DNA from: an uncultured Acetatifactor sp.
Lineage (GTDB): Bacteria > Bacillota > Clostridia > Lachnospirales > Lachnospiraceae
Assembly: GCA_947586055.1 (NCBI GenBank)
Contig: CANPXL010000006.1
Location: forward strand, 1-64,000
Length of the DNA stretch: 64,000 bases
Direction: 5' to 3'
Under the pieces are notes generated by a model, which worked only from the letters and a program-made list of their open reading frames with translations, made no database searches and had not been told where the DNA came from. The first letter of the stretch is position 1. Each line of letters starts with the position of its first letter. Below are positions 1 through 64,000 of the stretch, piece after piece. The translations under genes were made by a program, and so were the position numbers.

Positions 1-111
1 AGTGGCTTCTATGCTTTTTTATTGCCTATATTATTGAATTTTCAAGGTTCAACACACCTTTTCGGTGTGGGAAGTTTGAGTTAATAAGTAGTGAACGGAG
101 GAAATAAATCA
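1..111. other. Upstream non-coding segment
   Basis: No open frame is convincing here. A small hairpin (CACACC at 53-58 pairing with GGTGTG at 64-69) and the dyad TTGAATTTTCAA (34-45) lie just upstream of the first gene. The segment is AT-rich like the next 4 kb. The hairpin could end an upstream transcript, but no T-tract follows it. Confidence 0.4.
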
Positions 112-1578
112 ATGCAGATTGATCCAACAAAATTAATTGGAGAGACAACTGAATATGATAAAAAGCGCAGCGTAGAGAGAAAACAGACCAAGAGTTGGCT
201 GAAAAGCGTCAGCGCCTTTGCAAATAGTTCTGGTGGAACTTTGATTTGGGGCATTACCAATGAGAACGAAATTGTCGGGTTAGAAGATGCTGAGTCGGAT
301 GCGGAGTTTATAAGTGAGACGATTAAAGCGAAAATTGATTCTATGCCCAACATAAACTTGCGTTTTCATATGGAAGATAATAAAAAATTGCTTCTTCTTG
401 ATGTATATGCAGGGAAAGAAACACCTTACTATTATGTGGGAGAGGGAAATCGCACAGCCTACATTCGATTGGGCAATGAAAGCGTTCCGGCAGACAATAT
501 TACATTAAAGCGTTTAGTCCTTCGGGGAGCAAATCGCTCCTATGACAGCCTTGTTTCAGAATATAATTTTGAAAATATGGCATTTACCAAGGTGCGTTCG
601 GTTTATAAGTACAAGACCGGCAGAAGTTTTGAAGATAATGATTATGAGTCTTGGGGAATTATAGATGAAAAAGGCAATCTCACTAATGCAGGAGCATTGT
701 TGGCGGATGAATCGCCAATACGTCATTCAAGAGTGTTTTGTACCCGTTGGAATGGTTTGGATAAGGCGCATGGGTTAATGGATGCCATTGATGACGAAGA
801 ATATAGTGGCGGATTAGTAAATCTTTTACAGGATAGTCTTAAATTTGTGGAAAGAAATACGAAGAAGTCGTGGAGAAAAACGGGACGCGGAAGGATTGAA
901 ATGCCGGATTATCCGGATGATGCTGTATTGGAAGGGATTGTAAATGCGCTTATCCATAGAGATTATTTAGAATTGGGAAGCGAAGTCCATATAGATATGT
1001 TTGACAATAGGCTTGAAATCTATTCACCGGGCGGAATGCCGGATGGCCGCAGGGTGCAGGATCTGGATTTGAGGAATGTATCTTCCAGAAGGCGCAATCC
1101 TGTCATTGCCGATATATTTAATCGGTTGCAATATATGGATCGCCGAGGGAGTGGTTTTAAGAAGATTTTGAATTCTTATGAATTTCAAGAGCATTATACA
1201 GAAGATATGAAACCGGAGTTTCGGTCGAGTAATAGTGAATTTTGGTTAATATTGAAAAATTTGAATTATAGTTTGAAAGATACGAGTAGTGACTCGTCAG
1301 AAGAAGGCATTGATAAGAAAGTGCCGATAAAAAATACCGATAAAAAAATGCCGATAAAAAATGCCGATAAAAAAGTGCCGATAAAGACACAACAGCAGCT
1401 AGAGAAAATTCTCCAACATTTATCGGAACAGTCGGAATGCACATGTAAAGATGTTTGTACCCTTTTGGAAGTCCAAGAGCGCAGAGCGAGACGACTTCTT
1501 CAAGAACTGCAAGAACAAGGCAGAATAGAAGCGATTGGTGCAAATAAGACAAGGCGATATAGGTTGATCAAGGAATAA
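112..1578 (+). CDS. AlbA_2/Schlafen-type ATP-binding protein with C-terminal winged helix
   Basis: Predicted cytoplasmic regulator of the AlbA_2 (divergent AAA-4/Schlafen) family, often found in accessory and mobile DNA. The N-terminal ~120 residues show the AlbA_2 pattern (E-x-K near residue 20, ANSSGGTLIWGI). Residues about 255-360 match the HATPase_c_4 ATP-binding region (GIVNALIHRDY, LEIYSPGG, RRGSGFKK). A lysine-rich linker carries three copies of a DKKxPIKN unit (about 1312-1386), followed by a probable winged helix. An in-frame GTG lies at 91, but ATG 112 has GGAGGAA at a good distance and the conserved sequence begins there. The substrate or target is unknown. The gene is AT-rich compared with the core genes downstream, which suggests acquisition. 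Confidence 0.85.
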   Translation: MQIDPTKLIGETTEYDKKRSVERKQTKSWLKSVSAFANSSGGTLIWGITNENEIVGLEDAESDAEFISETIKAKIDSMPNINLRFHMEDNKKLLLLDVYAGKETPYYYVGEGNRTAYIRLGNESVPADNITLKRLVLRGANRSYDSLVSEYNFENMAFTKVRSVYKYKTGRSFEDNDYESWGIIDEKGNLTNAGALLADESPIRHSRVFCTRWNGLDKAHGLMDAIDDEEYSGGLVNLLQDSLKFVERNTKKSWRKTGRGRIEMPDYPDDAVLEGIVNALIHRDYLELGSEVHIDMFDNRLEIYSPGGMPDGRRVQDLDLRNVSSRRRNPVIADIFNRLQYMDRRGSGFKKILNSYEFQEHYTEDMKPEFRSSNSEFWLILKNLNYSLKDTSSDSSEEGIDKKVPIKNTDKKMPIKNADKKVPIKTQQQLEKILQHLSEQSECTCKDVCTLLEVQERRARRLLQELQEQGRIEAIGANKTRRYRLIKE

Positions 1579-2028
1579 GTGAGGGGAATTGGAAGGAAAA
1601 GGACGTGCGGCTAGGTATTATAAAAATAAATGCGTTTAAATGCGTTTTTTTGAGTGGAAACGCATTTAAACGCAAATGGACGCAATTCGTCCTGTGATAA
1701 CACCATGATAACAAAAAATCCAAAAACCTCAGATACAAGGCGCATATCCGAGAAAAAAGTGTTGAAAATACCCTTAAAATTACCTATAAACATAACGGTT
1801 TCCGGCGCAAAAGTCCGTGAGGGTGGTAAAACAGTTGGAGTCCGCCTCCCAACGCAAAACACTTGCATTTCAGAACAAATTGTGGTATCCTGTCAAATGA
1901 CAAAAATAAATACTGCACATAATGACACATGTAGTGCTTGGCACGTAAATCTGATTACAGAGTATGTTTTACGGCGTCGGGTTGCTGTATGTGTTTTTTT
2001 GTGCTCAAACGGGAGGAGAAAATTTATT
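1579..2028. other. 450-bp intergenic interval with large inverted repeat
   Basis: No supported gene. It holds a 17-bp perfect inverted repeat (1631-1647 with 1658-1674) and a second hairpin, GGACG-CAATT-CGTCC at 1678-1692. The open frames crossing it in both directions lack ribosome sites and recognisable motifs. The position after a stop codon suggests a terminator or the end of an inserted segment. Confidence 0.5.
1631..1674. terminator. Large inverted repeat, probable terminator
   Basis: TGCGTTTAAATGCGTTT at 1631-1647 is the exact reverse complement of 1658-1674, with a 10-base loop, 53 bp after the AlbA_2 gene. The stem is long and symmetric and could work in either direction. There is no clean T-tract outside the stem on the plus side, so a purely structural or mobile-element role is also possible. 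Confidence 0.45.
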
Positions 2029-2728
2029 ATGCCAAGAAATCAATTTCAAAGAATGGTGTATGCGTTTATCACAGTCGTGATAACAGTACATGCTTATGTG
2101 TTTTACAGCCTGTATGTCGTAAACGGAAGCGCCCTGATGGAAATGAACCAAACCACAGGCATCATCGAGGCGCTTAACAAACAGGGGGGGAGTTTATATG
2201 TGTGGGACATATCTGCCTCTTTGGGCGTGCATCCTTATTGAGTTCTGCTTCGCATATTTGCTGGAAAATCTTGTTGGAAGTCCCGCTTCCTTTAAACTGG
2301 CGAGCAGGATTTTTAACCCTGCCAAGAACCATCCGATGATATTTGAGACGGCGATTATATGCGCGACTGTCGGTATTATGTGCCCTGCGATGAGCTTGAT
2401 TGCCGCATTCCTCTATTACCCATACTATACGGGCTTTCGTGTTTTTACATTGCTTGCAAATTGGTTAAAACTGGTTTGCTTTAACTTCCCTTTTGCGTTT
2501 TTTACACAGTTGTTTTTCATACAGCCTGCCGTGAGGGTTCTTTTCAAAACGCTTTTCAGAAAAGAGATCAAAAAGCGGGAACAGCAGGAAATGGGCTCGC
2601 AGCCTGAAAATGAGCAGGAAGTTATACTGGATATCTTCAGGCGTATGGATGAGATCCAAGAAGAAATAGCACATGAACATCGCCGCAGGAAAGCGCTGGA
2701 GGAAGATGTACATAAGATGGTAAGATGA
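2029..2728 (+). pseudogene. DUF2798-type membrane protein gene, frameshifted in a G run
   Basis: Two plus-strand frames together encode one membrane protein. The first (ATG 2029, GGGAGGAG at 2011-2018) gives a start helix like FITVVITVHAYVFYSLYVV and reads to KQGG. The second continues in another frame with YLPLW, LENLVGSP, ETAIICATVGIMCP and ANWLKLVCFNFPFAF, then a charged coiled tail. The switch falls in a run of seven G at 2184-2190; six G would restore a continuous frame of about 232 residues. From memory the joined product resembles DUF2798 proteins with several membrane helices. One extra base could be a true mutation, phase variation or a base-calling error. Confidence 0.75.
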
Positions 2729-3143
2729 ACCGCACATCCTCTTTGGAGTTAAACCGTCACGAAATCCAGCAACGCACACCGGTGGGCTGGCTCGAACGGC
2801 TCCGCCAGGGTGTCCTGCATCAGCCGGCGCTGCAATAATCGTATAAGAGTAAGGGCTTCCGACGTCAGCAATTGACATTGAAAGCCCGTTGTTTCAAGCC
2901 TTTTTCGGCACTTCTGCGCCGAAGAAGGTTTTTTGCTTGTATCAAACGCGGCGGGCTCAACACTTAACATTTTCGTGATATTTGCCAAATATTGGAAAGG
3001 GGGATAAAAAACAGGGAGAGGTTATTGACTCTCAACCATACATTACGCTTATAATGTGTCCTGTAAGATATCTTATGTGAGACGACAGCCCTTTTTGCCG
3101 CCTTTCCTTTCACCTGTGAAGAACGATAAGGAGAAGAGAAAAA
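2729..3143. other. 415-bp interval before the MerR gene
   Basis: No gene is well supported. A minus-strand frame of 79 codons (2749-2988) begins at TTG without a ribosome site; I do not recognise its product and it may be a remnant. The right part holds the merR promoter (3025-3055) and a perfect 12-bp palindrome, TAAGATATCTTA, at 3064-3075 near the expected transcript start. Confidence 0.4.
3025..3055 (+). promoter_or_regulatory. Promoter with 19-bp spacer (MerR-type)
   Basis: TTGACT at 3025-3030 and TATAAT at 3050-3055 are separated by 19 bp, longer than the usual 17. Over-long 19-20 bp spacers are the hallmark of promoters untwisted by MerR-family activators, and the next gene is a MerR regulator. 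This suggests autoregulation. I see no strong dyad inside the spacer. Confidence 0.6.
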
Positions 3144-4217
3144 ATGAAGATTGGAGATTTTGCCAGATTATGCGGCACCCGGATTTCCATCCTGCAGCAT
3201 TATGATAAGGTTGGGGTACTGCGTCCGATATACACGGACAGGTTCACCAACTATCGGTACTATGATCCGTCTCAGGCTGTTTCCTTTGAACGGATCAGGC
3301 AGTTAAAGGCGGTGGGATTTACCCTCACGGAAATCAAACGGATTCTGTATACAGATGTGGAACTGTCGGAAGTATTTGAAAAAAGAAAAGCTGTCCTGGA
3401 ACGACAGCTGAGCATGTTGGAGCAACTGAAAAAAGACATATCAGGAGGTACAAGTATGGAACAAAGCTATAAGCCCTTGATTGAAGACATCGACCTTCCC
3501 TTTGAAAATGATGAGGAGGTCATCGGTAAATGGCTGTATCTGGGAGAAGAAGACAGCCTGACGCCTTCTCCTTTGCCGGGAGATAAAAATCATTGTCTCT
3601 ATTTTCTGCCCAATGGGGAATACTACTGGTGTTATGGATGGACCAGGGGAAAGCTGCTGGTAAATACGGGAACGGCCCGCTATGCCAATGATTACCGTGT
3701 GGAAAGGCGGGATGACGGTCTGTATATGACCATCTATTTTAAATCCATGGATTATCCCCAGACGGGGGAAACCACCCCCATGATGCTGCGCAAGATCGAC
3801 AGCAGGCGCTATTCCGCCGAAGAGATTGCGCGGAAGGATGATATCAACAAACCCTTTCTGAATGATAAAAGGGTGATCGGGAAATGGAAGGCCTGCGGCT
3901 TTCTTGATGCTTCCTCCGGAAAGGACAGAGCGTTTGCCCTCTCCAGACTTCAAAAGATTCCCCTCTATTTCAAGGAAATCATATTTTCGGAAGGCGGTCA
4001 TTGTGCATCTTTGTATGGGGAAAAGTGGATACAGGGCGATGAAATGCAGGTCTGGACGAAAGGGTATGTCCTGCGGAAATGGAACAGCACCGCATGCGCT
4101 TATGAGATCAGACACGCAGACGGCAGGGAATATCTTATCATGGAGTGGAAAAGCGGCGATTACAGTTGGGGCGGCTATGATACGGATTATTATGTATTTT
4201 TAAGAGAAACAGAATAA
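3144..4217 (+). CDS. MerR-family regulator with two duplicated C-terminal modules
   Basis: Transcription regulator. Residues 1-70 are a MerR winged helix-turn-helix (MKIGDFARL, LQHYDKVGVL, NYRYYD, QLKAVGFTLTEIKRIL), followed by the dimerisation helix to about residue 100. The rest is not the usual GyrI-like effector domain. It contains two similar modules, each opening with a PF-ND-VIGKW pattern (about residues 118 and 237) and rich in aromatic residues, like the small beta modules appended to some Firmicutes MerR proteins and BlaR1-like peptidases. It likely binds an unknown ligand. Start ATG 3144 follows AAGGAGAAG. It sits alone between its own promoter and a terminator; the target genes are not evident. 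Confidence 0.8.
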   Translation: MKIGDFARLCGTRISILQHYDKVGVLRPIYTDRFTNYRYYDPSQAVSFERIRQLKAVGFTLTEIKRILYTDVELSEVFEKRKAVLERQLSMLEQLKKDISGGTSMEQSYKPLIEDIDLPFENDEEVIGKWLYLGEEDSLTPSPLPGDKNHCLYFLPNGEYYWCYGWTRGKLLVNTGTARYANDYRVERRDDGLYMTIYFKSMDYPQTGETTPMMLRKIDSRRYSAEEIARKDDINKPFLNDKRVIGKWKACGFLDASSGKDRAFALSRLQKIPLYFKEIIFSEGGHCASLYGEKWIQGDEMQVWTKGYVLRKWNSTACAYEIRHADGREYLIMEWKSGDYSWGGYDTDYYVFLRETE

Positions 4218-4235
4218 GTAAGATAGCCGGCCGGG

Positions 4236-4263
4236 CAGGCTGCCGAAGAAAAACGGCAGCCTG
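4236..4263 (+). terminator. Rho-independent terminator after merR-type gene
   Basis: CAGGCTGCCG (4236-4245) pairs with CGGCAGCCTG (4254-4263) around an 8-base A-rich loop, followed by TCTTTG. The stem is strong and the T-tract is weak. It lies 19 bp after the stop codon. Confidence 0.7.
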
Positions 4264-4347
4264 TCTTTGACTGTGTCTGCAGAAAGAGGGCGGGGAGCGT
4301 TAAAAAAGATCGATTGTTGTAATTTGATAGTAAAAAAATTGGAGGTG

Positions 4348-4487
4348 TGGTATAATGATTCTGCTGACGCAGAATCCATGGCTATTTCATAGCCATGATG
4401 CCGCTGCGCGGCATATTATACCAATTCACCGCTTGAAAAGTAAATGCCGCTAACGCGGCGCTTCCTTTTCTGCGCTTGTGGTATAAT
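4348..4487. repeat. Compact cloverleaf-forming intergenic element
   Basis: TGGTATAAT at 4348-4356 is inverted at 4415-4423 and enclosed between them are three back-to-back hairpins: 4357-4376 (8-bp stem, TGAC loop), 4377-4397 (9-bp stem, TTC loop) and 4398-4414 (7-bp stem, TGC loop). No base is left unpaired at the four-way junction. A third TGGTATAAT at 4479-4487 can instead pair with 4415-4423, enclosing GAAAAG/CTTTTC and GCCGC-TAAC-GCGGC stems. Each TGGTATAAT also matches an extended -10 promoter (TGnTATAAT). It may be a miniature mobile or repeated element, or a regulatory switch before the SGNH gene. Confidence 0.7.
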
Positions 4488-4562
4488 AAATCGGAATGAT
4501 TACAGATCTGGGATTCTGGGGGCCTTACAGAGGTACGGCCCTCCGATATGAGCGGAGCAGAT

Positions 4563-5972
4563 ATGAAAAAAAGCGCTTTGTTTTTTGTAAAATGCATTTG
4601 TTTTTTTAGCTTGTTGGGACTGGTGGTCTTTGTTGTCTACGACGTGCTGAAATGGAAGGATACCACCGGAGATTATCTGTCTTCTGTAGAACAGCTCTAT
4701 GCGACGGAGGATGATCTGATCGACGTGGTTTTTGTGGGCAGCAGTCATTGCTATTGCGGAGTTTATCCTTCGGTCCTCTGGCAACAGTACGGGATCGCCG
4801 CCTTTGATATGTCCGTGTCCAGCCAGGACAAGAATTCTTCCTTTCATGATCTTGTGGAGCTTTATAAGACCCAGAGTCCGTCGGTGATCTTTGTGGATCT
4901 GCATGCGCTTACCTATGACCAGCATCTTGTGGAGGCCAATGTTTATCGGAATTATCTTTCGTTAAGAACCTCACCCAATTCCGTCGCTTTAGTCAACGCA
5001 TATATCGATCAGGAGGAAAGGGGTTCTTTTTATCTGCGATTCCCCATTATCCATACCCGATACCGGGAACTGAAAAAATATGATTTTCTCCAGTATCCGC
5101 CGAATACGTTCGGCAGAGGGGAGTCGTATATCAGTGAGAAGCTTGGAACTTCATGGGCGGATTCTGCGGCGCTCAATGACCGCACAGTGGGGGAACTGAG
5201 CGATCTGAACAGACAGTGGCTGCTGGATCTGATCGAGCTGGCAGAGGAACACGGAACCGCGATTGAATTTATGGTGCTGCCTTACGCCAGAAGTCCTTTC
5301 CAGCAGGAAATCTTTAATGCCGCGCAGGAGGTGCTGAACGAACTGCAGTATTCCTATACGGATTTCAATCAGCTGCTGGATGAACTGGGGCTTGATCTTG
5401 CGAACGATTATGTGGACCCGGAGCACATGAATGCCTATGGCGCCCGGAAAGTATCGGAGTATCTCGGGAGAACCATTGCGGCCGAATACGACCTGCCGGA
5501 CCATAGAGAAGACGAGAGATACTGGCAGTGGGACGCCGACTGTCGATGGTGCGAAAACAACGGATTAAGCATCTGGCTTTCCGGGGTTTCCAACCCTGTG
5601 TATTATGCGTCCGGGATAAAACGGTATACGGATGGGATAACGCTGGTAAGCCTGGACGGCGATTATCTGGATTCGGAGACGGATTATTTTGAGATTCTGA
5701 AACCTCTGGGAATGCGCTATGAAGAATATCTTGCCGGCGGCAAGTGGATCTATCGGGATGGAGCGCTGGAAAAAATCGCGGAGAATGTCATGGGCGCGGA
5801 GGAGGTTTATTATGACCTTGGCCGGTATGATACGGTGAAACTGACCTATGTCGCTCCGCTTTCTCCGGAGAATATCATGATCGGCAGGGAACCTTATCAA
5901 AGCGCGTCGCCCCTGACCTTCATAACGTATGATGCCGTGCTGGAAAAGGTGGTGGCGCAGAGGGCATTTTAG
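4563..5972 (+). CDS. SGNH-fold hydrolase/acyltransferase-like secreted or membrane-anchored protein
   Basis: Likely partner of the MBOAT protein downstream in O-acylating a cell-surface or secreted polymer, like AlgX/AlgJ or DltD. An N-terminal membrane anchor (about residues 5-27) is followed by the SGNH signature: GSSH at residues 59-62 (nucleophile Ser) and DPEH at 285-288, which supplies the catalytic Asp and His. Residues after about 310 form a second, less recognisable beta-rich region. ATG 4563 (AGCGGAG upstream) is preferred to ATG 4548 because the signal anchor starts there. The gap to the MBOAT gene is 42 bp, consistent with one operon. Acyl donor and polymer are not shown by the window. 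Confidence 0.78.
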   Translation: MKKSALFFVKCICFFSLLGLVVFVVYDVLKWKDTTGDYLSSVEQLYATEDDLIDVVFVGSSHCYCGVYPSVLWQQYGIAAFDMSVSSQDKNSSFHDLVELYKTQSPSVIFVDLHALTYDQHLVEANVYRNYLSLRTSPNSVALVNAYIDQEERGSFYLRFPIIHTRYRELKKYDFLQYPPNTFGRGESYISEKLGTSWADSAALNDRTVGELSDLNRQWLLDLIELAEEHGTAIEFMVLPYARSPFQQEIFNAAQEVLNELQYSYTDFNQLLDELGLDLANDYVDPEHMNAYGARKVSEYLGRTIAAEYDLPDHREDERYWQWDADCRWCENNGLSIWLSGVSNPVYYASGIKRYTDGITLVSLDGDYLDSETDYFEILKPLGMRYEEYLAGGKWIYRDGALEKIAENVMGAEEVYYDLGRYDTVKLTYVAPLSPENIMIGREPYQSASPLTFITYDAVLEKVVAQRAF

Positions 5973-6014
5973 ACCTTATGGACCATATATTATACAGGTT
6001 GGAGAATAACGGCT

Positions 6015-7499
6015 ATGCTTTTTAATTCCATTGATTTTATGATCTTTTTTCCTGTAGTTACGCTGATTTACGCCGTCATACCCAGAAAATTGAAGTGTTT
6101 CTGGCTGCTGGCCGCAAGCTATTATTTTTATATGTGCTGGAATGCCAGATATGCGATCCTGATCGCGTTTTCCACGCTGGTTACTTATGGAGCTGCGCTG
6201 GCGGTGGAAAAGATAAAGGGGAAGACCGCGAAAAAATGGGTGATGATCGGCGGCTTTGCGGCAAATCTGGGCGTTCTGTTTTTCTTCAAATACTTTGAAT
6301 TCGCGCTGCAAAATATCAACAAGCTGTTAAACCGCTTTTCCTTTCAGACCATACAGAATCCGTTTGACATCCTGCTGCCGGTGGGAATCTCTTTCTATAC
6401 CTTTCAGGCGCTGGGATATCTGGTCGATGTGTACCGGGGGGACTGCAGGGCGGAGAGGAACCTGCTGCAGTATGCGTTGTTTGTTTCCTTTTTCCCCCAG
6501 CTGGTAGCGGGGCCTATTGAAAGAAGCGGGAATTTGTTCCGCCAGATCCATGAGGTGGGAAAGAAAAAGATGATGTCCCCGGAGGCGGCGACGCAGGGAT
6601 TTATCATGATGCTTTGGGGTCTGTTCATGAAGATGGTTATTGCGGACAGGATCGCCCTTTTTGTGGACAGTGTTTTCGGGCAGAGCTATGCCATAGGAAC
6701 CGTTGAAGCGGCCCTTGGCGCGGCCGCGTTTGCCGTCCAGATTTACTGTGATTTCGGGGGGTATTCCGCCATTGCCATCGGAGCTGCGAAGGTAATGGGA
6801 TTTGAACTGATGGAAAATTTCAATGCGCCGTATTTTTCGACGAGCATTGCGGATTTCTGGCGCAGGTGGCATATTTCTCTCAGCACCTGGTTCCGGGATT
6901 ATGTGTATATTCCCCTGGGCGGGAACCGCGGGACCCGGTTACGGACGTATGGGAATCTGATGATTACCTTTCTCTTAAGCGGACTTTGGCACGGCGCCGC
7001 ATGGACTTATGTGGCGTGGGGAATGCTCCACGGACTTTACCGGGTGGCGGGCGATGCGCTGAAGCCTGTCCGCCGCAAGATCATACAGTTTTTCAGGGTG
7101 AGGACGGATGTGTTCAGCTATCGGCTTGGACAGGTTCTCTGTACGTTTGGGCTGACGTCGTTTGCCTGGATTTTCTTCAGAGCGGAATCCATGGACCGGG
7201 CGTTTCTTTATGTCAGAAATCTTTTCTGCAGGTGGAATCCGTGGGTGCTTTTTGACGAAAGCCTTTATACTTACGGACTGGACCGCAGGGAAGCCGGAAT
7301 CCTGATGGCGGCGCTGGCGGTTCTGTTCCTTGTGGATCTGGTCAGATACCGGAAGGGCCGGAATCTGGGAGAAGCCCTTTGCAGTCAGAACCTTGTTTTC
7401 CGCTGGGCGGTGATGATCCTGCTTGTCGTGTCGGTGATCGTATACGGGGTATACGGGATCGATTTTGACTCCAGCCAGTTTATCTATTTCGCGTTCTGA
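6015..7499 (+). CDS. MBOAT-family O-acyltransferase (AlgI/DltB-like)
   Basis: Polytopic membrane O-acyltransferase that moves an acyl group across the membrane to an extracytoplasmic polymer. It begins MLFNSIDFMIFFP, the usual AlgI-like start, has about ten hydrophobic segments, and contains the conserved motifs SFYTFQALGY, VAGPIER, DFWRRWHISLSTWFRDYVY and SGLWHGAAWTY, with the invariant His at residue 326. Length 494 is typical. It follows the SGNH gene directly and an in-frame lipoprotein gene comes next. No alginate, teichoic acid or capsule biosynthesis gene lies nearby, so the acceptor is open. Confidence 0.92.
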   Translation: MLFNSIDFMIFFPVVTLIYAVIPRKLKCFWLLAASYYFYMCWNARYAILIAFSTLVTYGAALAVEKIKGKTAKKWVMIGGFAANLGVLFFFKYFEFALQNINKLLNRFSFQTIQNPFDILLPVGISFYTFQALGYLVDVYRGDCRAERNLLQYALFVSFFPQLVAGPIERSGNLFRQIHEVGKKKMMSPEAATQGFIMMLWGLFMKMVIADRIALFVDSVFGQSYAIGTVEAALGAAAFAVQIYCDFGGYSAIAIGAAKVMGFELMENFNAPYFSTSIADFWRRWHISLSTWFRDYVYIPLGGNRGTRLRTYGNLMITFLLSGLWHGAAWTYVAWGMLHGLYRVAGDALKPVRRKIIQFFRVRTDVFSYRLGQVLCTFGLTSFAWIFFRAESMDRAFLYVRNLFCRWNPWVLFDESLYTYGLDRREAGILMAALAVLFLVDLVRYRKGRNLGEALCSQNLVFRWAVMILLVVSVIVYGVYGIDFDSSQFIYFAF

Positions 7500-7560
7500 C
7501 GGATACGACAGACGAAGGAGGCGTTTTTGCCATGACGATACGAAAGGAGACCATGTCGAA

Positions 7561-8604
7561 ATGAAACGGATCACAGCCGTGCTGGTCAGCATGATCCTGG
7601 CGCTGGCGGGGTGCTCGGGAAGCGGACGGGAGGAACAGGGCGCTTCGCCGGCCCCCGCCTTTGAAGCGTTGAATGAAACGGTGGACGGAAGGCCCGATCT
7701 CTATCTCATCGTGAAGAATCTTGACAGCAGTTACTGGAAAGTTATGATCGACGGGGCCAGAGACGGCGGAGCTGCCTTTGACTGTAATGTATATTGCAGC
7801 GGGACTTATGTGGAGACCGACTGGGAAGAGCAGAGACGGCTGTTGGACGAAGCCGTGGCCGCGGGGGCGGACGCCGTTCTGCTTGCGCCGGACGATTCTG
7901 TGATGCTTTCGGAAAAAATAGAGGAAGTTTACGGGAAGGGCGTACCGGTCGTGCTTCTTGACACGATGGCAAACACAGACAGTTACGATGTGTGTTACAT
8001 GACGGATAATCTGATGGCGGGGCAGCAGGCGGCGGAGGAGATGATCTCTCAGTTAAGAAAAAGCGGCGTCTCCGACAGCGACGCGATTCAGATCGGTCTG
8101 CAGCTGGGGGCGGCCGCTTCCCAGACGATCAGTGAGAGACTGGCGGGATTTTTCAAATACTGGAGCAAAAACGCTCCCCAGTCATGGAAGATCATCCCTG
8201 ACATAAAATGTAACGACGGCTATCTCGATAAGGCGGTGGAGTGTGCGGAGGAATTTCTGGAGTATCCGGATCTTCGGGGAGTGTTCGGCACCAACAACAG
8301 TTCGACGAGAGGATTTGCCAGAGTGGTCAGGGAGCATGCGCGCAAAGATATTGTTGTTGTGGGATTTGATTATTCCGAAGATATCGCCGCGCTGATCAAT
8401 GACGGCGGGTATGCGGCGTCCACGATTCTTCAGAGGCAGTATTACATGAGCTATACCGGCGTTGAAACCGCGCGGAAGCTGATAGACGGAGAAAGCGTTC
8501 CCGCAAAGTTTGTGGATATGGGAGTTGTCGTGGTAAACGAGGAAACGATCAATCAGGCAGAGGTTCAGGAAGTGCTGTCATACAGCGGAGCGGACGGGTT
8601 ATGA
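7561..8604 (+). CDS. Lipoprotein sugar-type solute-binding protein (Peripla_BP_4)
   Basis: Extracytoplasmic ligand-binding lipoprotein of the ribose/galactose-binding fold. A signal peptide ends in the lipobox LALAGC, with Cys18 the lipidated residue. The mature part shows the type I periplasmic binding pattern (KNLDSSYWKVMIDGARDGG, AVAAGADAVLLAP, VPVVLLDT, GVFGTNNSSTRGFARV, VVVGFDYSEDIAALI). No ABC permease or ATPase follows. Its stop overlaps the start of a membrane diguanylate cyclase (ATGA), so the two are translated together and the protein may present its ligand to that sensor. Start ATG 7561 has AAAGGAGA upstream; longer in-frame starts lie inside the MBOAT gene. Confidence 0.88.
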   Translation: MKRITAVLVSMILALAGCSGSGREEQGASPAPAFEALNETVDGRPDLYLIVKNLDSSYWKVMIDGARDGGAAFDCNVYCSGTYVETDWEEQRRLLDEAVAAGADAVLLAPDDSVMLSEKIEEVYGKGVPVVLLDTMANTDSYDVCYMTDNLMAGQQAAEEMISQLRKSGVSDSDAIQIGLQLGAAASQTISERLAGFFKYWSKNAPQSWKIIPDIKCNDGYLDKAVECAEEFLEYPDLRGVFGTNNSSTRGFARVVREHARKDIVVVGFDYSEDIAALINDGGYAASTILQRQYYMSYTGVETARKLIDGESVPAKFVDMGVVVVNEETINQAEVQEVLSYSGADGL

Positions 8605-10115
8605 ACACAGGGAAAAATTTTGGCATACCAAGGGAAATAAGCAAAAGCTTTTCGTTTATCAGGATGCTGGTGGTGTACCTTGTGATATGCGGCGCAGGAG
8701 TATGTGCGCTGCTGGCCAGCTTTGACATACTGATCCGAAAAAACAACAAAAAACTGACGAATGATATCTGCAGTCTTGTGACCGAAAAGATGAATAATTC
8801 GATCCGGCGCATGACCGGTTCGGCAGAAAATATGGCGGCGTTATTGTCGGCGCAGGATCATTACGACCTTGGGGAGCTGTACGAAATTCTGTCCCGGGAC
8901 AGTGTCGCAAGCGAGTATGTGAGCATAGGATTTGTGGATGAAAACGATCATATTTACGCATCCGAAACGGAACTGAAAGAATTTGAAAAATGGGGACTGC
9001 TGGATACCGCGGGGCAGGCCGATCCGGTGTCCATTTCGGCCCCGTACCGGTCGGGGAAGACGGGACAGACCGTATTTACAATGTTTGTGGACTATGTTTA
9101 CGGCGGAGGAAAAAAGGGGTATCTCTTTCTGACCTATCCCCTGAAGGAAATACAGAATATGGCGTACACGGAATCCCTGACGGTGGATACCGAAATATGG
9201 CTGATGGAGGCGGACTCGGACAATATCATACAGTGCGCCGGACCAAATAAGTATTCCATGGGGATATGGGACAACGCGCTGGTTACGTTCAGAAAGCCCA
9301 TCGGCTCCCGCTATCAGAAGGAGTACGCCGCCTGGAAAGACAAAATGAACGCGGGCGTGAAATCCGCCGGCATTACCTACCGGATCGGAGACGAAACTTA
9401 TACTCAGGTGTACTCCAAAATAGATTTCATGTACGGCTGGTATGTAGTGGTGAGAATTCCGGGCAGCTCTCTTTCGTCCGCGATACAGCAGTTTCGGATC
9501 AGCGTGCTTGTTTTTCTGGGTATTTTGCTGATCGCCACGCTGATTATGTTTATCGTGTCCCATAAGCGTCAGATACGGGAAAAGAAGGTGCTGGAAAACC
9601 TTTCCATTCAGGATCCTCTGACTCAGGCGCTGAACAGGCGTGCGTTTGACTTTACGGCCGACCAGTATCTGGGGTATCTGGGGAAGACGCTGAAAAACGA
9701 AGCGTCGCTTCTATTTCTGGACGTGGATTACTTTAAACAGGTCAACGACCGGTTCGGACATGAAGCGGGGGACCGGATCCTGAGAGAGTTTTCGGCGGCG
9801 CTGCGGGAAATCTTCGGGCAGGAAGGCTATATCTCCAGATACGGCGGAGACGAATTTGTGGTTCTTGTACGGAACGGCGACAGGGATACGATCAGCGGAC
9901 AACTGGAACTTCTTCGGAAGAAGGCGGCGGAGATAAAACCCTGCGACGATCCGGAGGCGTACCGCGATTTCGTGTTGACGTTCAGCTGTGGCGGAGCGGT
10001 ATTCCCCACGGATGCGCAAGATCTGAAAAGTCTGGAAGCGGGTGCGGACAGCGCGCTGTACCTTGTAAAGGAAAACGGAAGAGACGGCTTCGGCTGGTAC
10101 GAAAAGGGAAAATAA
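8601..10115 (+). CDS. Membrane diguanylate cyclase with extracytoplasmic sensor domain
   Basis: Makes c-di-GMP from two GTP in response to an external signal. A membrane helix at about residues 18-38 and another at about 300-322 bracket a sensor of some 260 residues, probably dCache-like. The GGDEF domain follows (about 335-500) with D-x-D at LDVDYFKQVND and the active motif GGDEF at residues 415-419. The inhibitory RxxD site expected just before GGDEF is not present, so feedback inhibition may be weak. It overlaps the upstream solute-binding lipoprotein gene by four bases. An EAL phosphodiesterase at 19.2-20.9 kb could oppose it. Confidence 0.9.
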   Translation: MNTGKNFGIPREISKSFSFIRMLVVYLVICGAGVCALLASFDILIRKNNKKLTNDICSLVTEKMNNSIRRMTGSAENMAALLSAQDHYDLGELYEILSRDSVASEYVSIGFVDENDHIYASETELKEFEKWGLLDTAGQADPVSISAPYRSGKTGQTVFTMFVDYVYGGGKKGYLFLTYPLKEIQNMAYTESLTVDTEIWLMEADSDNIIQCAGPNKYSMGIWDNALVTFRKPIGSRYQKEYAAWKDKMNAGVKSAGITYRIGDETYTQVYSKIDFMYGWYVVVRIPGSSLSSAIQQFRISVLVFLGILLIATLIMFIVSHKRQIREKKVLENLSIQDPLTQALNRRAFDFTADQYLGYLGKTLKNEASLLFLDVDYFKQVNDRFGHEAGDRILREFSAALREIFGQEGYISRYGGDEFVVLVRNGDRDTISGQLELLRKKAAEIKPCDDPEAYRDFVLTFSCGGAVFPTDAQDLKSLEAGADSALYLVKENGRDGFGWYEKGK

Positions 10116-10161
10116 GAAATAAAAGCGCAAAAAGCGGATAAAGAAAAGAGGACGTAAAATC

Positions 10162-11064
10162 ATGTATTACACGAACGTGTTGGATCTGATCGGCAATACG
10201 CCGCTTCTCAGTCTGGAGTCGGCCACGGGACTGAATCTGTTTGCAAAGGCGGAATTTTTAAATCCCGGGGGAAGCATCAAGGACCGGATCGCGTTACATA
10301 TGATCGAGGATGCGGAAGAGAGCGGTAAATTGAAACCCGGTATGACGATCATCGAACCCACCTCGGGCAATACCGGGATCGGTCTGGCTCTGTGCGGCGT
10401 CCGCAAAGGCTATAAGGTCATCATTGTCATGCCGGAAAATATGAGCGATGAGAGAAAGAAGATCATAAAAGCGCTGGGAGCCGAACTGATACTTACCGAT
10501 CCCGGGCTCAGTATCGACGGAAGCGTGCAGAAGGCGGAGGAACTGGCGGCGTCCTCCGAAGAATATTTTGTGCCGCAGCAGTTTAAGAACCCGGCGAATC
10601 CGGATACCCATTACCGCACCACCGCAAGGGAGATCGTGGAGCAGTTGGGAAAAAAGATCGATATTTTTGTGTCCGGGATTGGGAGCGGAGGCACGCTGCA
10701 GGGGATTGCAAAGTACCTGCTGGAGCAAAATCCGGAATGCAGGATCGTTGCGGTGGAGCCGAAGAATGTCAGCGCGCTTCTGGGGGATGAGCCGGGACTT
10801 CATCAGATTCAGGGGATTGGGGACGGATTTATACCGGATGTTCTGGATACCGGCATGATCACGGATATCGTGGAGGTCAGCGACGATGACGCGATCCGTA
10901 CGGCCAGAGAACTTGCAGGGGTTCAGGGGCTTTTGGTGGGAACTTCCTCCGGGGCGAATGTCTGGGCCGCGAAGCTCATGGCCGAGAAGTACGGCCGGGA
11001 AAAGGTGATCGTCACGGTTCTGGCGGACAGAGCGGAGAGATATTTCAGCACGGCGCTGATTTAG
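10162..11064 (+). CDS. cysK: Cysteine synthase (O-acetylserine sulfhydrylase)
   Basis: PLP enzyme that makes cysteine from O-acetylserine and sulfide. The PLP lysine is K40 in GGSIKDR; the substrate loop TSGNTGIGLA, the phosphate-binding loop GIGSGGTLQG and the C-terminal GTSSGAN are intact. Length 300 is typical. The start follows AAGAGGACG. It lies 46 bp after the diguanylate cyclase gene and may be cotranscribed, though no functional link is evident. I see no T-box or SAM riboswitch in the short gap. Confidence 0.95.
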   Translation: MYYTNVLDLIGNTPLLSLESATGLNLFAKAEFLNPGGSIKDRIALHMIEDAEESGKLKPGMTIIEPTSGNTGIGLALCGVRKGYKVIIVMPENMSDERKKIIKALGAELILTDPGLSIDGSVQKAEELAASSEEYFVPQQFKNPANPDTHYRTTAREIVEQLGKKIDIFVSGIGSGGTLQGIAKYLLEQNPECRIVAVEPKNVSALLGDEPGLHQIQGIGDGFIPDVLDTGMITDIVEVSDDDAIRTARELAGVQGLLVGTSSGANVWAAKLMAEKYGREKVIVTVLADRAERYFSTALI

Positions 11065-11111
11065 GGCAGCCGGTCTTTGGCGGATTAAAAAAATTTCAGG
11101 AGCGGGAGAAT

Positions 11112-12515
11112 ATGACACAGACGGGTGAAGAGGCTCAGAACAGACAGTACAGAAAGATGACGGAAACGCCGGTGGAAAAGCTTGTGGCCGCACTGGCGGT
11201 ACCGACGGTACTCAGCATGCTGGTGACGAACATTTACAATCTGGTTGACACGGCTTTTGTGGGAACGCTGGGCAACAGCGCAAGCGGCGCGGTGGGCGTG
11301 GTGTTTGGCTTTATGTCGATTCTGCAGGCGGTGGCGTTTATGTGCGGACAGGGCGCGGGCAGCGTTATGTCCCGCAGTCTGGGCCACAAGGATGACGAAT
11401 CCGCCACACGCTACACTTCCACCGGTTTTTTCCTGTCGCTTCTGCTGGGAGCTCTGATCGGACTGTTCAGCCTGCTCTTTCTGGATCCGCTGGTCTACGC
11501 CCTGGGCAGCACGGACACCATTGCGCCCTACGCAAAGACTTACATTTTCTGGATTATTTTGGCGGCGCCCTTTATGTCCTCCAGCTTGACAATGAACAAT
11601 CTGCTGCGCTATGAGGGAAGGGCAAAGCTGGGAATGATGGGACTGATGACGGGTGGCGTGTTGAATATCGCGGGCGACGCCATTCTGATTTTCGGCCTGC
11701 ATCTGGGAGTGGAGGGCGCGGGGATTTCCACCGCGGTTTCTCAGTTTCTCAGTTTTCTGATCCTGCTGTATATGTTTCTGTCCGGCAGGACCCAGACAAA
11801 AATCCGGATCTCCTGTGTGGACTGGCGTCTTAAGACTGTGGGAAATGTGGCGGCTACCGGGTTTCCCAGTCTGCTGCGGCAGGCTTTAAACAGCGTGGCC
11901 ACCATCCTGCTGAATTCCCGCGCTTCCGTGTACGGAGACGCCGCCGTGGCGGCCATGAGCATTGTGTCCCGTATCAGTTTCTTTGTGATGGCCCTTGCCA
12001 TCGGGATCGGACAGGGATTTCAGCCTGTGAGCAGTTTTAACTACGGTGCGGCGAAATACGACCGCGTGAAAAGAGCTTTCTGGTTTACCTTTGGGCTCTC
12101 GGAGATCCTTTTGATCCTGACGGTCATCCCGGTGTATATTTTTGCGAATCCGCTGATCCGGGTGTTCCGGGACGACGCGGAGGTGGCAGAGCTTGCGCTG
12201 CGGGCTCTGCGGCTGCAGGCTCTGACGCTGGTCACGGTACCCATCACCATGGTCACGGAGATGGGATTCCAGAGTACGGGACAGAGGGTTCTGGCGGCTG
12301 TGGCCTCTTCCATGAGAAGCGGCGTGGTCTTTATTCCCGTGCTGCTGATCCTTGCAAGGGTGAGAGGAATGGCCGGCATTCAGGAGGCCCAGCCGGTCTC
12401 GTACGTGATCGCATTCTTTATTTCCCTGTACATGAGCAGGATTTTTATGAAGCGCGTGGATAAAAAGGAAGAAGAGGAAATGCGCAGTAAGGCTGAGACA
12501 CAGGAGCCGGGATAA
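11112..12515 (+). CDS. MATE-family multidrug/cation efflux transporter
   Basis: Twelve-helix cation-coupled exporter. Typical MATE features are the start KLVAALAVPTVLSMLVTNIYNLVDTAFVG-like pattern, GQGAGSVMSRSLG, the internal pseudo-repeat beginning near residue 240, and GIGQGFQPVSSFNYGA. Length 467 is normal. RBS AGGAGCGGGAG precedes ATG 11112. The gene ends at a strong bidirectional terminator facing the sortase substrate gene. A second MATE gene at 52.4 kb is not closely similar by eye. Substrate cannot be predicted. Confidence 0.93.
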   Translation: MTQTGEEAQNRQYRKMTETPVEKLVAALAVPTVLSMLVTNIYNLVDTAFVGTLGNSASGAVGVVFGFMSILQAVAFMCGQGAGSVMSRSLGHKDDESATRYTSTGFFLSLLLGALIGLFSLLFLDPLVYALGSTDTIAPYAKTYIFWIILAAPFMSSSLTMNNLLRYEGRAKLGMMGLMTGGVLNIAGDAILIFGLHLGVEGAGISTAVSQFLSFLILLYMFLSGRTQTKIRISCVDWRLKTVGNVAATGFPSLLRQALNSVATILLNSRASVYGDAAVAAMSIVSRISFFVMALAIGIGQGFQPVSSFNYGAAKYDRVKRAFWFTFGLSEILLILTVIPVYIFANPLIRVFRDDAEVAELALRALRLQALTLVTVPITMVTEMGFQSTGQRVLAAVASSMRSGVVFIPVLLILARVRGMAGIQEAQPVSYVIAFFISLYMSRIFMKRVDKKEEEEMRSKAETQEPG

Positions 12516-12560
12516 GAAGGAAACCGGAGTTTGGGAAAGACTATATATATGCGGGATTAA

Positions 12561-12598
12561 AAAACTGCCGTACAGCCCTTTGGCTGTATGGCAGTTTT
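12561..12598. terminator. Bidirectional terminator between convergent genes
   Basis: A 17-bp stem (12561-12577 with 12582-12598, allowing G-T pairs) with a 4-base loop starts with AAAA and ends with TTTT, so it can end transcripts from the MATE gene and from the minus-strand SPKTG gene. Confidence 0.85.
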
Positions 12599-12637
12599 CA
12601 GATTCCCTGACTTGTCACATGCATAACTGAGTAAGAA

Positions 12638-13294
12638 TTACTTTCTGATCTTTTTGCGGGTCAGGATGGAACCTGCCCCGAACAGGCCTGCCAGCCCGCT
12701 TACCAGCAGAGAAACGTCGCCGGTCTTGGGTGAGGAAGTCGGGTTCGTATCGATTACGATAACAAAAGGAGAGAAAGAGTTAACGGTTACGGTAAGGGAA
12801 TTGTCGGATACGTTGTTGGGATTCAAACGCTCCCAGGTATCTCCAACCTTATGCAGTACGGTAACGCGCTGGCCGGCCCAAACATTGGAGCAGTTGATGG
12901 TCAGCTTGTAGGGGAAAGCTACGTTGGGCACGGTGATGTCTACGACGGAAGCCACAAAGGTGTCGTCCCCGTAAAGCTTATTTGCCTCTGCGATCGCTTC
13001 TTTGGCGGTATCGGCGGAAACAGCCGTAACCACGCCGCCTTCTACCTTGGTATCGGTGGCGAAAAAGCTGAGCGTTGCCTCACTGAATGTCTGAGTGCCG
13101 CCTCCTACAGAGAAAGTAGTTGCAGGAGCAGAAGCGGGAGCGGGAGTGGAACTGACGACTCCGGCCGCGGTGGCACTGGTCTTGCCGTTTCCTGTGTCGG
13201 ATCCGGCGGTGGGGCTGGGTGCGGCAAAAGCCGTGATACCCATGCCTGTTACCATGACGGCAGCACATAATAATGCCAAGATCTTCTTTTTCAT
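12638..13294 (-). CDS. Secreted sortase B substrate with SPKTG sorting signal
   Basis: Cell-wall protein of 218 residues. It has a signal peptide (MKKKILALLCAAVMV, cleavage after AFA near residue 24), a Pro/Thr/Ala/Ser-rich linker, a beta-type domain of about 110 residues, then SPKTG (residues 188-192), a hydrophobic stretch and the basic tail RKKIRK. SPKTG is the motif type used by class B sortases of Clostridioides difficile, and a class B sortase is encoded two genes upstream. The domain has no recognised function. RBS AAAGGAGGAG precedes the start. Confidence 0.85.
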   Translation of the reverse strand: MKKKILALLCAAVMVTGMGITAFAAPSPTAGSDTGNGKTSATAAGVVSSTPAPASAPATTFSVGGGTQTFSEATLSFFATDTKVEGGVVTAVSADTAKEAIAEANKLYGDDTFVASVVDITVPNVAFPYKLTINCSNVWAGQRVTVLHKVGDTWERLNPNNVSDNSLTVTVNSFSPFVIVIDTNPTSSPKTGDVSLLVSGLAGLFGAGSILTRKKIRK

Positions 13295-13332
13295 GGGAAT
13301 CTCCTCCTTTCATAATATTGCATGTGACATTT

Positions 13333-13370
13333 ATATTAAGGGCGCTCTCAGGGAGACTTTCCCTTAATAT
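13333..13370 (-). promoter_or_regulatory. Hairpin between lcp and sortase-substrate genes
   Basis: ATATTAAGGG (13333-13342) pairs perfectly with CCCTTAATAT (13361-13370) across an 18-base loop. It lies after the LCP stop and before the substrate start on the minus-strand transcript. It could be a partial terminator or an mRNA stabiliser that sets different expression for the abundant substrate. Confidence 0.5.
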
Positions 13371-13384
13371 CCATATAGGCGCTG

Positions 13385-14557
13385 TTATGGAGCGGATGTC
13401 AGTTCCTGCGGGTCTACTTCCTGGTAAAAAATCTGTATCATCAGATCTTTTAAGGCGTCCTTATCGGGATAGAATTCTTCGTATTCTTCGCCTGTGACCG
13501 TAGTGCCCTCCAGAGTATAGATATTTTCTCCGTCGAAACTGTAGTCCACCAGTTGGGTGGCAAGATATGCGGCCTGATCGGCCGATACGTTGGTTACCAT
13601 ATATTTGTCTATCATCTGATAGACCTGAATCGGCAGCGTAATATCCTGTTTTACCCTTTCTTTCAGTTTTGCGATATAAAGAGAGAGAAACTGTTTTTGT
13701 CTCGCCAGACGCAACCTGGCGCTTTCATACACGTCGGTATTCCGGTAATGTACATAGTCGTAGGCGGAGCTGTCGTAAAGATGGACAAAGGCGCCTTCCT
13801 TCCAGTCGGGACACAGCTTGGTCATATCCTCCAGGACGGAAACGTCGATACCGTCTACCACCCATACCAGATCCGAAATGGCGCCCATATTAATGGCCGC
13901 GTATCCGCTGATAGGAAGATCATAAAAAAGTTTTGACACGGCGTCCACCGTTGCCTCGCAGCTCTGCTCCATACCGTCGCCGAAACCGTGCTGGACAGTG
14001 ATCTGGGCCTGGATGACGGGAGTGATGCCGTCCTTCTCAAAGCCGTACATCCACACGTCGACCATGGTATCTCTGTTTACGGCGATCACCTTCACGCTTT
14101 TATCATCCGGATTCGCAACCAGCAAAAACAGTCCGTCGGCCTGCCCGCCGTCCGTTGGAGTCTTTGCGGCTTCCACAGGGGTCTTCTTGTCGATGCCCAT
14201 AATGAGAAAGGTCATAATATCGTCATTGTATTCGTAGATTTTGTCGTTGTACCGAACCCATCCCTCTTTCCAGACATGGGCGGAATTTGAGGAAGATGGG
14301 GCTTCTGCAGAAGAAATACCCTCCGTTTCCGGATCGGCCAGATTTGGAACCGCGCCCTGAGTGCGTCGAAGCAGACTGTATTTTCCTGACAGAAGAAAAG
14401 CAGTTATTCCTATGAAAACACCAAAAAGCAGTGATAAAAACACAATAAAAAAGCGCAATGCAATATTGCGTTTTTTCTTACGTACGGGAGAGGAAAGGTG
14501 GGGCTTTTTTTCCTCGGGAACTGTCGGTATCTCCTGCTGTTCCTGTAAGTCGTTCAT
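13385..14557 (-). CDS. LytR-CpsA-Psr (LCP) family protein
   Basis: Membrane-anchored phosphotransferase family that attaches secondary polymers to peptidoglycan. A short cytoplasmic N-terminus and a membrane helix (about residues 30-55) precede the LCP domain, with the motifs TFLIMGIDKK, GGQADGLFLLV, VIAVNRDTMV and RLRLARQKQFL, which carry the conserved Asp and Arg residues. Length 390 fits. Its start overlaps the stop of the sortase gene by four bases, so the genes are coupled. In this operon it may help anchor wall polymer alongside sorting of the SPKTG protein. Confidence 0.9.
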   Translation of the reverse strand: MNDLQEQQEIPTVPEEKKPHLSSPVRKKKRNIALRFFIVFLSLLFGVFIGITAFLLSGKYSLLRRTQGAVPNLADPETEGISSAEAPSSSNSAHVWKEGWVRYNDKIYEYNDDIMTFLIMGIDKKTPVEAAKTPTDGGQADGLFLLVANPDDKSVKVIAVNRDTMVDVWMYGFEKDGITPVIQAQITVQHGFGDGMEQSCEATVDAVSKLFYDLPISGYAAINMGAISDLVWVVDGIDVSVLEDMTKLCPDWKEGAFVHLYDSSAYDYVHYRNTDVYESARLRLARQKQFLSLYIAKLKERVKQDITLPIQVYQMIDKYMVTNVSADQAAYLATQLVDYSFDGENIYTLEGTTVTGEEYEEFYPDKDALKDLMIQIFYQEVDPQELTSAP

Positions 14558-15456
14558 TTTACCGTCTCCGTGGTTTGGGTTGTTTTTCCTGCCGCATACA
14601 GTCTGGCCTGTACCAGATACCGGTACTCGCCCATATTTTTGCTCACGCAGGTAGAGAGAGTCAATACCCTGTCGTCTGCGGAAATATCCAGATCCCGGTT
14701 GATATTGACATTGAGTCCATCCTGCGACATTACCTGATCCAGATACGCGGCAAAGCTGTCGTGATCGTTCATGGGGTAGTTCAGCAATAAATGAACGTCG
14801 GGATAACTGTATGCCGCGAATACCTGATAGACCAGTGTGTATTCCGGTGTGTAGAGATAGATATAGGGATGTTCTTCAAAAAAAACGGAATCTTCAAAAT
14901 TATGCAATGCGGCAAACATGGAGCCGTCATGCATGTTGTGGCCGTAAATCACCGTGAGATTGTCCGTCCAGTCCTTATGGTTGTAATACTGCGTAAAGAG
15001 GGTTCCGGCGGTGCTGTCGTTTCCGTTGATATCGCGTCTTAAGTAATAGTTTGCGTCGTCCTCCCGCTGGACGACGGGATAATTGATGACGGTATCCGGT
15101 ATATAAAGCCAGGCGTACACGTCGGGATTGATCTCCTGCAGGCCGGCAAAATCCGGATTGAGATCGGGTACATCAAGCCCGGTAAGATCCGGATACTCAC
15201 GGCCGCCGAACAAATTGGGCTCCGGCGTGGCCTGTGGAGCATCCGTGGGAGCCGCCGTCTCCGGGACGGGAACGGCCGCTACATAGTTTTCCTGCAGCTC
15301 GTCTGTCTGGGAATGGCTGCGGGACAGGCTGACGAAATACCAGATCAGCCATCCTGCGCAGCAGACGAATCCCACGATACAGACAATATGTAAAATCAGC
15401 CGGACACTTATTTTATTTCCGGTTTTTCCGTCCTTTTTATCTTTTTCCGGAAGCAA
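14554..15456 (-). CDS. srtB: Class B sortase
   Basis: Cysteine transpeptidase that joins sorted proteins to peptidoglycan. After an N-terminal membrane helix (about residues 22-45) the catalytic domain shows His in IYGHNMHDGSMFAAL, Cys in TLSTC and Arg in YRYLVQARL. The W-L-Y-IPDTVINYPVVQ-DD-YYLRRD pattern is typical of class B. The frame is open up to ATG 15504, but the best ribosome site, AGGGAGG (15465-15471), is 8 bases before TTG 15456, which I prefer. It heads the srtB-lcp-substrate operon on the minus strand. Confidence 0.9.
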   Translation of the reverse strand: MLPEKDKKDGKTGNKISVRLILHIVCIVGFVCCAGWLIWYFVSLSRSHSQTDELQENYVAAVPVPETAAPTDAPQATPEPNLFGGREYPDLTGLDVPDLNPDFAGLQEINPDVYAWLYIPDTVINYPVVQREDDANYYLRRDINGNDSTAGTLFTQYYNHKDWTDNLTVIYGHNMHDGSMFAALHNFEDSVFFEEHPYIYLYTPEYTLVYQVFAAYSYPDVHLLLNYPMNDHDSFAAYLDQVMSQDGLNVNINRDLDISADDRVLTLSTCVSKNMGEYRYLVQARLYAAGKTTQTTETVK

Positions 15457-15595
15457 GGCAAGAACCTCCCTGTAGAATAGATATCCCCGCATCCCATTAA
15501 CCATAGCACATAAGGGGGGGTTCTTGCAAGTGCTTTTTAGGAAAAGTCAGATTGTGCCCAAATGTAAAATATGGTAAAATCCTGAATGGGTTCCT

Positions 15596-15623
15596 GCAGA
15601 CCCCATAAAAACAGGCGGTCTGC
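15596..15623. repeat. Hairpin abutting a truncated VWA gene
   Basis: GCAGACC (15596-15602) pairs with GGTCTGC (15617-15623). Homology of the broken VWA gene begins directly after it at about 15624. It could be a deletion endpoint or a terminator of the lost upstream gene. Confidence 0.4.
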
Positions 15624-16070
15624 GTCGTATCTTTCGGTTCCGCGGGGATCGAAACGGCATATAAGCTTGCGGAGAAATATTTTATCGAGAACGGAAACAA
15701 CAGGGTCATCCTGGCGACGGACGGCGATCTGAATGTGGGACTGACCAGCGAAAGCGAGCTGGAAGAACTGATCTCGGAGAAAAAAGAGACGGGGGTGTTC
15801 CTCTCCATGCTTGGCTTTGGAACGGGCAATCTCAAAGATAACAAGCTGGAAGCGCAGGCGGTTTACATGGGACGTCCTCCGAAAGATTTTTACTTTGCCG
15901 CGGCCGTGGCGGAGTTTGGACTGCTCGTCCGGGACAGCGCCTACAAGGGGGAATCGTCCTTTGGCAACGTAAAGGAACTGCTGAAAAAGGCGGACACAGG
16001 GGAGGATCCCTACAGGGAGGAGTTTATGTCCCTGGTGAAAACGCTGGAGAAAAACAGTATTCCGGAATAA
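15624..16070 (+). pseudogene. Remnant of a YfbK-type von Willebrand factor A protein
   Basis: The frame reads GIETAYKLAEKYF, NNRVILATDGDLNVGLTS, GVFLSMLGFGTGNLKDNKLE and then jumps to FYFAAAVAEFGLLVRDSAYKG. The first part is the second half of a VWA domain and the last part is the C-terminal domain (DUF3520) of YfbK-like proteins. In full-length members some 150 residues separate these parts and several hundred precede them. No start codon with a ribosome site exists. This is a gene with the 5' part lost and an internal in-frame deletion. Confidence 0.8.
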
Positions 16071-16074
16071 CGGA

Positions 16075-16146
16075 CGTCCCGTTCTGATTATCGGCCTGAG
16101 CGCGCTGGCGGGGCTGGCGTTCGCAGCCGCAGGGAGATTCCTCTGA
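16075..16146 (+). pseudogene. Short C-terminal membrane-helix remnant
   Basis: In the plus frame after the VWA remnant, 23 codons spell a hydrophobic helix (VLIIGLSALAGLAFAAAG) ending RFL-stop. It looks like the C-terminal anchor of a lost gene, continuing the decay zone. It has no start or ribosome site. Confidence 0.35.
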
Positions 16147-16152
16147 CGCGGA

Positions 16153-17010
16153 TCATACACATACGTCCATGCTGCCGCCCTCGGCGGAGACCGGAATCTC
16201 CGAAGGCAGCACGGGGACTTCCGCGCCGGAAAGCTCCAGGAGGACGCTTCCTGCGGCAGCAGCATTATCGGAATTTGCGGATCCGGCGGCCCCGCCCGAT
16301 CCGTTTCCCTTTTCGCGGGACAGCTTTTGAAACAGAGCCTTCAGATAGCGCATATCCGCTTCCAGAATTTCGCGCAGTTCATCGGAGCGGTGTTTTTTCT
16401 TAAGCTGCTGCAGATCCAGACTGCCCTGACAGTCCATAAGCATTTCATCCAGGCTTTCTTCCTCCTCTGCGCCGGATATCTGGCCGGACGCGGAGCTGCC
16501 GTTTTCCTGTTCCAGTTCGCGCATGGTTTCTTCCAGTTCCTTCATCAGCTTTTTCAGCTCTTCCGCGCTGATCTGCATCATCTGCTCCAGGTCCATTTCC
16601 TCTTCCATGCTTTCTTCCACGGCTTCCTCCATCTCGGACGACAGGGGAGAGACGCCTCTCTTTGCCAGTTCCTCCTGGCGCAGATGCTTCATGCGTTTTC
16701 TTGCGATCCGTTCCAGACTTTTGGCGTGGTTGACGGCGTTTTTGACCTCATCCGCGTCATAGCTGCCGTCGTTCAATTTCTTCTGGAGCATGGCCGCCTG
16801 ACGCAGCGCCTTGGTCGCCACCAGCCAGGCGCCGCCTGAGGTTTTTGTCTGCATGAGTTCGGCGGATATGGCCTTGAAATTATAGTTGAGCCGTTTTTTC
16901 TTTGTCCGGTTCGGAAGGGTGTAGCTGATGCTGCCTGCGTGACTTCCGTCCGGATTTTTAATTTCGATCCTTCTTACGTTAGAATGAGTGCTCCCGATTG
17001 CCATGCCCAT
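16153..17010 (-). CDS. Glu-rich coiled-coil protein of unknown function
   Basis: I do not recognise a characterised family. The first ~70 residues are basic and well ordered (IGSTHSNVRRIEIKNPDG, NYNFKAISAELMQTKTSGGA), resembling a conserved N-terminal module. Residues about 70-215 are highly charged helices with many Glu (EEAVEESMEEEMDLEQMM), suggesting coiled coil. The tail is Gly/Ala/Ser-rich and ends MDVCV. No signal peptide or membrane segment. RBS GGAGG lies 8 bases before ATG 17010. It stands between the VWA remnant and the LRR gene on the same strand as the latter, 149 bp away. Confidence 0.7.
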   Translation of the reverse strand: MGMAIGSTHSNVRRIEIKNPDGSHAGSISYTLPNRTKKKRLNYNFKAISAELMQTKTSGGAWLVATKALRQAAMLQKKLNDGSYDADEVKNAVNHAKSLERIARKRMKHLRQEELAKRGVSPLSSEMEEAVEESMEEEMDLEQMMQISAEELKKLMKELEETMRELEQENGSSASGQISGAEEEESLDEMLMDCQGSLDLQQLKKKHRSDELREILEADMRYLKALFQKLSREKGNGSGGAAGSANSDNAAAAGSVLLELSGAEVPVLPSEIPVSAEGGSMDVCV

Positions 17011-17159
17011 TGTTCTGTCCTCCGTGATCCCTGCGCTCCGTCCATGGATGCGTCGTATCCCTGCTTCGCAAACGCCGCTGGCTAACTGTTGCGATTGATA
17101 CGCTGTTTACATATATATCGGATCATACAATGGGAAAATAAAGGAAGGAACGGAACTTG

Positions 17160-19142
17160 TCAATAAGAATAGTAATCCGTTTCCGTGTCTACGCTGATTC
17201 CGCTTTCTTCCGAGACGTTTTCCAGAATGGTGTTGCCATTGCAGAGGACGGTGTCGAAATAAGCCAGTTCCTCCAGAGGCTTCAGGCTGGTCACATTGTT
17301 TTCGATGATGTTGAGATACTGCAGGTTCGGCATACAGGAGACGAAATCAATGCTGTCGATGCCAAGGGATGCCGCGTACAGGTACTCAACGGCGGGATAT
17401 TTCTCAAACATGTCATAGTGGTCTTTCAGCTGCAGGGTCTCGTCTCCCCATGCGTCTTTGTGAAAGCGAAAGCCGCTGATGTCCAGAAGAAGCAGGTTCT
17501 CGTTGGCGGGCAGACGGTCAAAGTCGATCACCCCGTCCACTTCCTTCAGGCACAGAAACTGCAGGGCGGGCGGCCCGAAGACTTCTTCCATGTTGCCGAA
17601 TACATAGGTTCCCGTCAGATCCAGATAAACCAGATCGGCAAGATCCTGCACAAACGCGAGCGGATGGTCTCCGGAAACGGAACAGTCCACCAGAGAAAGC
17701 TCTGTAAGAGGAAGGGAGGTCAGCAGTTCCAGATGGGAGTCGTCATAGTTGTTTTCCAGGTAGAGCTGGCTGATATTGCCGGCCGCCGTCACAAGGTGGA
17801 GTTCGTCCTCCCACAGATTTTTAAAGGCGGCATACTTTAACGCGGTCAGCTTTTCCAGAGACGGCACAGTCGCATCCGCGTTCTTGAACAGAGAAAGATC
17901 CGTCAGCTTTGTAAGGCCGCCGACGACGGTGTAATCCTTTACATTATAATTGTCGATCAGATACAGTTCGGTAAGTTCGGGACAGCCGGCGATACTGTCA
18001 ATGTCGGGGATCTGGCTTCCCTCTATGTACAGATAGGTCAGGTTCGGCATATTGCCTACAAAATCCAGCGTCTTGAGCTGGGACGAGGTGATGCTCAGCC
18101 GTTCCAGTCCGGTCAGGTTCATCAGGGGGCTAAAGTCCGTCAGCCGGTCGCAGCCCGTCAGCGCCAGACCGCAGAGATCGGGCATGTCGTTCAGGGCGGA
18201 GAGATCTGTCAGGCCGTAATATTCCACGCTCAGATACTGCAGATTCGGAAATGCCAGGGCATCCGCAAGACCCGTTTCCGAAAAAGCGTCGTAGACGCCC
18301 AGCGCGCGGATGTTCTCCGGACAGGGTATGATCTGCGCCAGATCCTTCAGCGAGTTTTCGGAATAGAGGGCGATGAGATGCTCCAGACCGTCCAGATCGC
18401 CCTTTTCCAGACTCTTTCCGGTCAGGGTGAGCTGTTCCAGCCCGGAAAAACAGGTCAGATCGGACAGATCAACGACGCTTGTGGCATCAAAGGTCAGGTC
18501 TATGCCGTCCGTGTATGCGTTCTGATAGTAGATTTCATGGGCGTCAAAATCGATCTCCAGCGAGTTGATCGCGGCAAGCTCTTCCGCAGTAACCTCTTCG
18601 CAGTCTTTTTCAAAGATCACGGAGACGAGTTCCTGAAAAAAGCCGGTCCGGGGAAGCCGAAAAGAGGATTCTCCGTCTTCGGTCTTTTCCGGACGAGTTG
18701 TCACGGCCTTCTCTGCGTAGGAGGAAGCGGGGGTTTTCGATTCTGTAGAACGTTTGGAACCGTTGCGAAAAGCGTTGTATGCGGCGATGGCGCCGCCGAT
18801 AAGGTTGATCGCGACCAGAACCGCGACCACGATGACCACCTGCTTTGCGATGGATGCTCCCTGGCTGTGGCCGCCGGAGGATCCGGAAGCAGCCGCGGGG
18901 ACGGGAGACAGGACGGGCGTCTGGTCATACATCTGCCGGGAAGGGTTTTCGTCTGCGGCCGTCCGTCCGGAAGAAGCGGCGTCGCCGAAAGGCGAGCCGG
19001 CGTCCGTGCGGTACGGGTCCGCGGAATAGGAGTCGTCGGTGTTGCTGCGGACATAGTAGCCGCATTCCCCACAGGTCATCCTTCCGTTGACGGGTTTTAA
19101 TTTTGTGCCGCAGATCGGGCATCTTTGCTGCGTGCCTGCCAT
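17160..19142 (-). CDS. Zinc-ribbon, single-pass membrane protein with leucine-rich repeats
   Basis: The N-terminus is a zinc ribbon (Cys8, Cys11, Cys24, Cys27), followed by a Ser/Pro/Ala-rich linker, one membrane helix (about residues 102-122, VVIVVAVLVAINLIGGAIAAY region) and a long extracytoplasmic part with about a dozen leucine-rich repeats of the L-x-x-L-x-L type (DLCGLALTGCDRL, LTGLERLSITSSQL). The zinc ribbon would face the cytoplasm. LRRs suggest protein binding at the surface. Zinc ribbons of this style also begin the FHA protein and both kinases at 58-64 kb. RBS AAAGGAT before ATG 19142. Confidence 0.82.
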   Translation of the reverse strand: MAGTQQRCPICGTKLKPVNGRMTCGECGYYVRSNTDDSYSADPYRTDAGSPFGDAASSGRTAADENPSRQMYDQTPVLSPVPAAASGSSGGHSQGASIAKQVVIVVAVLVAINLIGGAIAAYNAFRNGSKRSTESKTPASSYAEKAVTTRPEKTEDGESSFRLPRTGFFQELVSVIFEKDCEEVTAEELAAINSLEIDFDAHEIYYQNAYTDGIDLTFDATSVVDLSDLTCFSGLEQLTLTGKSLEKGDLDGLEHLIALYSENSLKDLAQIIPCPENIRALGVYDAFSETGLADALAFPNLQYLSVEYYGLTDLSALNDMPDLCGLALTGCDRLTDFSPLMNLTGLERLSITSSQLKTLDFVGNMPNLTYLYIEGSQIPDIDSIAGCPELTELYLIDNYNVKDYTVVGGLTKLTDLSLFKNADATVPSLEKLTALKYAAFKNLWEDELHLVTAAGNISQLYLENNYDDSHLELLTSLPLTELSLVDCSVSGDHPLAFVQDLADLVYLDLTGTYVFGNMEEVFGPPALQFLCLKEVDGVIDFDRLPANENLLLLDISGFRFHKDAWGDETLQLKDHYDMFEKYPAVEYLYAASLGIDSIDFVSCMPNLQYLNIIENNVTSLKPLEELAYFDTVLCNGNTILENVSEESGISVDTETDYYSY

Positions 19143-19169
19143 AATTTTTCGTATCCTTTCGCGTTTTCG

Positions 19170-20888
19170 TCAGACGGTGCGGGAACCGGACGGATGAAAT
19201 TTCCGGATAAATTCGTCTCCGGGGCAGGGCCGGCTGTAATAATATCCCTGAATGTAGTCGGGATTCATGGCGGTGATCTGCATCAGTTCCATCCGGCTTT
19301 CGATTCCTTCCACAACCAGGTTCAGCCCGATGCTGTGAACCATTTTTATCACATGGATCAGGATCTCGTATTCGTAGGAATTCTGGAGCGCCTTGGCCGT
19401 AAATCCGCGGTCGATCTTGACGAGATTGGGCCGGAGATTTCCGATGTTGATCAGGTTGGAATAGCCGGTGCCGAAATCGTCCAGCGCGATGTTGACGCCC
19501 AGATTGCGCAGCTTCTGCCAGACGTTCTGGATCGCCGCGCTGTTGGCCAGCTGGCCGCTCTCCGTCAGTTCTACGATCAGGCAGGAAGGAGGAAGTTCCG
19601 CTTCCTCCAAAGCCTTAAGGACGTCGTCGTACACGGGACTCTTTAAGAGCTGGATGTAGGACAGATTTATGGATATCATAAATTCCGGATAGAATTCCCG
19701 GCATTTCTTACACATATCCAGCGCCCTTCGCAGGATCCATTTTCCCACGGGGATGATCATGCCGCTGTCCTCCAGAATGGGGACGAACTCCAGAGGGGAT
19801 ATGGACTCGCCCGAAGGCGTGGTAAACCGCAGCAGCGCTTCGGCGCCGAACAGAAATTCTCCGTTTGCCATGACGATCGGCTGAAAGTAAAGATCAAAGC
19901 CGCTGAAACGGTCGCTGAGAGACTTCCGCAGACAGCTGCGGATATAGCGCCTGCGCAGGAAAGCGGAATAATCCTCAGGGCGGAAATAATACAGCTGGTT
20001 CTTTCCCCGAAGCTTGGCCTCCGCAAGCGCAAACTCGGAGAGCTTCATGGCCTCGCTGTAGCGGTTGTAATCGGACTGGGAACTGTCCACATCCATCAGG
20101 GCCACAAGCCCGCCGGAGACGGTGTAGAGCGCTTTGTAATGTTCACTGGCTACGATCTCGTCCACGGACGCGCGGATCCGATGGTAGAGCGCGTTCATTT
20201 CCTCGTATCCGGCGCCGGACAGATCCAGGATCATGAATTCGTCGGAAATGATCCGGTATACCTGCTGAAGCGGGCCGGCGCAGTGCTGGATTCGGTTGGC
20301 TACTTCCCGCAGAATGAAATTGCCGTATTCGAGACCGTGCCGTTCGTTGATGACCTTGAAATCATCGATGCCGATGCGCAGGAACATGGCGTTATGAAGA
20401 GTGGGGAGCAGCCGGATCACATGGTCGTGCAGGGCGGATTCTCCCAGAAGGCCGCTGATATTGTCCGCCTTCTGTTTATTGCCGATCTCGTTGATGCAGC
20501 CCACCATGATATAAGGCGCGCCGTTCTCATCCTTCAGGACATTCCCCTGGCAGTTGATCCAGATAGGGGAACCATCCCGGCCCATCCAGCGGTATTCGAG
20601 ATTATGGAAGTCCTTTTTTCCGGCAATGATCTGGGCGATGTCCTCGTCCAGCATATCGAAGTCGTCAGGGTGGACAAGGTTTCTCAGCACATCGTTCACA
20701 TGTCGGAAAAGATTGCCGGGCAGCATAAACCGCTCTACCGCCTTCTCGGAGATAAAGTAGGTATCTTCCGCAAGGTTGTAAATGTACAGATAGTCATTCA
20801 TGCACGGCGCAAAGGAAGAGACAATTTCACAGTATTTTTGAAACGCCTTTTCGCCCTCTGCCTTTTTGATCGTATTTTTTCCCGCCAT
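19170..20888 (-). CDS. PAS-GGDEF(degenerate)-EAL c-di-GMP phosphodiesterase
   Basis: Predicted hydrolase of c-di-GMP, cytoplasmic. A PAS domain (about residues 20-140, with YRWMGRDGSPIWINCQG) is followed by a GGDEF-fold domain whose signature is ISDEF, so it is unlikely to be a cyclase and may bind GTP. The EAL domain (about 310-560) keeps the catalytic set: EALLR, SINLS, ELTES, DDFGTGYS, VKIDRGF, VEGIES and YIQGYYYSRP. It would oppose the diguanylate cyclase at 8.6-10.1 kb. RBS AAAGGA before ATG 20888; 27 bp upstream of the LRR gene, so probably cotranscribed with it. Confidence 0.9.
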   Translation of the reverse strand: MAGKNTIKKAEGEKAFQKYCEIVSSFAPCMNDYLYIYNLAEDTYFISEKAVERFMLPGNLFRHVNDVLRNLVHPDDFDMLDEDIAQIIAGKKDFHNLEYRWMGRDGSPIWINCQGNVLKDENGAPYIMVGCINEIGNKQKADNISGLLGESALHDHVIRLLPTLHNAMFLRIGIDDFKVINERHGLEYGNFILREVANRIQHCAGPLQQVYRIISDEFMILDLSGAGYEEMNALYHRIRASVDEIVASEHYKALYTVSGGLVALMDVDSSQSDYNRYSEAMKLSEFALAEAKLRGKNQLYYFRPEDYSAFLRRRYIRSCLRKSLSDRFSGFDLYFQPIVMANGEFLFGAEALLRFTTPSGESISPLEFVPILEDSGMIIPVGKWILRRALDMCKKCREFYPEFMISINLSYIQLLKSPVYDDVLKALEEAELPPSCLIVELTESGQLANSAAIQNVWQKLRNLGVNIALDDFGTGYSNLINIGNLRPNLVKIDRGFTAKALQNSYEYEILIHVIKMVHSIGLNLVVEGIESRMELMQITAMNPDYIQGYYYSRPCPGDEFIRKFHPSGSRTV

Positions 20889-21091
20889 ATAAAACAGTCC
20901 TTTCAGATAAAACGAAAACGTCAGATCCCTCTACCAGAATTATACAATATTTTTGGGGAAATTCAATATAAATAACTGGCGTTTTTGTATAAATATGTAA
21001 CAATTCTGCACACGCCATATTCAGCGACAAATTTGTGCGAGCATGATTTTTCCGTTGAATACGGCTGCCGGCTGAACTGTTACATAAATAT

Positions 21092-21200
21092 TTTGAAAAT
21101 CAAACAAAAGGGATTGACAAACGAATCGATTGTGGGTATGATTCTATTTAAATGGTTTGAATGTCAAAATAATTGAAACTCAAAATAATTGATTCTCAAA
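21092..21200 (+). promoter_or_regulatory. Four FabT-like operators around the fab promoter
   Basis: Dyads of the form (T/A)TTGA-N3-TCAAA occur at 21092-21104, 21156-21168, 21172-21184 and 21188-21200. The first two are perfect; the last three start exactly 16 bp apart. FabT, a MarR-family repressor of fatty-acid genes in Streptococcus and relatives, binds TTTGA-N3-TCAAA sites, and a MarR gene closes this operon. One operator lies upstream of -35 and three in the early transcribed region, an arrangement suited to strong repression. Confidence 0.82.
21114..21142 (+). promoter_or_regulatory. Sigma-A promoter of the fab operon
   Basis: TTGACA at 21114-21119, 17-bp spacer, TATGAT at 21137-21142. 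The expected start near 21149 lies just before the three tandem operators. Confidence 0.85.
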
Positions 21201-21329
21201 ACAAATGGAGCGTAAATGAAGCGAAGCCGAAGCAAAAAAGAAGGCTGAACAAAAGAAGGCTGAACAGACGGCATTTGGACCATCGGGCGACAAAAAACAC
21301 GGAAAATCAGAAAGAAAAGGAGAACGGAC

Positions 21330-21560
21330 ATGTTGGAAAAGGTAAAGGCAGTGATCGCGGAGAAACTGAACGCAGACGGAATGGACATCACGGAAAGCAC
21401 AAGCTTTCAGGAGGATCTGAACGCGGATTCCCTGGATCTGTTCGAGCTGGTTATGGCTCTGGAGGATGAATTCGGCATTGAAATCCCGTCCGAAGAGCTG
21501 GAGAAGCTTAAGACCGTGGGCGATGTGATCGATTATCTGAAGGAAAAAGGAGTGGAGTGA
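21330..21560 (+). CDS. acpP: Acyl carrier protein
   Basis: Small acidic carrier (76 residues) that holds the growing acyl chain on phosphopantetheine. Ser34 in NADSLD is the modification site; helix 2 [17 protein letters not shown] is typical. RBS AAAGGAG before ATG 21330. First gene of the fatty-acid operon, directly after the operator region. Confidence 0.97.
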
Positions 21561-21594
21561 GCCGGCACCGCGGGCTCCGGAAAGGTTCAGGACA

Positions 21595-22539
21595 ATGATA
21601 AGGACGAAACTGACAGAACTTCTGGGAACGGAATATCCCATCATTCAGGGGGGCATGGCGTGGGTGGCGGAATACCATCTGGCGGCCGCGGTTTCCAATG
21701 CGGGGGGCCTGGGGCTGATCGGCGCGGCCTCCGCTCCGCCGGAGACGGTGAGAGAGCAGATCCGAAAGTGCAGGGAGCGGACGGATAAACCCTTTGGCGT
21801 CAATGTGATGCTCCTGAATCCAAACGCGGAGGAAGTGGCAAAGATCGTTGTGGAAGAAGGGGTGAAGGTTGTCACCACGGGGGCGGGGAATCCCGCGAAA
21901 TTCATGAAGCTGTGGAAAGAGAACGGCGTGAAGGTGATACCGGTGGTGGCAAGCGTTGCCATGGCGAAGATGATGGAACGCGCGGGCGCCGACGCCGTGG
22001 TGGCGGAGGGAATGGAAAGCGGCGGCCATATCGGCAGCATCACTACCATGGCGCTGGTGCCCCAGGTGGCGGACGCGGTCAGCATCCCCGTGGTGGCGGC
22101 CGGCGGGATCGGCGACGGCAGAGGACTTGCGGCGGCTCTGATGCTGGGCGCCGTGGGAGTGCAGATGGGGACGCGCTTTGTGGCGGCGAAGGAGTCCATC
22201 GTGCACCGGAACTATAAAGAGAGACTGCTGCGGGCCAGCGACATTGACTCCGAGGTGACGGGGATGAGCACCGGTCATCCGGTACGCTCCCTGCGAAACA
22301 GGATGACGAAAGAGTATCTGCGCATGGAGAAGGAGGGAGCGAGCTTCGAGGAACTGGAAAAGCTTACCCTTGGATCTCTGAGAAGCGCTGTGATCGACGG
22401 CGACGTGACAAACGGAACCGTCATGGCGGGACAGATCGCCGGCATGGTGAAAAAGGAAGCGGGCTGCGGCGAGATCATCCGCGAGATCATGGAACAGGCG
22501 GAAGGGCTGCTGGGAAGCGCGGCGGGCCGCATAAGCTGA
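21595..22539 (+). CDS. fabK: Enoyl-ACP reductase II (FMN-dependent)
   Basis: Flavoprotein that reduces enoyl-ACP in the last step of each elongation cycle; it replaces FabI in many Firmicutes. Motifs are PIIQGGMAWV, GGLGLIGAAS, GVNVMLLNP, ESGGHIGSITTMALVPQV, AAGGIGDGRGLAAALMLGA and GVQMGTRFVAA, the TIM-barrel FMN-binding pattern shared with nitronate monooxygenases. Its place between acpP and fabD decides for FabK. Length 314. It follows acpP by 34 bp. Confidence 0.95.
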   Translation: MIRTKLTELLGTEYPIIQGGMAWVAEYHLAAAVSNAGGLGLIGAASAPPETVREQIRKCRERTDKPFGVNVMLLNPNAEEVAKIVVEEGVKVVTTGAGNPAKFMKLWKENGVKVIPVVASVAMAKMMERAGADAVVAEGMESGGHIGSITTMALVPQVADAVSIPVVAAGGIGDGRGLAAALMLGAVGVQMGTRFVAAKESIVHRNYKERLLRASDIDSEVTGMSTGHPVRSLRNRMTKEYLRMEKEGASFEELEKLTLGSLRSAVIDGDVTNGTVMAGQIAGMVKKEAGCGEIIREIMEQAEGLLGSAAGRIS

Positions 22540-22607
22540 CGCAGGTAAGTCTGATGTGACGGCGCCGGGCCCAAAGACCCGGCCGGAGACGGAAAGGAAT
22601 TGAAAAT

Positions 22608-23531
22608 ATGGGAAAGACGGCGTTTCTCTTCCCGGGACAGGGGGCGCAGTACCCCGGGATGGGCAGAGATTTTTACGATACCTTTCAGACGGCGCGCCGG
22701 GTGTATGAACTGGCGCAGGAGGCCACGGGTCTTGACGTGGCGAAGCTTTGCTTTACGGAAAATGAAGAGCTGAACGTGACAGAATACACCCAGATCGCCA
22801 TGCTGACCACCGAGGTTGCCATTTTGCAGGTGCTGCTGGAAAGGGGAGTGCGGGCGGACTGCTGCGCGGGCTTAAGTCTTGGCGAGTACGGCGCGCTGGC
22901 GGCCGCGCAGGTCATGGAGCTTACGGATCTGTTCCGGCTGATCCGGAGCCGGGGTATCTACATGCAGGAGGCGTATCCCGTGGGCGGCGCCATGACGGCT
23001 GTGCTGGGATCCGACGTGGAGACGATTCGGGCAGTGTGCGATTCCGTGGAAGGAATCGTTTCCATTGCAAACGACAACTGCCCGGGCCAGATCGTCATCA
23101 CGGGTCAGGAGCAGGCGGTGGGGAAGGCGGCCGAAAAGCTGATGGAAGCGGGGGCGCGCAGGTGCGTGCCGTTAAAAGTCAGCGGGCCCTTTCACTCGGC
23201 GCTGATGGAAAGCGCCGGAGAGAAGCTGGCGGCCGAGCTGGAAGACGTTGAGGTGAGAGATCCTGTCATCCCGTATTTCTGCAACGTGGAGGCGGTTCCC
23301 GTGACGGAAGGCTCCCGCGTCCGCAGGCTGCTGGTGAAGCAGGTGTCCGGCACCGTCAGATGGCGGGAGTCCATGGAACGGATGATCGCGGACGGGGTGG
23401 ATACCTTCCTTGAGATCGGACCCGGGAAGACGCTGGCCGGTTTTCTGCGAAAGATCGATCCGAACGTGACGGTGAAAAACATAGCGACCGTGGAGGATCT
23501 GGACGGACTGTCCGGCGCGCGGCAAAAATAA
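22608..23531 (+). CDS. fabD: Malonyl-CoA:ACP transacylase
   Basis: Moves malonyl from CoA to ACP to supply extender units. The nucleophile is Ser90 in GLSLGEYGAL; FPGQGAQYPGMG at the N-terminus, the QNC-type loop and GPFHSALM with the catalytic His are present. Length 307 is typical. RBS GGAAAGGAA before ATG 22608; 68 bp after fabK. Confidence 0.96.
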   Translation: MGKTAFLFPGQGAQYPGMGRDFYDTFQTARRVYELAQEATGLDVAKLCFTENEELNVTEYTQIAMLTTEVAILQVLLERGVRADCCAGLSLGEYGALAAAQVMELTDLFRLIRSRGIYMQEAYPVGGAMTAVLGSDVETIRAVCDSVEGIVSIANDNCPGQIVITGQEQAVGKAAEKLMEAGARRCVPLKVSGPFHSALMESAGEKLAAELEDVEVRDPVIPYFCNVEAVPVTEGSRVRRLLVKQVSGTVRWRESMERMIADGVDTFLEIGPGKTLAGFLRKIDPNVTVKNIATVEDLDGLSGARQK

Positions 23532-23544
23532 GGGGTGAACCGAT

Positions 23545-24318
23545 ATGGAAGAAGAGAAGAAGGATAACAGAGCGGGTTCTCTGGCCGGAAAGATCGCGCT
23601 GGTCACCGGCGGCGGCCGGGGGATCGGCCGGGCCGTGGCGCTGGCCCTTGCCGGAGAGGGCGCGGCGGTGCTGGTCAATTACAACGGTTCCCGCGACAGG
23701 GCTCAGGCGGTCGCCGCGGAGATAGAAAGAAACGGCGGCAGGGCGGAAGCGGTGGGCTGCGATGTGTCTGATTTCGCATCCTGCGCGAAGATGGTGGAGG
23801 ATATTATCGGCAGATACGGCCGGGTGGATATTCTGGTGAACAATGCCGGCGTGACGAGGGATAATCTGATCCTGCGCATGACGGAGGAAGAGTATGATAA
23901 GGTGCTGGACACCAATCTGAAAGGCGCTTTCAATACGATCCGCCATCTTTCCCGGTATTTCCTGAAGCAGCGCTGCGGCAAGGTGATCAACATTTCTTCG
24001 GTATCCGGCGTTATGGGCAACGCGGGGCAGGCCAACTATGCCGCGTCCAAGGCGGGACTTATCGGATTGACGAAAAGCGTCGCCAGGGAGCTGGCGGGGA
24101 AGGGAGTCTGCGTCAATGCGGTGGCTCCCGGTTATATCCTCACGGATATGACGGCGGCGCTTCCCGAAAAGGCGCGGGAAGGGCTGATGAACATGATCCC
24201 CATGGGAAGGGCGGGCAGGCCGGAGGATGTCGCCGGAATGGTGGTATTTCTGGCCGGAAGCGGTTCTGACTATATTACGGGACAGGTGATTCATGTGGAC
24301 GGCGGAATGGCCATGTGA
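23545..24318 (+). CDS. fabG: 3-oxoacyl-ACP reductase
   Basis: NADPH-dependent short-chain dehydrogenase that reduces beta-ketoacyl-ACP. Features are TGGGRGIGRAVA (cofactor), NNAGVTRD, Ser in INISSVSG, YAASKAG (catalytic Tyr and Lys) and a C-terminal YITGQVIHVDGG. Length 257. The RBS is GGGGTGA before ATG 23545, 13 bp after fabD. Confidence 0.96.
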   Translation: MEEEKKDNRAGSLAGKIALVTGGGRGIGRAVALALAGEGAAVLVNYNGSRDRAQAVAAEIERNGGRAEAVGCDVSDFASCAKMVEDIIGRYGRVDILVNNAGVTRDNLILRMTEEEYDKVLDTNLKGAFNTIRHLSRYFLKQRCGKVINISSVSGVMGNAGQANYAASKAGLIGLTKSVARELAGKGVCVNAVAPGYILTDMTAALPEKAREGLMNMIPMGRAGRPEDVAGMVVFLAGSGSDYITGQVIHVDGGMAM

Positions 24319-24337
24319 CGGGAGGCGGAGACGGAAA

Positions 24338-25573
24338 ATGAGACGAGTGGTTGTAACGGGATTGGGCGCGGTGACGCCCATCGGAAACAGTGTGGCGGAA
24401 TTCTGGAGCGGCATAAAGCAGGAAAAGATCGGCTTTGCACCCATCACGCGGTTTGACACTGCAGGGTATAAGGTGAAGCTGGCGGCCGAGGTCAAGGGGT
24501 TTGAGCCGGAGAACTATATGGACAGGAAAGCGGCGAGACGTATGGAACCGTTCTGCCAGTTTGCCGTTGCGGCGGCGGGCGAGGCCATTGCGGACGCGGG
24601 ACTCGATATGGAAAAGGAGGACCCTTACCGGGTGGGATGTTCCATCGGCAGCGGCGTGGGAAGCCTTCAGGCGCTGGAGAGAGAATGCGCGACGCTGGCA
24701 CAGAAGGGGCCTTCCCGGGTGAGTCCTCTGTTCGTGCCCATGATGGTCTCCAACATGGCCGCGGGGAACGTGAGCATCCGGTTCGGATTAAAAGGAAAGA
24801 GCCTGAACGTGGCGACGGCGTGCGCCACGGGCACAAATTCCATCGGGGAGGCGTTCCGTTCCATCCGGTACGGCGAAGCGGACGTGATGGCGGCGGGAGG
24901 AACGGAAAGCGCCGTGACGCCTGTGAGCATTGCCGGATTCAGCGCGCTGACCGCGCTGTCCGAATGTCAGGATCCGGAAAGGTGCTGTCTTCCCTTTGAC
25001 AGGGACAGAAGCGGGTTTGTCATGGGAGAGGGCGCGGGCGTTGTGATTCTGGAGGAACTGGAACACGCCAGAAAACGCGGCGCGCGCATTTATGCGGAAG
25101 TGCTGGGCTATGGATGTTCCTCCGACGCCTATCACATCACTTCCCCTGCGGAGGACGGTTCCGGCGCGGCGCGGGCTATGACGAACGCCATGGAGGACGG
25201 CGGCGTAAGGCCGGAGGAAATAACCTACGTCAACGCCCACGGCACCGGCACCCATCACAACGATCTGTTTGAGACCCGGGCCGTCAAGCTTGCCTTCGGG
25301 GAACATGCGGGAAATCTGAAGATCAATTCCACCAAGTCCATGGTGGGGCATCTTCTGGGAGCGGCCGGCGCGGTGGAATTTATCACCTGCGTAAAGGAGA
25401 TGGAGGAAGGGTTCCTTCACAGAACGGCAGGGCTGAAAGAGCCGGACGAGGAAATGGACCTGAATTACTGTATGCGAAGCTATACGGAGGATGTCCCTTA
25501 CGCGCTCAGCAATTCCCTTGGCTTCGGGGGACACAATGCCAGCATTTTGATCGGCAGGCTGCGGGAGAACTGA
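24338..25573 (+). CDS. fabF: Beta-ketoacyl-ACP synthase II
   Basis: Condensing enzyme for chain elongation. The catalytic triad is Cys162 (ATACATG-type loop), His in NAHGTGT and His in KSMVGHLLGAAG. Length 411 from ATG 24338, which has GGAGGCGGA upstream and the conserved start MRRVVVTGLGAVTPIGN; an earlier in-frame start overlaps fabG and is not needed. Confidence 0.96.
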   Translation: MRRVVVTGLGAVTPIGNSVAEFWSGIKQEKIGFAPITRFDTAGYKVKLAAEVKGFEPENYMDRKAARRMEPFCQFAVAAAGEAIADAGLDMEKEDPYRVGCSIGSGVGSLQALERECATLAQKGPSRVSPLFVPMMVSNMAAGNVSIRFGLKGKSLNVATACATGTNSIGEAFRSIRYGEADVMAAGGTESAVTPVSIAGFSALTALSECQDPERCCLPFDRDRSGFVMGEGAGVVILEELEHARKRGARIYAEVLGYGCSSDAYHITSPAEDGSGAARAMTNAMEDGGVRPEEITYVNAHGTGTHHNDLFETRAVKLAFGEHAGNLKINSTKSMVGHLLGAAGAVEFITCVKEMEEGFLHRTAGLKEPDEEMDLNYCMRSYTEDVPYALSNSLGFGGHNASILIGRLREN

Positions 25574-25612
25574 CCGGGGCGGCGCATGGAGAAGCAAAAG
25601 GAGAGTGTGGAT

Positions 25613-26041
25613 ATGTCATTGTATACAGCGCAGCAGATCAGGGAGATCATACCTCATCGTTACCCTTTTCTGCTCATCGATACCATAGAGGAACTGGAGC
25701 CGGGAAGCCGGGCGGTGGGGAAAAAGTGCGTCAGCGTCAACGAACCCTTTTTTCAGGGCCATTTTCCGGATAATCCCGTGATGCCGGGAGCGCTGATTTT
25801 GGAGGCACTGGCGCAGGTCGGGGCCGTTGCGGTTTTGTCAAAGCCGGAGTTTAAAGGAAAAACCGCTTATTTTGCGGGAATCGATAAGGCGCGGTTTCGC
25901 CGGAAGGTGGTTCCCGGAGACGTGTTGAGACTGGAGACGGTCATTGTCAAGGCAAAAGGCCCCATCGGAGTCGGCCGGGCTGTGGCCACGGTGGACGGGG
26001 AGACCGCCGCCACGGCCGAACTTACATTTGCTATAAGATGA
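25613..26041 (+). CDS. fabZ: 3-hydroxyacyl-ACP dehydratase
   Basis: Hot-dog fold dehydratase making trans-2-enoyl-ACP. The catalytic His is in [10 protein letters not shown] and the Glu is in [26 protein letters not shown] is present. Length 142. Start ATG 25613 has AAAGGAGAG upstream and is preferred to ATG 25586. Its stop overlaps the accDA ATG. The accB and accC genes that often flank fabZ in Firmicutes are missing. Confidence 0.95.
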
Positions 26042-27861
26042 CCGCAGAGAGCGACAGGGAAAGGCAGAGTATGAAAAGGAGTCTTTTGAGGGAAAAACGA
26101 GCCGAGTTTTTTGCGAAGATGGCCGGGAAGCGGAGCGGACATACAGACCCGGGAGTGGAACAGACCGCCGCATCCGGCGGATCTGTCGGGAAAGAAGAGC
26201 CGTCCCCATCCTCCCGGAAGGACGCCGAGCGGATCCGGTGTCCCAAGTGCGGCAAGATGGTGGAGAAAGCGCGCGTGGTACGGAGAAAGTATGTCTGTTA
26301 CGAATGCGACGGCTATTTCCGGGTGAAGGTTCCGAACCGGATCAGGATGGTGGCGGATCCGAACACTTTTGAACCGTGGTTTACGGATCTGCCCGTGCAC
26401 AATCCGCTCGACTACGAAGGGTACGAGGAAAAGCTGAAGGAGACAAGGGAAAAGACCGGGCTGGACGAAGCCGTCGCCGTGGGGCGCTGCAAGGTGTTCG
26501 GCGAAGACATCGTTCTGGGAATCTGCGATTCCCGGTTCCTGATGGCAAGCATGGGACAGGCGGTGGGGGAGAAGATCACCTCCGCTTTGGAACGGGCTGT
26601 GGAGTTAAGGCTTCCGGTCTTTCTGTTCTGCTGTTCCGGGGGCGCCAGAATGCAGGAGGGGATCGTGTCTCTGATGCAGATGGCGAAAACCGCTGCGGCC
26701 ATTCAGAAGCTGGGCGAAGCGGGACTTTTGTACTGCACCGTGCTGACGGATCCCACCACAGGCGGCGTCACGGCCAGCTTTGCCATGCTGGGGGATGTGA
26801 TCATGGCGGAGCCGGGGGCCCTGATCGGTTTTGCAGGGCCGAGGGTCATCAGGCAGACCATCGGACAGGAACTGCCGGAGGGGTTCCAGACGGCGGAGTT
26901 CCTGCTGGAGCACGGGATCATCGACGGTATTGTCAGAAGAGAAACGCTGAAAAAGACAATCTATTTTCTGGTGAAGGCTCATCAGGGAAAGGAAGGGCAG
27001 TACGCGGCGTTCACCCCCGGGAAGGAGTTTCATTTTGTGCCAAGTGAAATCTTAAGGGAGCAGTCCTGGATGGTGCGGCCGAAGAACGCATGGGAAAAGG
27101 TAAAGACCGTGCGCAGAGCGCAGCGGCCCTCCGCCCTGGACTACATGCAGTATCTTTTCGATTATTTTGTGGAGGCCCACGGCGACCGGGCCTTTCGTGA
27201 CGATCCTGCCATCGTGGGCGGGATTGCCTTTCTGGACGGCCAGCCTGTGACTGTGATCGCGGATCACAAGGGAAAGAATATCAGGGAATGTCAGGAGCGA
27301 AATTTCGGTATGCCCATGCCGGAAGGATACCGGAAGGCGCTGCGGCTGATGAAGCAGGCGGAAAAGTTTCACCGTCCCGTCATCAGCTTTGTAAACACAC
27401 CCGGAGCCTTCTGCGGGATCGAAGCCGAGGAGAGAGGGCAGGGGGAAGCCATCGCGAGGAATCTGCGGGAGATGGCGGCGCTGAAGGTGCCCGTGCTCTG
27501 TATTTTTATCGGAGAGGGCGGCAGCGGCGGCGCGCTGGCGACGGCGGTGGGAAATCAGGTATGGATGCTGGAAAACGCAACTTATTCCATCCTTTCGCCC
27601 GAGGGATTTGCCTCGATCCTCTGGAAGGATTCCTCCAGAGCGAAGGAAGCCAGTGAAGTCATGCATCTGACGGCTCAGGATTTAAAGAAACTGCATGTGA
27701 TCGAGAAGATCATTCCGGAGTTCGGCGGTGCGGACGACGACACGGTGGAAGCCATCGGAAATTACATGAAGGAGCAGATCCGGAATTTTCTGTCGGAATA
27801 TCAGGGGATGTCCGGTCAGGAGATCGCCGAACAGAGATACCGTCGGTTCCGGAAGTTCTGA
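26038..27861 (+). CDS. accDA: Fused acetyl-CoA carboxylase carboxyltransferase (beta-alpha)
   Basis: Transfers CO2 from carboxybiotin to acetyl-CoA, giving malonyl-CoA. Usually two proteins, here one of 607 residues. Residues about 75-340 are AccD: zinc ribbon CPKCGK and CYEC, then [10 protein letters not shown] and [13 protein letters not shown]. Residues about 345-600 are Acc[28 protein letters not shown] and [10 protein letters not shown]. No stop or frame break lies between. ATG 26038 overlaps the fabZ stop; ATG 26071 is an alternative. Partners AccB and AccC are not encoded in the window. Confidence 0.93.
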
Positions 27862-27906
27862 TTTCGGAGACGGGACGGTCTTGCGGACTGCGCCGCAGCC
27901 TGGCGC

Positions 27907-27945
27907 GGGGACAGGGATCCTGCCCCGGAGCCGGCCTGCGGCCGG
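27907..27945 (+). promoter_or_regulatory. Two hairpins before fabH
   Basis: GGGG near 27907-27910 can pair with CCCC at 27923-27926 with an inner AGG/CCT, and CCGGCC (27931-27936) pairs with GGCCGG (27940-27945). The second stem touches the fabH ribosome site GGAAGGGAG (27944-27952), so it could tune fabH translation. Confidence 0.4.
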
Positions 27946-27957
27946 AAGGGAGTGGAT

Positions 27958-28923
27958 ATGTCGATACGGATTATGGGAACAGGCAGCGCGCTGCCGGAGA
28001 AAACAGTGAGCAACCGTGATCTGACGATGCTGGTGGATACGTCCGACGAGTGGATCAGGGAGAGGACGGGGATCGCGCAAAGGCACATCTCCACGGGGGA
28101 GACGCTGGTTTCCCTGACGGCGGAGGCCTGTGCAGGGGCACTAGAAAATGCGGGGAAGAGCGCGGAGCAGGTGGAACTTCTGCTGGTCGCCACCTGCAGC
28201 CCGGAGCGCGGCATCCCCTGCGTGGCCTGCCAGGTGCAGGATGCGCTGGGCGCAAAGAACGCCGTTGCCTTCGATCTCAACGCGGCCTGCTCCGGATTTC
28301 TCTTTGCATTGCATACGGCCTACGCTTATGTGCAGGCAGGCGTCTGCCGGAACGCTCTTGTGGCGGGCGGAGAAGTGCTCTCCAAGATGGTGGACTGGAC
28401 GGACCGGGGAACCTGCATCCTTTTCGGAGACGGCGCGGGAGCCGTTTTTGTGGAGAAAAGCCCAACCGGCGGGATTCTGGGATTTGTGCAGCATTCCGAC
28501 GGCGCCCGGGGCGATGTGCTGAAATGCGACGGAAGGGCGCTGAAAAATCCTTATGTGAATCTGCCCATGGAGACAGAGTTTGTGCGGATGGACGGCAGGG
28601 AGGTTTTTTCCTTCGCGGTGCGTCAGGTCCCGGCCTGCATTCAGGAGGTGCTTACAAAAACCGGCGTCAGGACGGAGGAAGTCGATCTCTTTGTGCTGCA
28701 TCAGGCCAACAGGCGGATTCTCGAGACCATCGCGAAACGGCTGGCAGTGGATTTGGAGCGTTTTCCCATGAATCTGGACCGTGTGGGAAACATGTCTTCG
28801 GCCTCGATACCGGTGCTTCTGGATGAACTGAACCGGGCGGGGCGCCTGAAACGGGGCGGCAGGATTGTGCTCGCCGGGTTCGGCGCGGGACTTACCTACG
28901 GCGCGTGTCTGCTGGAGTGGTAG
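27958..28923 (+). CDS. fabH: Beta-ketoacyl-ACP synthase III
   Basis: Starts fatty-acid synthesis by condensing acetyl- or branched acyl-CoA with malonyl-ACP. Catalytic residues are Cys111 (NAACSGFLFAL), His in VLHQANRRI and Asn in RVGNMSSAS. Length 321. ATG 27958 follows GGAAGGGAG; the in-frame GTG 27952 overlaps that site. fabH is usually first in Firmicute fab operons, but here it is last of the enzymes. Confidence 0.96.
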   Translation: MSIRIMGTGSALPEKTVSNRDLTMLVDTSDEWIRERTGIAQRHISTGETLVSLTAEACAGALENAGKSAEQVELLLVATCSPERGIPCVACQVQDALGAKNAVAFDLNAACSGFLFALHTAYAYVQAGVCRNALVAGGEVLSKMVDWTDRGTCILFGDGAGAVFVEKSPTGGILGFVQHSDGARGDVLKCDGRALKNPYVNLPMETEFVRMDGREVFSFAVRQVPACIQEVLTKTGVRTEEVDLFVLHQANRRILETIAKRLAVDLERFPMNLDRVGNMSSASIPVLLDELNRAGRLKRGGRIVLAGFGAGLTYGACLLEW

Positions 28924-28982
28924 GCGAAGCGTGCCGGGACCGTGCGCGAAAGGGGGCCGGATCCGAAAATACCGAATGGTGA

Positions 28983-29015
28983 TTGACATTTTGAAAAAAA
29001 TTGGTAAATTATAAT
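28983..29015 (+). promoter_or_regulatory. Possible promoter of the fabT-like gene
   Basis: TTGACA at 28983-28988 is followed by TAAATT (29005-29010, 16-bp spacer) and TATAAT (29010-29015, 21-bp spacer). Either gives an imperfect sigma-A promoter. The stretch includes TTTTGAAAA, at best one half of a FabT-type dyad. Confidence 0.5.
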
Positions 29016-29036
29016 GTAAAAGGAAGGCAGAAAAGA

Positions 29037-29489
29037 ATGGGACGTGACACCAGGCGTTCCCTGAATGAGCTGCTGGTCAGTCTGTTCTATCATGTGATGG
29101 ACATGGAAGCCAGGGCAGTGCTCACGGAAGGGTACAGAGACATCAGCAATAACGACCTTCACATTATCGAGGCCATCGGGGTGGGGGAGCCGCGGAATAT
29201 GTCTGTGATCGCAAATATGCTCACCGTCACGGTGGGGACCCTGACTACAAATATGAACGGTCTGGAGAAGAAAGGGTACATCCGCCGGGAGCGGAGCGTG
29301 GAGGACAAGCGTGTGGTATATGCGACCCTGACGGAAAAGGGACGCAGGGCGTTTTACCATCACAGGGACTTTCACAAAAGAATGATCCGCGCCATCGTCA
29401 GAAACTTAAGTGAAGACGAAATGGAGATCTTATATCGGTGTCTTGTGAATCTCAACGGGTTTCTGGAGGCGGAGACCGGGACAAAATGA
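29037..29489 (+). CDS. fabT: MarR-family fatty-acid regulator (FabT-like)
   Basis: Winged helix regulator of 150 residues expected to repress the fab operon when acyl-ACP is plentiful. MarR features are NDLHIIEAIG, MSVIANMLTVTVGTLTTNMNGLEKKGYI (recognition helix) and RRERSVEDKRVVYATLTEKG (wing). Identity as FabT rests on its place beside fab genes and on the dyads before acpP. It comes after fabH, whereas in streptococci fabT is near the front. ATG 29037 follows AGGAAGG; the longer frame from 29001 overlaps the promoter. Confidence 0.85.
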   Translation: MGRDTRRSLNELLVSLFYHVMDMEARAVLTEGYRDISNNDLHIIEAIGVGEPRNMSVIANMLTVTVGTLTTNMNGLEKKGYIRRERSVEDKRVVYATLTEKGRRAFYHHRDFHKRMIRAIVRNLSEDEMEILYRCLVNLNGFLEAETGTK

Positions 29490-29508
29490 GGTGACATCAG
29501 GGAAATTT

Positions 29509-31068
29509 ATGGGAGATGCAGAGAGAAAGAGCGGAAAAAGGATTAATATAAAAACGGTGGCGTACGGCCGGACTGCTATGATCCTGCTGGGATTTCTGGC
29601 CCAGCTGGCCCTGCTGGTGGTGGGATATTATCTGCTGAGCAGCTACAGTATCTGGTTTTACGGCCTTTTTCTGCTGATCAGCGCCGTGGCGCTGTTCAAC
29701 ATCTACAGCACAAGGGGAAATCCGGACATGAAACTGGCATGGATGTTCCCCATTGCCATTTTTCCGATCTTCGGGTCCATTGTCTATGTAACGATCATCC
29801 TGCAGCCCAGAAGCAAGGCGATCTACAGCAAGCTTCAGGGACTCTCAAAATATACCCGTCAGCATGTGCATCCCGACAGGGACGCGTGGGACCGGCTTCG
29901 GACAGATAATCCTCTGATGGGACAGTTCTGTCACTATCTTTGGAAATACGACTGCAGTCCGGTGTACGAAAACACGCAGGTAAAATATTATCCACTGGGA
30001 GACGGTCAGTTTCCGGACATGGTGGAGGCTCTGATGCAGGCGGAAAAATATATCTTCATGGAATTTTTTATCGTCAGCGAAGGGCGCATGTGGGACACCA
30101 TTCTGGAAGTCCTGAAACAGAAGGTCAGGCAGGGAGTTGAGGTCCGGTTTATGTACGACGGCACCTGCGCTCTGTGGTATCTTCCCAGAAATTATCCGCA
30201 GACCCTGGAAAAGGAAGGCATCCGATGCAGGATGTTTTCGCCGGTGCGATTCCTCTTTTCACCCCATTTTAACAATCGGGATCACAGAAAGATCGTGGTT
30301 GTGGACGGGAAGGTGGCCTTCACGGGAGGGATCAACCTTGCAGATGAATATATCAACGAGAAGCAGCGGTTTGGCCATTGGAAGGACGCCGGAATCAGAC
30401 TGACCGGAGACGCGGTGGTACGGTTCACCTATATGTTCCTTGAACTGTGGAATCTGTCGGAGAGAAAGGAAGACAACTATTGCGCCTATGAGCGCCCGGA
30501 CTGCATTTCCGCGCCCAACGACGGGTATGTCATCCCTTACAGCGTGTGCCCTTTGGGACCGGAGCGGGTGGGAGAGCGCGTCTATCTGGACGTGATCAAC
30601 ACCGCCCACACTTACGTTCATATCATGACGCCTTATCTGATACCGGATCATCAGATGCTGACGGCTTTGTCCCATGCGGCCAAACGGGGTGTGGAAGTCA
30701 TTATCATCATGCCCCATGTACCGGATAAAAAGTATGCGTTTGTTCTCGCAAAGACATATTACAACGAACTTCTGGAGGCCGGGGTGAGGATCTGCGAGTA
30801 TGAACCCGGATTTGTCCACGCGAAGGCGTTTGTCTCCGACGGGGAAAAAGCGGTGATCGGAACCGTAAATCTGGATTACCGCAGCCTTTATCATCACTAT
30901 GAGTGCGGCGTTATTCTCTACAAAAATTCCCAGGTGGCGGAAGTGGAGAAAGACATGCAGGAAACCCTGAAGCAGTCTCTGGAGATGTCGGTGGACGACT
31001 ACAGGAGACAGCGTCTCGGGGACAGGATCCTGGGAAGGATCATGAGGATCATCGCGCCGATGATGTGA
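29509..31068 (+). CDS. cls: Cardiolipin synthase
   Basis: Membrane phospholipase D-family enzyme that condenses two phosphatidylglycerols. Two N-terminal membrane helices (about residues 20-70) precede two HKD motifs, HRKIVVVDG and HAKAFVSDG. Length about 519. ATG 29509 has AGGGA upstream and is preferred to GTG 29491, which touches the fabT stop. The close spacing suggests cotranscription with fabT, linking lipid headgroup and acyl-chain control. Confidence 0.93.
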   Translation: MGDAERKSGKRINIKTVAYGRTAMILLGFLAQLALLVVGYYLLSSYSIWFYGLFLLISAVALFNIYSTRGNPDMKLAWMFPIAIFPIFGSIVYVTIILQPRSKAIYSKLQGLSKYTRQHVHPDRDAWDRLRTDNPLMGQFCHYLWKYDCSPVYENTQVKYYPLGDGQFPDMVEALMQAEKYIFMEFFIVSEGRMWDTILEVLKQKVRQGVEVRFMYDGTCALWYLPRNYPQTLEKEGIRCRMFSPVRFLFSPHFNNRDHRKIVVVDGKVAFTGGINLADEYINEKQRFGHWKDAGIRLTGDAVVRFTYMFLELWNLSERKEDNYCAYERPDCISAPNDGYVIPYSVCPLGPERVGERVYLDVINTAHTYVHIMTPYLIPDHQMLTALSHAAKRGVEVIIIMPHVPDKKYAFVLAKTYYNELLEAGVRICEYEPGFVHAKAFVSDGEKAVIGTVNLDYRSLYHHYECGVILYKNSQVAEVEKDMQETLKQSLEMSVDDYRRQRLGDRILGRIMRIIAPMM

Positions 31069-31193
31069 CGGGCCTTGAGTTCCTTTTCTTCCCTGCGCGG
31101 GAGCGGCGTCCCGGCCGTATTTTCCTCAGGAAACGATTTTTGGAGACGACAGCGCTGTCTCCGGCGGCGCTGTATGACAGATGGATGGTGGCA

Positions 31194-32225
31194 ATGAAAG
31201 AGAGACAGCATTTTCTTGATGTGCTCCGGGTGGCCGCAGCCTGTGCGGTGGTGCTGATGCATACGGTGACGGCGGTCACGGACAACATGGACATGAGCCT
31301 GTACCCGGCGGCGCAGAAACTATTTCCCGCGGTCAGGGATCTGGTCTCCTGGTGTGTGCCCGTCTTTATCCTGATATCGGGCTATCTCTTCCTGCGCCCG
31401 GACAGGAACCTTACGTTCGGCCGGATGGTCACAAAATACTGCAGGCGGATCGTGCTGGCCCTGTTTCTGTTTGGCGTGCCTTACTCGTGGGTCGAGCTGG
31501 CCGTTACGGAGGGCGGGTTCCGGACCGGAATGCTCTGGCAGGGGATCGTGAATGTGCTGAGACGGCAGTCCTGGGCGCATATGTGGTATCTGTATCTGAT
31601 CCTGTTTCTGTACCTTCTGACGCCGGCTATCCGATGGATGCTGGAGCGCGTCCCGAAGACGGCGTTGTATGCGCTGGCCGCTGCGCTGCTTTTCGGAAGC
31701 AGTATCCTTCCCTTTATCTGTCAGCTGCGTGGGATTCCCCAGACGTCCGCCCAGACGGCGGCGGGAGAACTGATTTATCTCTTCTATTATCTGTGCGGGT
31801 ATTTCTTTGCCTGCAGTGAAAAACGCCGCAGGGGTCTGCGGTCGTTTCTTATCTGTTTTTCGGCGCTGCTCGGGGTCTGCGCCGCGATCCTGCGGTTTCA
31901 GGGATTTCCGGTGCAGATGGCCTACAATTACCCGTTTACGGTGCTGCTCTCCCTGTGTCTGTTTGGCGCGGGTCTTGCCTGGGAGAGGGACGGCCGTCCT
32001 CCGAAACATGCCGCCTTCTGGGCCGGAGCCGGAAAGCTCTGCTTCGGCGTATATCTGATCCATCCTGTCTTTATCAATCTTGCCTATAAATATTTTAAGG
32101 TGTCGCCGCTGACCTTGTGGGGCGGCGCGTCTCTGCCCCTGTTTTATGGGGCGGTGCTTGCGGTTTCTTTCGGCGGCGCGTGGCTGCTGCGCAGAATCCC
32201 GATCCTGCGCAGGTATGTCCTTTAG
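31194..32225 (+). CDS. Acyltransferase family 3 membrane protein
   Basis: Polytopic acyltransferase (OatA/WecH/NodX superfamily) that O-acylates a sugar or wall polymer. It starts ERQHFLDVLRVAAACAVVLMHT, with the conserved Arg and His, and has about ten membrane helices, ending in a basic loop RRIPILRRYVL. ATG 31194 or ATG 31185 may be the start; neither has a strong ribosome site. The stop overlaps the convergent methyltransferase gene by four bases. No lysozyme-like or SGNH domain is fused. Confidence 0.85.
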   Translation: MKERQHFLDVLRVAAACAVVLMHTVTAVTDNMDMSLYPAAQKLFPAVRDLVSWCVPVFILISGYLFLRPDRNLTFGRMVTKYCRRIVLALFLFGVPYSWVELAVTEGGFRTGMLWQGIVNVLRRQSWAHMWYLYLILFLYLLTPAIRWMLERVPKTALYALAAALLFGSSILPFICQLRGIPQTSAQTAAGELIYLFYYLCGYFFACSEKRRRGLRSFLICFSALLGVCAAILRFQGFPVQMAYNYPFTVLLSLCLFGAGLAWERDGRPPKHAAFWAGAGKLCFGVYLIHPVFINLAYKYFKVSPLTLWGGASLPLFYGAVLAVSFGGAWLLRRIPILRRYVL

Positions 32226-33130
32226 ATCCGGCCGCCTTCTCTCTGCCAGCGTCCGGCGGCGCCGCAGGGCAGTATAAGACCGCTTTCCGTCACGGGAAGA
32301 CCGATCTCGCCGGCGCTTACGCATCCGCCGAAACGCCGGGCAACGGTTTTGTTCAGCAGATAGGAAAGCACGGCGGGCTGAAGGCCTGTGGTGTAGGAGC
32401 TGATCAGAAAAAACAGCGGCTCGTCGGAGAGAAGCTGTGTCGCCAGCCCGATCAGGGACCATAAGTTATCCTCTATTTTCCAGATTTCCCCCTTTGGCCC
32501 CCTGCCGTAGGAAGGGGGATCCATGATGATGCCGTCGTATTGATTTCCCCGGCGGATCTCACGCTCCACAAACTTTATGCAGTCGTCCACCAGCCAGCGG
32601 ACGGGCGCCTGGGCGAGACCGGACGTCTGAGCGTTTTCCTTTGCCCAGTTCACCATTCCCTTGGAAGCGTCCACATGGGTGACGGCCGCTCCGGCGGCTG
32701 CCGCGGCCAGAGTTGCCGCCCCCGTATAGGCGAAGAGGTTCAGAACTTTGACCGGCCTGTCTGCCGGGCGTTTTGCGTTTTGGATCTTTTCGGAAAACCA
32801 GTCCCAGTTGGCGGCCTGCTCCGGGAAAAGCCCGGTATGTTTAAAGCTGAACGGTTTGAGACGAAACGTGAGGGGGTGTTCTCCGGCGCATTTTAAACGG
32901 TAGGAGACGCTCCAGACGTCCGGCAGGTCAAAAAATTCCCATTCTCCGCCGCCGCTTGCGCTGCGGTGGTAATGGCCGTTTCTCTTTTTCCATCCCCGGT
33001 GATTTCTGGGGGTATTCCAGATGATCTGGGGATCCGGCCGTATCAGGATATAATCTCCCCAGCGCTCCAGCTTTTCTCCGCCGGAGGCATCGAGCACTTC
33101 ATAATCGTTCCAGTTGTCTGCCGTCCACAT
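32222..33130 (-). CDS. Class I SAM-dependent methyltransferase (RlmI/RlmK-like)
   Basis: Predicted RNA or small-molecule methyltransferase of 302 residues. The Rossmann core shows VLNLFAYTGAATLAAAAAGA (SAM loop), VDASKGMVNWAKEN (acidic ribose-binding loop), VDDCIKFV and DPPSYGRG (catalytic loop as in rRNA m5C/m2G enzymes). The N-terminal 120 residues form a separate beta-rich module. ATG 33130 has AAAGGAGGAG 5 bases upstream. The frame is open far beyond this start but without a ribosome site. It converges on the acyltransferase. Confidence 0.87.
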   Translation of the reverse strand: MWTADNWNDYEVLDASGGEKLERWGDYILIRPDPQIIWNTPRNHRGWKKRNGHYHRSASGGGEWEFFDLPDVWSVSYRLKCAGEHPLTFRLKPFSFKHTGLFPEQAANWDWFSEKIQNAKRPADRPVKVLNLFAYTGAATLAAAAAGAAVTHVDASKGMVNWAKENAQTSGLAQAPVRWLVDDCIKFVEREIRRGNQYDGIIMDPPSYGRGPKGEIWKIEDNLWSLIGLATQLLSDEPLFFLISSYTTGLQPAVLSYLLNKTVARRFGGCVSAGEIGLPVTESGLILPCGAAGRWQREGGRI

Positions 33131-33285
33131 GGCGGCTCCTCCTTTCGCTGTGGGGTTTTCGGCCCGGCGCCCCGCGCCGCCGAAAACGGTTCTCTGGGAA
33201 CAGTTTATCACAGTTTCCGTAATCTGACCAGAGGGGATCACGCCGGTTTCCGATCGGGAATCCGCGCGGAATTCTTTCCTTTTTA

Positions 33286-33314
33286 TTGTGTTTTTAGCAT
33301 CTCGGTAGTATAAT
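33286..33314 (+). promoter_or_regulatory. Promoter of the esterase pair
   Basis: TTGTGT at 33286-33291, 17-bp spacer, TATAAT at 33309-33314, 66 bp before the first esterase ATG, in the 249-bp divergent gap. Confidence 0.75.
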
Positions 33315-33379
33315 GAAAAAAAGCGTCGGGGCGTTCCGGTCAGGGAGCGGGACTGCCTTGCGCGGAACGGGGGGACAAT

Positions 33380-34273
33380 ATGAAATTTGTGAACGAAATG
33401 CCGGCGGCCATGCTGAAAGACACAAAAAACCGCGGAGAGGTGAGACGGTTTTCCTACGACTCCCGGACTTATGAGGAGAAGGACGACCGGGCGCTGCACA
33501 AAAACGCATGGATCTATCTGCCCTGCGGCTATGACGCCGCAAAACAGTACGATATCCTGTATCTCCTTCACGGCGGGGGCGTGAACGAGGACTGGTGGTT
33601 CCGGATGTTCCCCGATACGGTGACGATTCTGGACAATATGATGGAACAGGGGCTCTGCCGGCCCTGCATTATTGTCACGCCCACCTTTTACCGGGGCGGG
33701 GATGGGGATGATAACGCCGAGTACATAACCGAGCATTTCCACCATGAATTGCGAAAGGACCTGATCCCGGCGGTGGAGTCCGCATTTTCCACCTTCGCGG
33801 GAGGCGACGTCTCAGAGAAAAATCTGATCAGAACAAGGCGTCACCGGGCGTTCGCGGGTCTTTCTCTGGGTTCCATGACGACTTATCGCGCGGCGTTTTA
33901 CAATAATTTTGATCTGTTTTCCTGGTACGGTCCTTTTTCCGGCTGCTGCGGACCAAACGGCGACCGGGACGCGGAGGTGGAGCGGATTTGCAGGACCCTT
34001 TCCGACGGCGAAAGCAGAGGGCTTTTCCTGGATTATCTCTTCTGCTGCAACGGTGATAAGGATATCGCGTATGAGGAACACAAGTATATTATGGAACAGA
34101 CGCTGCAGGTTTGTCCGCAGCTTGTCCCGGGAAAAAATTACGACTTTTTCACCATACCGGGCGGGGTGCACGATATGAAGGCGTGGCAGCTCCATCTTTA
34201 TCATGCCCTGCAGATCTTTTTCCGGGATGCCGAATGCCGGGAGAAGGGAGAACAGAAGGAGGAAACACCATGA
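33380..34273 (+). CDS. CE1-type alpha/beta hydrolase esterase (first of two)
   Basis: Esterase_put/CE1-family hydrolase, 297 residues. Motifs are YDILYLLHGGGVNEDWWF (oxyanion region), GLSLGSMTTY (nucleophile Ser) and GGVHDMKAW (catalytic His). Such enzymes cleave feruloyl or acetyl esters from plant polysaccharides; no glycoside hydrolases lie nearby. No signal peptide, so it acts in the cytoplasm or on imported material. It overlaps the next esterase by four bases (ATGA). Confidence 0.87.
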   Translation: MKFVNEMPAAMLKDTKNRGEVRRFSYDSRTYEEKDDRALHKNAWIYLPCGYDAAKQYDILYLLHGGGVNEDWWFRMFPDTVTILDNMMEQGLCRPCIIVTPTFYRGGDGDDNAEYITEHFHHELRKDLIPAVESAFSTFAGGDVSEKNLIRTRRHRAFAGLSLGSMTTYRAAFYNNFDLFSWYGPFSGCCGPNGDRDAEVERICRTLSDGESRGLFLDYLFCCNGDKDIAYEEHKYIMEQTLQVCPQLVPGKNYDFFTIPGGVHDMKAWQLHLYHALQIFFRDAECREKGEQKEETP

Positions 34274-35091
34274 GAGAGATTCAGATCCAGAACGACTGCC
34301 CCATCGATGTCTATGAAGTGCGGGAGAACATGAAGTACGGCATTATTGAGCATCAGACCTACCGGTCCCGGACGACCGGGCTGGAAAGAGGGGTCAGTGT
34401 CCTGCTGCCCGGCGAGTACGATGAAACCGTAAAGTATCCCGTGATGTACCTGCTTCACGGCATCTTCGGAGACGAATACTCCCTCTCGGGCGACAGCAAC
34501 AACAGGCTTCTGGAGATCCTGGGGAATCTGGCGGTGACGGGTCAGGCAAGGGAGATGATCGTTGTGCTGCCCAATATGTACGCGACTTCGGATCCTGAGC
34601 AGAAACCTGCATTTAATAATGAAAGCGTCGCGCCGTACGACAACTTCATCAACGACCTTGTAAACGACCTGATCCCTTATATAGAACGGAACTATTCCGT
34701 GCTGACGGGGAGGGAAAACCGGGCCATTGCGGGATTTTCCATGGGCGGAAGAGAGACGCTGTTCATCGGGCTGAGCCGGCCGGATCTGTTTGCTTATGTG
34801 GGCGCCATCGCGCCCGCCCCGGGACTGACTCCCGGAAAAGACTGGGCCATGACCCATCCGGGCCAGCTTCGGGAAGAGCAGCTGACTTTTGCGGGAAAGG
34901 GGTATGAACCGGATGTCCTTATGATCTGCTGCGGCTCCCGGGACGGTACCGTTGGCAGCTTCCCCGAAAGCTATCACAGGATCTTCGAGAAGAACGGGGT
35001 ATCTCATATCTGGTACGAGGTTCCCGGCGCGGATCACGACGCGCAGGCCATCCGGAGCGGACTGTACAATTTTGCCCGTCTCATCTTCTGA
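34270..35091 (+). CDS. CE1-type alpha/beta hydrolase esterase (second of two)
   Basis: A paralogous hydrolase of 273 residues with YPVMYLLHGIFGDE, AGFSMGGRETL (Ser nucleophile) and GADHDAQA (His). RBS GAAGGAGGAAA before ATG 34270, which overlaps the previous stop. The pair shares the same layout and probably arose by duplication and then diverged. No signal peptide. Followed by a strong terminator. Confidence 0.87.
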   Translation: MREIQIQNDCPIDVYEVRENMKYGIIEHQTYRSRTTGLERGVSVLLPGEYDETVKYPVMYLLHGIFGDEYSLSGDSNNRLLEILGNLAVTGQAREMIVVLPNMYATSDPEQKPAFNNESVAPYDNFINDLVNDLIPYIERNYSVLTGRENRAIAGFSMGGRETLFIGLSRPDLFAYVGAIAPAPGLTPGKDWAMTHPGQLREEQLTFAGKGYEPDVLMICCGSRDGTVGSFPESYHRIFEKNGVSHIWYEVPGADHDAQAIRSGLYNFARLIF

Positions 35092-35138
35092 GATCTCTTC
35101 CCGGGACCGATTGTATGGAAAAAAATACAATTTTTTTA

Positions 35139-35165
35139 AAAAAGCCCTTGTCAAAAGGGCTTTTT
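35139..35165 (+). terminator. Terminator after the esterases
   Basis: AAAAAGCCCTT (35139-35149) pairs with AAGGGCTTTTT (35155-35165), loop GTCAA. It is also A/T symmetric, so it can act in both directions. It overlaps the -35 box of the ribosomal promoter. Confidence 0.9.
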
Positions 35166-35176
35166 GCATGTATACT
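35148..35176 (+). promoter_or_regulatory. Promoter of the S10 superoperon, embedded in the terminator
   Basis: TTGTCA at 35148-35153 (in the terminator stem and loop), 17-bp spacer, TATACT at 35171-35176. The start would be near 35183, giving a leader of about 260 nt. Confidence 0.7.
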
Positions 35177-35182
35177 AGTCAA

Positions 35183-35444
35183 TGCTGTGGCATGATAGCT
35201 GTGAAACGTGAGGTTGCTGGTTGTCAGCAATGGCAGTCAGGTTTTCCGTGGAGCGAATGTCAAGTTAGAAAACTGACGACAAGTCACTGTACCAAATGAA
35301 TGTCTGCTCAGGGCAGAAACGACGTGTGAAAAGTCTGAACCGGTGAAGAGTTGCGTAACGATTCAGGACACACACGGGAGAGTGTACAGTCACCGCTTGT
35401 CGTACTTGAGGAATTGAAAGTGCGAAAAGGAGGCGACTTTTTTT
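35183..35444 (+). ncRNA. Structured leader RNA of the S10 ribosomal operon
   Basis: About 260 nt without a gene. A long-range helix joins ACAAG (35279-35283) and ACTGTAC (35286-35292) to GTACAGT (35384-35390) and CTTGT (35396-35400). It encloses a TCTGC/GCAGA hairpin (35303-35317) and a CGTGTG (35323-35328)/CACACG (35371-35376) stem with a GTT-GCGT-AAC tip. A further hairpin is at 35259-35277. Such leaders often bind a ribosomal protein (L4 in E. coli) for feedback. I cannot name the family. Confidence 0.65.
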
Positions 35445-35762
35445 ATGGCAAATCAAGTTATGAGAATCACACTGAAGGCGTATGAGCATCAGCTTGTGGA
35501 TGCATCCGCAAAGAAGATCATCGAGACGGTCAGAAAGACAGGTTCCGAGGTGAGCGGTCCCGTTCCTCTTCCCACCAAAAAAGAGGTGGTAACCATCCTG
35601 AGAGCGGTACACAAATACAAGGACTCCAGAGAGCAGTTCGAGCAGAGGACCCACAAGAGACTTATCGATATCATCACGCCCACCCAGAAGACGGTGGATG
35701 CCCTTCAGAGACTGGAGATGCCTGCAGGTGTCTATATCGATATCAAGATGAAGACAAAATAA
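35445..35762 (+). CDS. rpsJ: 30S ribosomal protein S10
   Basis: Head-domain 30S protein, also NusE in antitermination complexes. [29 protein letters not shown] and THKRLIDI are diagnostic. 105 residues. RBS AAAGGAGG lies 14 bases before the ATG, with a T run between. First gene of the superoperon. Confidence 0.98.
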
Positions 35763-35904
35763 TCCGTTAATCCATACCTCTACTAGACGTAAGAACACGT
35801 TTCCGCCGAAGCGGAGACAGGGAGCGACGCTCCTGCGGTTATAATCGCAACGATAACCGCGTGGTCCGCTATGTAGACAGCCGGAAGGCAGAAAGAGAGG
35901 AAAA
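35763..35904 (+). ncRNA. Three tandem hairpins between rpsJ and rplC
   Basis: GTTTCCGC/GCGGAGAC with a CGAA loop (35799-35818), GGAGC/GCTCC (35821-35833) and GCGGTTAT/ATAACCGC (35835-35860). The 142-nt gap is long for this operon, where genes are usually under 30 bp apart. It may be a processing site or an L3-side control element. Confidence 0.5.
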
Positions 35905-36588
35905 ATGAAGAAAGCAATTTTGGCAACCAAGGTCGGAATGACTCAGATCTTCAACGAGGACGGCACGTTGATTCCCGTTACCGTTCTTCAGGCGGGCCCC
36001 TGCGTGGTGACACAGGTCAAGACGCCTGAGAACGACGGATACAGCGCAGTACAGGTCGGCTTCGTTGAAAAAAAGGACAGGATCATCAACAAGGACGCAG
36101 GCGGCAAAAAGGAAGTGATCCACAGACACGGCGCGAACAAGGCCGAGCAGGGACATTTCAGAAAAGCCGGCGTCAGCTCCAGAAGATATATCAGAGAGTT
36201 CCGGTTTGAGAACGCCGGGGATTACAGTCTGGGCGCGGAGATCAAGGCGGACATCTTTGCCGAGGGAGACAAGGTGGATGTGTCCGGTATTTCCAAAGGT
36301 AAGGGATTTCAGGGCGCGATCAAGAGACTTGGCCAGCACAGAGGCCCCATGAAGCATGGCTCCAAGTTCCACCGCCATCAGGGTTCCAACGGCGCATGTT
36401 CTTCCCCCAGCCGTGTGTTTAAGGGAAAGGGAATGCCCGGCCACATGGGTTGTGTCAAGGTAACCGTTCAGAATCTCCAGATCGTGAGAGTTGACGCGGA
36501 AAAGAACCTGCTTCTGGTAAAGGGAGCGGTTCCCGGACCCAGGAAGGCATTAGTGACCATCAAGGAAACCGTTAAGGTTGAAGCATAA
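35905..36588 (+). CDS. rplC: 50S ribosomal protein L3
   Basis: Core 23S-binding protein, 227 residues. [25 protein letters not shown]-like [28 protein letters not shown] are present. RBS AGAGAGGA before ATG 35905. Confidence 0.98.
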
Positions 36589-36614
36589 GCGCACGTGGAA
36601 GGAGGATCAACCAG

Positions 36615-37235
36615 ATGGCAAACGTAGCTGTTTATAATATGGAAGGCAAGGAAGTCGGCACGATCGAGCTGAACGATGCCGTGTTCGGCGTTGAGGTAAA
36701 CGAGCACCTGGTGCATATGGCCGTTGTACAGCATCTTGCAAATAAGCGTCAGGGAACCCAGAAGGCAAAGACCCGCTCCGAGGTATCCGGCGGCGGAAAG
36801 AAACCCTGGAGACAGAAAGAAACAGGCCACGCGAGACAGGGCTCCATAAGAGCGCCTCAGTGGACCGGCGGCGGAATGGTATTCGCGCCCGTTCCCAGAG
36901 ACTATTCCTTCAAGATGAACAAAAAGGAAAAGAGGGCGGCGCTGAAGTCCGCGCTCACGGATAAGGTTCAAAACAGCAATCTGATCGTGGTGGATGAGCT
37001 GAAGTTTGACGAGATCAAGACCCGGAATTTTGTGCGGGTGATGGAAAACCTGAATGTGAACAAGGGTCTTGTCGTGATGGAAGACAACAACCAGAACGTT
37101 ATGATGTCTGCAAGAAACGTGGAGGGTGTTGACACCGCCCTGGTGAACACCATCAACGTATACGATGTCGTGAAGGCAAAGAGAGTAGTGCTGACAAAGG
37201 CCGCAGTGGCCAGGATCGAGGAGGTGTACGCATAA
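36615..37235 (+). CDS. rplD: 50S ribosomal protein L4
   Basis: Exit-tunnel protein of 206 residues, with the loop KTRSEVSGGGKKPWRQKETGHARQG that reaches into the tunnel (macrolide-resistance hot spot). In E. coli L4 represses its own S10 operon through the leader. Stop and the rplW start share one base. Confidence 0.98.
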   Translation: MANVAVYNMEGKEVGTIELNDAVFGVEVNEHLVHMAVVQHLANKRQGTQKAKTRSEVSGGGKKPWRQKETGHARQGSIRAPQWTGGGMVFAPVPRDYSFKMNKKEKRAALKSALTDKVQNSNLIVVDELKFDEIKTRNFVRVMENLNVNKGLVVMEDNNQNVMMSARNVEGVDTALVNTINVYDVVKAKRVVLTKAAVARIEEVYA

Positions 37236-37546
37236 TGGCTGATCTTAAATATTATGATGTAATTCTCAGACCGGTTATCACCGAGAAGAGCATGTCCGGC
37301 ATGGGTGAGAAGAGATATACGTTTCTGGTGCATCCGGAAGCCAATAAGATCCAGATCCGGGAAGCTGTGGAGAAGATGTTTGAAGGCACCAAGGTCAAGA
37401 GGGTGAACACCATAAACTGCAGAGGCAAAAACAAGAGACGCAATACCCGTCAGGGCATGGTGTCGGGCAGAACGGCAAAGACCAAGAAGGCCATCGTTCA
37501 GCTCACCGAGGACAGCAAGGACATCGAGATCTTCGCGGGTCTCTGA
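37235..37546 (+). CDS. rplW: 50S ribosomal protein L23
   Basis: Exit-site protein that docks trigger factor and [30 protein letters not shown] and VNTINCRGK are typical. 103 residues; overlaps the L4 stop by one base. Confidence 0.98.
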
Positions 37547-37613
37547 TGCGCCGGATTTAGGTATGCGGCGCGGAGCGCGCTGCGCAAAAAGTCAAAGAAA
37601 AGGAGATAAGACA

Positions 37614-38456
37614 ATGGGAATCAAGACATATAATCCCTATACACCTTCCAGAAGAAACATGACCGGCTCCGATTTCTCCGAGATCACGAAGTCCACTCCC
37701 GAGAAGAGCCTTTGCACTTCTCTGAAGAAGGATGCCGGACGAAACAATCAGGGTAAGATCACCGTCAGACACCGCGGCGGCGGAAACAGAAGAAAATACA
37801 GGATCATCGATTTCAAGAGATACAAGGACGGCATTCCCGCAACCGTGATCGGAATCGAGTACGATCCCAACAGAACGGCAAACATCGCGCTGATCTGCTA
37901 TGAGGACGGCCAGAAGGCGTACATCATCGCACCCGAGGGACTGACCGACGGCATGAAGGTGATGAACGGACCCACGGCGGAGATCAGAGTAGGCAACTGT
38001 CTGCCTTTATCGGAAATCCCCGTTGGTACTCAGGTACACAACGTAGAATTATACCCCGGCAAGGGCGGCCAGCTGGTTCGTTCCGCCGGAAACAGCGCAC
38101 AGCTGATGGCGAAGGAAGGCAAGTACGCGACGCTGCGTCTTCCCTCCGGAGAAATGAGAATGGTTCCCCTCGTATGCCGCGCAACCGTCGGCATTGTCGG
38201 CAATGTGGAGCACAGCCTTATCAAGATCGGTAAGGCCGGCCGTAAGCGCCACATGGGAATCCGTCCCACGGTCCGCGGTTCCGTGATGAACCCTAACGAT
38301 CACCCGCACGGCGGCGGTGAAGGCAAGACCGGTATCGGCCGGCCCGGTCCCAGCACTCCCTGGGGCAAGCCTGCACTGGGACTGAAGACCCGTAAGGCGA
38401 AGAAGGCTTCCAACAAGCTGATTGTAAGAAGACGCGACGGCAGAGCGATCAAGTAA
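37614..38456 (+). CDS. rplB: 50S ribosomal protein L2
   Basis: Peptidyl-transferase-associated protein of 280 residues. [28 protein letters not shown]-type core, GGGRNRRK-like GGGNRRKYR and the C-terminal [22 protein letters not shown] with the conserved His. ATG 37614 after AAAGGAGA is chosen over the upstream in-frame start. Confidence 0.98.
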
Positions 38457-38472
38457 TTGAGGAGGAAAGAAA

Positions 38473-38754
38473 ATGGCAAGATCACTGAAAAAAGGACCTT
38501 TCGCAGACGAAAGCCTGTTAAAGAAAGTAGACGCATTAAATGCATCAGGACAAAAGCAGGTCATCAAGACCTGGTCCCGCCGTTCTACAATTTTCCCTTC
38601 CTTTGTGGGGCATACGATTGCAGTTCATGACGGCAGAAAGCATGTTCCTGTCTATATAACCGAGGATATGGTAGGCCACAAGCTGGGTGAGTTTGTCGCC
38701 ACCAGGACTTATAGAGGACACGGCAAGGACGAGAAGAAGTCCAAGGTGAGGTAA
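38473..38754 (+). CDS. rpsS: 30S ribosomal protein S19
   Basis: 30S head protein, 93 residues: [67 protein letters not shown] before ATG 38473. Confidence 0.98.
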
Positions 38755-38827
38755 CGCGATTTGAAGGCGAATCGCCGGGAGGGCCCAAAAGCCCTGCCGG
38801 AGTTTGAAAGAAGGAGGACATTTTTCT

Positions 38828-39217
38828 ATGGCTAAAGGACATAGATCTAAAATTAAGAGAGAGAGAAATAAGCTCCAGCGAGAGACAAGACCTTCGGCAA
38901 AGCTTTCTTACGCCCGGGTGTCCGTACAGAAGGCCTGCTTCGTTCTGGATGCGATCAGAGGTAAGGATGTACAGACCGCTCTTGGGATTCTGGAGTACAA
39001 TCCCAGATATGCTTCCGGTCTTATCAAAAAGCTTCTCGAGTCCGCGATTGCAAATGCGGAGGTCAAGGGCATGAACAGAGAGAACCTGTATATTGCGGAG
39101 TGCTATGCAAACAAGGGGCCTACCATGAAGCGGTTCCAGCCCAGAGCACGCGGCAGCGCGTACAGGATCGAAAAGAGAATGAGCCATATCACCGTTGTGC
39201 TTGATGAGAAGAAGTAA
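38828..39217 (+). CDS. rplV: 50S ribosomal protein L22
   Basis: Tunnel-wall protein, 129 residues. ARVSVQKACFVLDAIRGK, PRYASGLIKKLLESAIANAE and RAYRIEKRMSHITVVL-like RARGSAYRIEKRMSHITVV. ATG 38828 after AGGAGG. The 73-nt gap before it has GGCGAATCGCC and GGGC hairpins (about 38764-38800). Confidence 0.98.
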   Translation: MAKGHRSKIKRERNKLQRETRPSAKLSYARVSVQKACFVLDAIRGKDVQTALGILEYNPRYASGLIKKLLESAIANAEVKGMNRENLYIAECYANKGPTMKRFQPRARGSAYRIEKRMSHITVVLDEKK

Positions 39218-39238
39218 GGAAAGGAGCAAAACAATACA

Positions 39239-39898
39239 ATGGGACAGAAAGTTAATCCTCATGGCTTAAGAGTCGGAATTATTAAAGACTGGGATTCCAG
39301 GTGGTATGCCGAAAACGAGTTTTCGGATTATCTTATTGAGGACTACAGGATCAGAAAATTTCTGAAGGATAAATTGTTCAATGCCGGCGTTTCCAAGATC
39401 GAGATCGAGAGAGCGTCCGACAGGGTGAGAGTGATCGTCCATACCGCAAAACCCGGCCTGATCATCGGAAAAGGCGGCGCGGATATCGAGGTGACAAAGA
39501 ACGAGCTCTCCAGGATGACGGATAAGAAGGTATCCATTGACATCAAGGAGATCAAAAGGCCTGACAGAGACGCTCAGCTTGTCGCAGAGAACATTGCGCA
39601 GCAGCTTGAAAACCGCATTTCCTTCCGGCGCGCCATGAAATCCTGCATGGGCAGGACCATGAAGGCGGGCGCCCTGGGAATCAAGGCCGCATGTGCCGGC
39701 CGTCTCGGTGGAGCCGATATCGCCCGCACCGAGTTTTACAGCGAGGGCACCATCCCGCTGCAGACTCTGAGAGCAGACATCGACTACGGTTTCGCAGAAG
39801 CTGACACTACCTATGGTAAGATCGGAGTCAAGGTTTGGATCTACAAAGGTGAGATCCTTCCTGTAAAGGGAAATCAGACGGAAGGGAGCGAGAAATAA
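39239..39898 (+). CDS. rpsC: 30S ribosomal protein S3
   Basis: mRNA-entry protein, 219 residues, with a KH domain ([12 protein letters not shown]) and the usual start [34 protein letters not shown] upstream. Three-base gap to rplP. Confidence 0.98.
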
Positions 39899-39900
39899 TT

Positions 39901-40332
39901 ATGTTAATGCCGAAAAGAGTAAAACGTCGTAAACAGTTCCGCGGCACCATGACAGGCAAGGCGTTGAGAGGAAACAAGCTTTCCTACGGTGAATTCGGTC
40001 TGGTAGCCCTGGAGCCCTGCTGGATAAAATCGAATCAGATCGAGGCGGCCCGTATCGCCCTCACCCGTTACACAAAGAGAAGCGGTCAGGTATGGATCAA
40101 GATTTTCCCTGACAAGCCGGTTACGGCAAAACCCGCAGAGACCCGTATGGGTTCCGGTAAAGGCACACTGGAGTACTGGGTTGCGGTTGTAAAGCCCGGA
40201 CGCGTTATGTTTGAGATTGCCGGCGTTCCCGAGGACCAGGCAAAAGAGGCGTTGCGCCTTGCAATGCATAAGCTTCCCTGCAAGTGCAAAGTCGTCTCGA
40301 AGGCAGATTTGGAAGGCGGTGTAGAAGAATGA
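39901..40332 (+). CDS. rplP: 50S ribosomal protein L16
   Basis: Central protuberance protein, 143 residues. [14 protein letters not shown] start, [34 protein letters not shown]. The stop overlaps the rpmC start (ATGA). Confidence 0.98.
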
Positions 40333-40532
40333 AATCGAATCATTTTGTAGAAGAATTAAAGAGCAAGTCCGTTGAGGAACTGAATCAGGAACTTGTTTCC
40401 GCAAAAAAAGAACTTTTCAATCTGAGATTCCAGAACGCAACCAACCAGCTGACGAATACGGCAAGAATCAAGGATGTCAGAAGAAACATCGCGCGTATTC
40501 AGACAGTGATCACTGAGAAGGCCAGGGCTTAA
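40329..40532 (+). CDS. rpmC: 50S ribosomal protein L29
   Basis: Small helical protein of 67 residues near the tunnel exit: [42 protein letters not shown] 40329 overlaps the L16 stop; the longer in-frame start is inside rplP. Confidence 0.97.
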
Positions 40533-40559
40533 GTCCGGGGCGCAGAAAGGAGAGCAATC

Positions 40560-40814
40560 GTGGAAAGAAATCTGAGAAAAGTTCGTACCGGCAAGGTGAC
40601 GAGTAATAAGATGGATAAGACGATCGTTGTTGCTATCGAGGAGCATGTTAAGCATCCCCTGTATGGCAAGGTTGTGAAGAGAACCTACAAGCTGAAGGCT
40701 CATGACGAGAACAACGAGTGCAATATTGGCGATACCGTCAGAGTGATGGAGACCAGACCCCTGTCGAAGGAGAAGAGATGGAGACTGGTCGAGATCGTAG
40801 AAAAGGTTAAGTAA
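40560..40814 (+). CDS. rpsQ: 30S ribosomal protein S17
   Basis: Primary 16S-binding OB-fold protein, 84 residues: [60 protein letters not shown]. Starts with GTG after AAAGGAGAG. Confidence 0.98.
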
Positions 40815-40853
40815 AGTCCATATTTGGCCGTTTTACGGCAAAGGAGGAAAATC

Positions 40854-41222
40854 ATGGTTCAGCAGGAGACAAGACTTAAGGTTGCTGATAACACCGGCGC
40901 AAAGGAACTTCTCTGCATCCGGGTTATGGGCGGCTCCACCAGAAGATATGCACAGATCGGCGATATTATTGTCGCTTCCGTTAAAGACGCAACGCCTGGC
41001 GGCGTTGTCAAGAAGGGTGACGTTGTCAAGGCAGTCGTGGTCCGTTCCGTAAAGGGCGCGCGCCGCAAGGATGGTTCCTATATCCGGTTCGACGAGAATG
41101 CGGCAGTGATCATCAAGGATGACAAAACCCCCAGAGGAACCCGTATTTTCGGGCCGGTAGCAAGAGAGCTTCGCGACAGGCAGTTCATGAAGATCGCCTC
41201 TCTGGCTCCCGAAGTATTATAA
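40854..41222 (+). CDS. rplN: 50S ribosomal protein L14
   Basis: Subunit-interface protein, 122 residues: [63 protein letters not shown] 40854 follows AAAGGAGGA. Confidence 0.98.
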
Positions 41223-41233
41223 GGAGGTGCCGT

Positions 41234-41545
41234 ATGTCAACAGTAAAGATTAAAAAGGGCGATACCGTGAAAGTGATCGCCGGCAGGGATAACAACGCGG
41301 AGGGAAAGGTCCTCTCCGTAGATGCAAAGAAGGGAAAAGTGCTGGTTGAGGGCGTGAATATGGTCACAAAGCACGCAAAGCCCTCTCAGGCGAATCCCAA
41401 CGGCGGGATTATCCAGAAGGAAGCTCCTATTGACATTTCCAATGTGATGCTTGTCTACAAAGGCAAGGCAACGAGAGTCGGTTTTAAGATGGAAGGCGAC
41501 AAGAAAGTGCGCTACGCCAAGGCGACCGGCGAAGTCATTGACTGA
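41234..41545 (+). CDS. rplX: 50S ribosomal protein L24
   Basis: KOW-domain assembly initiator, 103 residues: [66 protein letters not shown]. Confidence 0.98.
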
Positions 41546-41568
41546 TCAATAGGGAGGAGGAACGAAAA

Positions 41569-42111
41569 GTGGCAAGATTAAAAGACTTATACTACGATGA
41601 GATCGTAGAGGCTATGACCAAAAAGTTTGGATATAAGAACGTGATGGAAGTTCCGAAGCTTGATAAGATCGTGGTCAATATGGGCATCGGCGAGGCAAAG
41701 GACAACGCAAAGGTCCTTGAGAATGCCGTAGCCGATATGGAAGCCATCACCGGCCAGAAAGCGGTGCTTACCAAGGCGAAGCACTCCATAGCAAACTTTA
41801 AGATCCGTGAAGGAATGAACATCGGCTGTAAGACGACGCTGCGCGGCGATAAGATGTATGAGTTCCTGGACCGTCTGGTGAATCTGGCGCTGCCCCGCGT
41901 GCGCGACTTCAGGGGCGTCAACCCCAACGCGTTCGACGGCAGAGGAAACTATGCGCTGGGCATCAGGGAACAGTTCATTTTCCCTGAGATTTCTTACGAC
42001 AAGATTGACAAGACCAGAGGTATGGACATCATCTTTGTGACCACGGCAAAGACCGACGAAGAAGCGCGCGAACTGCTGACCCTGTTCAATATGCCGTTCG
42101 CAAAACAGTAA
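41569..42111 (+). CDS. rplE: 50S ribosomal protein L5
   Basis: 5S rRNA-binding protein, 180 residues: [53 protein letters not shown]-type loop. It starts with GTG after GGAGGAAC. Confidence 0.98.
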
Positions 42112-42125
42112 GGAGGTAAATTCTT

Positions 42126-42311
42126 ATGGCTAAGACATCAATGAAAGTAAAGCAGCAGCGCAAGCCCAAATTTTCCACGCAGGCATATACCCGCTGCAAG
42201 ATCTGCGGCCGTCCCCACGCCTATTTAAGAAAGTACGGAGTCTGCAGAGTCTGCTTCCGTGAGCTGGCATACAAGGGCGAAATTCCCGGCATCAGGAAAG
42301 CAAGCTGGTAG
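42126..42311 (+). CDS. rpsN: 30S ribosomal protein S14, zinc type
   Basis: 61-residue S14 with both CxxC pairs (CKICG and CRVC), the zinc-binding C+ form usual in Clostridia. It ends [19 protein letters not shown] upstream. Confidence 0.98.
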
Positions 42312-42328
42312 GAAGGAGGAAAAAGACA

Positions 42329-42730
42329 ATGACAATGAGCGATCCTATTGCAGATATGCTTACAAGAATCCGTAACGCGAACACTGCAAAACATGATACG
42401 GTTGACGTGCCTGCTTCCAGAATGAAACTTGCGATCGCACAGATTCTTCTGGACGAGGGATATATTGCGAAGTACGACGTGATCGAGGACGGCAGATTCA
42501 AGACCATCCATATCACGCTCAAATATGGCCAGGATAAATCCGAAAAGATCATCTCGGGTCTGAAGAGAATCTCCAAGCCCGGACGGCGTATGTATGTAAA
42601 TAAGGAAGAGCTGCCCAGAGTTCTCGGCGGCCTGGGCATCGCCATCATCTCTACCAATCAGGGCGTGATCACCGACAAAAAGGCGAGAGAGCTTCAGGTA
42701 GGCGGCGAAGTGCTGGCATTTGTATGGTGA
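42329..42730 (+). CDS. rpsH: 30S ribosomal protein S8
   Basis: 16S-binding protein and, in E. coli, repressor of the spc operon. [27 protein letters not shown] and GGEVLAFVW are typical. 133 residues. ATG 42329 or 42335 may start it; AAGGAGGAAAA lies upstream. Confidence 0.98.
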
Positions 42731-42776
42731 GTAAAAATCTGGCAACAGTTAATTTTAATTGATAGGAGGTACGGGC

Positions 42777-43319
42777 ATGTCACGGATAGGTAGAATGCCA
42801 ATCGCGATCCCCGCGGGTGTGACCGTGGAGGTTGCAGAAAATAACAAAGTGACTGTAAAAGGTCCCAAGGGCACGCTGGAGAGAGTGCTCCCCGCTGAAA
42901 TGGAAATCAAGGTAGAAGGCGCGCAGGTTCATGTGAGCAGACCCAACGATCTGAAGAAGATGAAGTCTCTGCACGGCCTGACCAGAACGCTGGTGAACAA
43001 CATGGTGACAGGCGTTACCCAGGGCTTTGAGAAAAGGCTGGAGGTAAACGGCGTCGGTTACAGAGCGGCCAAGTCGGGAAAGAAGCTGACTTTGAACCTG
43101 GGATATTCTCATCCCGTTGAGATGGAAGATCCCGAAGGGATTGAAACGGTTGTGGACGGACAGAACCTGATCATTGTCAAAGGCATTGACAAGGAAAAGG
43201 TGGGACAGTTTGCGGCTGAGATTCGGGACAAGAGAAGACCTGAGCCTTATAAGGGTAAGGGCATCAAGTATGTCGACGAGACCATCAGACGGAAAGTCGG
43301 CAAGACCGGTAAGAAATAA
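42777..43319 (+). CDS. rplF: 50S ribosomal protein L6
   Basis: 180 residues near the sarcin-ricin loop: [37 protein letters not shown] and [19 protein letters not shown] 42777 after AGGAGGTACG; an in-frame start 18 bp upstream is not needed. Confidence 0.98.
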
Positions 43320-43340
43320 ACAGATAAGGAGAGTATGAAG

Positions 43341-43709
43341 ATGGTTAACAAGGTATCAAGAAAAGAAGTTCGTGCAAAAAAGCATCTGAGAATTCGTAAC
43401 CGCTTCAGCGGCACCGCCGAAAGACCCCGTCTGGCTGTGTTCCGAAGCAATAATCATATGTATGCTCAAATTATCGATGATACTGTTGGGAATACATTGG
43501 TATCCGCTTCCACTCTTGAGAAGGAAATCAAGGCGGAGCTGGAAAAGACCAATAACGTTGAAGCCGCAGCGCATCTCGGAACCGTGATCGGCAAGAGGGC
43601 TGTGGAAAAGGGAATCAGCGAAGTGGTCTTTGACAGAGGCGGCTTTATATATCAGGGTAAGATCGCAGCGTTAGCTGATGCGGCCAGAGAAGCCGGCTTG
43701 AAATTCTAG
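43341..43709 (+). CDS. rplR: 50S ribosomal protein L18
   Basis: 5S rRNA-binding protein, 122 residues: [61 protein letters not shown] 43341 is at the right distance from AAGGAGAG; ATG 43335 is too close. Confidence 0.98.
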
Positions 43710-43729
43710 GAAAGGAAGAGGAACACACC

Positions 43730-44239
43730 ATGAAACACACGATCATAGATGCAAGCCAGTTCGAACTGAATGACAAGGTCGTTACCATCAAGCGTGTCAC
43801 GAAGACCGTAAAGGGCGGACGCAACATGCGTTTCACCGCTCTGGTGGTGGTTGGCGACGGAAACGGTCATGTGGGGGCCGGACTGGGCAAGGCGGTAGAA
43901 ATTCCCGAAGCGATCCGCAAGGGAAAGGAAGATGCGATGAAGCATCTCATTGAGATCCCTCTGGATGAAAACAATTCCATCACGCATGACTTCATCGGCA
44001 AGTACGGTTCCGCAAATGTGCTGCTGAAGAAAGCGCCCGAAGGTACCGGCGTGATCGCAGGCGGCCCTGTGCGTATCGTCTGCGAGCTTGCGGGCATTAA
44101 GAACATCCGTACCAAGTCTCTTGGCTCCAACAATAAGCAGAATGTCGTTCTGGCGGCGATCACGGGCTTGAACCAGCTGAAAGCTCCGGAAGAAGTTGCA
44201 AAGAGCCGCGGCAAGTCTGTGGAAGAAATTTTGGCTTAA
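43730..44239 (+). CDS. rpsE: 30S ribosomal protein S5
   Basis: Decoding-fidelity protein, 169 residues: [68 protein letters not shown]. Confidence 0.98.
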
Positions 44240-44266
44240 GGCACTTTGGAAAGGAGAGCGAGAGCA

Positions 44267-44452
44267 ATGGCAGAAAAGAAGTTAAAGGTCACACTGGTAA
44301 AGTCCACCATCGGCGCCGTGCCGAAGAACAGGGCAATCGTTGCGTCCATGGGACTGCGTAAGATCGGCAGATCCGTTGTGCTTCCCGACAATGACGCCAC
44401 GAGGGGACAGATCCGCCAGGTGGGATATTTATTGAAGGTTGAAGAAGTATAA
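44267..44452 (+). CDS. rpmD: 50S ribosomal protein L30
   Basis: 61 residues: KLKVTLVKSTIGAVPKNRAIV, MGLRKIGRSVVLPDN. ATG 44267 after AAAGGAGAGCG; the earlier in-frame start lies in that ribosome site. Confidence 0.97.
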   Translation: MAEKKLKVTLVKSTIGAVPKNRAIVASMGLRKIGRSVVLPDNDATRGQIRQVGYLLKVEEV

Positions 44453-44470
44453 GGAACGGAGGTGTTAGAG

Positions 44471-44911
44471 ATGGAATTATCCAATTTGAGACCTGCAGAA
44501 GGCTCCAGACACAGCGACAATTTCAGAAGAGGCCGGGGTCATGGTTCCGGAAACGGAAAGACGGCAGGTAAGGGACATAAGGGTCAGAAGGCCCGTTCCG
44601 GAGCGCCCAGACCTGGTTTTGAGGGCGGCCAGATGCCTCTGTACAGACGGATTCCCAAGAGAGGCTTTACGAACAGAAACACAAAGGAGATCGTTGCCAT
44701 CAACATCAGCGTTCTCGAGCGGTTTGACGATGGCGCGGCCGTGGATGTAAATACATTGATCGAAGCCGGTATCGTAAAGAATCCCCGGGACGGGGTCAAG
44801 ATACTCGGAAACGGAGAACTGACCAAAAAGCTCAATGTAAAGGCAAACGCATTCAGTGAGGCGGCGAAGGAAAAGATTGAGTCTCTTGGCGGAACAGCAG
44901 AGGTGATGTAA
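44471..44911 (+). CDS. rplO: 50S ribosomal protein L15
   Basis: 146 residues: [38 protein letters not shown]-like region, [18 protein letters not shown] 44471 is 6 bases after GGAGGTG. The stop shares a base with the secY ATG. Confidence 0.98.
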
Positions 44912-46257
44912 TGTTTACCACACTGAGAAACGCATTCCGGATCAGGGAGATCAGGGGTAAGATCTTGTTTACCTTCGCGATGCTGGTTGTGATCCGTATT
45001 GGATCACAGCTGCCCACTCCGGGCATCAACAGCCAGTATATCAGAGATATCTTTTCCTCCCAGGCGGAGGGTGCGTTAGGGTTTTTTGATGCGATTACGG
45101 GCGGTTCGTTTTTCAACATGACCATTCTTGCGCTGGGCATCAACCCCTACATCACATCGTCTATTATCATGCAGCTGCTGACGATCGCGATTCCGAAACT
45201 GGAAGAAATGCAGCGGGACGGAGAAGACGGCAGGAAGAAGATCGCGTCGATCACAAGGTATGTGACCATTGTCCTGGCGCTGATCCAGTCCACCGCGATG
45301 GCAGTGGGATTCGGCAGACAGGGACTCCTTACGGGGTATTCTACCATGTCCGGCGGCGCAAAGGCGCTGAGCATCGTTACGGCTGTGGCCACGCTGACGG
45401 CGGGCAGCGCGTTCCTGATGTGGGTCGGTGAGCGAATCACGGAAAAAGGAATCGGGAACGGGATTTCCATTGTACTGGTCATCAACATCATATCCCGGCT
45501 CCCGGAGGACATCGGCAATCTGTTTACCATGTTCGTTGTGGATAAGTTCAGCCAGGGAGCGCCTGCCACGGGTCTTTTGGCGGCGGCGATCATTGTGGGT
45601 GTTATCGTGGGAATGGTGGTGCTTGTCATCATCCTGAATGACGGCGTGAGAAATATACCGGTGCAGTATGCCAACAAGGTTCAGGGAAGAAAAATGGTGG
45701 GCGGCCAGACTTCCAGCATTCCGCTGAAGGTGAATACCGCCGGCGTGATCCCTGTGATCTTCGCCCAGTCCATTTTACAGACGCCGATCATTATTTCCTC
45801 CTTTGTGGGGTATCACGGAACCGGCGTGTGGAGCGAGATATTAAAATATCTCAATTCCAATCTCTGGTGTGATCCGGCCCAGATAAAGTATTCCGTCGGA
45901 TTATTGGTGTATATGGTGCTGATTGTGCTCTTCGCCTATTTCTACACCTCCATCACCTTTAATCCGTTGATGATTGCCGATAACATGAAGAAGCAGGGCG
46001 GGTTTATTCCCGGAATCAGACCGGGCAAGCCGACCAGCGATTATCTGAACAGAATGCTGAACTATATTGTATTCGTAGGAGCGGTGGGACTAACCATCGT
46101 ATCGGTGATCCCCTATATCTTCAGCGGCGTGTTCAACGCCAGCGTATCTTTCGGCGGCACCAGCCTGATCATCATTGTCAGCGTCGTGCTGGAGACGATG
46201 AAGCAGGTGGAGTCTCAGATGCTTGTACGCAACTACAAGGGCTTTCTGGAGAAATAG
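44911..46257 (+). CDS. secY: Protein translocase subunit SecY
   Basis: Ten-helix channel of the Sec translocon, 448 residues: KILFTFAMLVVIRIGSQLPTPG, GALGFFDAITGGSFFNMTI, GERITEKGIGNGISI, GGFIPGIRPGKPT. Start overlaps the L15 stop, as in most Firmicutes. Confidence 0.98.
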   Translation: MFTTLRNAFRIREIRGKILFTFAMLVVIRIGSQLPTPGINSQYIRDIFSSQAEGALGFFDAITGGSFFNMTILALGINPYITSSIIMQLLTIAIPKLEEMQRDGEDGRKKIASITRYVTIVLALIQSTAMAVGFGRQGLLTGYSTMSGGAKALSIVTAVATLTAGSAFLMWVGERITEKGIGNGISIVLVINIISRLPEDIGNLFTMFVVDKFSQGAPATGLLAAAIIVGVIVGMVVLVIILNDGVRNIPVQYANKVQGRKMVGGQTSSIPLKVNTAGVIPVIFAQSILQTPIIISSFVGYHGTGVWSEILKYLNSNLWCDPAQIKYSVGLLVYMVLIVLFAYFYTSITFNPLMIADNMKKQGGFIPGIRPGKPTSDYLNRMLNYIVFVGAVGLTIVSVIPYIFSGVFNASVSFGGTSLIIIVSVVLETMKQVESQMLVRNYKGFLEK

Positions 46258-46413
46258 GAAAGAGATACGAGATCGGGCAGGCGACTGCCCGGTCTCATTT
46301 CGCTGTTGGAAGCAGCAAATCAAATGCCCGCGCAGGCGTCTCGCCCGACCTGCCGTCCGCGGGGAACAATCTGTAGAATGTCCGCTGCAGCGGACAGAAG
46401 GGAATGACTGAGT
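46258..46413 (+). ncRNA. Structured 156-nt secY-adk gap
   Basis: A 12-bp hairpin (46269-46280 with 46285-46296, allowing one G-T pair) follows secY, and a perfect 16-bp palindrome GTCCGCTGCAGCGGAC lies at 46380-46395, 18 bases before the adk ATG. No T-tract follows the first, so it may be a partial terminator or an RNA processing site. Confidence 0.5.
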
Positions 46414-47067
46414 ATGAAAATCATCATGTTGGGAGCGCCGGGGGCCGGCAAGGGAACACAGGCGAAACTGATCGCCGAAAAGTACGGGGTGCCTCACATT
46501 TCCACAGGCGATATCTTCCGCGCCAACATCAAGAACGGAACGGAGCTTGGCATGGAAGCGAAAAAATATATGGATCAGGGACTGCTGGTCCCGGATGAGC
46601 TCACGGTCCGGATCCTGCTGGACAGGGTAGCGCAGAAGGACTGTGAAAACGGGTATGTGCTGGACGGTTTCCCACGCACGATTCCGCAGGCGCAGGTGCT
46701 GGACGAGGCGCTGGATAAGCTTGGAGAGAAGATCGACTTTGCCGTCGATGTGGACGTCCCGGATGAAAACATTGTGAGAAGGATGTCCGGCAGAAGGGCC
46801 TGCCTGAAGTGCGGAGCCACTTATCATATCGAACATGTTCCGCCGAAAAAGGAAGGGATCTGCGACGATTGCGGCAGCGAGCTGGTGCTGCGCGACGACG
46901 ATAAGCCGGAAACCGTGCAGAACCGCCTGAAGGTCTACCATGACCAGACGCAGCCGCTGATCGACTTTTATAAGAAAAAAGGCGTGCTGAGGACGGTGGA
47001 CGGCACCAGGGATATGCAGGATGTGTTTCAGGTCATCTGCGGGATTCTGGATGAAAAAGAAGTCTGA
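46414..47067 (+). CDS. adk: Adenylate kinase
   Basis: Interconverts ATP + AMP and 2 ADP. P-loop [15 protein letters not shown] and the LID with a zinc site of four Cys (CLKCG, CDDCG), the Gram-positive long form. 217 residues. It lies in the usual secY-adk-map order. Confidence 0.98.
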
Positions 47068-47084
47068 GAGGGAGCGTCAAAGTC

Positions 47085-47837
47085 ATGGGTATTACGATTA
47101 AGACGGAACAGGAGATCCGGCTGATGCGGGAATCCTGCAGATTGCTGGCAGATGTTTTTCAGAGTCTTGAGGAAGCGGTACATCCTGGTATGTCCACCAT
47201 GGAGATCAATATTCTGGGGGACCGGCTGATCAGGCAGCACGGCTGTATTCCGAATTTCCTGCACTATAACGGCTATCCGGCGTCCATCTGCGTGTCCGTG
47301 AACGACGAGGTGGTCCACGGGATTCCGAGGAAGAACCATATCCTGCAGGAGGGCGACATCGTGAGTCTGGACGCTGGCCTGATCTATCAGGGCTATCATT
47401 CCGACATGGCGAGGACCTTCGGCGTGGGACAGATAAGCGATGAGGCGCAGAAGCTGATCGACGCCACAAAGCAGAGCTTTTTTGAGGGAATAAAGATGGC
47501 CAGGGCAGGCAATCATCTCTATGAAATTTCCAACGCCATCGCCGCGTACATCGATACCTTCGGCTACGGAATCGTGAGAGAGCTGGTGGGACACGGCATC
47601 GGAACGAGACTGCACGAGGATCCGCAGATCCCGAATTTTGCGCAGGCAAAGCGGGGACCGAAGCTGAGAGCCGGGATGACGCTCTGTGTGGAGCCCATGA
47701 TCAACATGGGAAGAGCGGACGTGGAGTGGCTGGACGACGACTGGACGGTGGTGACGCAGGACGGATCCTGGTCGGCGCATTACGAAAACACGATCCTGAT
47801 TACGGAAGGCGATCCCGAGATCCTTACGCTTTACTGA
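47085..47837 (+). CDS. map: Methionine aminopeptidase, type I
   Basis: Removes the initiator methionine. Metal ligands are in SLDAGLIYQGYHSDMART (two Asp), GHGIG (His), CVEPMIN (Glu) and YENTILIT (Glu). 250 residues. RBS GGGAGCG; 17 bp after adk. Confidence 0.97.
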   Translation: MGITIKTEQEIRLMRESCRLLADVFQSLEEAVHPGMSTMEINILGDRLIRQHGCIPNFLHYNGYPASICVSVNDEVVHGIPRKNHILQEGDIVSLDAGLIYQGYHSDMARTFGVGQISDEAQKLIDATKQSFFEGIKMARAGNHLYEISNAIAAYIDTFGYGIVRELVGHGIGTRLHEDPQIPNFAQAKRGPKLRAGMTLCVEPMINMGRADVEWLDDDWTVVTQDGSWSAHYENTILITEGDPEILTLY

Positions 47838-47929
47838 ACGTCCGGCGAAACAGCCGGATACCCGGACCGGCAAGGGGACGGCTCTGCCGGCCCGGCGCAT
47901 TGTCTGCGGAAATAAAGGTGGGACAGATT

Positions 47930-48235
47930 ATGATAGGACAGTTCGTAACTTCAAAAGCCGGACATGACAAGGGCGCGCTTTATGTGGTGGCCGCCGAGGA
48001 GGGCGATTTTGTATATCTGTGTGACGGCCGGCTGAAGCTGCTGGAAGCGCCCAAGAAAAAACGACGGAAGCATATTCAGCCGATCAACGCCGCGGTGGAA
48101 GAGGAACTGCGGCGGCGTCTCGCATCCGGAGACGGCGTCCGCGACGAGGAAATCAGATACGCCATCAGGCTTAAAGCAGGAGAACAGAAATCAGCAGGAG
48201 TGAATGGAGGAAATCTATGTCAAAGAGTGATGTGA
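47930..48235 (+). CDS. KOW-domain RNA-binding protein (L14e-like)
   Basis: About 101 residues. It opens [19 protein letters not shown], the KOW/L14e-type fold, and contains a basic stretch KKKRRKH. Such a gene between map and infA is common in Clostridia and is thought to bind RNA or ribosomes; its role is not established. ATG 47930 has AAAGGTGGG upstream. The last 19 bases overlap infA in another frame. Confidence 0.85.
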
Positions 48236-48435
48236 TCGAAATTGAAGGAACCGTTGTGGAGAAGCTGCCCAATACCATGTTCCAGGTGGAATTGGAGAAC
48301 GGTCATCGTGTGCTGGCGCATATCAGCGGCAAGCTGCGCCAGAATTTTATCCGTATTCTTCCCGGTGACCGCGTAACCCTGGAACTTTCTCCCTATGACC
48401 TGAGCAAGGGACGGATTATCTGGAGAGATAAGTAG
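48217..48435 (+). CDS. infA: Translation initiation factor IF-1
   Basis: 72-residue OB-fold factor that binds the 30S A site: [61 protein letters not shown]; it begins inside the end of the KOW gene, suggesting coupled translation. Confidence 0.98.
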
Positions 48436-48460
48436 GCCGATAAATTAATATGAAAAACCC

Positions 48461-48489
48461 TTGCATAATTCGGAAGCTTATGTTACAAT
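48461..48489 (+). promoter_or_regulatory. Internal promoter before rpmJ
   Basis: TTGCAT at 48461-48466, 17-bp spacer, TACAAT at 48484-48489, 34 bp before the rpmJ GTG. It would drive rpmJ, rpsM, rpsK, rpsD, rpoA and rplQ separately from the upstream part. Confidence 0.7.
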
Positions 48490-48522
48490 GTAAAACGGTC
48501 TTTTTTGAAAGGAGGGTTTAAC

Positions 48523-48636
48523 GTGAAGGTTAGATCATCAGTGAAACCGATCTGCGAAAAGTGCAAGATCATCAAGAGAAAAGGACGCATCAGAGTAATC
48601 TGCGAAAATCCGAAGCATAAGCAGAGACAGGGATAA
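48523..48636 (+). CDS. rpmJ: 50S ribosomal protein L36
   Basis: 37 residues from a GTG start after [30 protein letters not shown], then [13 protein letters not shown]. It has the zinc-binding Cys/His set (CEKC, C, H). Easily missed because of its size. Confidence 0.96.
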
Positions 48637-49041
48637 TCACCGCCTGAGGACGGCCGTAAGGGACGCCCTTAAGTTAAGTGAGTTCTTGTCCGGTTGTTAT
48701 GTGCGGCTGAACCAATGCCCCCTTAAGAAGGCGGCATTGATTATCATAAAACTGGGATAGAGAGCTTGCAGGGAGATTACTTGTTGATACCATGACGAAG
48801 GGGATTTCCGAAACCGCGGGGAATGCGGTTTCAGGAAATGCCGTGTTTTTGTCTCCGGGAAATGTGATGACGTATTTTCCGTGGGTGGGACAGTCGGAAT
48901 GGAAAGATCGGATGATCGGAAGGTGTCCGGTTGGGTGAAAGCCCCAATCAACTTAGTAACATGCGGCACACAAAAACAAGACCGATGTGTGCGGCGCGGT
49001 TCCCGCAGCGCGGGGACACAGAAAAAATGGAGGAAATGTAA
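48637..49041 (+). ncRNA. 405-nt structured interval between rpmJ and rpsM
   Basis: No known gene, while neighbouring gaps are under 160 nt. Perfect hairpins: CAATGCC/GGCATTG (48713-48739), a 14-bp bulged stem ATTTCC-GAAACCGC/GCGGTTTC-A-GGAAAT (48804-48839), TTGGG/CCCAA (48931-48947), GCACAC/GTGTGC (48966-48992) and CCCGC/GCGGG (49002-49014). A 48-codon frame (48792-48938) lies across it without a ribosome site. It could be a leader of the rpsM-rplQ part (the E. coli alpha operon leader binds S4) or an independent RNA. Confidence 0.55.
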
Positions 49042-49413
49042 ATGGCTCGTATCGCAGGTGTGGACTTACCAAGAGAAAAGAGAATTGAAATCGGTTTAAC
49101 TTACATCTATGGCATCGGCAGACCTACCGCCAACAAGATTCTGGCGGAAGCGGGAGTCAATCCCGATACCAGAGTGAGGGACATGACCGACGACGAGGTG
49201 AAAAAGGTCAGCGAAGCTATCGAAAAGCTGAATGTGGTTGTGGAAGGTGATCTGAGACGGGACGTCGCTCTGAACATCAAGAGACTTCAGGAGATCGGCT
49301 GCTACCGCGGGATCCGCCACCGCAGAGGACTTCCTGTGCGCGGTCAGAACACCAAGAACAACGCGAGAACCCGCAAGGGTCCCAAGAGAACTGTGGCAAA
49401 CAAGAAAAAGTAA
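49042..49413 (+). CDS. rpsM: 30S ribosomal protein S13
   Basis: 30S head protein touching the P-site tRNA, 123 residues: [47 protein letters not shown]-like tail. RBS TGGAGGAAA. Confidence 0.98.
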
Positions 49414-49483
49414 TAAGATTCGGTAACTGCAAATTGGAATCATACGGATTCCAGAAGATCAAGAAAGTAGGTTAGTTTAAAAC

Positions 49484-49879
49484 ATGGCGAAACAAGTTGC
49501 AAAAAAAGTAACGAAAAAGCGCGTTAGGAAAAACGTTGAACGCGGACAGGCACATATCCAGTCTTCTTTTAACAATACGATCGTTACCCTGACCGATACG
49601 GAGGGGAACGCTCTCAGCTGGGCAAGCGCCGGTGGTCTGGGATTTAAAGGTTCAAGGAAATCTACTCCATATGCCGCACAGATGGCGGCCGAGACGGCGA
49701 CAAAAGCCGCTCTGGTACATGGACTGAAATCCGTAGACGTATTTGTAAAGGGTCCCGGTTCGGGACGCGAGGCTGCGATCCGGGCGCTCTCGGCGTGCGG
49801 TCTCGAGGTGGTGAGCATCCGCGACGTGACGGCTGTCCCTCATAACGGCTGCCGTCCGCCCAAGAGACGCCGCGTATAA
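49484..49879 (+). CDS. rpsK: 30S ribosomal protein S11
   Basis: Platform protein near the mRNA exit, 131 residues: [56 protein letters not shown]. Confidence 0.98.
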
Positions 49880-49923
49880 CAGGTTTTGCAGTTTGAGCCG
49901 CGCAGGCGGCGCAGTTGGAAGAA

Positions 49924-49942
49924 AGTGCCGCAGTGCGGCACT
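49924..49942 (+). promoter_or_regulatory. Hairpin before rpsD
   Basis: AGTGCCGC (49924-49931) pairs with GCGGCACT (49935-49942), loop AGT, 30 bases before the rpsD ATG. S4 represses its own gene in Bacillus through a leader, so this may be part of an S4 site. Confidence 0.4.
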
Positions 49943-49971
49943 GTAAACAATAAAGAAGGGAAAAGAAAAAA

Positions 49972-50565
49972 ATGGCAGTAAATCGCGTACCTGTATTAAA
50001 GAGATGCAGAGCCCTGGGTCTGGAGCCTTCTCAGCTGGGGTATGATAAGAAATCCAAAAGACAGAACCTGAAGGCGGGGAAGAAGGTCAGTGAATACGGC
50101 CTGCAGCTTCGGGAAAAGCAGAAGGCAAAATTCATTTACGGCGTTCTGGAGAAACCCTTCAGAAACTATTATGAGAAAGCCGACAGAATGAAGGGAACCA
50201 CCGGCGAGAATCTGATGATAATGCTGGAGAGCAGACTGGACAACGTCGTGTTCCGGATGGGCTTTGCGAGGACCAGAAGAGAGGCCAGACAGGTGGTTGA
50301 CCATCGTCATGTTCTGGTGAACGGCAAGGTGGTGAATATTCCTTCCTACCTGATCAAGGCCGGCGACGTGATCGAGATCAGCGAGAAGGCAAAATCTTTA
50401 CAGAGATACAAGGACATTGCGGAGGTGACAGGCGGCAGACTGGTGCCCGAGTGGATGGATGTCGATCTTGAGAACTTCAAGGGAACCATCAAGAATCTTC
50501 CCACCAGAGAAATGATCGATGTGCCCGTGGACGAGATGCTGATCGTCGAGTTGTACTCCAAGTAA
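49972..50565 (+). CDS. rpsD: 30S ribosomal protein S4
   Basis: Assembly initiator of the 30S body, 197 residues: [46 protein letters not shown]-like S4 core, [19 protein letters not shown]-type fold. RBS AAGGGAAAAG. Confidence 0.98.
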
Positions 50566-50595
50566 GAGAACAGTTCAAAAAGGAGGGTATTCGCA

Positions 50596-51552
50596 GTGTT
50601 TGATTTTGAGAGACCGAATATTGAGGTTGCCGAGATTTCAGAAGACAGGAAATACGGCAGATTTGTCGTTGAGCCTCTGGAAAGAGGATATGGAATTACA
50701 CTGGGTAATTCCCTGAGAAGGATCATGCTTTCCTCACTGCCCGGTGCGGCTGTAAGTCAGGTGAAGATCGAAGGCGTACTGCATGAGTTCAGTTCCGTAC
50801 CCAACGTGAAGGAAGATGTGACTGAGATCATCATGAACATCAAGAGCCTTGCCATCAAAAACAACAGCGAGACCAACGAGGCAAAGACAGCATACATCGA
50901 GTATGAGGGCGAAGGCGTTGTACACGCGTCCGATATTCAGGTGGATCAGGATGTGGAGATCCTGAACCCCGATCTTGTGATCGCAACCCTGAGCGGCAAA
51001 GACGCAAAGCTTTTCATGGAACTGACCATTACCAAGGGGCGTGGTTATGTGAGCGCGGAGAGGAACAAACACGAGGAACTGCCCATCGGCGTGATCGCGG
51101 TGGATTCCATCTATACGCCCGTTGAGAGAGTAAACGTGACCGTGGAAAATACCCGCGTGGGCCAGATCACGGATTACGACAAGCTGACGCTGGATGTGTT
51201 TACCAACGGCACGCTGGTTCCCGACGAGGCGGTGAGTCTCGCAGCGAAAGTGCTCAGCGAGCATTTAAGCCTTTTCATCGATCTCTCCGAGAACGCAAAG
51301 ATGGCAGAGGTCATGGTAGAGAAAGAGGACGACGAGAAGGAGAAGGTGCTGGAGATGAGCATCGATGAGCTGGAGCTTTCCGTCCGTTCCTACAACTGCC
51401 TGAAGAGAGCCGGGATCAATACCGTGGAAGAACTGTGCAACAAGACGCCCGAGGATATGATGAAAGTCCGCAATCTGGGACGCAAGTCTCTGGAAGAGGT
51501 GCTGGCGAAGCTGAAAGAGCTGGGGCTGTCCCTGAATGCCAGCGAGGAATAA
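50596..51552 (+). CDS. rpoA: RNA polymerase alpha subunit
   Basis: 318 residues; N-terminal dimerisation domain ([23 protein letters not shown]) and C-terminal domain ([19 protein letters not shown]) joined by a linker near residue 235. It starts with GTG after AAAGGAGGG. Confidence 0.98.
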
Positions 51553-51702
51553 CTCCGGGAACTTATTTATGGATAGCCGCGGCGGTAAGACCGATGTGTT
51601 CGCCGGCGGTTCATCTCTGAATGGAATAGGAAACAGACATCCGGTAAGTAAGTCCAAAGCGCGTGGCCGGATGTACCATGAATGGAGAAAGGAAAATTTA
51701 TT

Positions 51703-52308
51703 ATGGCAAAGTACAGAAAACTTGGCAGAACCTCCGACCAGAGGAAAGCGTTGCTGAGAAATCAGGTGACGGCGCTGATCTACAGGGGCCGGATCATCAC
51801 CACTCAGGCAAAGGCGAAGGAAGTACAGAAAATCGCGGAAGGCCTGATCGCACTGGCGGTAAAGGAAAAGGACAACTACGAGACGGTCAAGGTCACGACA
51901 AAGGTTGCCCGCAAGGACAAGGACGGAAAGAGAGTAAAGCAGATCGTTGACAAGGATACGAAGAAGGTGCTTTCCGAAACCCACCGCGATAAGGACGGCA
52001 AGATTCTGAGAATAGAAAACGGCGTTACCGTTACCGTCTATGATGAGGTGGAAAAGGAGATCAAGAAGGATCTGCCTTCCAGATCCCATGCGAGACGCCA
52101 GATGCTGAAGGTGCTGTGCCCTGTGGTAGATGTTCCGAAGGAAGCGGCCGGCAGGAAAAGAAATACCAGAGAGGTAAATCTGGTGGAAAAGCTGTTTGAC
52201 GAGTATGCTCCCCGGTATGCGAACCGCAAGGGCGGCTATACCAGAATCGTAAAGATCGGCCAGCGCAAGGGCGACGCAGCCATGGAAGTAGTTCTGGAAC
52301 TGGTGTAA
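51703..52308 (+). CDS. rplQ: 50S ribosomal protein L17 with a large insertion
   Basis: 201 residues against the usual 115-130. The N-terminal part ([40 protein letters not shown]) and the C-terminal part ([23 protein letters not shown]) are normal. Between them lie roughly 75 extra residues (about 57-133), rich in Lys and Asp with a beta pattern ([20 protein letters not shown]), before [11 protein letters not shown] 51703 follows GGAGAAAGGAA. The insertion is in frame with the rest and probably sits on the ribosome surface. Confidence 0.96.
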
Positions 52309-52330
52309 ACAGGTTAAAAACAGAAAATGC

Positions 52331-52376
52331 AGGGAGGACCGATGTGAAGTGCAGCACGTTGGGACTCCCTCTTTTT
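52331..52376 (+). terminator. Terminator of the ribosomal superoperon
   Basis: AGGGAG (52331-52336) pairs with CTCCCT (52365-52370) around an inner stem-forming region, followed by CTTTTTT. It lies 22 bp after rplQ. Confidence 0.75.
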
Positions 52377-52451
52377 TCGGAACAGATCGGAAAAATCCGG
52401 GAAGACACATAAGGTTTTGCGCGTTTCGACAGCGCGGAAATGGAGTGGGAG

Positions 52452-53819
52452 ATGAAGAGAAGCGGAGGGAAACCGCGGTATACGGGGGAAGATATCCGAA
52501 AAACATTGAATATGGCCTGGCCCGCCATGTTGGAGTCCTTTTTTACGGCGCTGGCGGGTCTGATCGATTCGTTCATGGTGAGTTCTCTCGGATCCTATGC
52601 GGTGGCGGCGGTTGGACTCACGACACAGCCGAAATTTCTGGGCCTTTCCCTGTTCTTTGCGGCCAACGTTGCCATTTCGGCTCTGGTGGCCAGAAGAATG
52701 GGCGAGGACAGAAGAGAGGACGCAAACAGGATCTTTTCCACCTTTCTGCTCTTTGTCCTGATCATGGCGGTGCTGTTCAGCATTCTTTTTGTCGCGTTCG
52801 CCGATCCCATCATCCGATTCTGCGGCTCGGAAGAGCTGACGCATGACAGCGCGGTGCAGTATTTTCGGATCATCATGGGCGGCATGCTCTTTAACTGTGT
52901 CCAGATGGGCGTCAACGCGGCCCAGAGGGGCGCGGGCAACACCCGGATCACCATGCGGACCAATCTGGTGTCAAGCGCCGTGAACATTGCCGCCAACTAT
53001 CTGCTGATCGAGGGACATCTGGGTTTCCCGGCCCTTGGGATCCAGGGAGCGGCTCTGGCAACGGTTCTGGGCACCGTCGTGGCCTGCTTCATGAGTCTGG
53101 CTTCCGTCTGGAAGCGGGAGACGTTTGTGAGCATTCCGCTGATTGTAAAGCAGAGAATGAAGCCTACGCTGGATGCGCTGAAGAATATCGTCAGGGTGGG
53201 ATACAGCGTATTTGCGGAACAGGTCCTCATGCGGATCGGATTCATGCTGACGGCTCTTATGGCCGCGGATCAGGGGACGGCGGCCATGGCGGCGCATCAG
53301 GTGGGAATGAATATCATGGGACTGTCCTTTTCCTTCGGGGACGGCCTGCAGGCTACGGCGGTAGCGCTGATCGGTTACAGTCTGGGAGCAAAACAGCCGG
53401 AAAAGGCGAAAGACTTCGGAAGAACATGCCGGATGATCGGCGGTGTGATCTCTGTGGTGTTGTCCGTGGCGTATTTCTTTGGGGCGAGACCGCTGATGCG
53501 TCTGTTCTTCCGGGAAGAAAAGGAGATCGTTGACATCGGCGTGGGCATTATGCATGTGATCATTTTCGTCGTGGTCCTGCAGATCGCCCAGGTAATCTAC
53601 ATGGGCTGTCTCAGGGGCGCGGGGGATACCCTGTACACGGCGCTGGCGTCCGCGTTCAGCGTTACCGTGATGAGGACGCTTGGCTCCTATCTGTTCGGAT
53701 ATACCTTCGGCATGGGAATCACGGGAATCTGGATCGGCGTGGTGGCGGACCAACTCTCCAGATATGTTCTGGCATCCGTCCGGTTCCGCCAGGGAAAGTG
53801 GACGAGGATAAAGATATGA
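52452..53819 (+). CDS. MATE-family efflux transporter (second copy)
   Basis: Twelve-helix exporter, about 455 residues. Motifs are MAWPAMLESFFTALAGLIDSFMVSSLG, QPKFLGLSLFFAANVAISALVARRMG and MAAHQVGMNIMGLSFSFGDGLQATA. ATG 52452 has GGAG 6 bases upstream and is preferred to ATG 52440. It stands after the ribosomal terminator and converges on the M15 peptidase with a 9-bp gap. Substrate unknown. Confidence 0.92.
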   Translation: MKRSGGKPRYTGEDIRKTLNMAWPAMLESFFTALAGLIDSFMVSSLGSYAVAAVGLTTQPKFLGLSLFFAANVAISALVARRMGEDRREDANRIFSTFLLFVLIMAVLFSILFVAFADPIIRFCGSEELTHDSAVQYFRIIMGGMLFNCVQMGVNAAQRGAGNTRITMRTNLVSSAVNIAANYLLIEGHLGFPALGIQGAALATVLGTVVACFMSLASVWKRETFVSIPLIVKQRMKPTLDALKNIVRVGYSVFAEQVLMRIGFMLTALMAADQGTAAMAAHQVGMNIMGLSFSFGDGLQATAVALIGYSLGAKQPEKAKDFGRTCRMIGGVISVVLSVAYFFGARPLMRLFFREEKEIVDIGVGIMHVIIFVVVLQIAQVIYMGCLRGAGDTLYTALASAFSVTVMRTLGSYLFGYTFGMGITGIWIGVVADQLSRYVLASVRFRQGKWTRIKI

Positions 53820-53828
53820 CCTGTCTTC

Positions 53829-54722
53829 CTACTGCGGCGCCTTCTGGAAATGCTGGTAGTCTTTGCAGCTGTTCCAGTTTCCGCCCCAGGTAAAGCCGTG
53901 TGCGGTAAAAAGCTTATAGCACAGATCGTCTTCGTCGATTTTATAGGGGAAGCTCTGTGAGCGGTCCGCGTAGGATACGCCGGAAGCGGGAGAAACCGTT
54001 TCGCTCCCGTCGCTGTTGTAAGTGATATAAGGATTGTAGAGCGGGTTAATGTCCACGGCGAGTCCCAGAGCGTGCCGGGAAAGACTGGAAGAACCCTCTA
54101 CCGTCCGGTAGTTAAAGCAGGAGGTGTTGTTGTCCTCCATGGAAGCGGTGTCGTCGCCGTCGTATCCGTCGATCAGCCGCACGCGCTCCAGACGGTACTC
54201 GTTCCGGTACAGCTCATAGAAGATTTCGACCAGATCCTGAGCGATAAGGCTGTTGCAGATCAGTTCCCCCTCCGCGGGATTTCCGTCGAAGTCATAGTGC
54301 AGAATATGGACATAGCTCAGCTCGTCCAAGGTGATCGAGAGCTCCTGACCGTCCTGCGGCAGGGCGGGATAGGAGACCCCGGTGATATAGCGGCGCAGAT
54401 CGTCCGAAAGCGGCTCGTAGTAGAACGCGTCCGTAAGCGCCTGGCGAAACTCCAGCTGGGTGTCTCCGTTTAAGACGGCCCCGGTCAGGGTGGAGGAAAA
54501 TGTGTCGTCGGGTCTGTCCTCCTGCGCGGGAGAAGCCGTCGGAGATTCGGAGGGAGACGGAACCGGAACGTCCGACGGAGCCGGGACATCCGGCGTGCCG
54601 TGAAGTTCGGCGTATTCCGTGAGACTCAGGGAATCGCCCAGAAGAAACCTGCGCAGACAGACGACAAACAGGAGAATGGCGCCTATCAGAGCAAACATTT
54701 TTAACAGTTTGGAACGGTTCAT
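53829..54722 (-). CDS. M15-family D-Ala-D-Ala carboxypeptidase-like protein
   Basis: Membrane-anchored peptidoglycan peptidase, 297 residues. A helix at about residues 8-26 is followed by a Pro/Ser linker and a domain ending in the M15 zinc motifs: SRHALGLAVDINP (His-x6-Asp) and a C-terminal DYQHFQ (His), with GNWNSCKDYQHF typical of the VanY/M15C group. It would trim peptide stems or cross-links in the wall. RBS AAAGGATG before ATG 54722. It is transcribed toward the MATE gene and away from ecfA1. Confidence 0.85.
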   Translation of the reverse strand: MNRSKLLKMFALIGAILLFVVCLRRFLLGDSLSLTEYAELHGTPDVPAPSDVPVPSPSESPTASPAQEDRPDDTFSSTLTGAVLNGDTQLEFRQALTDAFYYEPLSDDLRRYITGVSYPALPQDGQELSITLDELSYVHILHYDFDGNPAEGELICNSLIAQDLVEIFYELYRNEYRLERVRLIDGYDGDDTASMEDNNTSCFNYRTVEGSSSLSRHALGLAVDINPLYNPYITYNSDGSETVSPASGVSYADRSQSFPYKIDEDDLCYKLFTAHGFTWGGNWNSCKDYQHFQKAPQ

Positions 54723-54821
54723 GGAATCATCCTTTATTTTGATATAAGTGTGGCCTGGAACGGAAAGCAGCCGTTTTATGTCCTTTTTCAGCATACCACG
54801 GAAACGGCGGATTGTAAACGG

Positions 54822-54850
54822 TTGTATTCCGCAGGCAAATCTGATATAGT
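54822..54850 (+). promoter_or_regulatory. Promoter of the ecf operon
   Basis: TTGTAT at 54822-54827, 17-bp spacer, TATAGT at 54845-54850, 27 bp before the ecfA1 start in the divergent gap. The short leader leaves no room for a riboswitch. Confidence 0.7.
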
Positions 54851-54876
54851 GGAACGGGTAATGGGAGAGAGAATAC

Positions 54877-55740
54877 ATGGGAATTGTAAAGGCATCGGAT
54901 GTGGTGTACGAATATATCAGACGGGACGAAGAAGGAAACGTGGAAGGGATCACCACGGCCATAGACCGGGTGAACTTTGACATTGCTCCAGGCGAGTTTG
55001 TGGCCATTGTGGGACACAACGGCTCCGGGAAATCCACTCTTGCCAAGCATATCAACGCCATTTTAAATCCCACGGAGGGGACCGTCTGGGTGGACGGAAT
55101 GGACACCGGCGACGAGGGCAGTCTCTGGGATATCCGCCAGACGGCGGGGATGGTGTTTCAGAATCCCGACAACCAGATCATCGGTCAGGTGGTGGAGGAG
55201 GACGTGGGATTCGGGCCGGAAAATCTCGGCATCCCCACAAAAGAAATCTGGGAGCGGGTGGAAGAGAGTCTGCGGGCGGTGGGAATGTACGAATACAGGA
55301 AACATTCCCCCAACCGTCTCTCCGGCGGCCAGAAGCAGCGGGTCTCCATCGCGGGAGTCCTTGCCATGCATCCCAGATGCATTGTGCTGGACGAACCCAC
55401 CGCCATGCTGGATCCCAGCGGCCGCAGGGAAGTGATCCGCGCCGTGAGGGGATTGAATCAGGTGGAAGGCATGACGGTGATCCTGATTACCCATTACATG
55501 GAAGAGATCATCCACGCGGACAGAGTGTTTGTGATGGATCAGGGAAAGATCGCGATGGAGGGCACGCCCAGAGAAATCTTTTCCCAGGTGGAACGGCTGA
55601 AGGAACTGCGGCTTGACGTGCCCCAGGCGACGCTGCTTGCTCATGAGCTGAAGAAAAGGGGCGTCGTCCTGCCGGACGGCATTCTTACGGGTCAGGAGCT
55701 GGCGGACGCTCTTGTGGGGAAGAAAAGAGGACAAGGCTGA
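54877..55740 (+). CDS. ecfA1: ECF transporter ATPase A1
   Basis: ATPase of the shared energy-coupling module for vitamin uptake, 287 residues: Walker [11 protein letters not shown]-loop VFQNPDNQ, signature [13 protein letters not shown], Walker [10 protein letters not shown], His in ITHYMEE. The stop overlaps the ecfA2 ATG by one base. Substrate-binding S components are expected elsewhere. Confidence 0.97.
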
Positions 55741-56588
55741 TGTCGATCATACTGGATCATGTGAATTATCGTTACGGAGAGGGAACACCCCTGGAGACAG
55801 CGGCTTTAAAGGACGTTTGTCTTCAGATCCCGGACGGGCAGTTTGTGGGTATCATAGGACATACCGGCTCCGGGAAGTCCACGCTGGTTCAGCACTTAAA
55901 CGGTCTGCTGAAAGCGTCCTCCGGCCGGATCTATTTTAACGGGGAAGACATTTACGATAAGGAGTACGACAGAAAAAAGCTGAGAAGCCGGGTGGGGCTG
56001 GTTTTTCAGTATCCCGAGCACCAGCTTTTTGAGACGGACGTGTTTACCGACGTCTGCTTCGGGCCGAAAAACCTCGGTCTGGACCGGCGGGAGACGGAGC
56101 TTCGCGCTTACGACGCTCTTCGGAAGGTGGGTCTGCCGGACGAGCTTTTCTATCAGTCTCCCTTTGACCTTTCCGGCGGCCAGAAGCGACGGGCCGCCAT
56201 TGCGGGCGTTCTGGCCATGAAGCCTGAAGTGCTGATCCTGGACGAGCCTACGGCGGGACTGGATCCAAGGGGGCGGGACGAGATTCTCGGCCAGATCAGG
56301 GAGCTGCAGACGAAGACAGGAATGACGATCCTGCTGGTCTCCCACAGTATGGAAGATGTGGCGGAGTATGTGGACAGGATCATTGTGATGAACCGGGGAA
56401 GCGTTATGTATGACGGCACGCCTAGAGAAATCTTCACACATTACAGGGAGCTGGAGAGCGTGGGGCTTGCCGCGCCGCAGGTGACCTATATTCTGCATGA
56501 ACTGAAGGACAGAGGGCTTGACGTAGATGTGTCGGCCACCACCATCGGGGAGGCGGCCGACACCGTGATGCGCGCGCTGGGACGTTAA
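55740..56588 (+). CDS. ecfA2: ECF transporter ATPase A2
   Basis: Partner ATPase of EcfA1, 282 residues: GHTGSGKSTLVQHLNGLL, VFQYPEHQLFE, LSGGQKRRAAIAG, VLILDEPTAGLDP. The FQYPEHQLF Q-loop is typical of EcfA2. Confidence 0.97.
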   Translation: MSIILDHVNYRYGEGTPLETAALKDVCLQIPDGQFVGIIGHTGSGKSTLVQHLNGLLKASSGRIYFNGEDIYDKEYDRKKLRSRVGLVFQYPEHQLFETDVFTDVCFGPKNLGLDRRETELRAYDALRKVGLPDELFYQSPFDLSGGQKRRAAIAGVLAMKPEVLILDEPTAGLDPRGRDEILGQIRELQTKTGMTILLVSHSMEDVAEYVDRIIVMNRGSVMYDGTPREIFTHYRELESVGLAAPQVTYILHELKDRGLDVDVSATTIGEAADTVMRALGR

Positions 56589-56621
56589 GGCGGACCGGGA
56601 GAAAGGCAGATAAAAGACGAA

Positions 56622-57434
56622 ATGCTGAGGGATATCACTTTAGGACAATATTATCAGACGGATTCCGTGATCCACAGGCTGGATCCGAGGGTAAAGCTGG
56701 GCGGGACGCTGCTGTTTATTATCTCGCTGTTCTTCTTTCAGCATTTTCCGGGCTATGTTGCGGCCGCGCTGTTTCTTGGAATCGTGATCAAACTGTCTCA
56801 TGTGCCCTTTCGGTTTATGGTGCGTGGGATGAAGGCCATTGTGTTTTTGCTGATCCTCACGGTGGCCTTTAATCTGTTTCTTACGCCGGGGACGGAGTTG
56901 GTCTCGTTCTGGAAGCTTACCATCACCTGGGAGGGACTGAAGACGGCGGCCGCCATGGCGGTGCGCCTGACCATGCTGATCATAGGATCTTCCATCATGA
57001 CGCTGACCACCACGCCAAACAATCTGACGGACGGCATGGAAAAGATGATGCGGCCCCTGCGGGTGTTTAAGGTTCCCGTTCATGAAGTCGCCATGATGAT
57101 GTCCATTGCCCTCAGGTTTATTCCCATTCTTCTGGAGGAGACGGACAAGATCATGAAAGCGCAGATCGCAAGGGGAGCGGATTTTGAGAGCGGCAATCTC
57201 CTGAAACGGGCGAAAGCCATGGTCCCTCTTCTGGTCCCTCTGTTTGTATCCGCCTTCCGAAGGGCGAATGATCTTGCGCTTGCGATGGAGGCAAGGTGTT
57301 ACCGTGGGGGAGAGGGAAGAACGAAGATGAAGCCTCTTGTCTATCAAAAACGTGACAGGATCGCCTATCTGTGCATCCTTCTCTATCTGGCCGTGTCGAT
57401 CACGGCGGGAAGGCTGGTGTGGATGTGGATCTGA
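56622..57434 (+). CDS. ecfT: ECF transporter transmembrane subunit
   Basis: Membrane scaffold binding both ATPases and the S component, 270 residues. It starts LRDITLGQYYQTDSVIHRLDPRVK, and carries the two coupling motifs (RGADFESG and RRANDLALAMEARCY, the A-R-G type helices). Several membrane helices. Start ATG 56622, 34 bp after ecfA2. Confidence 0.95.
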   Translation: MLRDITLGQYYQTDSVIHRLDPRVKLGGTLLFIISLFFFQHFPGYVAAALFLGIVIKLSHVPFRFMVRGMKAIVFLLILTVAFNLFLTPGTELVSFWKLTITWEGLKTAAAMAVRLTMLIIGSSIMTLTTTPNNLTDGMEKMMRPLRVFKVPVHEVAMMMSIALRFIPILLEETDKIMKAQIARGADFESGNLLKRAKAMVPLLVPLFVSAFRRANDLALAMEARCYRGGEGRTKMKPLVYQKRDRIAYLCILLYLAVSITAGRLVWMWI

Positions 57435-57460
57435 CGGGACGGGAAAGGAATCGGACGGGT

Positions 57461-58255
57461 ATGGCGGATGAGTCCGGAGAAAGGGCGGAGAACAGCGGGG
57501 ACGGCAGATCCGGTCATTTAAGGCGGATCCGGCTGACGGTGGCCTATGACGGCACCGGCTATCACGGCTGGCAGATCCAGAACAACGCAGTAACGGTGGA
57601 AAGCGAGCTGAACCGCGCGCTGAGCGGACTTCTGGGCAGCAGGGTGCAGGTCATCGGCGCCAGCCGCACGGATGCGGGAGTACATGCGCTGGGGAACATT
57701 GCGGTGTTTGACACGGACAGTCCCCTGCCGCCGGAGATGTATTCTTACGCCCTGAATCAGAGACTGCCGGAAGACATACGGATCCAGCGCTCGGAGGCTG
57801 TTGCGCCGGACTGGCATCCCAGGCGCTGCAAAAGCCGGAAAACCTATGAATACCGGATCTATCGGGGAGAGTTTCCCATGCCCGTAAAGCGGTTATATGC
57901 CTATTTCACTTACCGGCCGCTGGATGTGGACCGGATGCGTGAAGCGGCGGCCTTTCTCGTGGGAGAGCACGATTTCCGGAGCTTCTGCCAGTCCGGCTCC
58001 CAGGCGGAGAGTACGGTGCGTACGCTTTATTCGCTGGAACTGGAAGAGCAGGGGGCGGAGCTTGTGATCCGCGTCTGCGGCAACGGATTCCTCTATAACA
58101 TGGTCAGGATCCTTTCGGGAACCCTGATGGAGGTGGGATGGGGAAAGCGGGAGCCGGAGAGCATGAAGGCGGTGCTGGACGCCGGGAACCGCGCAGCGGC
58201 CGGACCCACGGCGCCGGCCTGCGGACTGACGCTGATAAAGTATGAATTTATATAA
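57461..58255 (+). CDS. truA: tRNA pseudouridine synthase A
   Basis: Makes pseudouridine at tRNA positions 38-40. Motifs are LTVAYDGTGYHGWQIQ and the catalytic Asp in GASRTDAGVHALGN. About 264 residues from ATG 57461, with a longer than usual basic N-terminus of some 25 residues before the core. rplM and rpsI, which often follow truA in Firmicutes, are absent. Confidence 0.95.
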   Translation: MADESGERAENSGDGRSGHLRRIRLTVAYDGTGYHGWQIQNNAVTVESELNRALSGLLGSRVQVIGASRTDAGVHALGNIAVFDTDSPLPPEMYSYALNQRLPEDIRIQRSEAVAPDWHPRRCKSRKTYEYRIYRGEFPMPVKRLYAYFTYRPLDVDRMREAAAFLVGEHDFRSFCQSGSQAESTVRTLYSLELEEQGAELVIRVCGNGFLYNMVRILSGTLMEVGWGKREPESMKAVLDAGNRAAAGPTAPACGLTLIKYEFI

Positions 58256-58276
58256 AGCCTGATTCGGAAAGAAGAG

Positions 58277-58303
58277 AACGGCCCGGATGTATTCCGGACC
58301 GTT
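58277..58303 (+). terminator. Probable terminator after truA
   Basis: AACGG (58277-58281) pairs with CCGTT (58299-58303) and CCGGA with TCCGG inside, one mismatch between. No clear T-tract follows, so it is weak. Confidence 0.5.
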
Positions 58304-58388
58304 TGTGTGCATTTCTGCCCACCATCTGAAAAATCCTCTGTGATAAAATGCTGTAAATAGCAAAATTTATCGGAAAGGATATGATACG

Positions 58389-58988
58389 ATGAAACAATGT
58401 CCAAACGGTCATATTTATGACGAAAAGCGGAACAAGGAGTGTCCTTACTGCAGCGGTGGGAGCAGCTTTCAGCCGATAGGTCTGGGCGGACAGCCCGACT
58501 TCCCCAGGACGGTTCCCATTGCGGGGGGAGACGACGGCGCATTTCCGCCTACCGTCCCGGTGGACAGCGGCGCGGCGGCCACGGTTCCCTCGTCTTCGCA
58601 ATCCGCCATGAGCGTGACGGTGGCGCTTGAGGAAACGGAGAGCGGGATCAATCCGGTCCGCGGCTGGCTGGTGGTGACGGACGGCGAGAAAAAAGGGCTT
58701 TCCTTTGTGATACACGGGGAGCAGAATTCCATTGGAAGAGGAAACAGGTTTGATATCAATATTTCCTTCGACAAAGCCGTTTCATCCGACGGGAACGCGG
58801 TGATCGCCTATGATTCCAAGAACCGGAAGTTCTTTTTAAGTCCCGTGCTGGGAAAAGGAAAGAATAATATTTACCACAACGAAGCCATGCTGCTCATGCC
58901 GGTGGAACTTCACGACTATGACAAGATTCAGATCGGAGCGTTCGAGTATGTTTTCAGAAGCTTCTGCAACGAAGCCTTTTCTTATTAA
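58389..58988 (+). CDS. Zinc-ribbon FHA-domain protein
   Basis: Phosphothreonine-reading adaptor of 199 residues. The N-terminus has a zinc-ribbon-like C-P-x-G-H and C-P-Y-C set (KQCPNGHIYD, KECPYC), then a Gly/Pro/Thr-rich linker with TVP units that could be phosphorylated, then an FHA domain (about residues 95-190) with GWLVVTDGEKKGLSFVIHGE, NSIGRG and KIQIGAFEYVF. No membrane helix. RBS AAAGGAT before ATG 58389. First gene of the phospho-signalling island. Confidence 0.85.
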   Translation: MKQCPNGHIYDEKRNKECPYCSGGSSFQPIGLGGQPDFPRTVPIAGGDDGAFPPTVPVDSGAAATVPSSSQSAMSVTVALEETESGINPVRGWLVVTDGEKKGLSFVIHGEQNSIGRGNRFDINISFDKAVSSDGNAVIAYDSKNRKFFLSPVLGKGKNNIYHNEAMLLMPVELHDYDKIQIGAFEYVFRSFCNEAFSY

Positions 58989-58990
58989 TT

Positions 58991-59782
58991 ATGAAGCGCG
59001 GTGATCTGTCTGTCCGCATGAAATTTGCGGACTCGGATGTGAAAAGAATTGTCCTGGGATGCGTCAGCGAGCGCGGAGGCAGAAATTATCAGGAGGACAG
59101 CTTCGGGTTTTCCTCTGTGGAAAAGGCTGATATCGAGAAAAACGGATTCACTGCCGTAGTGGCGGACGGGATGGGAGGACTATCTCAGGGAGCGCAGGTC
59201 AGCGGCTATGTGGTGTCCGCCATGTTGGAAATGCAGAGGAACCGGAATGCCGCCGTTCCCGCCCATGTACACCTTTCCCGGTCTTTGTGCGCAGTGAACG
59301 ACAATGTGGTTGCAAGCGGCTTGAATGGAGGCTCTACCGCGGTGGTGATCTTTTGTACGGCAAAAGGGATTCATTGGTGCACCGCGGGAGACAGCAGAGT
59401 CTATCTGTTCCGGGATCAGGCGCTTACGGTACTCAACGAGGACAGCGACTATCTGAACAGGCTTATGGAGCAGGTCATTTCGGGAGACATGACGTTTGAC
59501 GAGGCGGGAAAAGACGCCCAGAAGGATTCTCTGGCGCAGTATATCGGCTGCCGTGCCGGAATCCACCCCGAGGTAAACGCGAAACCGCTGATGCCTCAAA
59601 GAGGCGATAAGCTGCTTTTGTGCACAGACGGGGTGTACAACGCGCTGAGCGGGCAGGAACTGTCGGAGGCGCTTGCGGGATCTGCGGGAGAGGCGGCAGA
59701 AGATCTGAAGAGCCGCATCTGCGGCAAGGGTTATCCGGATCAGGATAATTTTACGGCTGTAGTAATGGAATTTACAAAGTAG
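58991..59782 (+). CDS. PP2C-family protein phosphatase
   Basis: Metal-dependent Ser/Thr phosphatase of 263 residues. Motifs are GGRNYQEDSFGF (metal Asp), VVADGMGGLSQG, TAGDSRVYLFRD and DNFTAVVMEF. Cytoplasmic. It starts two bases after the FHA gene stop and likely counters the kinases at the end of the window. Confidence 0.9.
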   Translation: MKRGDLSVRMKFADSDVKRIVLGCVSERGGRNYQEDSFGFSSVEKADIEKNGFTAVVADGMGGLSQGAQVSGYVVSAMLEMQRNRNAAVPAHVHLSRSLCAVNDNVVASGLNGGSTAVVIFCTAKGIHWCTAGDSRVYLFRDQALTVLNEDSDYLNRLMEQVISGDMTFDEAGKDAQKDSLAQYIGCRAGIHPEVNAKPLMPQRGDKLLLCTDGVYNALSGQELSEALAGSAGEAAEDLKSRICGKGYPDQDNFTAVVMEFTK

Positions 59783-59795
59783 AAAGGAAAATGTG

Positions 59796-61292
59796 ATGAA
59801 AAGATTCAGGAAGTTGGCGACCGCCCTGTTTACGGCGGCAATTGCAATCATAATGACGGGGCCCCTGCAGGTGCGGGCGGGCTCTTTCTCAGACGCAAAG
59901 GAAGGCGTGGTATACATAGAGTCCCATTTTATTGCGGACGCCGATGTGGCGGCGGAGGATGATTTTATCTGGGCCGCCGGCGACGGAACCTATTCCTATC
60001 AGACCCCGGGTACGACGATGGGATTTCGGGCGTCAGGTTTCGCTATCGGAAACGAGGGAGAACAGGTACAGTATATCGTGACCAACGCCCACGTGGTGCT
60101 GGATGATACATCGGAAGGGATCCGGAGTGTGGATCCTCTGAATGCCACTATGAATGTGAGCAGCAAAAAGGCGTCGGAGGTGATTGTGTATTTTTCCTAT
60201 GGCGCGAATGATTTCATGCGGGCCCAGATTTATTTTGTGGACGAGGAAAAGGATCTGTGTATCCTGAAACTGCCGCAGGCCACAGATAAGAGAAAACCGC
60301 TGGTTCTGTGCAAATCCGGGGATATAGATATGGACGGCAATTTTGCCGCGCTGGGTTTTCCCGGGGACTCCGATCTTCTGATGGACGAAACTTCGCTGGC
60401 TTATGACATCGACGATATCACCAGTACGAGGGGCTCCATTTCCAGACAGTCCACCGATGAGAGCGGCGTCAGCGTCTATCAGATCGATATCGATATTACC
60501 GGCGGAAACTCCGGCGGGCCTCTGGTAAACGAAGAAGGACAGGTGGTAGGGATCAATACCTATTCTGTTACGAATCTGTCGAACGGTCATCAAAATAATT
60601 ATGCCATTGTGATCGACGAACTTTTACGGCTCATTGACCGGGAGACGGTTCCCTATACCCTCTCGACGGAGTTGGGCGCATCCGCAGGCAATACTCCTTC
60701 CACTGAAAGGGAACCTGCAGATGAGAAGGGACCTGCAGCTGAGAAGGAACCTCCAGCTCCCGGCGCCGATGAGGGGATTTCCGCAACCAGCGCTCCTTCC
60801 CCGGAGAAAGAATCTTCTTCCAATAACACGGTCGTGATCGTGGTCGTTGTCCTTGCGGCAGTCGTGGTTATCCTTGCGGCAGCGCTGCTTCTCAGGAAGA
60901 AAAAAACTCTCGGGCAGGCGGGATACGGTCAGAGCAGGGGAAATGCGCCCAGTCCTTCCGGGGTTGGGGCTGCGCCGTCCCGGAGCGCAGTGATCACGGG
61001 CATGAAGGGAATCCTGGCAAACAAGACATTCCCCATAGCCGGGAGCATTGTAATGGGAAGAAATTCCCAAAAGTGCAATGTGTGCTTCCCGGTGGATGCG
61101 CAGGGCATATCCGGCGTACACTGCCAGATCCGGCAGGTAAACGGCGGTTATGAGATTATGGATCTGGGCTCCAGCAACGGTACTTACCTGGGAAGCGGCC
61201 AGAAACTCACCCCTAATGTGCCGGTATCCATTCCGGACGGAACCTATTTTTACCTTGGAAGTGCGGAGCAGCTGTTTCAGATTAAATTTTGA
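59796..61292 (+). CDS. Membrane trypsin-like protease with C-terminal FHA domain
   Basis: Exported S1C-like (HtrA-type) serine protease linked through a membrane helix to an intracellular FHA domain. A signal sequence (about residues 5-28) precedes the catalytic domain, with His in TNAHVV, Asp in DLCILKL and Ser in GGNSGGPLV. A Glu/Pro/Ala-rich linker and helix VVIVVVVLAAVVVILAAALL follow (about 347-368), then FHA (GSIVMGRNSQKCNVCF, GISGVHCQI, DLGSSNGTYL). ATG 59796 is 7 bases after AAAGGA. The design suits reporting outside proteolysis to phospho-signalling inside. Confidence 0.88.
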   Translation: MKRFRKLATALFTAAIAIIMTGPLQVRAGSFSDAKEGVVYIESHFIADADVAAEDDFIWAAGDGTYSYQTPGTTMGFRASGFAIGNEGEQVQYIVTNAHVVLDDTSEGIRSVDPLNATMNVSSKKASEVIVYFSYGANDFMRAQIYFVDEEKDLCILKLPQATDKRKPLVLCKSGDIDMDGNFAALGFPGDSDLLMDETSLAYDIDDITSTRGSISRQSTDESGVSVYQIDIDITGGNSGGPLVNEEGQVVGINTYSVTNLSNGHQNNYAIVIDELLRLIDRETVPYTLSTELGASAGNTPSTEREPADEKGPAAEKEPPAPGADEGISATSAPSPEKESSSNNTVVIVVVVLAAVVVILAAALLLRKKKTLGQAGYGQSRGNAPSPSGVGAAPSRSAVITGMKGILANKTFPIAGSIVMGRNSQKCNVCFPVDAQGISGVHCQIRQVNGGYEIMDLGSSNGTYLGSGQKLTPNVPVSIPDGTYFYLGSAEQLFQIKF

Positions 61293-61317
61293 ACGGTAGA
61301 CAGGAAAGGGTTTTCCT

Positions 61318-62172
61318 ATGATAGTTGATTCATTTCATTATACCTGTGAAGGCGGGCGCGAGATCAATGAGGATTCCTTTCTGTGCAGTACCGACCGCGG
61401 CGTTTATGTTGTGGCGGACGGACTGGGCGGACATTCGGACGGCGAAAAGGCGTCCCTTGCGGCGGTAGATTATTTTGACAAAAACTGCCTTGGCGGATAC
61501 ACAGGGGAAAGCGTCTCACAGCTTTTGGAGGGCGCGAACGCAGAAGTGCTGGAAATGGGCGACGGTGGCAAGAGCACCGTCGCCGCAGGCTTTCTTGAAA
61601 AAGGATGGTTCCGTTATGCCAATGCGGGGGACAGCAGAATCTATTATTTCAGAGACAATAAGATCATTGCCCAGTCGAAAGACCATTCCGTCTGTCAGGC
61701 GTCGGTGGATATGGGACTGATCCGGCCGGAGGATATCCGGGGAAACGAGGACCGTTCCAGACTTTTAAAGGTTCTGGGGGGCGAGGAAAAACTGAACATC
61801 AAGATACACTATCCGCCGATCCAAGTGCAGAACGGAGATGCCTTCCTGATCTGCAGCGACGGCTTCTGGGATTATGTCTATGAAGCCGAGATGGAGGCGG
61901 ACCTTTTGAAATCCGACTGCGCGGAAGTGTGGGCGAAGCACATGCTGAAACGTCATATTCTGCGGGCACAGAATAAGGGGGACAATTACACGGTCATCTG
62001 CGGAATGATCCATCTGGATGAGGACGACGTATTTGAAGAGATACCGGATCTGCCTCCTGGGGAGGGAAGAACGCGGGCGCCCGAAGCGCGGGGGAGCCGC
62101 CGCAGGCCTTTTGTTGAACTGGTGGTTCTGGCTGTCATTCTGGTCATTCTGCTGGTAATTGCATTCCGGTGA
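61318..62172 (+). CDS. PP2C-family phosphatase with C-terminal membrane anchor
   Basis: A second PP2C, 284 residues. REINEDSFLC, VYVVADGLGGHSDGEKAS, NAGDSRIYYFRDN and GDNYTVICGM are the metal-binding motifs. A basic proline-rich hinge leads to a single C-terminal helix (VVLAVILVILLVIAF), so it is held at the membrane, near the protease-FHA protein. RBS AGGAAAGGG. Confidence 0.9.
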   Translation: MIVDSFHYTCEGGREINEDSFLCSTDRGVYVVADGLGGHSDGEKASLAAVDYFDKNCLGGYTGESVSQLLEGANAEVLEMGDGGKSTVAAGFLEKGWFRYANAGDSRIYYFRDNKIIAQSKDHSVCQASVDMGLIRPEDIRGNEDRSRLLKVLGGEEKLNIKIHYPPIQVQNGDAFLICSDGFWDYVYEAEMEADLLKSDCAEVWAKHMLKRHILRAQNKGDNYTVICGMIHLDEDDVFEEIPDLPPGEGRTRAPEARGSRRRPFVELVVLAVILVILLVIAFR

Positions 62173-62178
62173 TTTCGC

Positions 62179-62208
62179 TTGAAACAGGAGTGTATTTTCA
62201 TGTATAAT
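62179..62208 (+). promoter_or_regulatory. Promoter before the kinases
   Basis: TTGAAA at 62179-62184, 18-bp spacer, TATAAT at 62203-62208, just before the first kinase. It would allow kinase expression separate from the phosphatases. Confidence 0.65.
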
Positions 62209-62225
62209 AGAGGAGAAGCGGTTCG

Positions 62226-63287
62226 ATGGTAACACTGGGTAATAAACTGTTATGCTCGGCATGTTTTTCACCAATAAAAAAAGAGCCTTGTAAAAAGTGC
62301 GGCTTTTCTGAAGAGAATTATGTGCCGGACAGTATGGTGCTTCCTGTGGGAACGGTGCTGATGGGCAATTTCATCATCGGCAGGGTTCTGGGGAGAGGCG
62401 GATTCGGAATCACTTACCTTGCCTACGATGTCAAATACAGTAAAGTGATCGCCATTAAAGAGTATTTTCCGGTAGAACTTGCCATGCGGAGACAGGGCGA
62501 GACAGGACTGATGGTGCGGGACAGGAAATCCGCGGAGCTGTTTAAGAGCGGCGTCCTGAAATTTTACAATGAAGCTGGGTTTATTGCAAGGTTTGCCGAC
62601 AGCGAGGGAATCGTCAAGGTCTATCAGTTCTTTTACGAGAACAACACCGCCTATTTTACCATGGAATACCTGACGGGCATGACGTTAAAGGATTATGTGA
62701 TCAACTGCGGCGTTCTCACGGCGGGACAGGCGCTGCGCATTGCGGATCAGGCGGCAGCCGCCCTGCAGAAGATCCACAGTCAGAATGTGCTGCACCGGGA
62801 TGTCTGCCCCGACAATATCATGCTTTGCAGCGACGGCAGCGTTAAGATTCTGGACTTTGGCTCAGCCAGACAGGTCTTTCCCGAGGGGTCCCAGCTTTTA
62901 ACGGTTATCCTGAAGCCGGGCTTTGCTCCGATCGAACAGTATATGCGCAAGGGAAAACAGGGAGAGTGGACGGATATCTATGCGCTTGCCGCGTCTATTT
63001 ACTACGGACTGACCATGCAGATTCCGGAGAATCCTCAGAACAGGCTGGAGGATGATTCGGATATGGAGAACAATAGATATCATGTTGCCCCGGAGCTCTG
63101 GAGCGTTCTGTATAAAGCCATGAAGCTGAAGTACACCGACCGCTATCTCTCTACCGGGGAATTTCAGAAAGCGCTCGCAGATATTCCGATCAGACGCCAG
63201 AACATACGTATATCCGGCAGGACAATTCATAAAAAGGATACCGACAGTCCCCTCCGTCAGCTTCTTTCAAAGCTGTTTCGGGCGTGA
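62226..63287 (+). CDS. Zinc-ribbon Ser/Thr protein kinase (first)
   Basis: Eukaryotic-type kinase of 353 residues. A four-Cys zinc ribbon (LLCSACF, PCKKCGF) opens the protein, then the kinase domain: GRGGFGITYLAYD (P-loop), IAIKEYFP (Lys), HRDVCPDNIM (catalytic loop) and LDFGSARQ (DFG). The activation region FAPIEQYMRKGKQGEWTDIYALAASIYY is typical of this subfamily. No membrane helix or PASTA domains. RBS GAGGAGAAG before ATG 62226. Confidence 0.92.
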   Translation: MVTLGNKLLCSACFSPIKKEPCKKCGFSEENYVPDSMVLPVGTVLMGNFIIGRVLGRGGFGITYLAYDVKYSKVIAIKEYFPVELAMRRQGETGLMVRDRKSAELFKSGVLKFYNEAGFIARFADSEGIVKVYQFFYENNTAYFTMEYLTGMTLKDYVINCGVLTAGQALRIADQAAAALQKIHSQNVLHRDVCPDNIMLCSDGSVKILDFGSARQVFPEGSQLLTVILKPGFAPIEQYMRKGKQGEWTDIYALAASIYYGLTMQIPENPQNRLEDDSDMENNRYHVAPELWSVLYKAMKLKYTDRYLSTGEFQKALADIPIRRQNIRISGRTIHKKDTDSPLRQLLSKLFRA

Positions 63288-63314
63288 TGAGAAAAAAGGA
63301 GCATTGGTGCGGAT

Positions 63315-64000
63315 ATGATAGAGGTAAATGGAAAGAAATTGTGCGAGAACTGTTTTTCTGAGATCTCCCAGGAGCCGTGCGCCTGCTGTGGATATGGAGA
63401 GACGCAGGAGGAGACGGATCGCAGCGTCCTGCAGGCGGGTACAAAACTGAACGGACATATCCTGGTGGGAAAGGTAATGGGGAAGGGAGGGTTCGGCGTC
63501 ACTTATCTGGGTTATGACTGCAGAATGGATAAAGTGGTGGCCGTAAAAGAATATTTCCCCAACGGTATCGTATACCGTTCCGGAGGGACAGAAGTGCTTT
63601 TAGCGGATGTAAAGTCCAAAGAGGTCTTTTCCAGGGGAGCGGATAAGTTCTACGACGAGGCCCAGATGGTGGCGCAGTTCAACGGGAACCCTAATATTGT
63701 CAGCGTGTTTGAGTATTTCCGGGAGAACAACACCGTTTATCTGGTGATGGAATTTCTGGACGGCATCACGTTGAAGGATTACATCAAAAAACGGGAAAAC
63801 CTTTCGGACGGTCAGGTGTTGTTTGTTTTCAATAAGATGGCGTCCGCCCTGAGCATTACCCACAGCGCGGGAGTGCTGCATCGGGACATTTCTCCCGATA
63901 ATATCATGCTGTGTACGGACGGCAAGGTAAAGCTGATCGATTTCGGCGCTGCCCGCCAGATCATGGAAGAGAGCGCATCCAATCTTACTGTGGTATTAAA
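63315..64000 (+). CDS. Zinc-ribbon Ser/Thr protein kinase (second, runs off the window)
   Basis: A paralogue of the previous gene. The start ATG 63315 begins IEVNGKKLCENCFSEISQEPC, again a zinc ribbon, followed by GKGGFGVTYLGYD, VAVKEYFPNGIVYR, HRDISPDNIMLC and LIDFGAARQ. The frame stays open to the last base, so the C-terminal part lies outside. Gap to the first kinase is 27 bp. The pair looks like a tandem duplication with diverged substrate regions. Confidence 0.92.
   Translation, partial: MIEVNGKKLCENCFSEISQEPCACCGYGETQEETDRSVLQAGTKLNGHILVGKVMGKGGFGVTYLGYDCRMDKVVAVKEYFPNGIVYRSGGTEVLLADVKSKEVFSRGADKFYDEAQMVAQFNGNPNIVSVFEYFRENNTVYLVMEFLDGITLKDYIKKRENLSDGQVLFVFNKMASALSITHSAGVLHRDISPDNIMLCTDGKVKLIDFGAARQIMEESASNLTVVL

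Follow-up and report, generated by a model that had tools for sequence, protein, structure and literature searches.

Several described bacterial systems combine Ser/Thr kinases with PP2C phosphatases, zinc ribbons or FHA domains. The regulatory genes of the type VII secretion system (T7SS) variants T7SSe and T7SSd include the kinase TseD, the phosphatase TseF and the FHA protein TseJ (Garrett, Higginson and Palmer 2024, PMC11217815). The TerY-P triad consists of a VWA protein, a PP2C and a kinase with a C-terminal zinc ribbon (PMC11090510), and the actinobacterial GAP1-N2 GTPase systems contain a zinc-ribbon kinase, a PP2C and a vWA protein (PMC7159879). The T6SS PpkA-PppA-Fha pathway uses a membrane kinase, a phosphatase and an FHA scaffold in envelope sensing (PMC10482370), and in GarA and OdhI a phosphorylatable Thr precedes the FHA domain, a Ser/Thr kinase being its writer (PMC8546545). 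A Hanks-type kinase and a PP2C also make up the PrkC/PknB-PASTA and Stp1 system.

The locus analysed here begins near the end of a 64,000-nucleotide stretch of DNA (the window) from an uncultured Acetatifactor sp., and it resembles each of these systems in part. With T7SSe and T7SSd it shares a membrane Ser/Thr kinase, a PPM/PP2C phosphatase and an FHA protein in Bacillota (PMC11217815); however, it lacks EssC, WXG100 and TseI, and adds a zinc-ribbon FHA adaptor (ZnFHA), a second PP2C, three zinc-ribbon kinases and a helix-turn-helix (HTH) gene. The words 'trypsin' and 'peptidase' are absent from the main text of that report, in which 'protease' occurs twice. With TerY-P it shares a kinase, a PP2C and a zinc ribbon, and a VWA domain occurs in some relatives of the operon, but there it sits on a TM-FHA protein; the core operon has no VWA, its kinase ribbons are N-terminal, and it contains a protease and an FHA adaptor. 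Because of the N-terminal ribbons and the missing TerY-like VWA we reject the membership in a TerY-P triad to which the first-pass annotation had likened the genes. The GAP1-N2 systems differ in being centred on a GTPase and GAP1, for neither of which the operon proteins have a Pfam match, and the operon again has the protease and the adaptor. The proposed logic is like that of the T6SS pathway, yet there is no T6SS gene among the annotated proteins, the protease carries an FHA of its own and there are several kinases. Unlike GarA and OdhI with their one ETTS motif, as described in PMC8546545, ZnFHA carries a zinc ribbon, and its Thr-Val-type sites number from one to several. Finally, the PrkC/PASTA system was correctly set aside at the outset: the gene set is different, Pfam scans found no PASTA domain, and with NF033483, whose cut-off is 450 bits, the three kinases reach 122, 171 and 136. 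We found no description of this operon in the open-licence papers that were searched.

All six adjacent genes of the original proposal, from ZnFHA to two zinc-ribbon kinases, are present at 58389..64000 and tightly spaced, with intergenic gaps of 2, 10, 25, 53 and 27 bases in order. The window edge at 64000 cuts the island. Extension along the contig (C6) added the rest of kinase 2, the HTH gene and kinase 3, so that the full set is an eight-gene operon in the order ZnFHA, PP2Ca, protease-TM-FHA, PP2Cb-TM, kinase 1 (K1), kinase 2 with TM and outer domain (K2), HTH and kinase 3 (K3). The remark that no VWA gene is present here holds within the operon itself, but a VWA protein with the architecture ZnR-TM-TPR-VWA-lectin is encoded 0.7 kb past K3. 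This gene and a GH3 gene, also past K3, were rejected as operon members, since tblastn with either found nothing in the sequence read on both sides of the operon in three relatives of the same genus (G342, G313 and G349).

Features of the operon; positions prefixed C6 are contig positions beyond the window
Feature	Position	Strand	Remarks
ZnFHA adaptor, 199 aa	58389..58988	+	zinc ribbon, Thr-rich linker, C-terminal FHA-like domain
PP2Ca phosphatase without predicted TM, 263 aa	58991..59782	+	Pfam PF13672 4.8e-8; metal-site motifs
Signal peptide, trypsin/HtrA-fold protease, TM, cytoplasmic FHA (all predicted), 499 aa	59793..61292	+	Pfam Trypsin_2, FHA
PP2Cb phosphatase with one C-terminal TM, 284 aa	61318..62172	+	Pfam PF13672 8.1e-7; motifs
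Promoter-like site before kinase 1, TTGAAA-18-TATAAT, 11/12	62179..62208	+	consensus scan only
Kinase 1, zinc ribbon and Ser/Thr kinase, no TM, 353 aa	62226..63287	+	Pfam Pkinase 9.1e-31
Kinase 2 start, zinc ribbon, kinase, TM at 401, outer domain	63315..64000	+	frame open to C6:65165
HTH gene	C6:65888-66460		beyond window
Kinase 3	C6:66470-67444		beyond window, after HTH gene

The first gene encodes a small adaptor with ribbon residues C4, H8, C18 and C21 (pattern C...H/CPYC); these and Thr41 and Thr77 are invariant in all eight rows of the alignment. A profile built from eight adaptors retrieves others outside it, with a best E value of 4.5e-73 (G006). The FHA domain falls just under the Pfam cut-off (19.8 vs 20.7 bits) and keeps G116, R117 and S132, with an Asn where most relatives have the His of the SxxH motif; since this His is absent in the subfamily, the FHA-like domain may not bind phosphothreonine.

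The linker between ribbon and FHA-like domain is Thr-rich (RTVPI, PTVPV, ATVPS, VTVAL). With the pattern T[VM][APGS] fixed before counting, and 18 of 64 adaptor ORFs dropped for want of a parsable linker, 34 matches were found in 22 non-redundant linkers (4.2 ± 1.9 in shuffled sequences) and 18 in 14 held-out linkers (2.6 ± 1.5), counts reached by 0 of 2,000 shuffles. The Ser version of the motif was not enriched in either set (5 vs 4.3 and 3 vs 2.6, respectively). A looser pattern, T[VIM], was chosen after inspection of all linkers, so that its hold-out is not clean; it occurred 33 times against 11.3 in the 14 linkers and 54 times against 16.8 in the 22, while its Ser counterpart stayed at 8 vs 11.3 and 15 vs 17.3. 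The Thr-Val-type sites of the linker are thus candidate phospho-acceptors, as far as sequence can indicate. The juxtamembrane linkers of the kinases were considered as another docking place for FHA domains, which is unsupported because the Thr motif is not enriched there (5 vs 5.5 in 53 linkers).

The third gene encodes the protease, which matches Trypsin_2 (4.7e-23) and FHA (1.6e-13) in Pfam. Its catalytic triad (H100/D154/S240) is intact, the TM lies at about residues 341-366, and the FHA tail retains the residues of the phosphothreonine site (G422-R423, S440 and H443; GR...SxxH). Two AlphaFold2 models, one of them of the adaptor, had low mean pLDDT values (57.9 and 50.1), and the protease part alone was used; at this low confidence it resembles the DegS, HtrA1 and Deg1 folds. 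The architecture of the fusion is conserved in relatives, and its topology is predicted; the coupling of proteolysis outside to phosphothreonine binding inside, which the first-pass annotation proposed, would follow from this arrangement. In relatives, FHA tails are also carried by VWA, PrsW and dynamin proteins (Pfam) and by a kinase (profile). Among 14 plasmid records, none covers 80% of the protease; the best match, on a Subdoligranulum plasmid, is to a protease without an FHA match.

Both phosphatases match PP2C_2 in Pfam and contain the metal-site motifs DGxGG/GDSR/DG/DN, PP2Cb having its TM at 262. K1 and K2 match Pkinase, and the kinase motifs [VI]A[IV]K/HRD/DFG are intact (IAIK/HRDVCPDN/DFG in K1). 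As had been proposed for the two tandem kinases, K1, K2 and also K3 begin with a zinc ribbon (CxxC..CxxC, within residues 5-25). K1 and K3 have no TM; K2 has one, followed by an outer domain that BLAST shows to be tandemly duplicated in this genome, with the frame broken between the copies, although Tandem Repeats Finder reported nothing in kinase 2. The outer domain is single and in frame in G342, and the K2 frame is also broken in G349, between the kinase and the TM part. The outer domain has no counterpart in Pfam, and its matches in the PDB are at chance level (best E 0.044). Many kinases of relatives combine a TM with an extended outer part; of ten scanned, four contain a recognised domain (DUF5050 twice, once with YARHG, DUF6273 and MORN). 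Occurrence of the HTH gene was limited to operons of this type and G626, a genome of another family; other loci of the class that we label A did not show it. Its family adjoins a kinase in 21 of the 29 best other loci, which suggests a transcriptional output.

The whole operon, its gene order unchanged, is found in G342, G313 and G349, and in G626, where most of the proteins are 57-67% identical to those of this genome and K2 is 44% identical; with our own genome this makes five. Within the genus the operon type is present in four of 61 genomes, own included, and the G349 protease domain is just 41% identical to ours. The insertion sites differ between genomes, and the interval between truA and rplM holds other cargo in four relatives; the differing sites suggest that the operon has moved by transfer. 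Looser clusters occur in several clostridial families, with a gene order that varies among distant relatives. In 20 ZnFHA loci of the family, hand-picked from 59 places scoring at least 100 bits with already fetched protease clusters left out, a PP2C was present in 19, another FHA ORF in 17 and a kinase in 14, six showing no kinase. Class-wide, 16 loci were read of 31 such places besides our own, and they contained PP2Cb in all 16 (two short), PP2Ca in 15, protease-TM-FHA in 13, a kinase in 13 and VWA-TM-FHA in six. By comparison, 76 loci around trypsin genes gave no PP2C and one kinase, these loci being mostly from other phyla (at least four from Bacillota) and the profiles, trained on this family, possibly insensitive, and no such signalling genes appeared at 29 truA loci taken from the family and the order. 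The core therefore recurs together and its homologues are not scattered in unrelated contexts. That unrelated signalling genes came together here by chance, for which the variable order among distant relatives is the only argument, has a negligible probability and is already refuted by eight genes in one order in five genomes and by the co-occurrence of the core against the controls.

Domains, intact motifs and co-occurrence in relatives bear out the early view of the genes as a phospho-signalling unit. In our judgement the chances are even that the operon of this genome encodes a secretion-independent transmembrane Ser/Thr phosphorylation (phosphothreonine) relay. The predicted topology places the protease and the K2 outer domain outside, and the FHA domains, kinases and phosphatases inside. 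The outer domain of K2 would respond to an envelope or extracellular cue, and K1, K2 and K3 would phosphorylate Thr-(Val/Ile/Met) sites in the ZnFHA linker, on which the FHA tail of the protease could then dock. Such docking would gather the protease at active receptors, where proteolysis outside may amplify, trim or end the signal; the soluble PP2Ca and the membrane-bound PP2Cb would reset it, and K3 may act on the neighbouring HTH protein to give a transcriptional output.

The same genes could be read in the opposite direction, the kinases reporting an internal state and the FHA tail switching or placing a DegS/HtrA-like envelope quality-control protease with no signal from outside. DegS/HtrA proteins carry a PDZ domain where this protein has its FHA tail, which together with the DegS/HtrA-like fold of the model and the lack of a TM in K1 and K3 speaks for such control; we consider it rather unlikely, given the TM and long outer part of K2 and of many relatives' kinases, some with recognised domains, and the recurrence of VWA-TM-FHA partners. 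Less probable again is a role in conflict or phage defence, in a system like TerY-P or vWA-MoxR whose sensor-effectors would be the protease and the kinases. Combinations of vWA, kinase, PP2C and trypsin are reported in conflict systems (PMC7159879), the spread within the genus is patchy and the sites variable, with other cargo between truA and rplM, and the kinases strongly match the PADLOC mad6 and PD-T4-6 models (down to 3e-52). However, these kinases hit numerous kinase models, they miss the NCBIfam MAD6 cut-off (131 vs 460 bits), the Pfam scan of the operon proteins found no nuclease, TIR or MoxR, and the protease and the outer domain of K2 are predicted to lie outside. PADLOC, which gives no cut-offs, also returned protease, PP2C and TPR models for the operon.

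That the operon is a T7SS regulatory arm like that of T7SSe, either detached or working in trans and with a protease added, is less probable still. It does have a Ser/Thr kinase and a PPM phosphatase beside an FHA protein, as T7SSe does, and some relatives bring such genes close to secretion machinery. An EssC above the cut-off is found no more than 20 kb from a related trio that we label class B (protease-TM-FHA, PP2C and kinase) in five of six searched loci (G153 twice, G207, G148 and G058), six further class B loci being outside this search; in the sixth, of G012, trio and EssC are on different contigs. In G364 the trio adjoins an EssC-profile match. Ig-like or LXG proteins occur near some class B loci, as in T7SSe (PMC11217815). 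ZnFHA clusters are found about 9 kb from an EssC-profile match (G012, contig C2) and 16-20 kb from an EssC fragment and WXG100 genes (G095, contig C94). Against this, neither a ZnFHA nor a zinc-ribbon kinase was labelled in the class B loci read, EssC over the cut-off was present in two of nine searched protease-bearing class A genomes (G250 and G147), on contigs other than that of the cluster, and no EssC-profile match lay in any of eight class A loci or seven genus or named loci read. No DUF6382-FHA protein of the TseJ type was found among the island proteins scanned with Pfam. In our 97%-complete assembly the best TIGR03928 (EssC/TsxC) match is FtsK-like, with 111 bits against a cut-off of 778, and WXG100 (PF06013; TsxA in T7SSe) has no match here or in G342 and G313 and one below the cut-off in G349. 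With no EssC above the cut-off and no WXG100 match, T7SS membership is rejected for this genome, and the secretion-arm reading is largely refuted, barring an EssC or WXG100 that lies in the missing part of the assembly or is too diverged to be recognised. The first-pass annotation had named a place in an already described secretion system as grounds for refutation; for T7SS this does not apply in the own genome.

Beyond the transmembrane relay proposed for this genome, we tentatively suggest an undescribed clostridial signalling class, in which FHA-tailed membrane or surface proteins (protease, VWA, PrsW intramembrane protease, receptor kinase) and a dynamin GTPase would share one ZnFHA adaptor as exchangeable plug-ins on a hub, zinc-ribbon kinases would write Thr-Val/Ile/Met sites and a PP2C pair would erase them. 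The T7SSe kinase and phosphatase set might then be a relative of a machine-independent module that became hooked to secretion in some lineages. If so, a widespread phosphothreonine module with a defined set of writers, erasers and readers would exist in clostridia besides PrkC; in it a protease outside the cell would be linked to a phosphothreonine reader within, and a DNA-binding protein encoded nearby would be a candidate output. Such a module would bear on the origin of the kinase and phosphatase genes lately seen in T7SS variants, offer specific Thr and FHA residues for testing, and allow what protein kinases do in commensal clostridia to be tested with one operon.

Some further features concern the surroundings. 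The consensus scans gave ten promoter-like sites (4.8 ± 1.9 in shuffles) and eight terminator-like sites (5.5 ± 2.4), to which we give little weight. The VWA profile had no match in the window or around the G342, G313 and G349 operons; the decayed VWA gene supposed to lie in the window was thus not recovered, with a four-sequence profile that could miss a decayed gene. The zinc-ribbon membrane protein noted elsewhere in the window was found, as a 660-aa zinc-ribbon/TM protein at 17160-19142(-). The genome also encodes a DUF6382-FHA protein on contig C26, beside genes resembling Tad pilus genes.

All six genes assigned to 58389-64000 by the first-pass annotation are present as described, separated by 2 to 53 bases. 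The grouping is more than chance, and that annotation's reading of it as a phospho-signalling island tied to a protease is broadly correct, but the set exceeds six genes: extension of the sequence beyond 64000, which it had proposed, gives a larger set than the window shows (table below; the window is C6:1-64000 of an assembly of 2.81 Mb). The protease triad (H100/D154/S240) and the residues G422-R423, S440 and H443 of its FHA domain are invariant in eight aligned rows, and the kinases and PP2Cs of the island have their catalytic motifs. In Foldseek, an AlphaFold2 model of the protease, itself of low confidence, matches the DegS, HtrA1 and Deg1 structures. Immediately upstream of kinase 1 (K1), a consensus scan found a promoter-like site (11 of 12).

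Genes of the island and its continuation on contig C6 (stretch L008 beyond the window)
Gene	Position	Length	Features
ZnFHA adaptor	first of six genes at 58389-64000	199 aa	zinc ribbon, FHA
PP2Ca	within 58389-64000		soluble PP2C
Protease	within 58389-64000	499 aa	signal peptide, trypsin fold, one TM, cytoplasmic FHA
PP2Cb	within 58389-64000		PP2C with C-terminal TM
Kinases K1, K2	within 58389-64000		each starts with CxxC..CxxC ribbon
K2 remainder	ends C6:65165		TM at residue 401, outer domain
HTH gene	C6:65888-66460		after K2
K3	C6:66470-67444		third zinc-ribbon kinase, after HTH gene
Rpn-like remnant	between K3 and VWA protein		named by eye; no Pfam match
VWA protein	C6:68174-70600		zinc ribbon-TM-TPR-VWA-C-type lectin; after Rpn-like remnant
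GH3 enzyme	after VWA protein, before rplM-rpsI		

Eight of these genes, from the adaptor to K3, form an operon that is found as a unit. Genome G342 carries ZnFHA, PP2Ca, protease-FHA, PP2Cb-TM, K1, K2, HTH and K3 at the same site, with island proteins 94-99% identical to ours. G313 has the same eight at another location (contig C7), its truA and rplM lying 270 bases apart on C4, and G349 keeps all eight in order, with K2 split over two frames, a protease domain 41% identical to ours and an FHA tail 72% or more identical. Altogether the operon type occurs in 4 of 61 genus genomes, our own included. Neither VWA nor GH3 gave a match around the operons of these three relatives, and the VWA protein is not part of the core set. 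The eight genes also stand in order in G626, from another family of the class, at 57-67% identity (K2, 44%), while the single TruA match in that genome has 38% identity to ours, which suggests transfer of the operon between families, TruA alone being a thin yardstick. A Ruminococcus sp. NALB_7811_11 contig (L062) carries genes one to six of the operon, 59-69% identical to ours, among different neighbours, its end cutting K2. In our genome the K2 outer domain is tandemly duplicated (L008:2605-3982, C6:64605-65982; units of ~414 bp, copies 86-95% identical) and the reading frame is broken between the copies, whereas G342 has a single copy in frame; the duplication could be real or an assembly fault of the MAG.

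Since GH3 and then rplM-rpsI follow downstream, the island sits between truA and rplM. In relatives these two genes are ~450 bases or less apart at 11 of 29 truA loci, a count that includes second TruA copies. Around truA in another six genomes of the genus, profiles of this system gave no match; in two of them rplM was not seen in that stretch, and in the other four different genes fill 1.8-4.9 kb before rplM (L258-L261), so the junction with the ribosomal operon is a possible insertion hotspot. A repeated Rpn-like gene, named by eye, lies at L008:5441-5908 and L010:4347-5732; the shortened copy directly follows K3, where G342 has a related 248-aa ORF.

The linker between ribbon and FHA domain of the adaptor has repeated Thr-Val-type sites. 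From 64 ZnFHA ORFs, 46 linkers were parsed and reduced to 22 sharing <50% identity. Counts of T[VM][APGS], a pattern set in advance, were 34 against 4.2 ± 1.9 for composition shuffles (present in 17 of the 22) and, in 14 held-out linkers, 18 against 2.6 ± 1.5 (present in 10 of 14); none of 2000 shuffles reached the observed count in either set. A looser T[VIM], picked after seeing the linkers, gave 54 against 16.8, in 21 of 22. The Ser version was not enriched (5 versus 4.3 in the 22, 3 versus 2.6 in the held-out 14), a control that speaks for phosphothreonine, which FHA domains bind. The Thr pattern was not enriched in 53 kinase juxtamembrane linkers. In this the adaptors recall OdhI and GarA, which have a phosphorylatable Thr ahead of the FHA domain (PMC8546545). 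Because the FHA-like domain of this adaptor subfamily has Asn where the SxxH His is expected, the adaptor may serve more as a ligand that displays pThr and is read by the protease FHA. The kinases would write the Thr sites on the adaptor, the PP2Cs would erase them, membrane proteins with FHA tails, here the protease, would read them, and HTH-K3 would supply an output. Of the 29 best other loci of the HTH family, 21 have a Ser/Thr kinase within 1.5 kb; HTH-K3 therefore seems to be a recurring pair of genes and is a plausible transcriptional output; some match to the family occurs in 99 of 299 genomes, most of them weak. A fifth Ser/Thr kinase (L010:9117-10262, contig C13) adjoins rseP-like and dxr-like genes, with a 240-aa gene upstream that is PP2C-like by eye and has no Pfam match.

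By its parts this is a variant of Hanks-kinase/PP2C/FHA signalling, and searches of the open-licence literature gave no earlier description of it. The likeness to TerY-P proposed earlier fails on defining features. The other comparison is with type VII secretion (T7SS). A related set (class B) comprises a protease-TM-FHA, a PP2C, a divergent kinase without zinc-ribbon label and often a small TM protein. The EssC search covered the genomes of six class B loci, with six more outside this count, and EssC over cut-off lies <20 kb from the set in five of them; G012, the exception, has the two on separate contigs. In G364 the set adjoins an EssC-profile match, and some class B loci have Ig-like giants or an LXG protein nearby. 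Such loci resemble T7SSe as described by Garrett et al. 2024 (PMC11217815), the main text of which lacks 'trypsin' and 'peptidase' and has 'protease' twice. Trypsin-fold protease-TM-FHA genes occur at loci near EssC (L059, L061, L058, L057, L054, L208), mostly with PP2C and kinase alongside. Our own genome has an FtsK-level EssC match only (111 versus the 778-bit cut-off) and no WXG100. Among nine protease-bearing genomes with ZnFHA-type clusters (class A; G143 is outside the count), EssC exceeded the cut-off in two (G250, G147), on contigs other than the cluster's, and not in seven; G342, G313, G349 and G303, covered by the WXG100 search only, had none over cut-off. The separation is not clean, since in G012 (L154, contig C2) an EssC-profile match lies ~9 kb from the ZnFHA cluster and in G095 (L060, contig C94) WXG100 genes and an EssC fragment share the cluster's contig, 16-20 kb away; both are adaptor/PP2C/kinase clusters without protease. 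Given these clusters and the lack of T7SS markers in our genome, the module does not need a T7SS, though it can sit near one, and by these markers it is not part of a T7SS in our genome. A DUF6382-FHA protein (L009:200-1681, C26:200-1681, minus strand) adjoins Tad-pilus-like genes; TseJ of T7SSe has the same domain pair, in our genome present without those markers.

In a family sample of 299 genomes (298 genera), ZnFHA and protease-TM-FHA lie <7 kb apart in at least 10, by hand count among the matches listed (G000, G250, G067, G169, G147, G114, G225, G194, G130, G143). We read 20 of 59 family ZnFHA places of ≥100 bits, hand-picked mainly by score (two in one genome; match threshold 25 bits): PP2C was present in 19, both kinds in 14, kinase in 14, another FHA ORF in 17 and protease in 1, protease clusters already fetched having been left out. 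Class-wide, 16 of 31 such places (threshold 20 bits, hand count) gave protease-TM-FHA in 13, PP2Ca in 15, PP2Cb in 16 (two short), kinase in 13 and VWA-TM-FHA in 6. Control loci around 76 trypsin genes, mostly from other phyla, had no PP2C or FHA and one kinase, and none of these turned up at 29 truA loci from within the family and order. Other proteins of relatives that carry FHA tails are, by Pfam, VWA-TM proteins, an intramembrane protease (PrsW) and a dynamin-like GTPase and, by profiles, kinases. Of ten kinase C-terminal parts scanned, six have no known domain; the other four have DUF5050 (twice, once with YARHG), DUF6273 and MORN. Tails and C-terminal parts so varied suggest a single hub whose sensors can be exchanged. 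At L045:13698-18338 (minus strand), beside a class A cluster, lie two bacterial dynamin-like GTPases, one of them ending in an FHA domain. A second recurring cluster type (L142, L159-L161, L256) has TM-FHA, a short ZnFHA, TM-PP2C, a large PP2C-TM protein and a ~730-aa neighbour, with several ~140-aa genes in L142 and L160.
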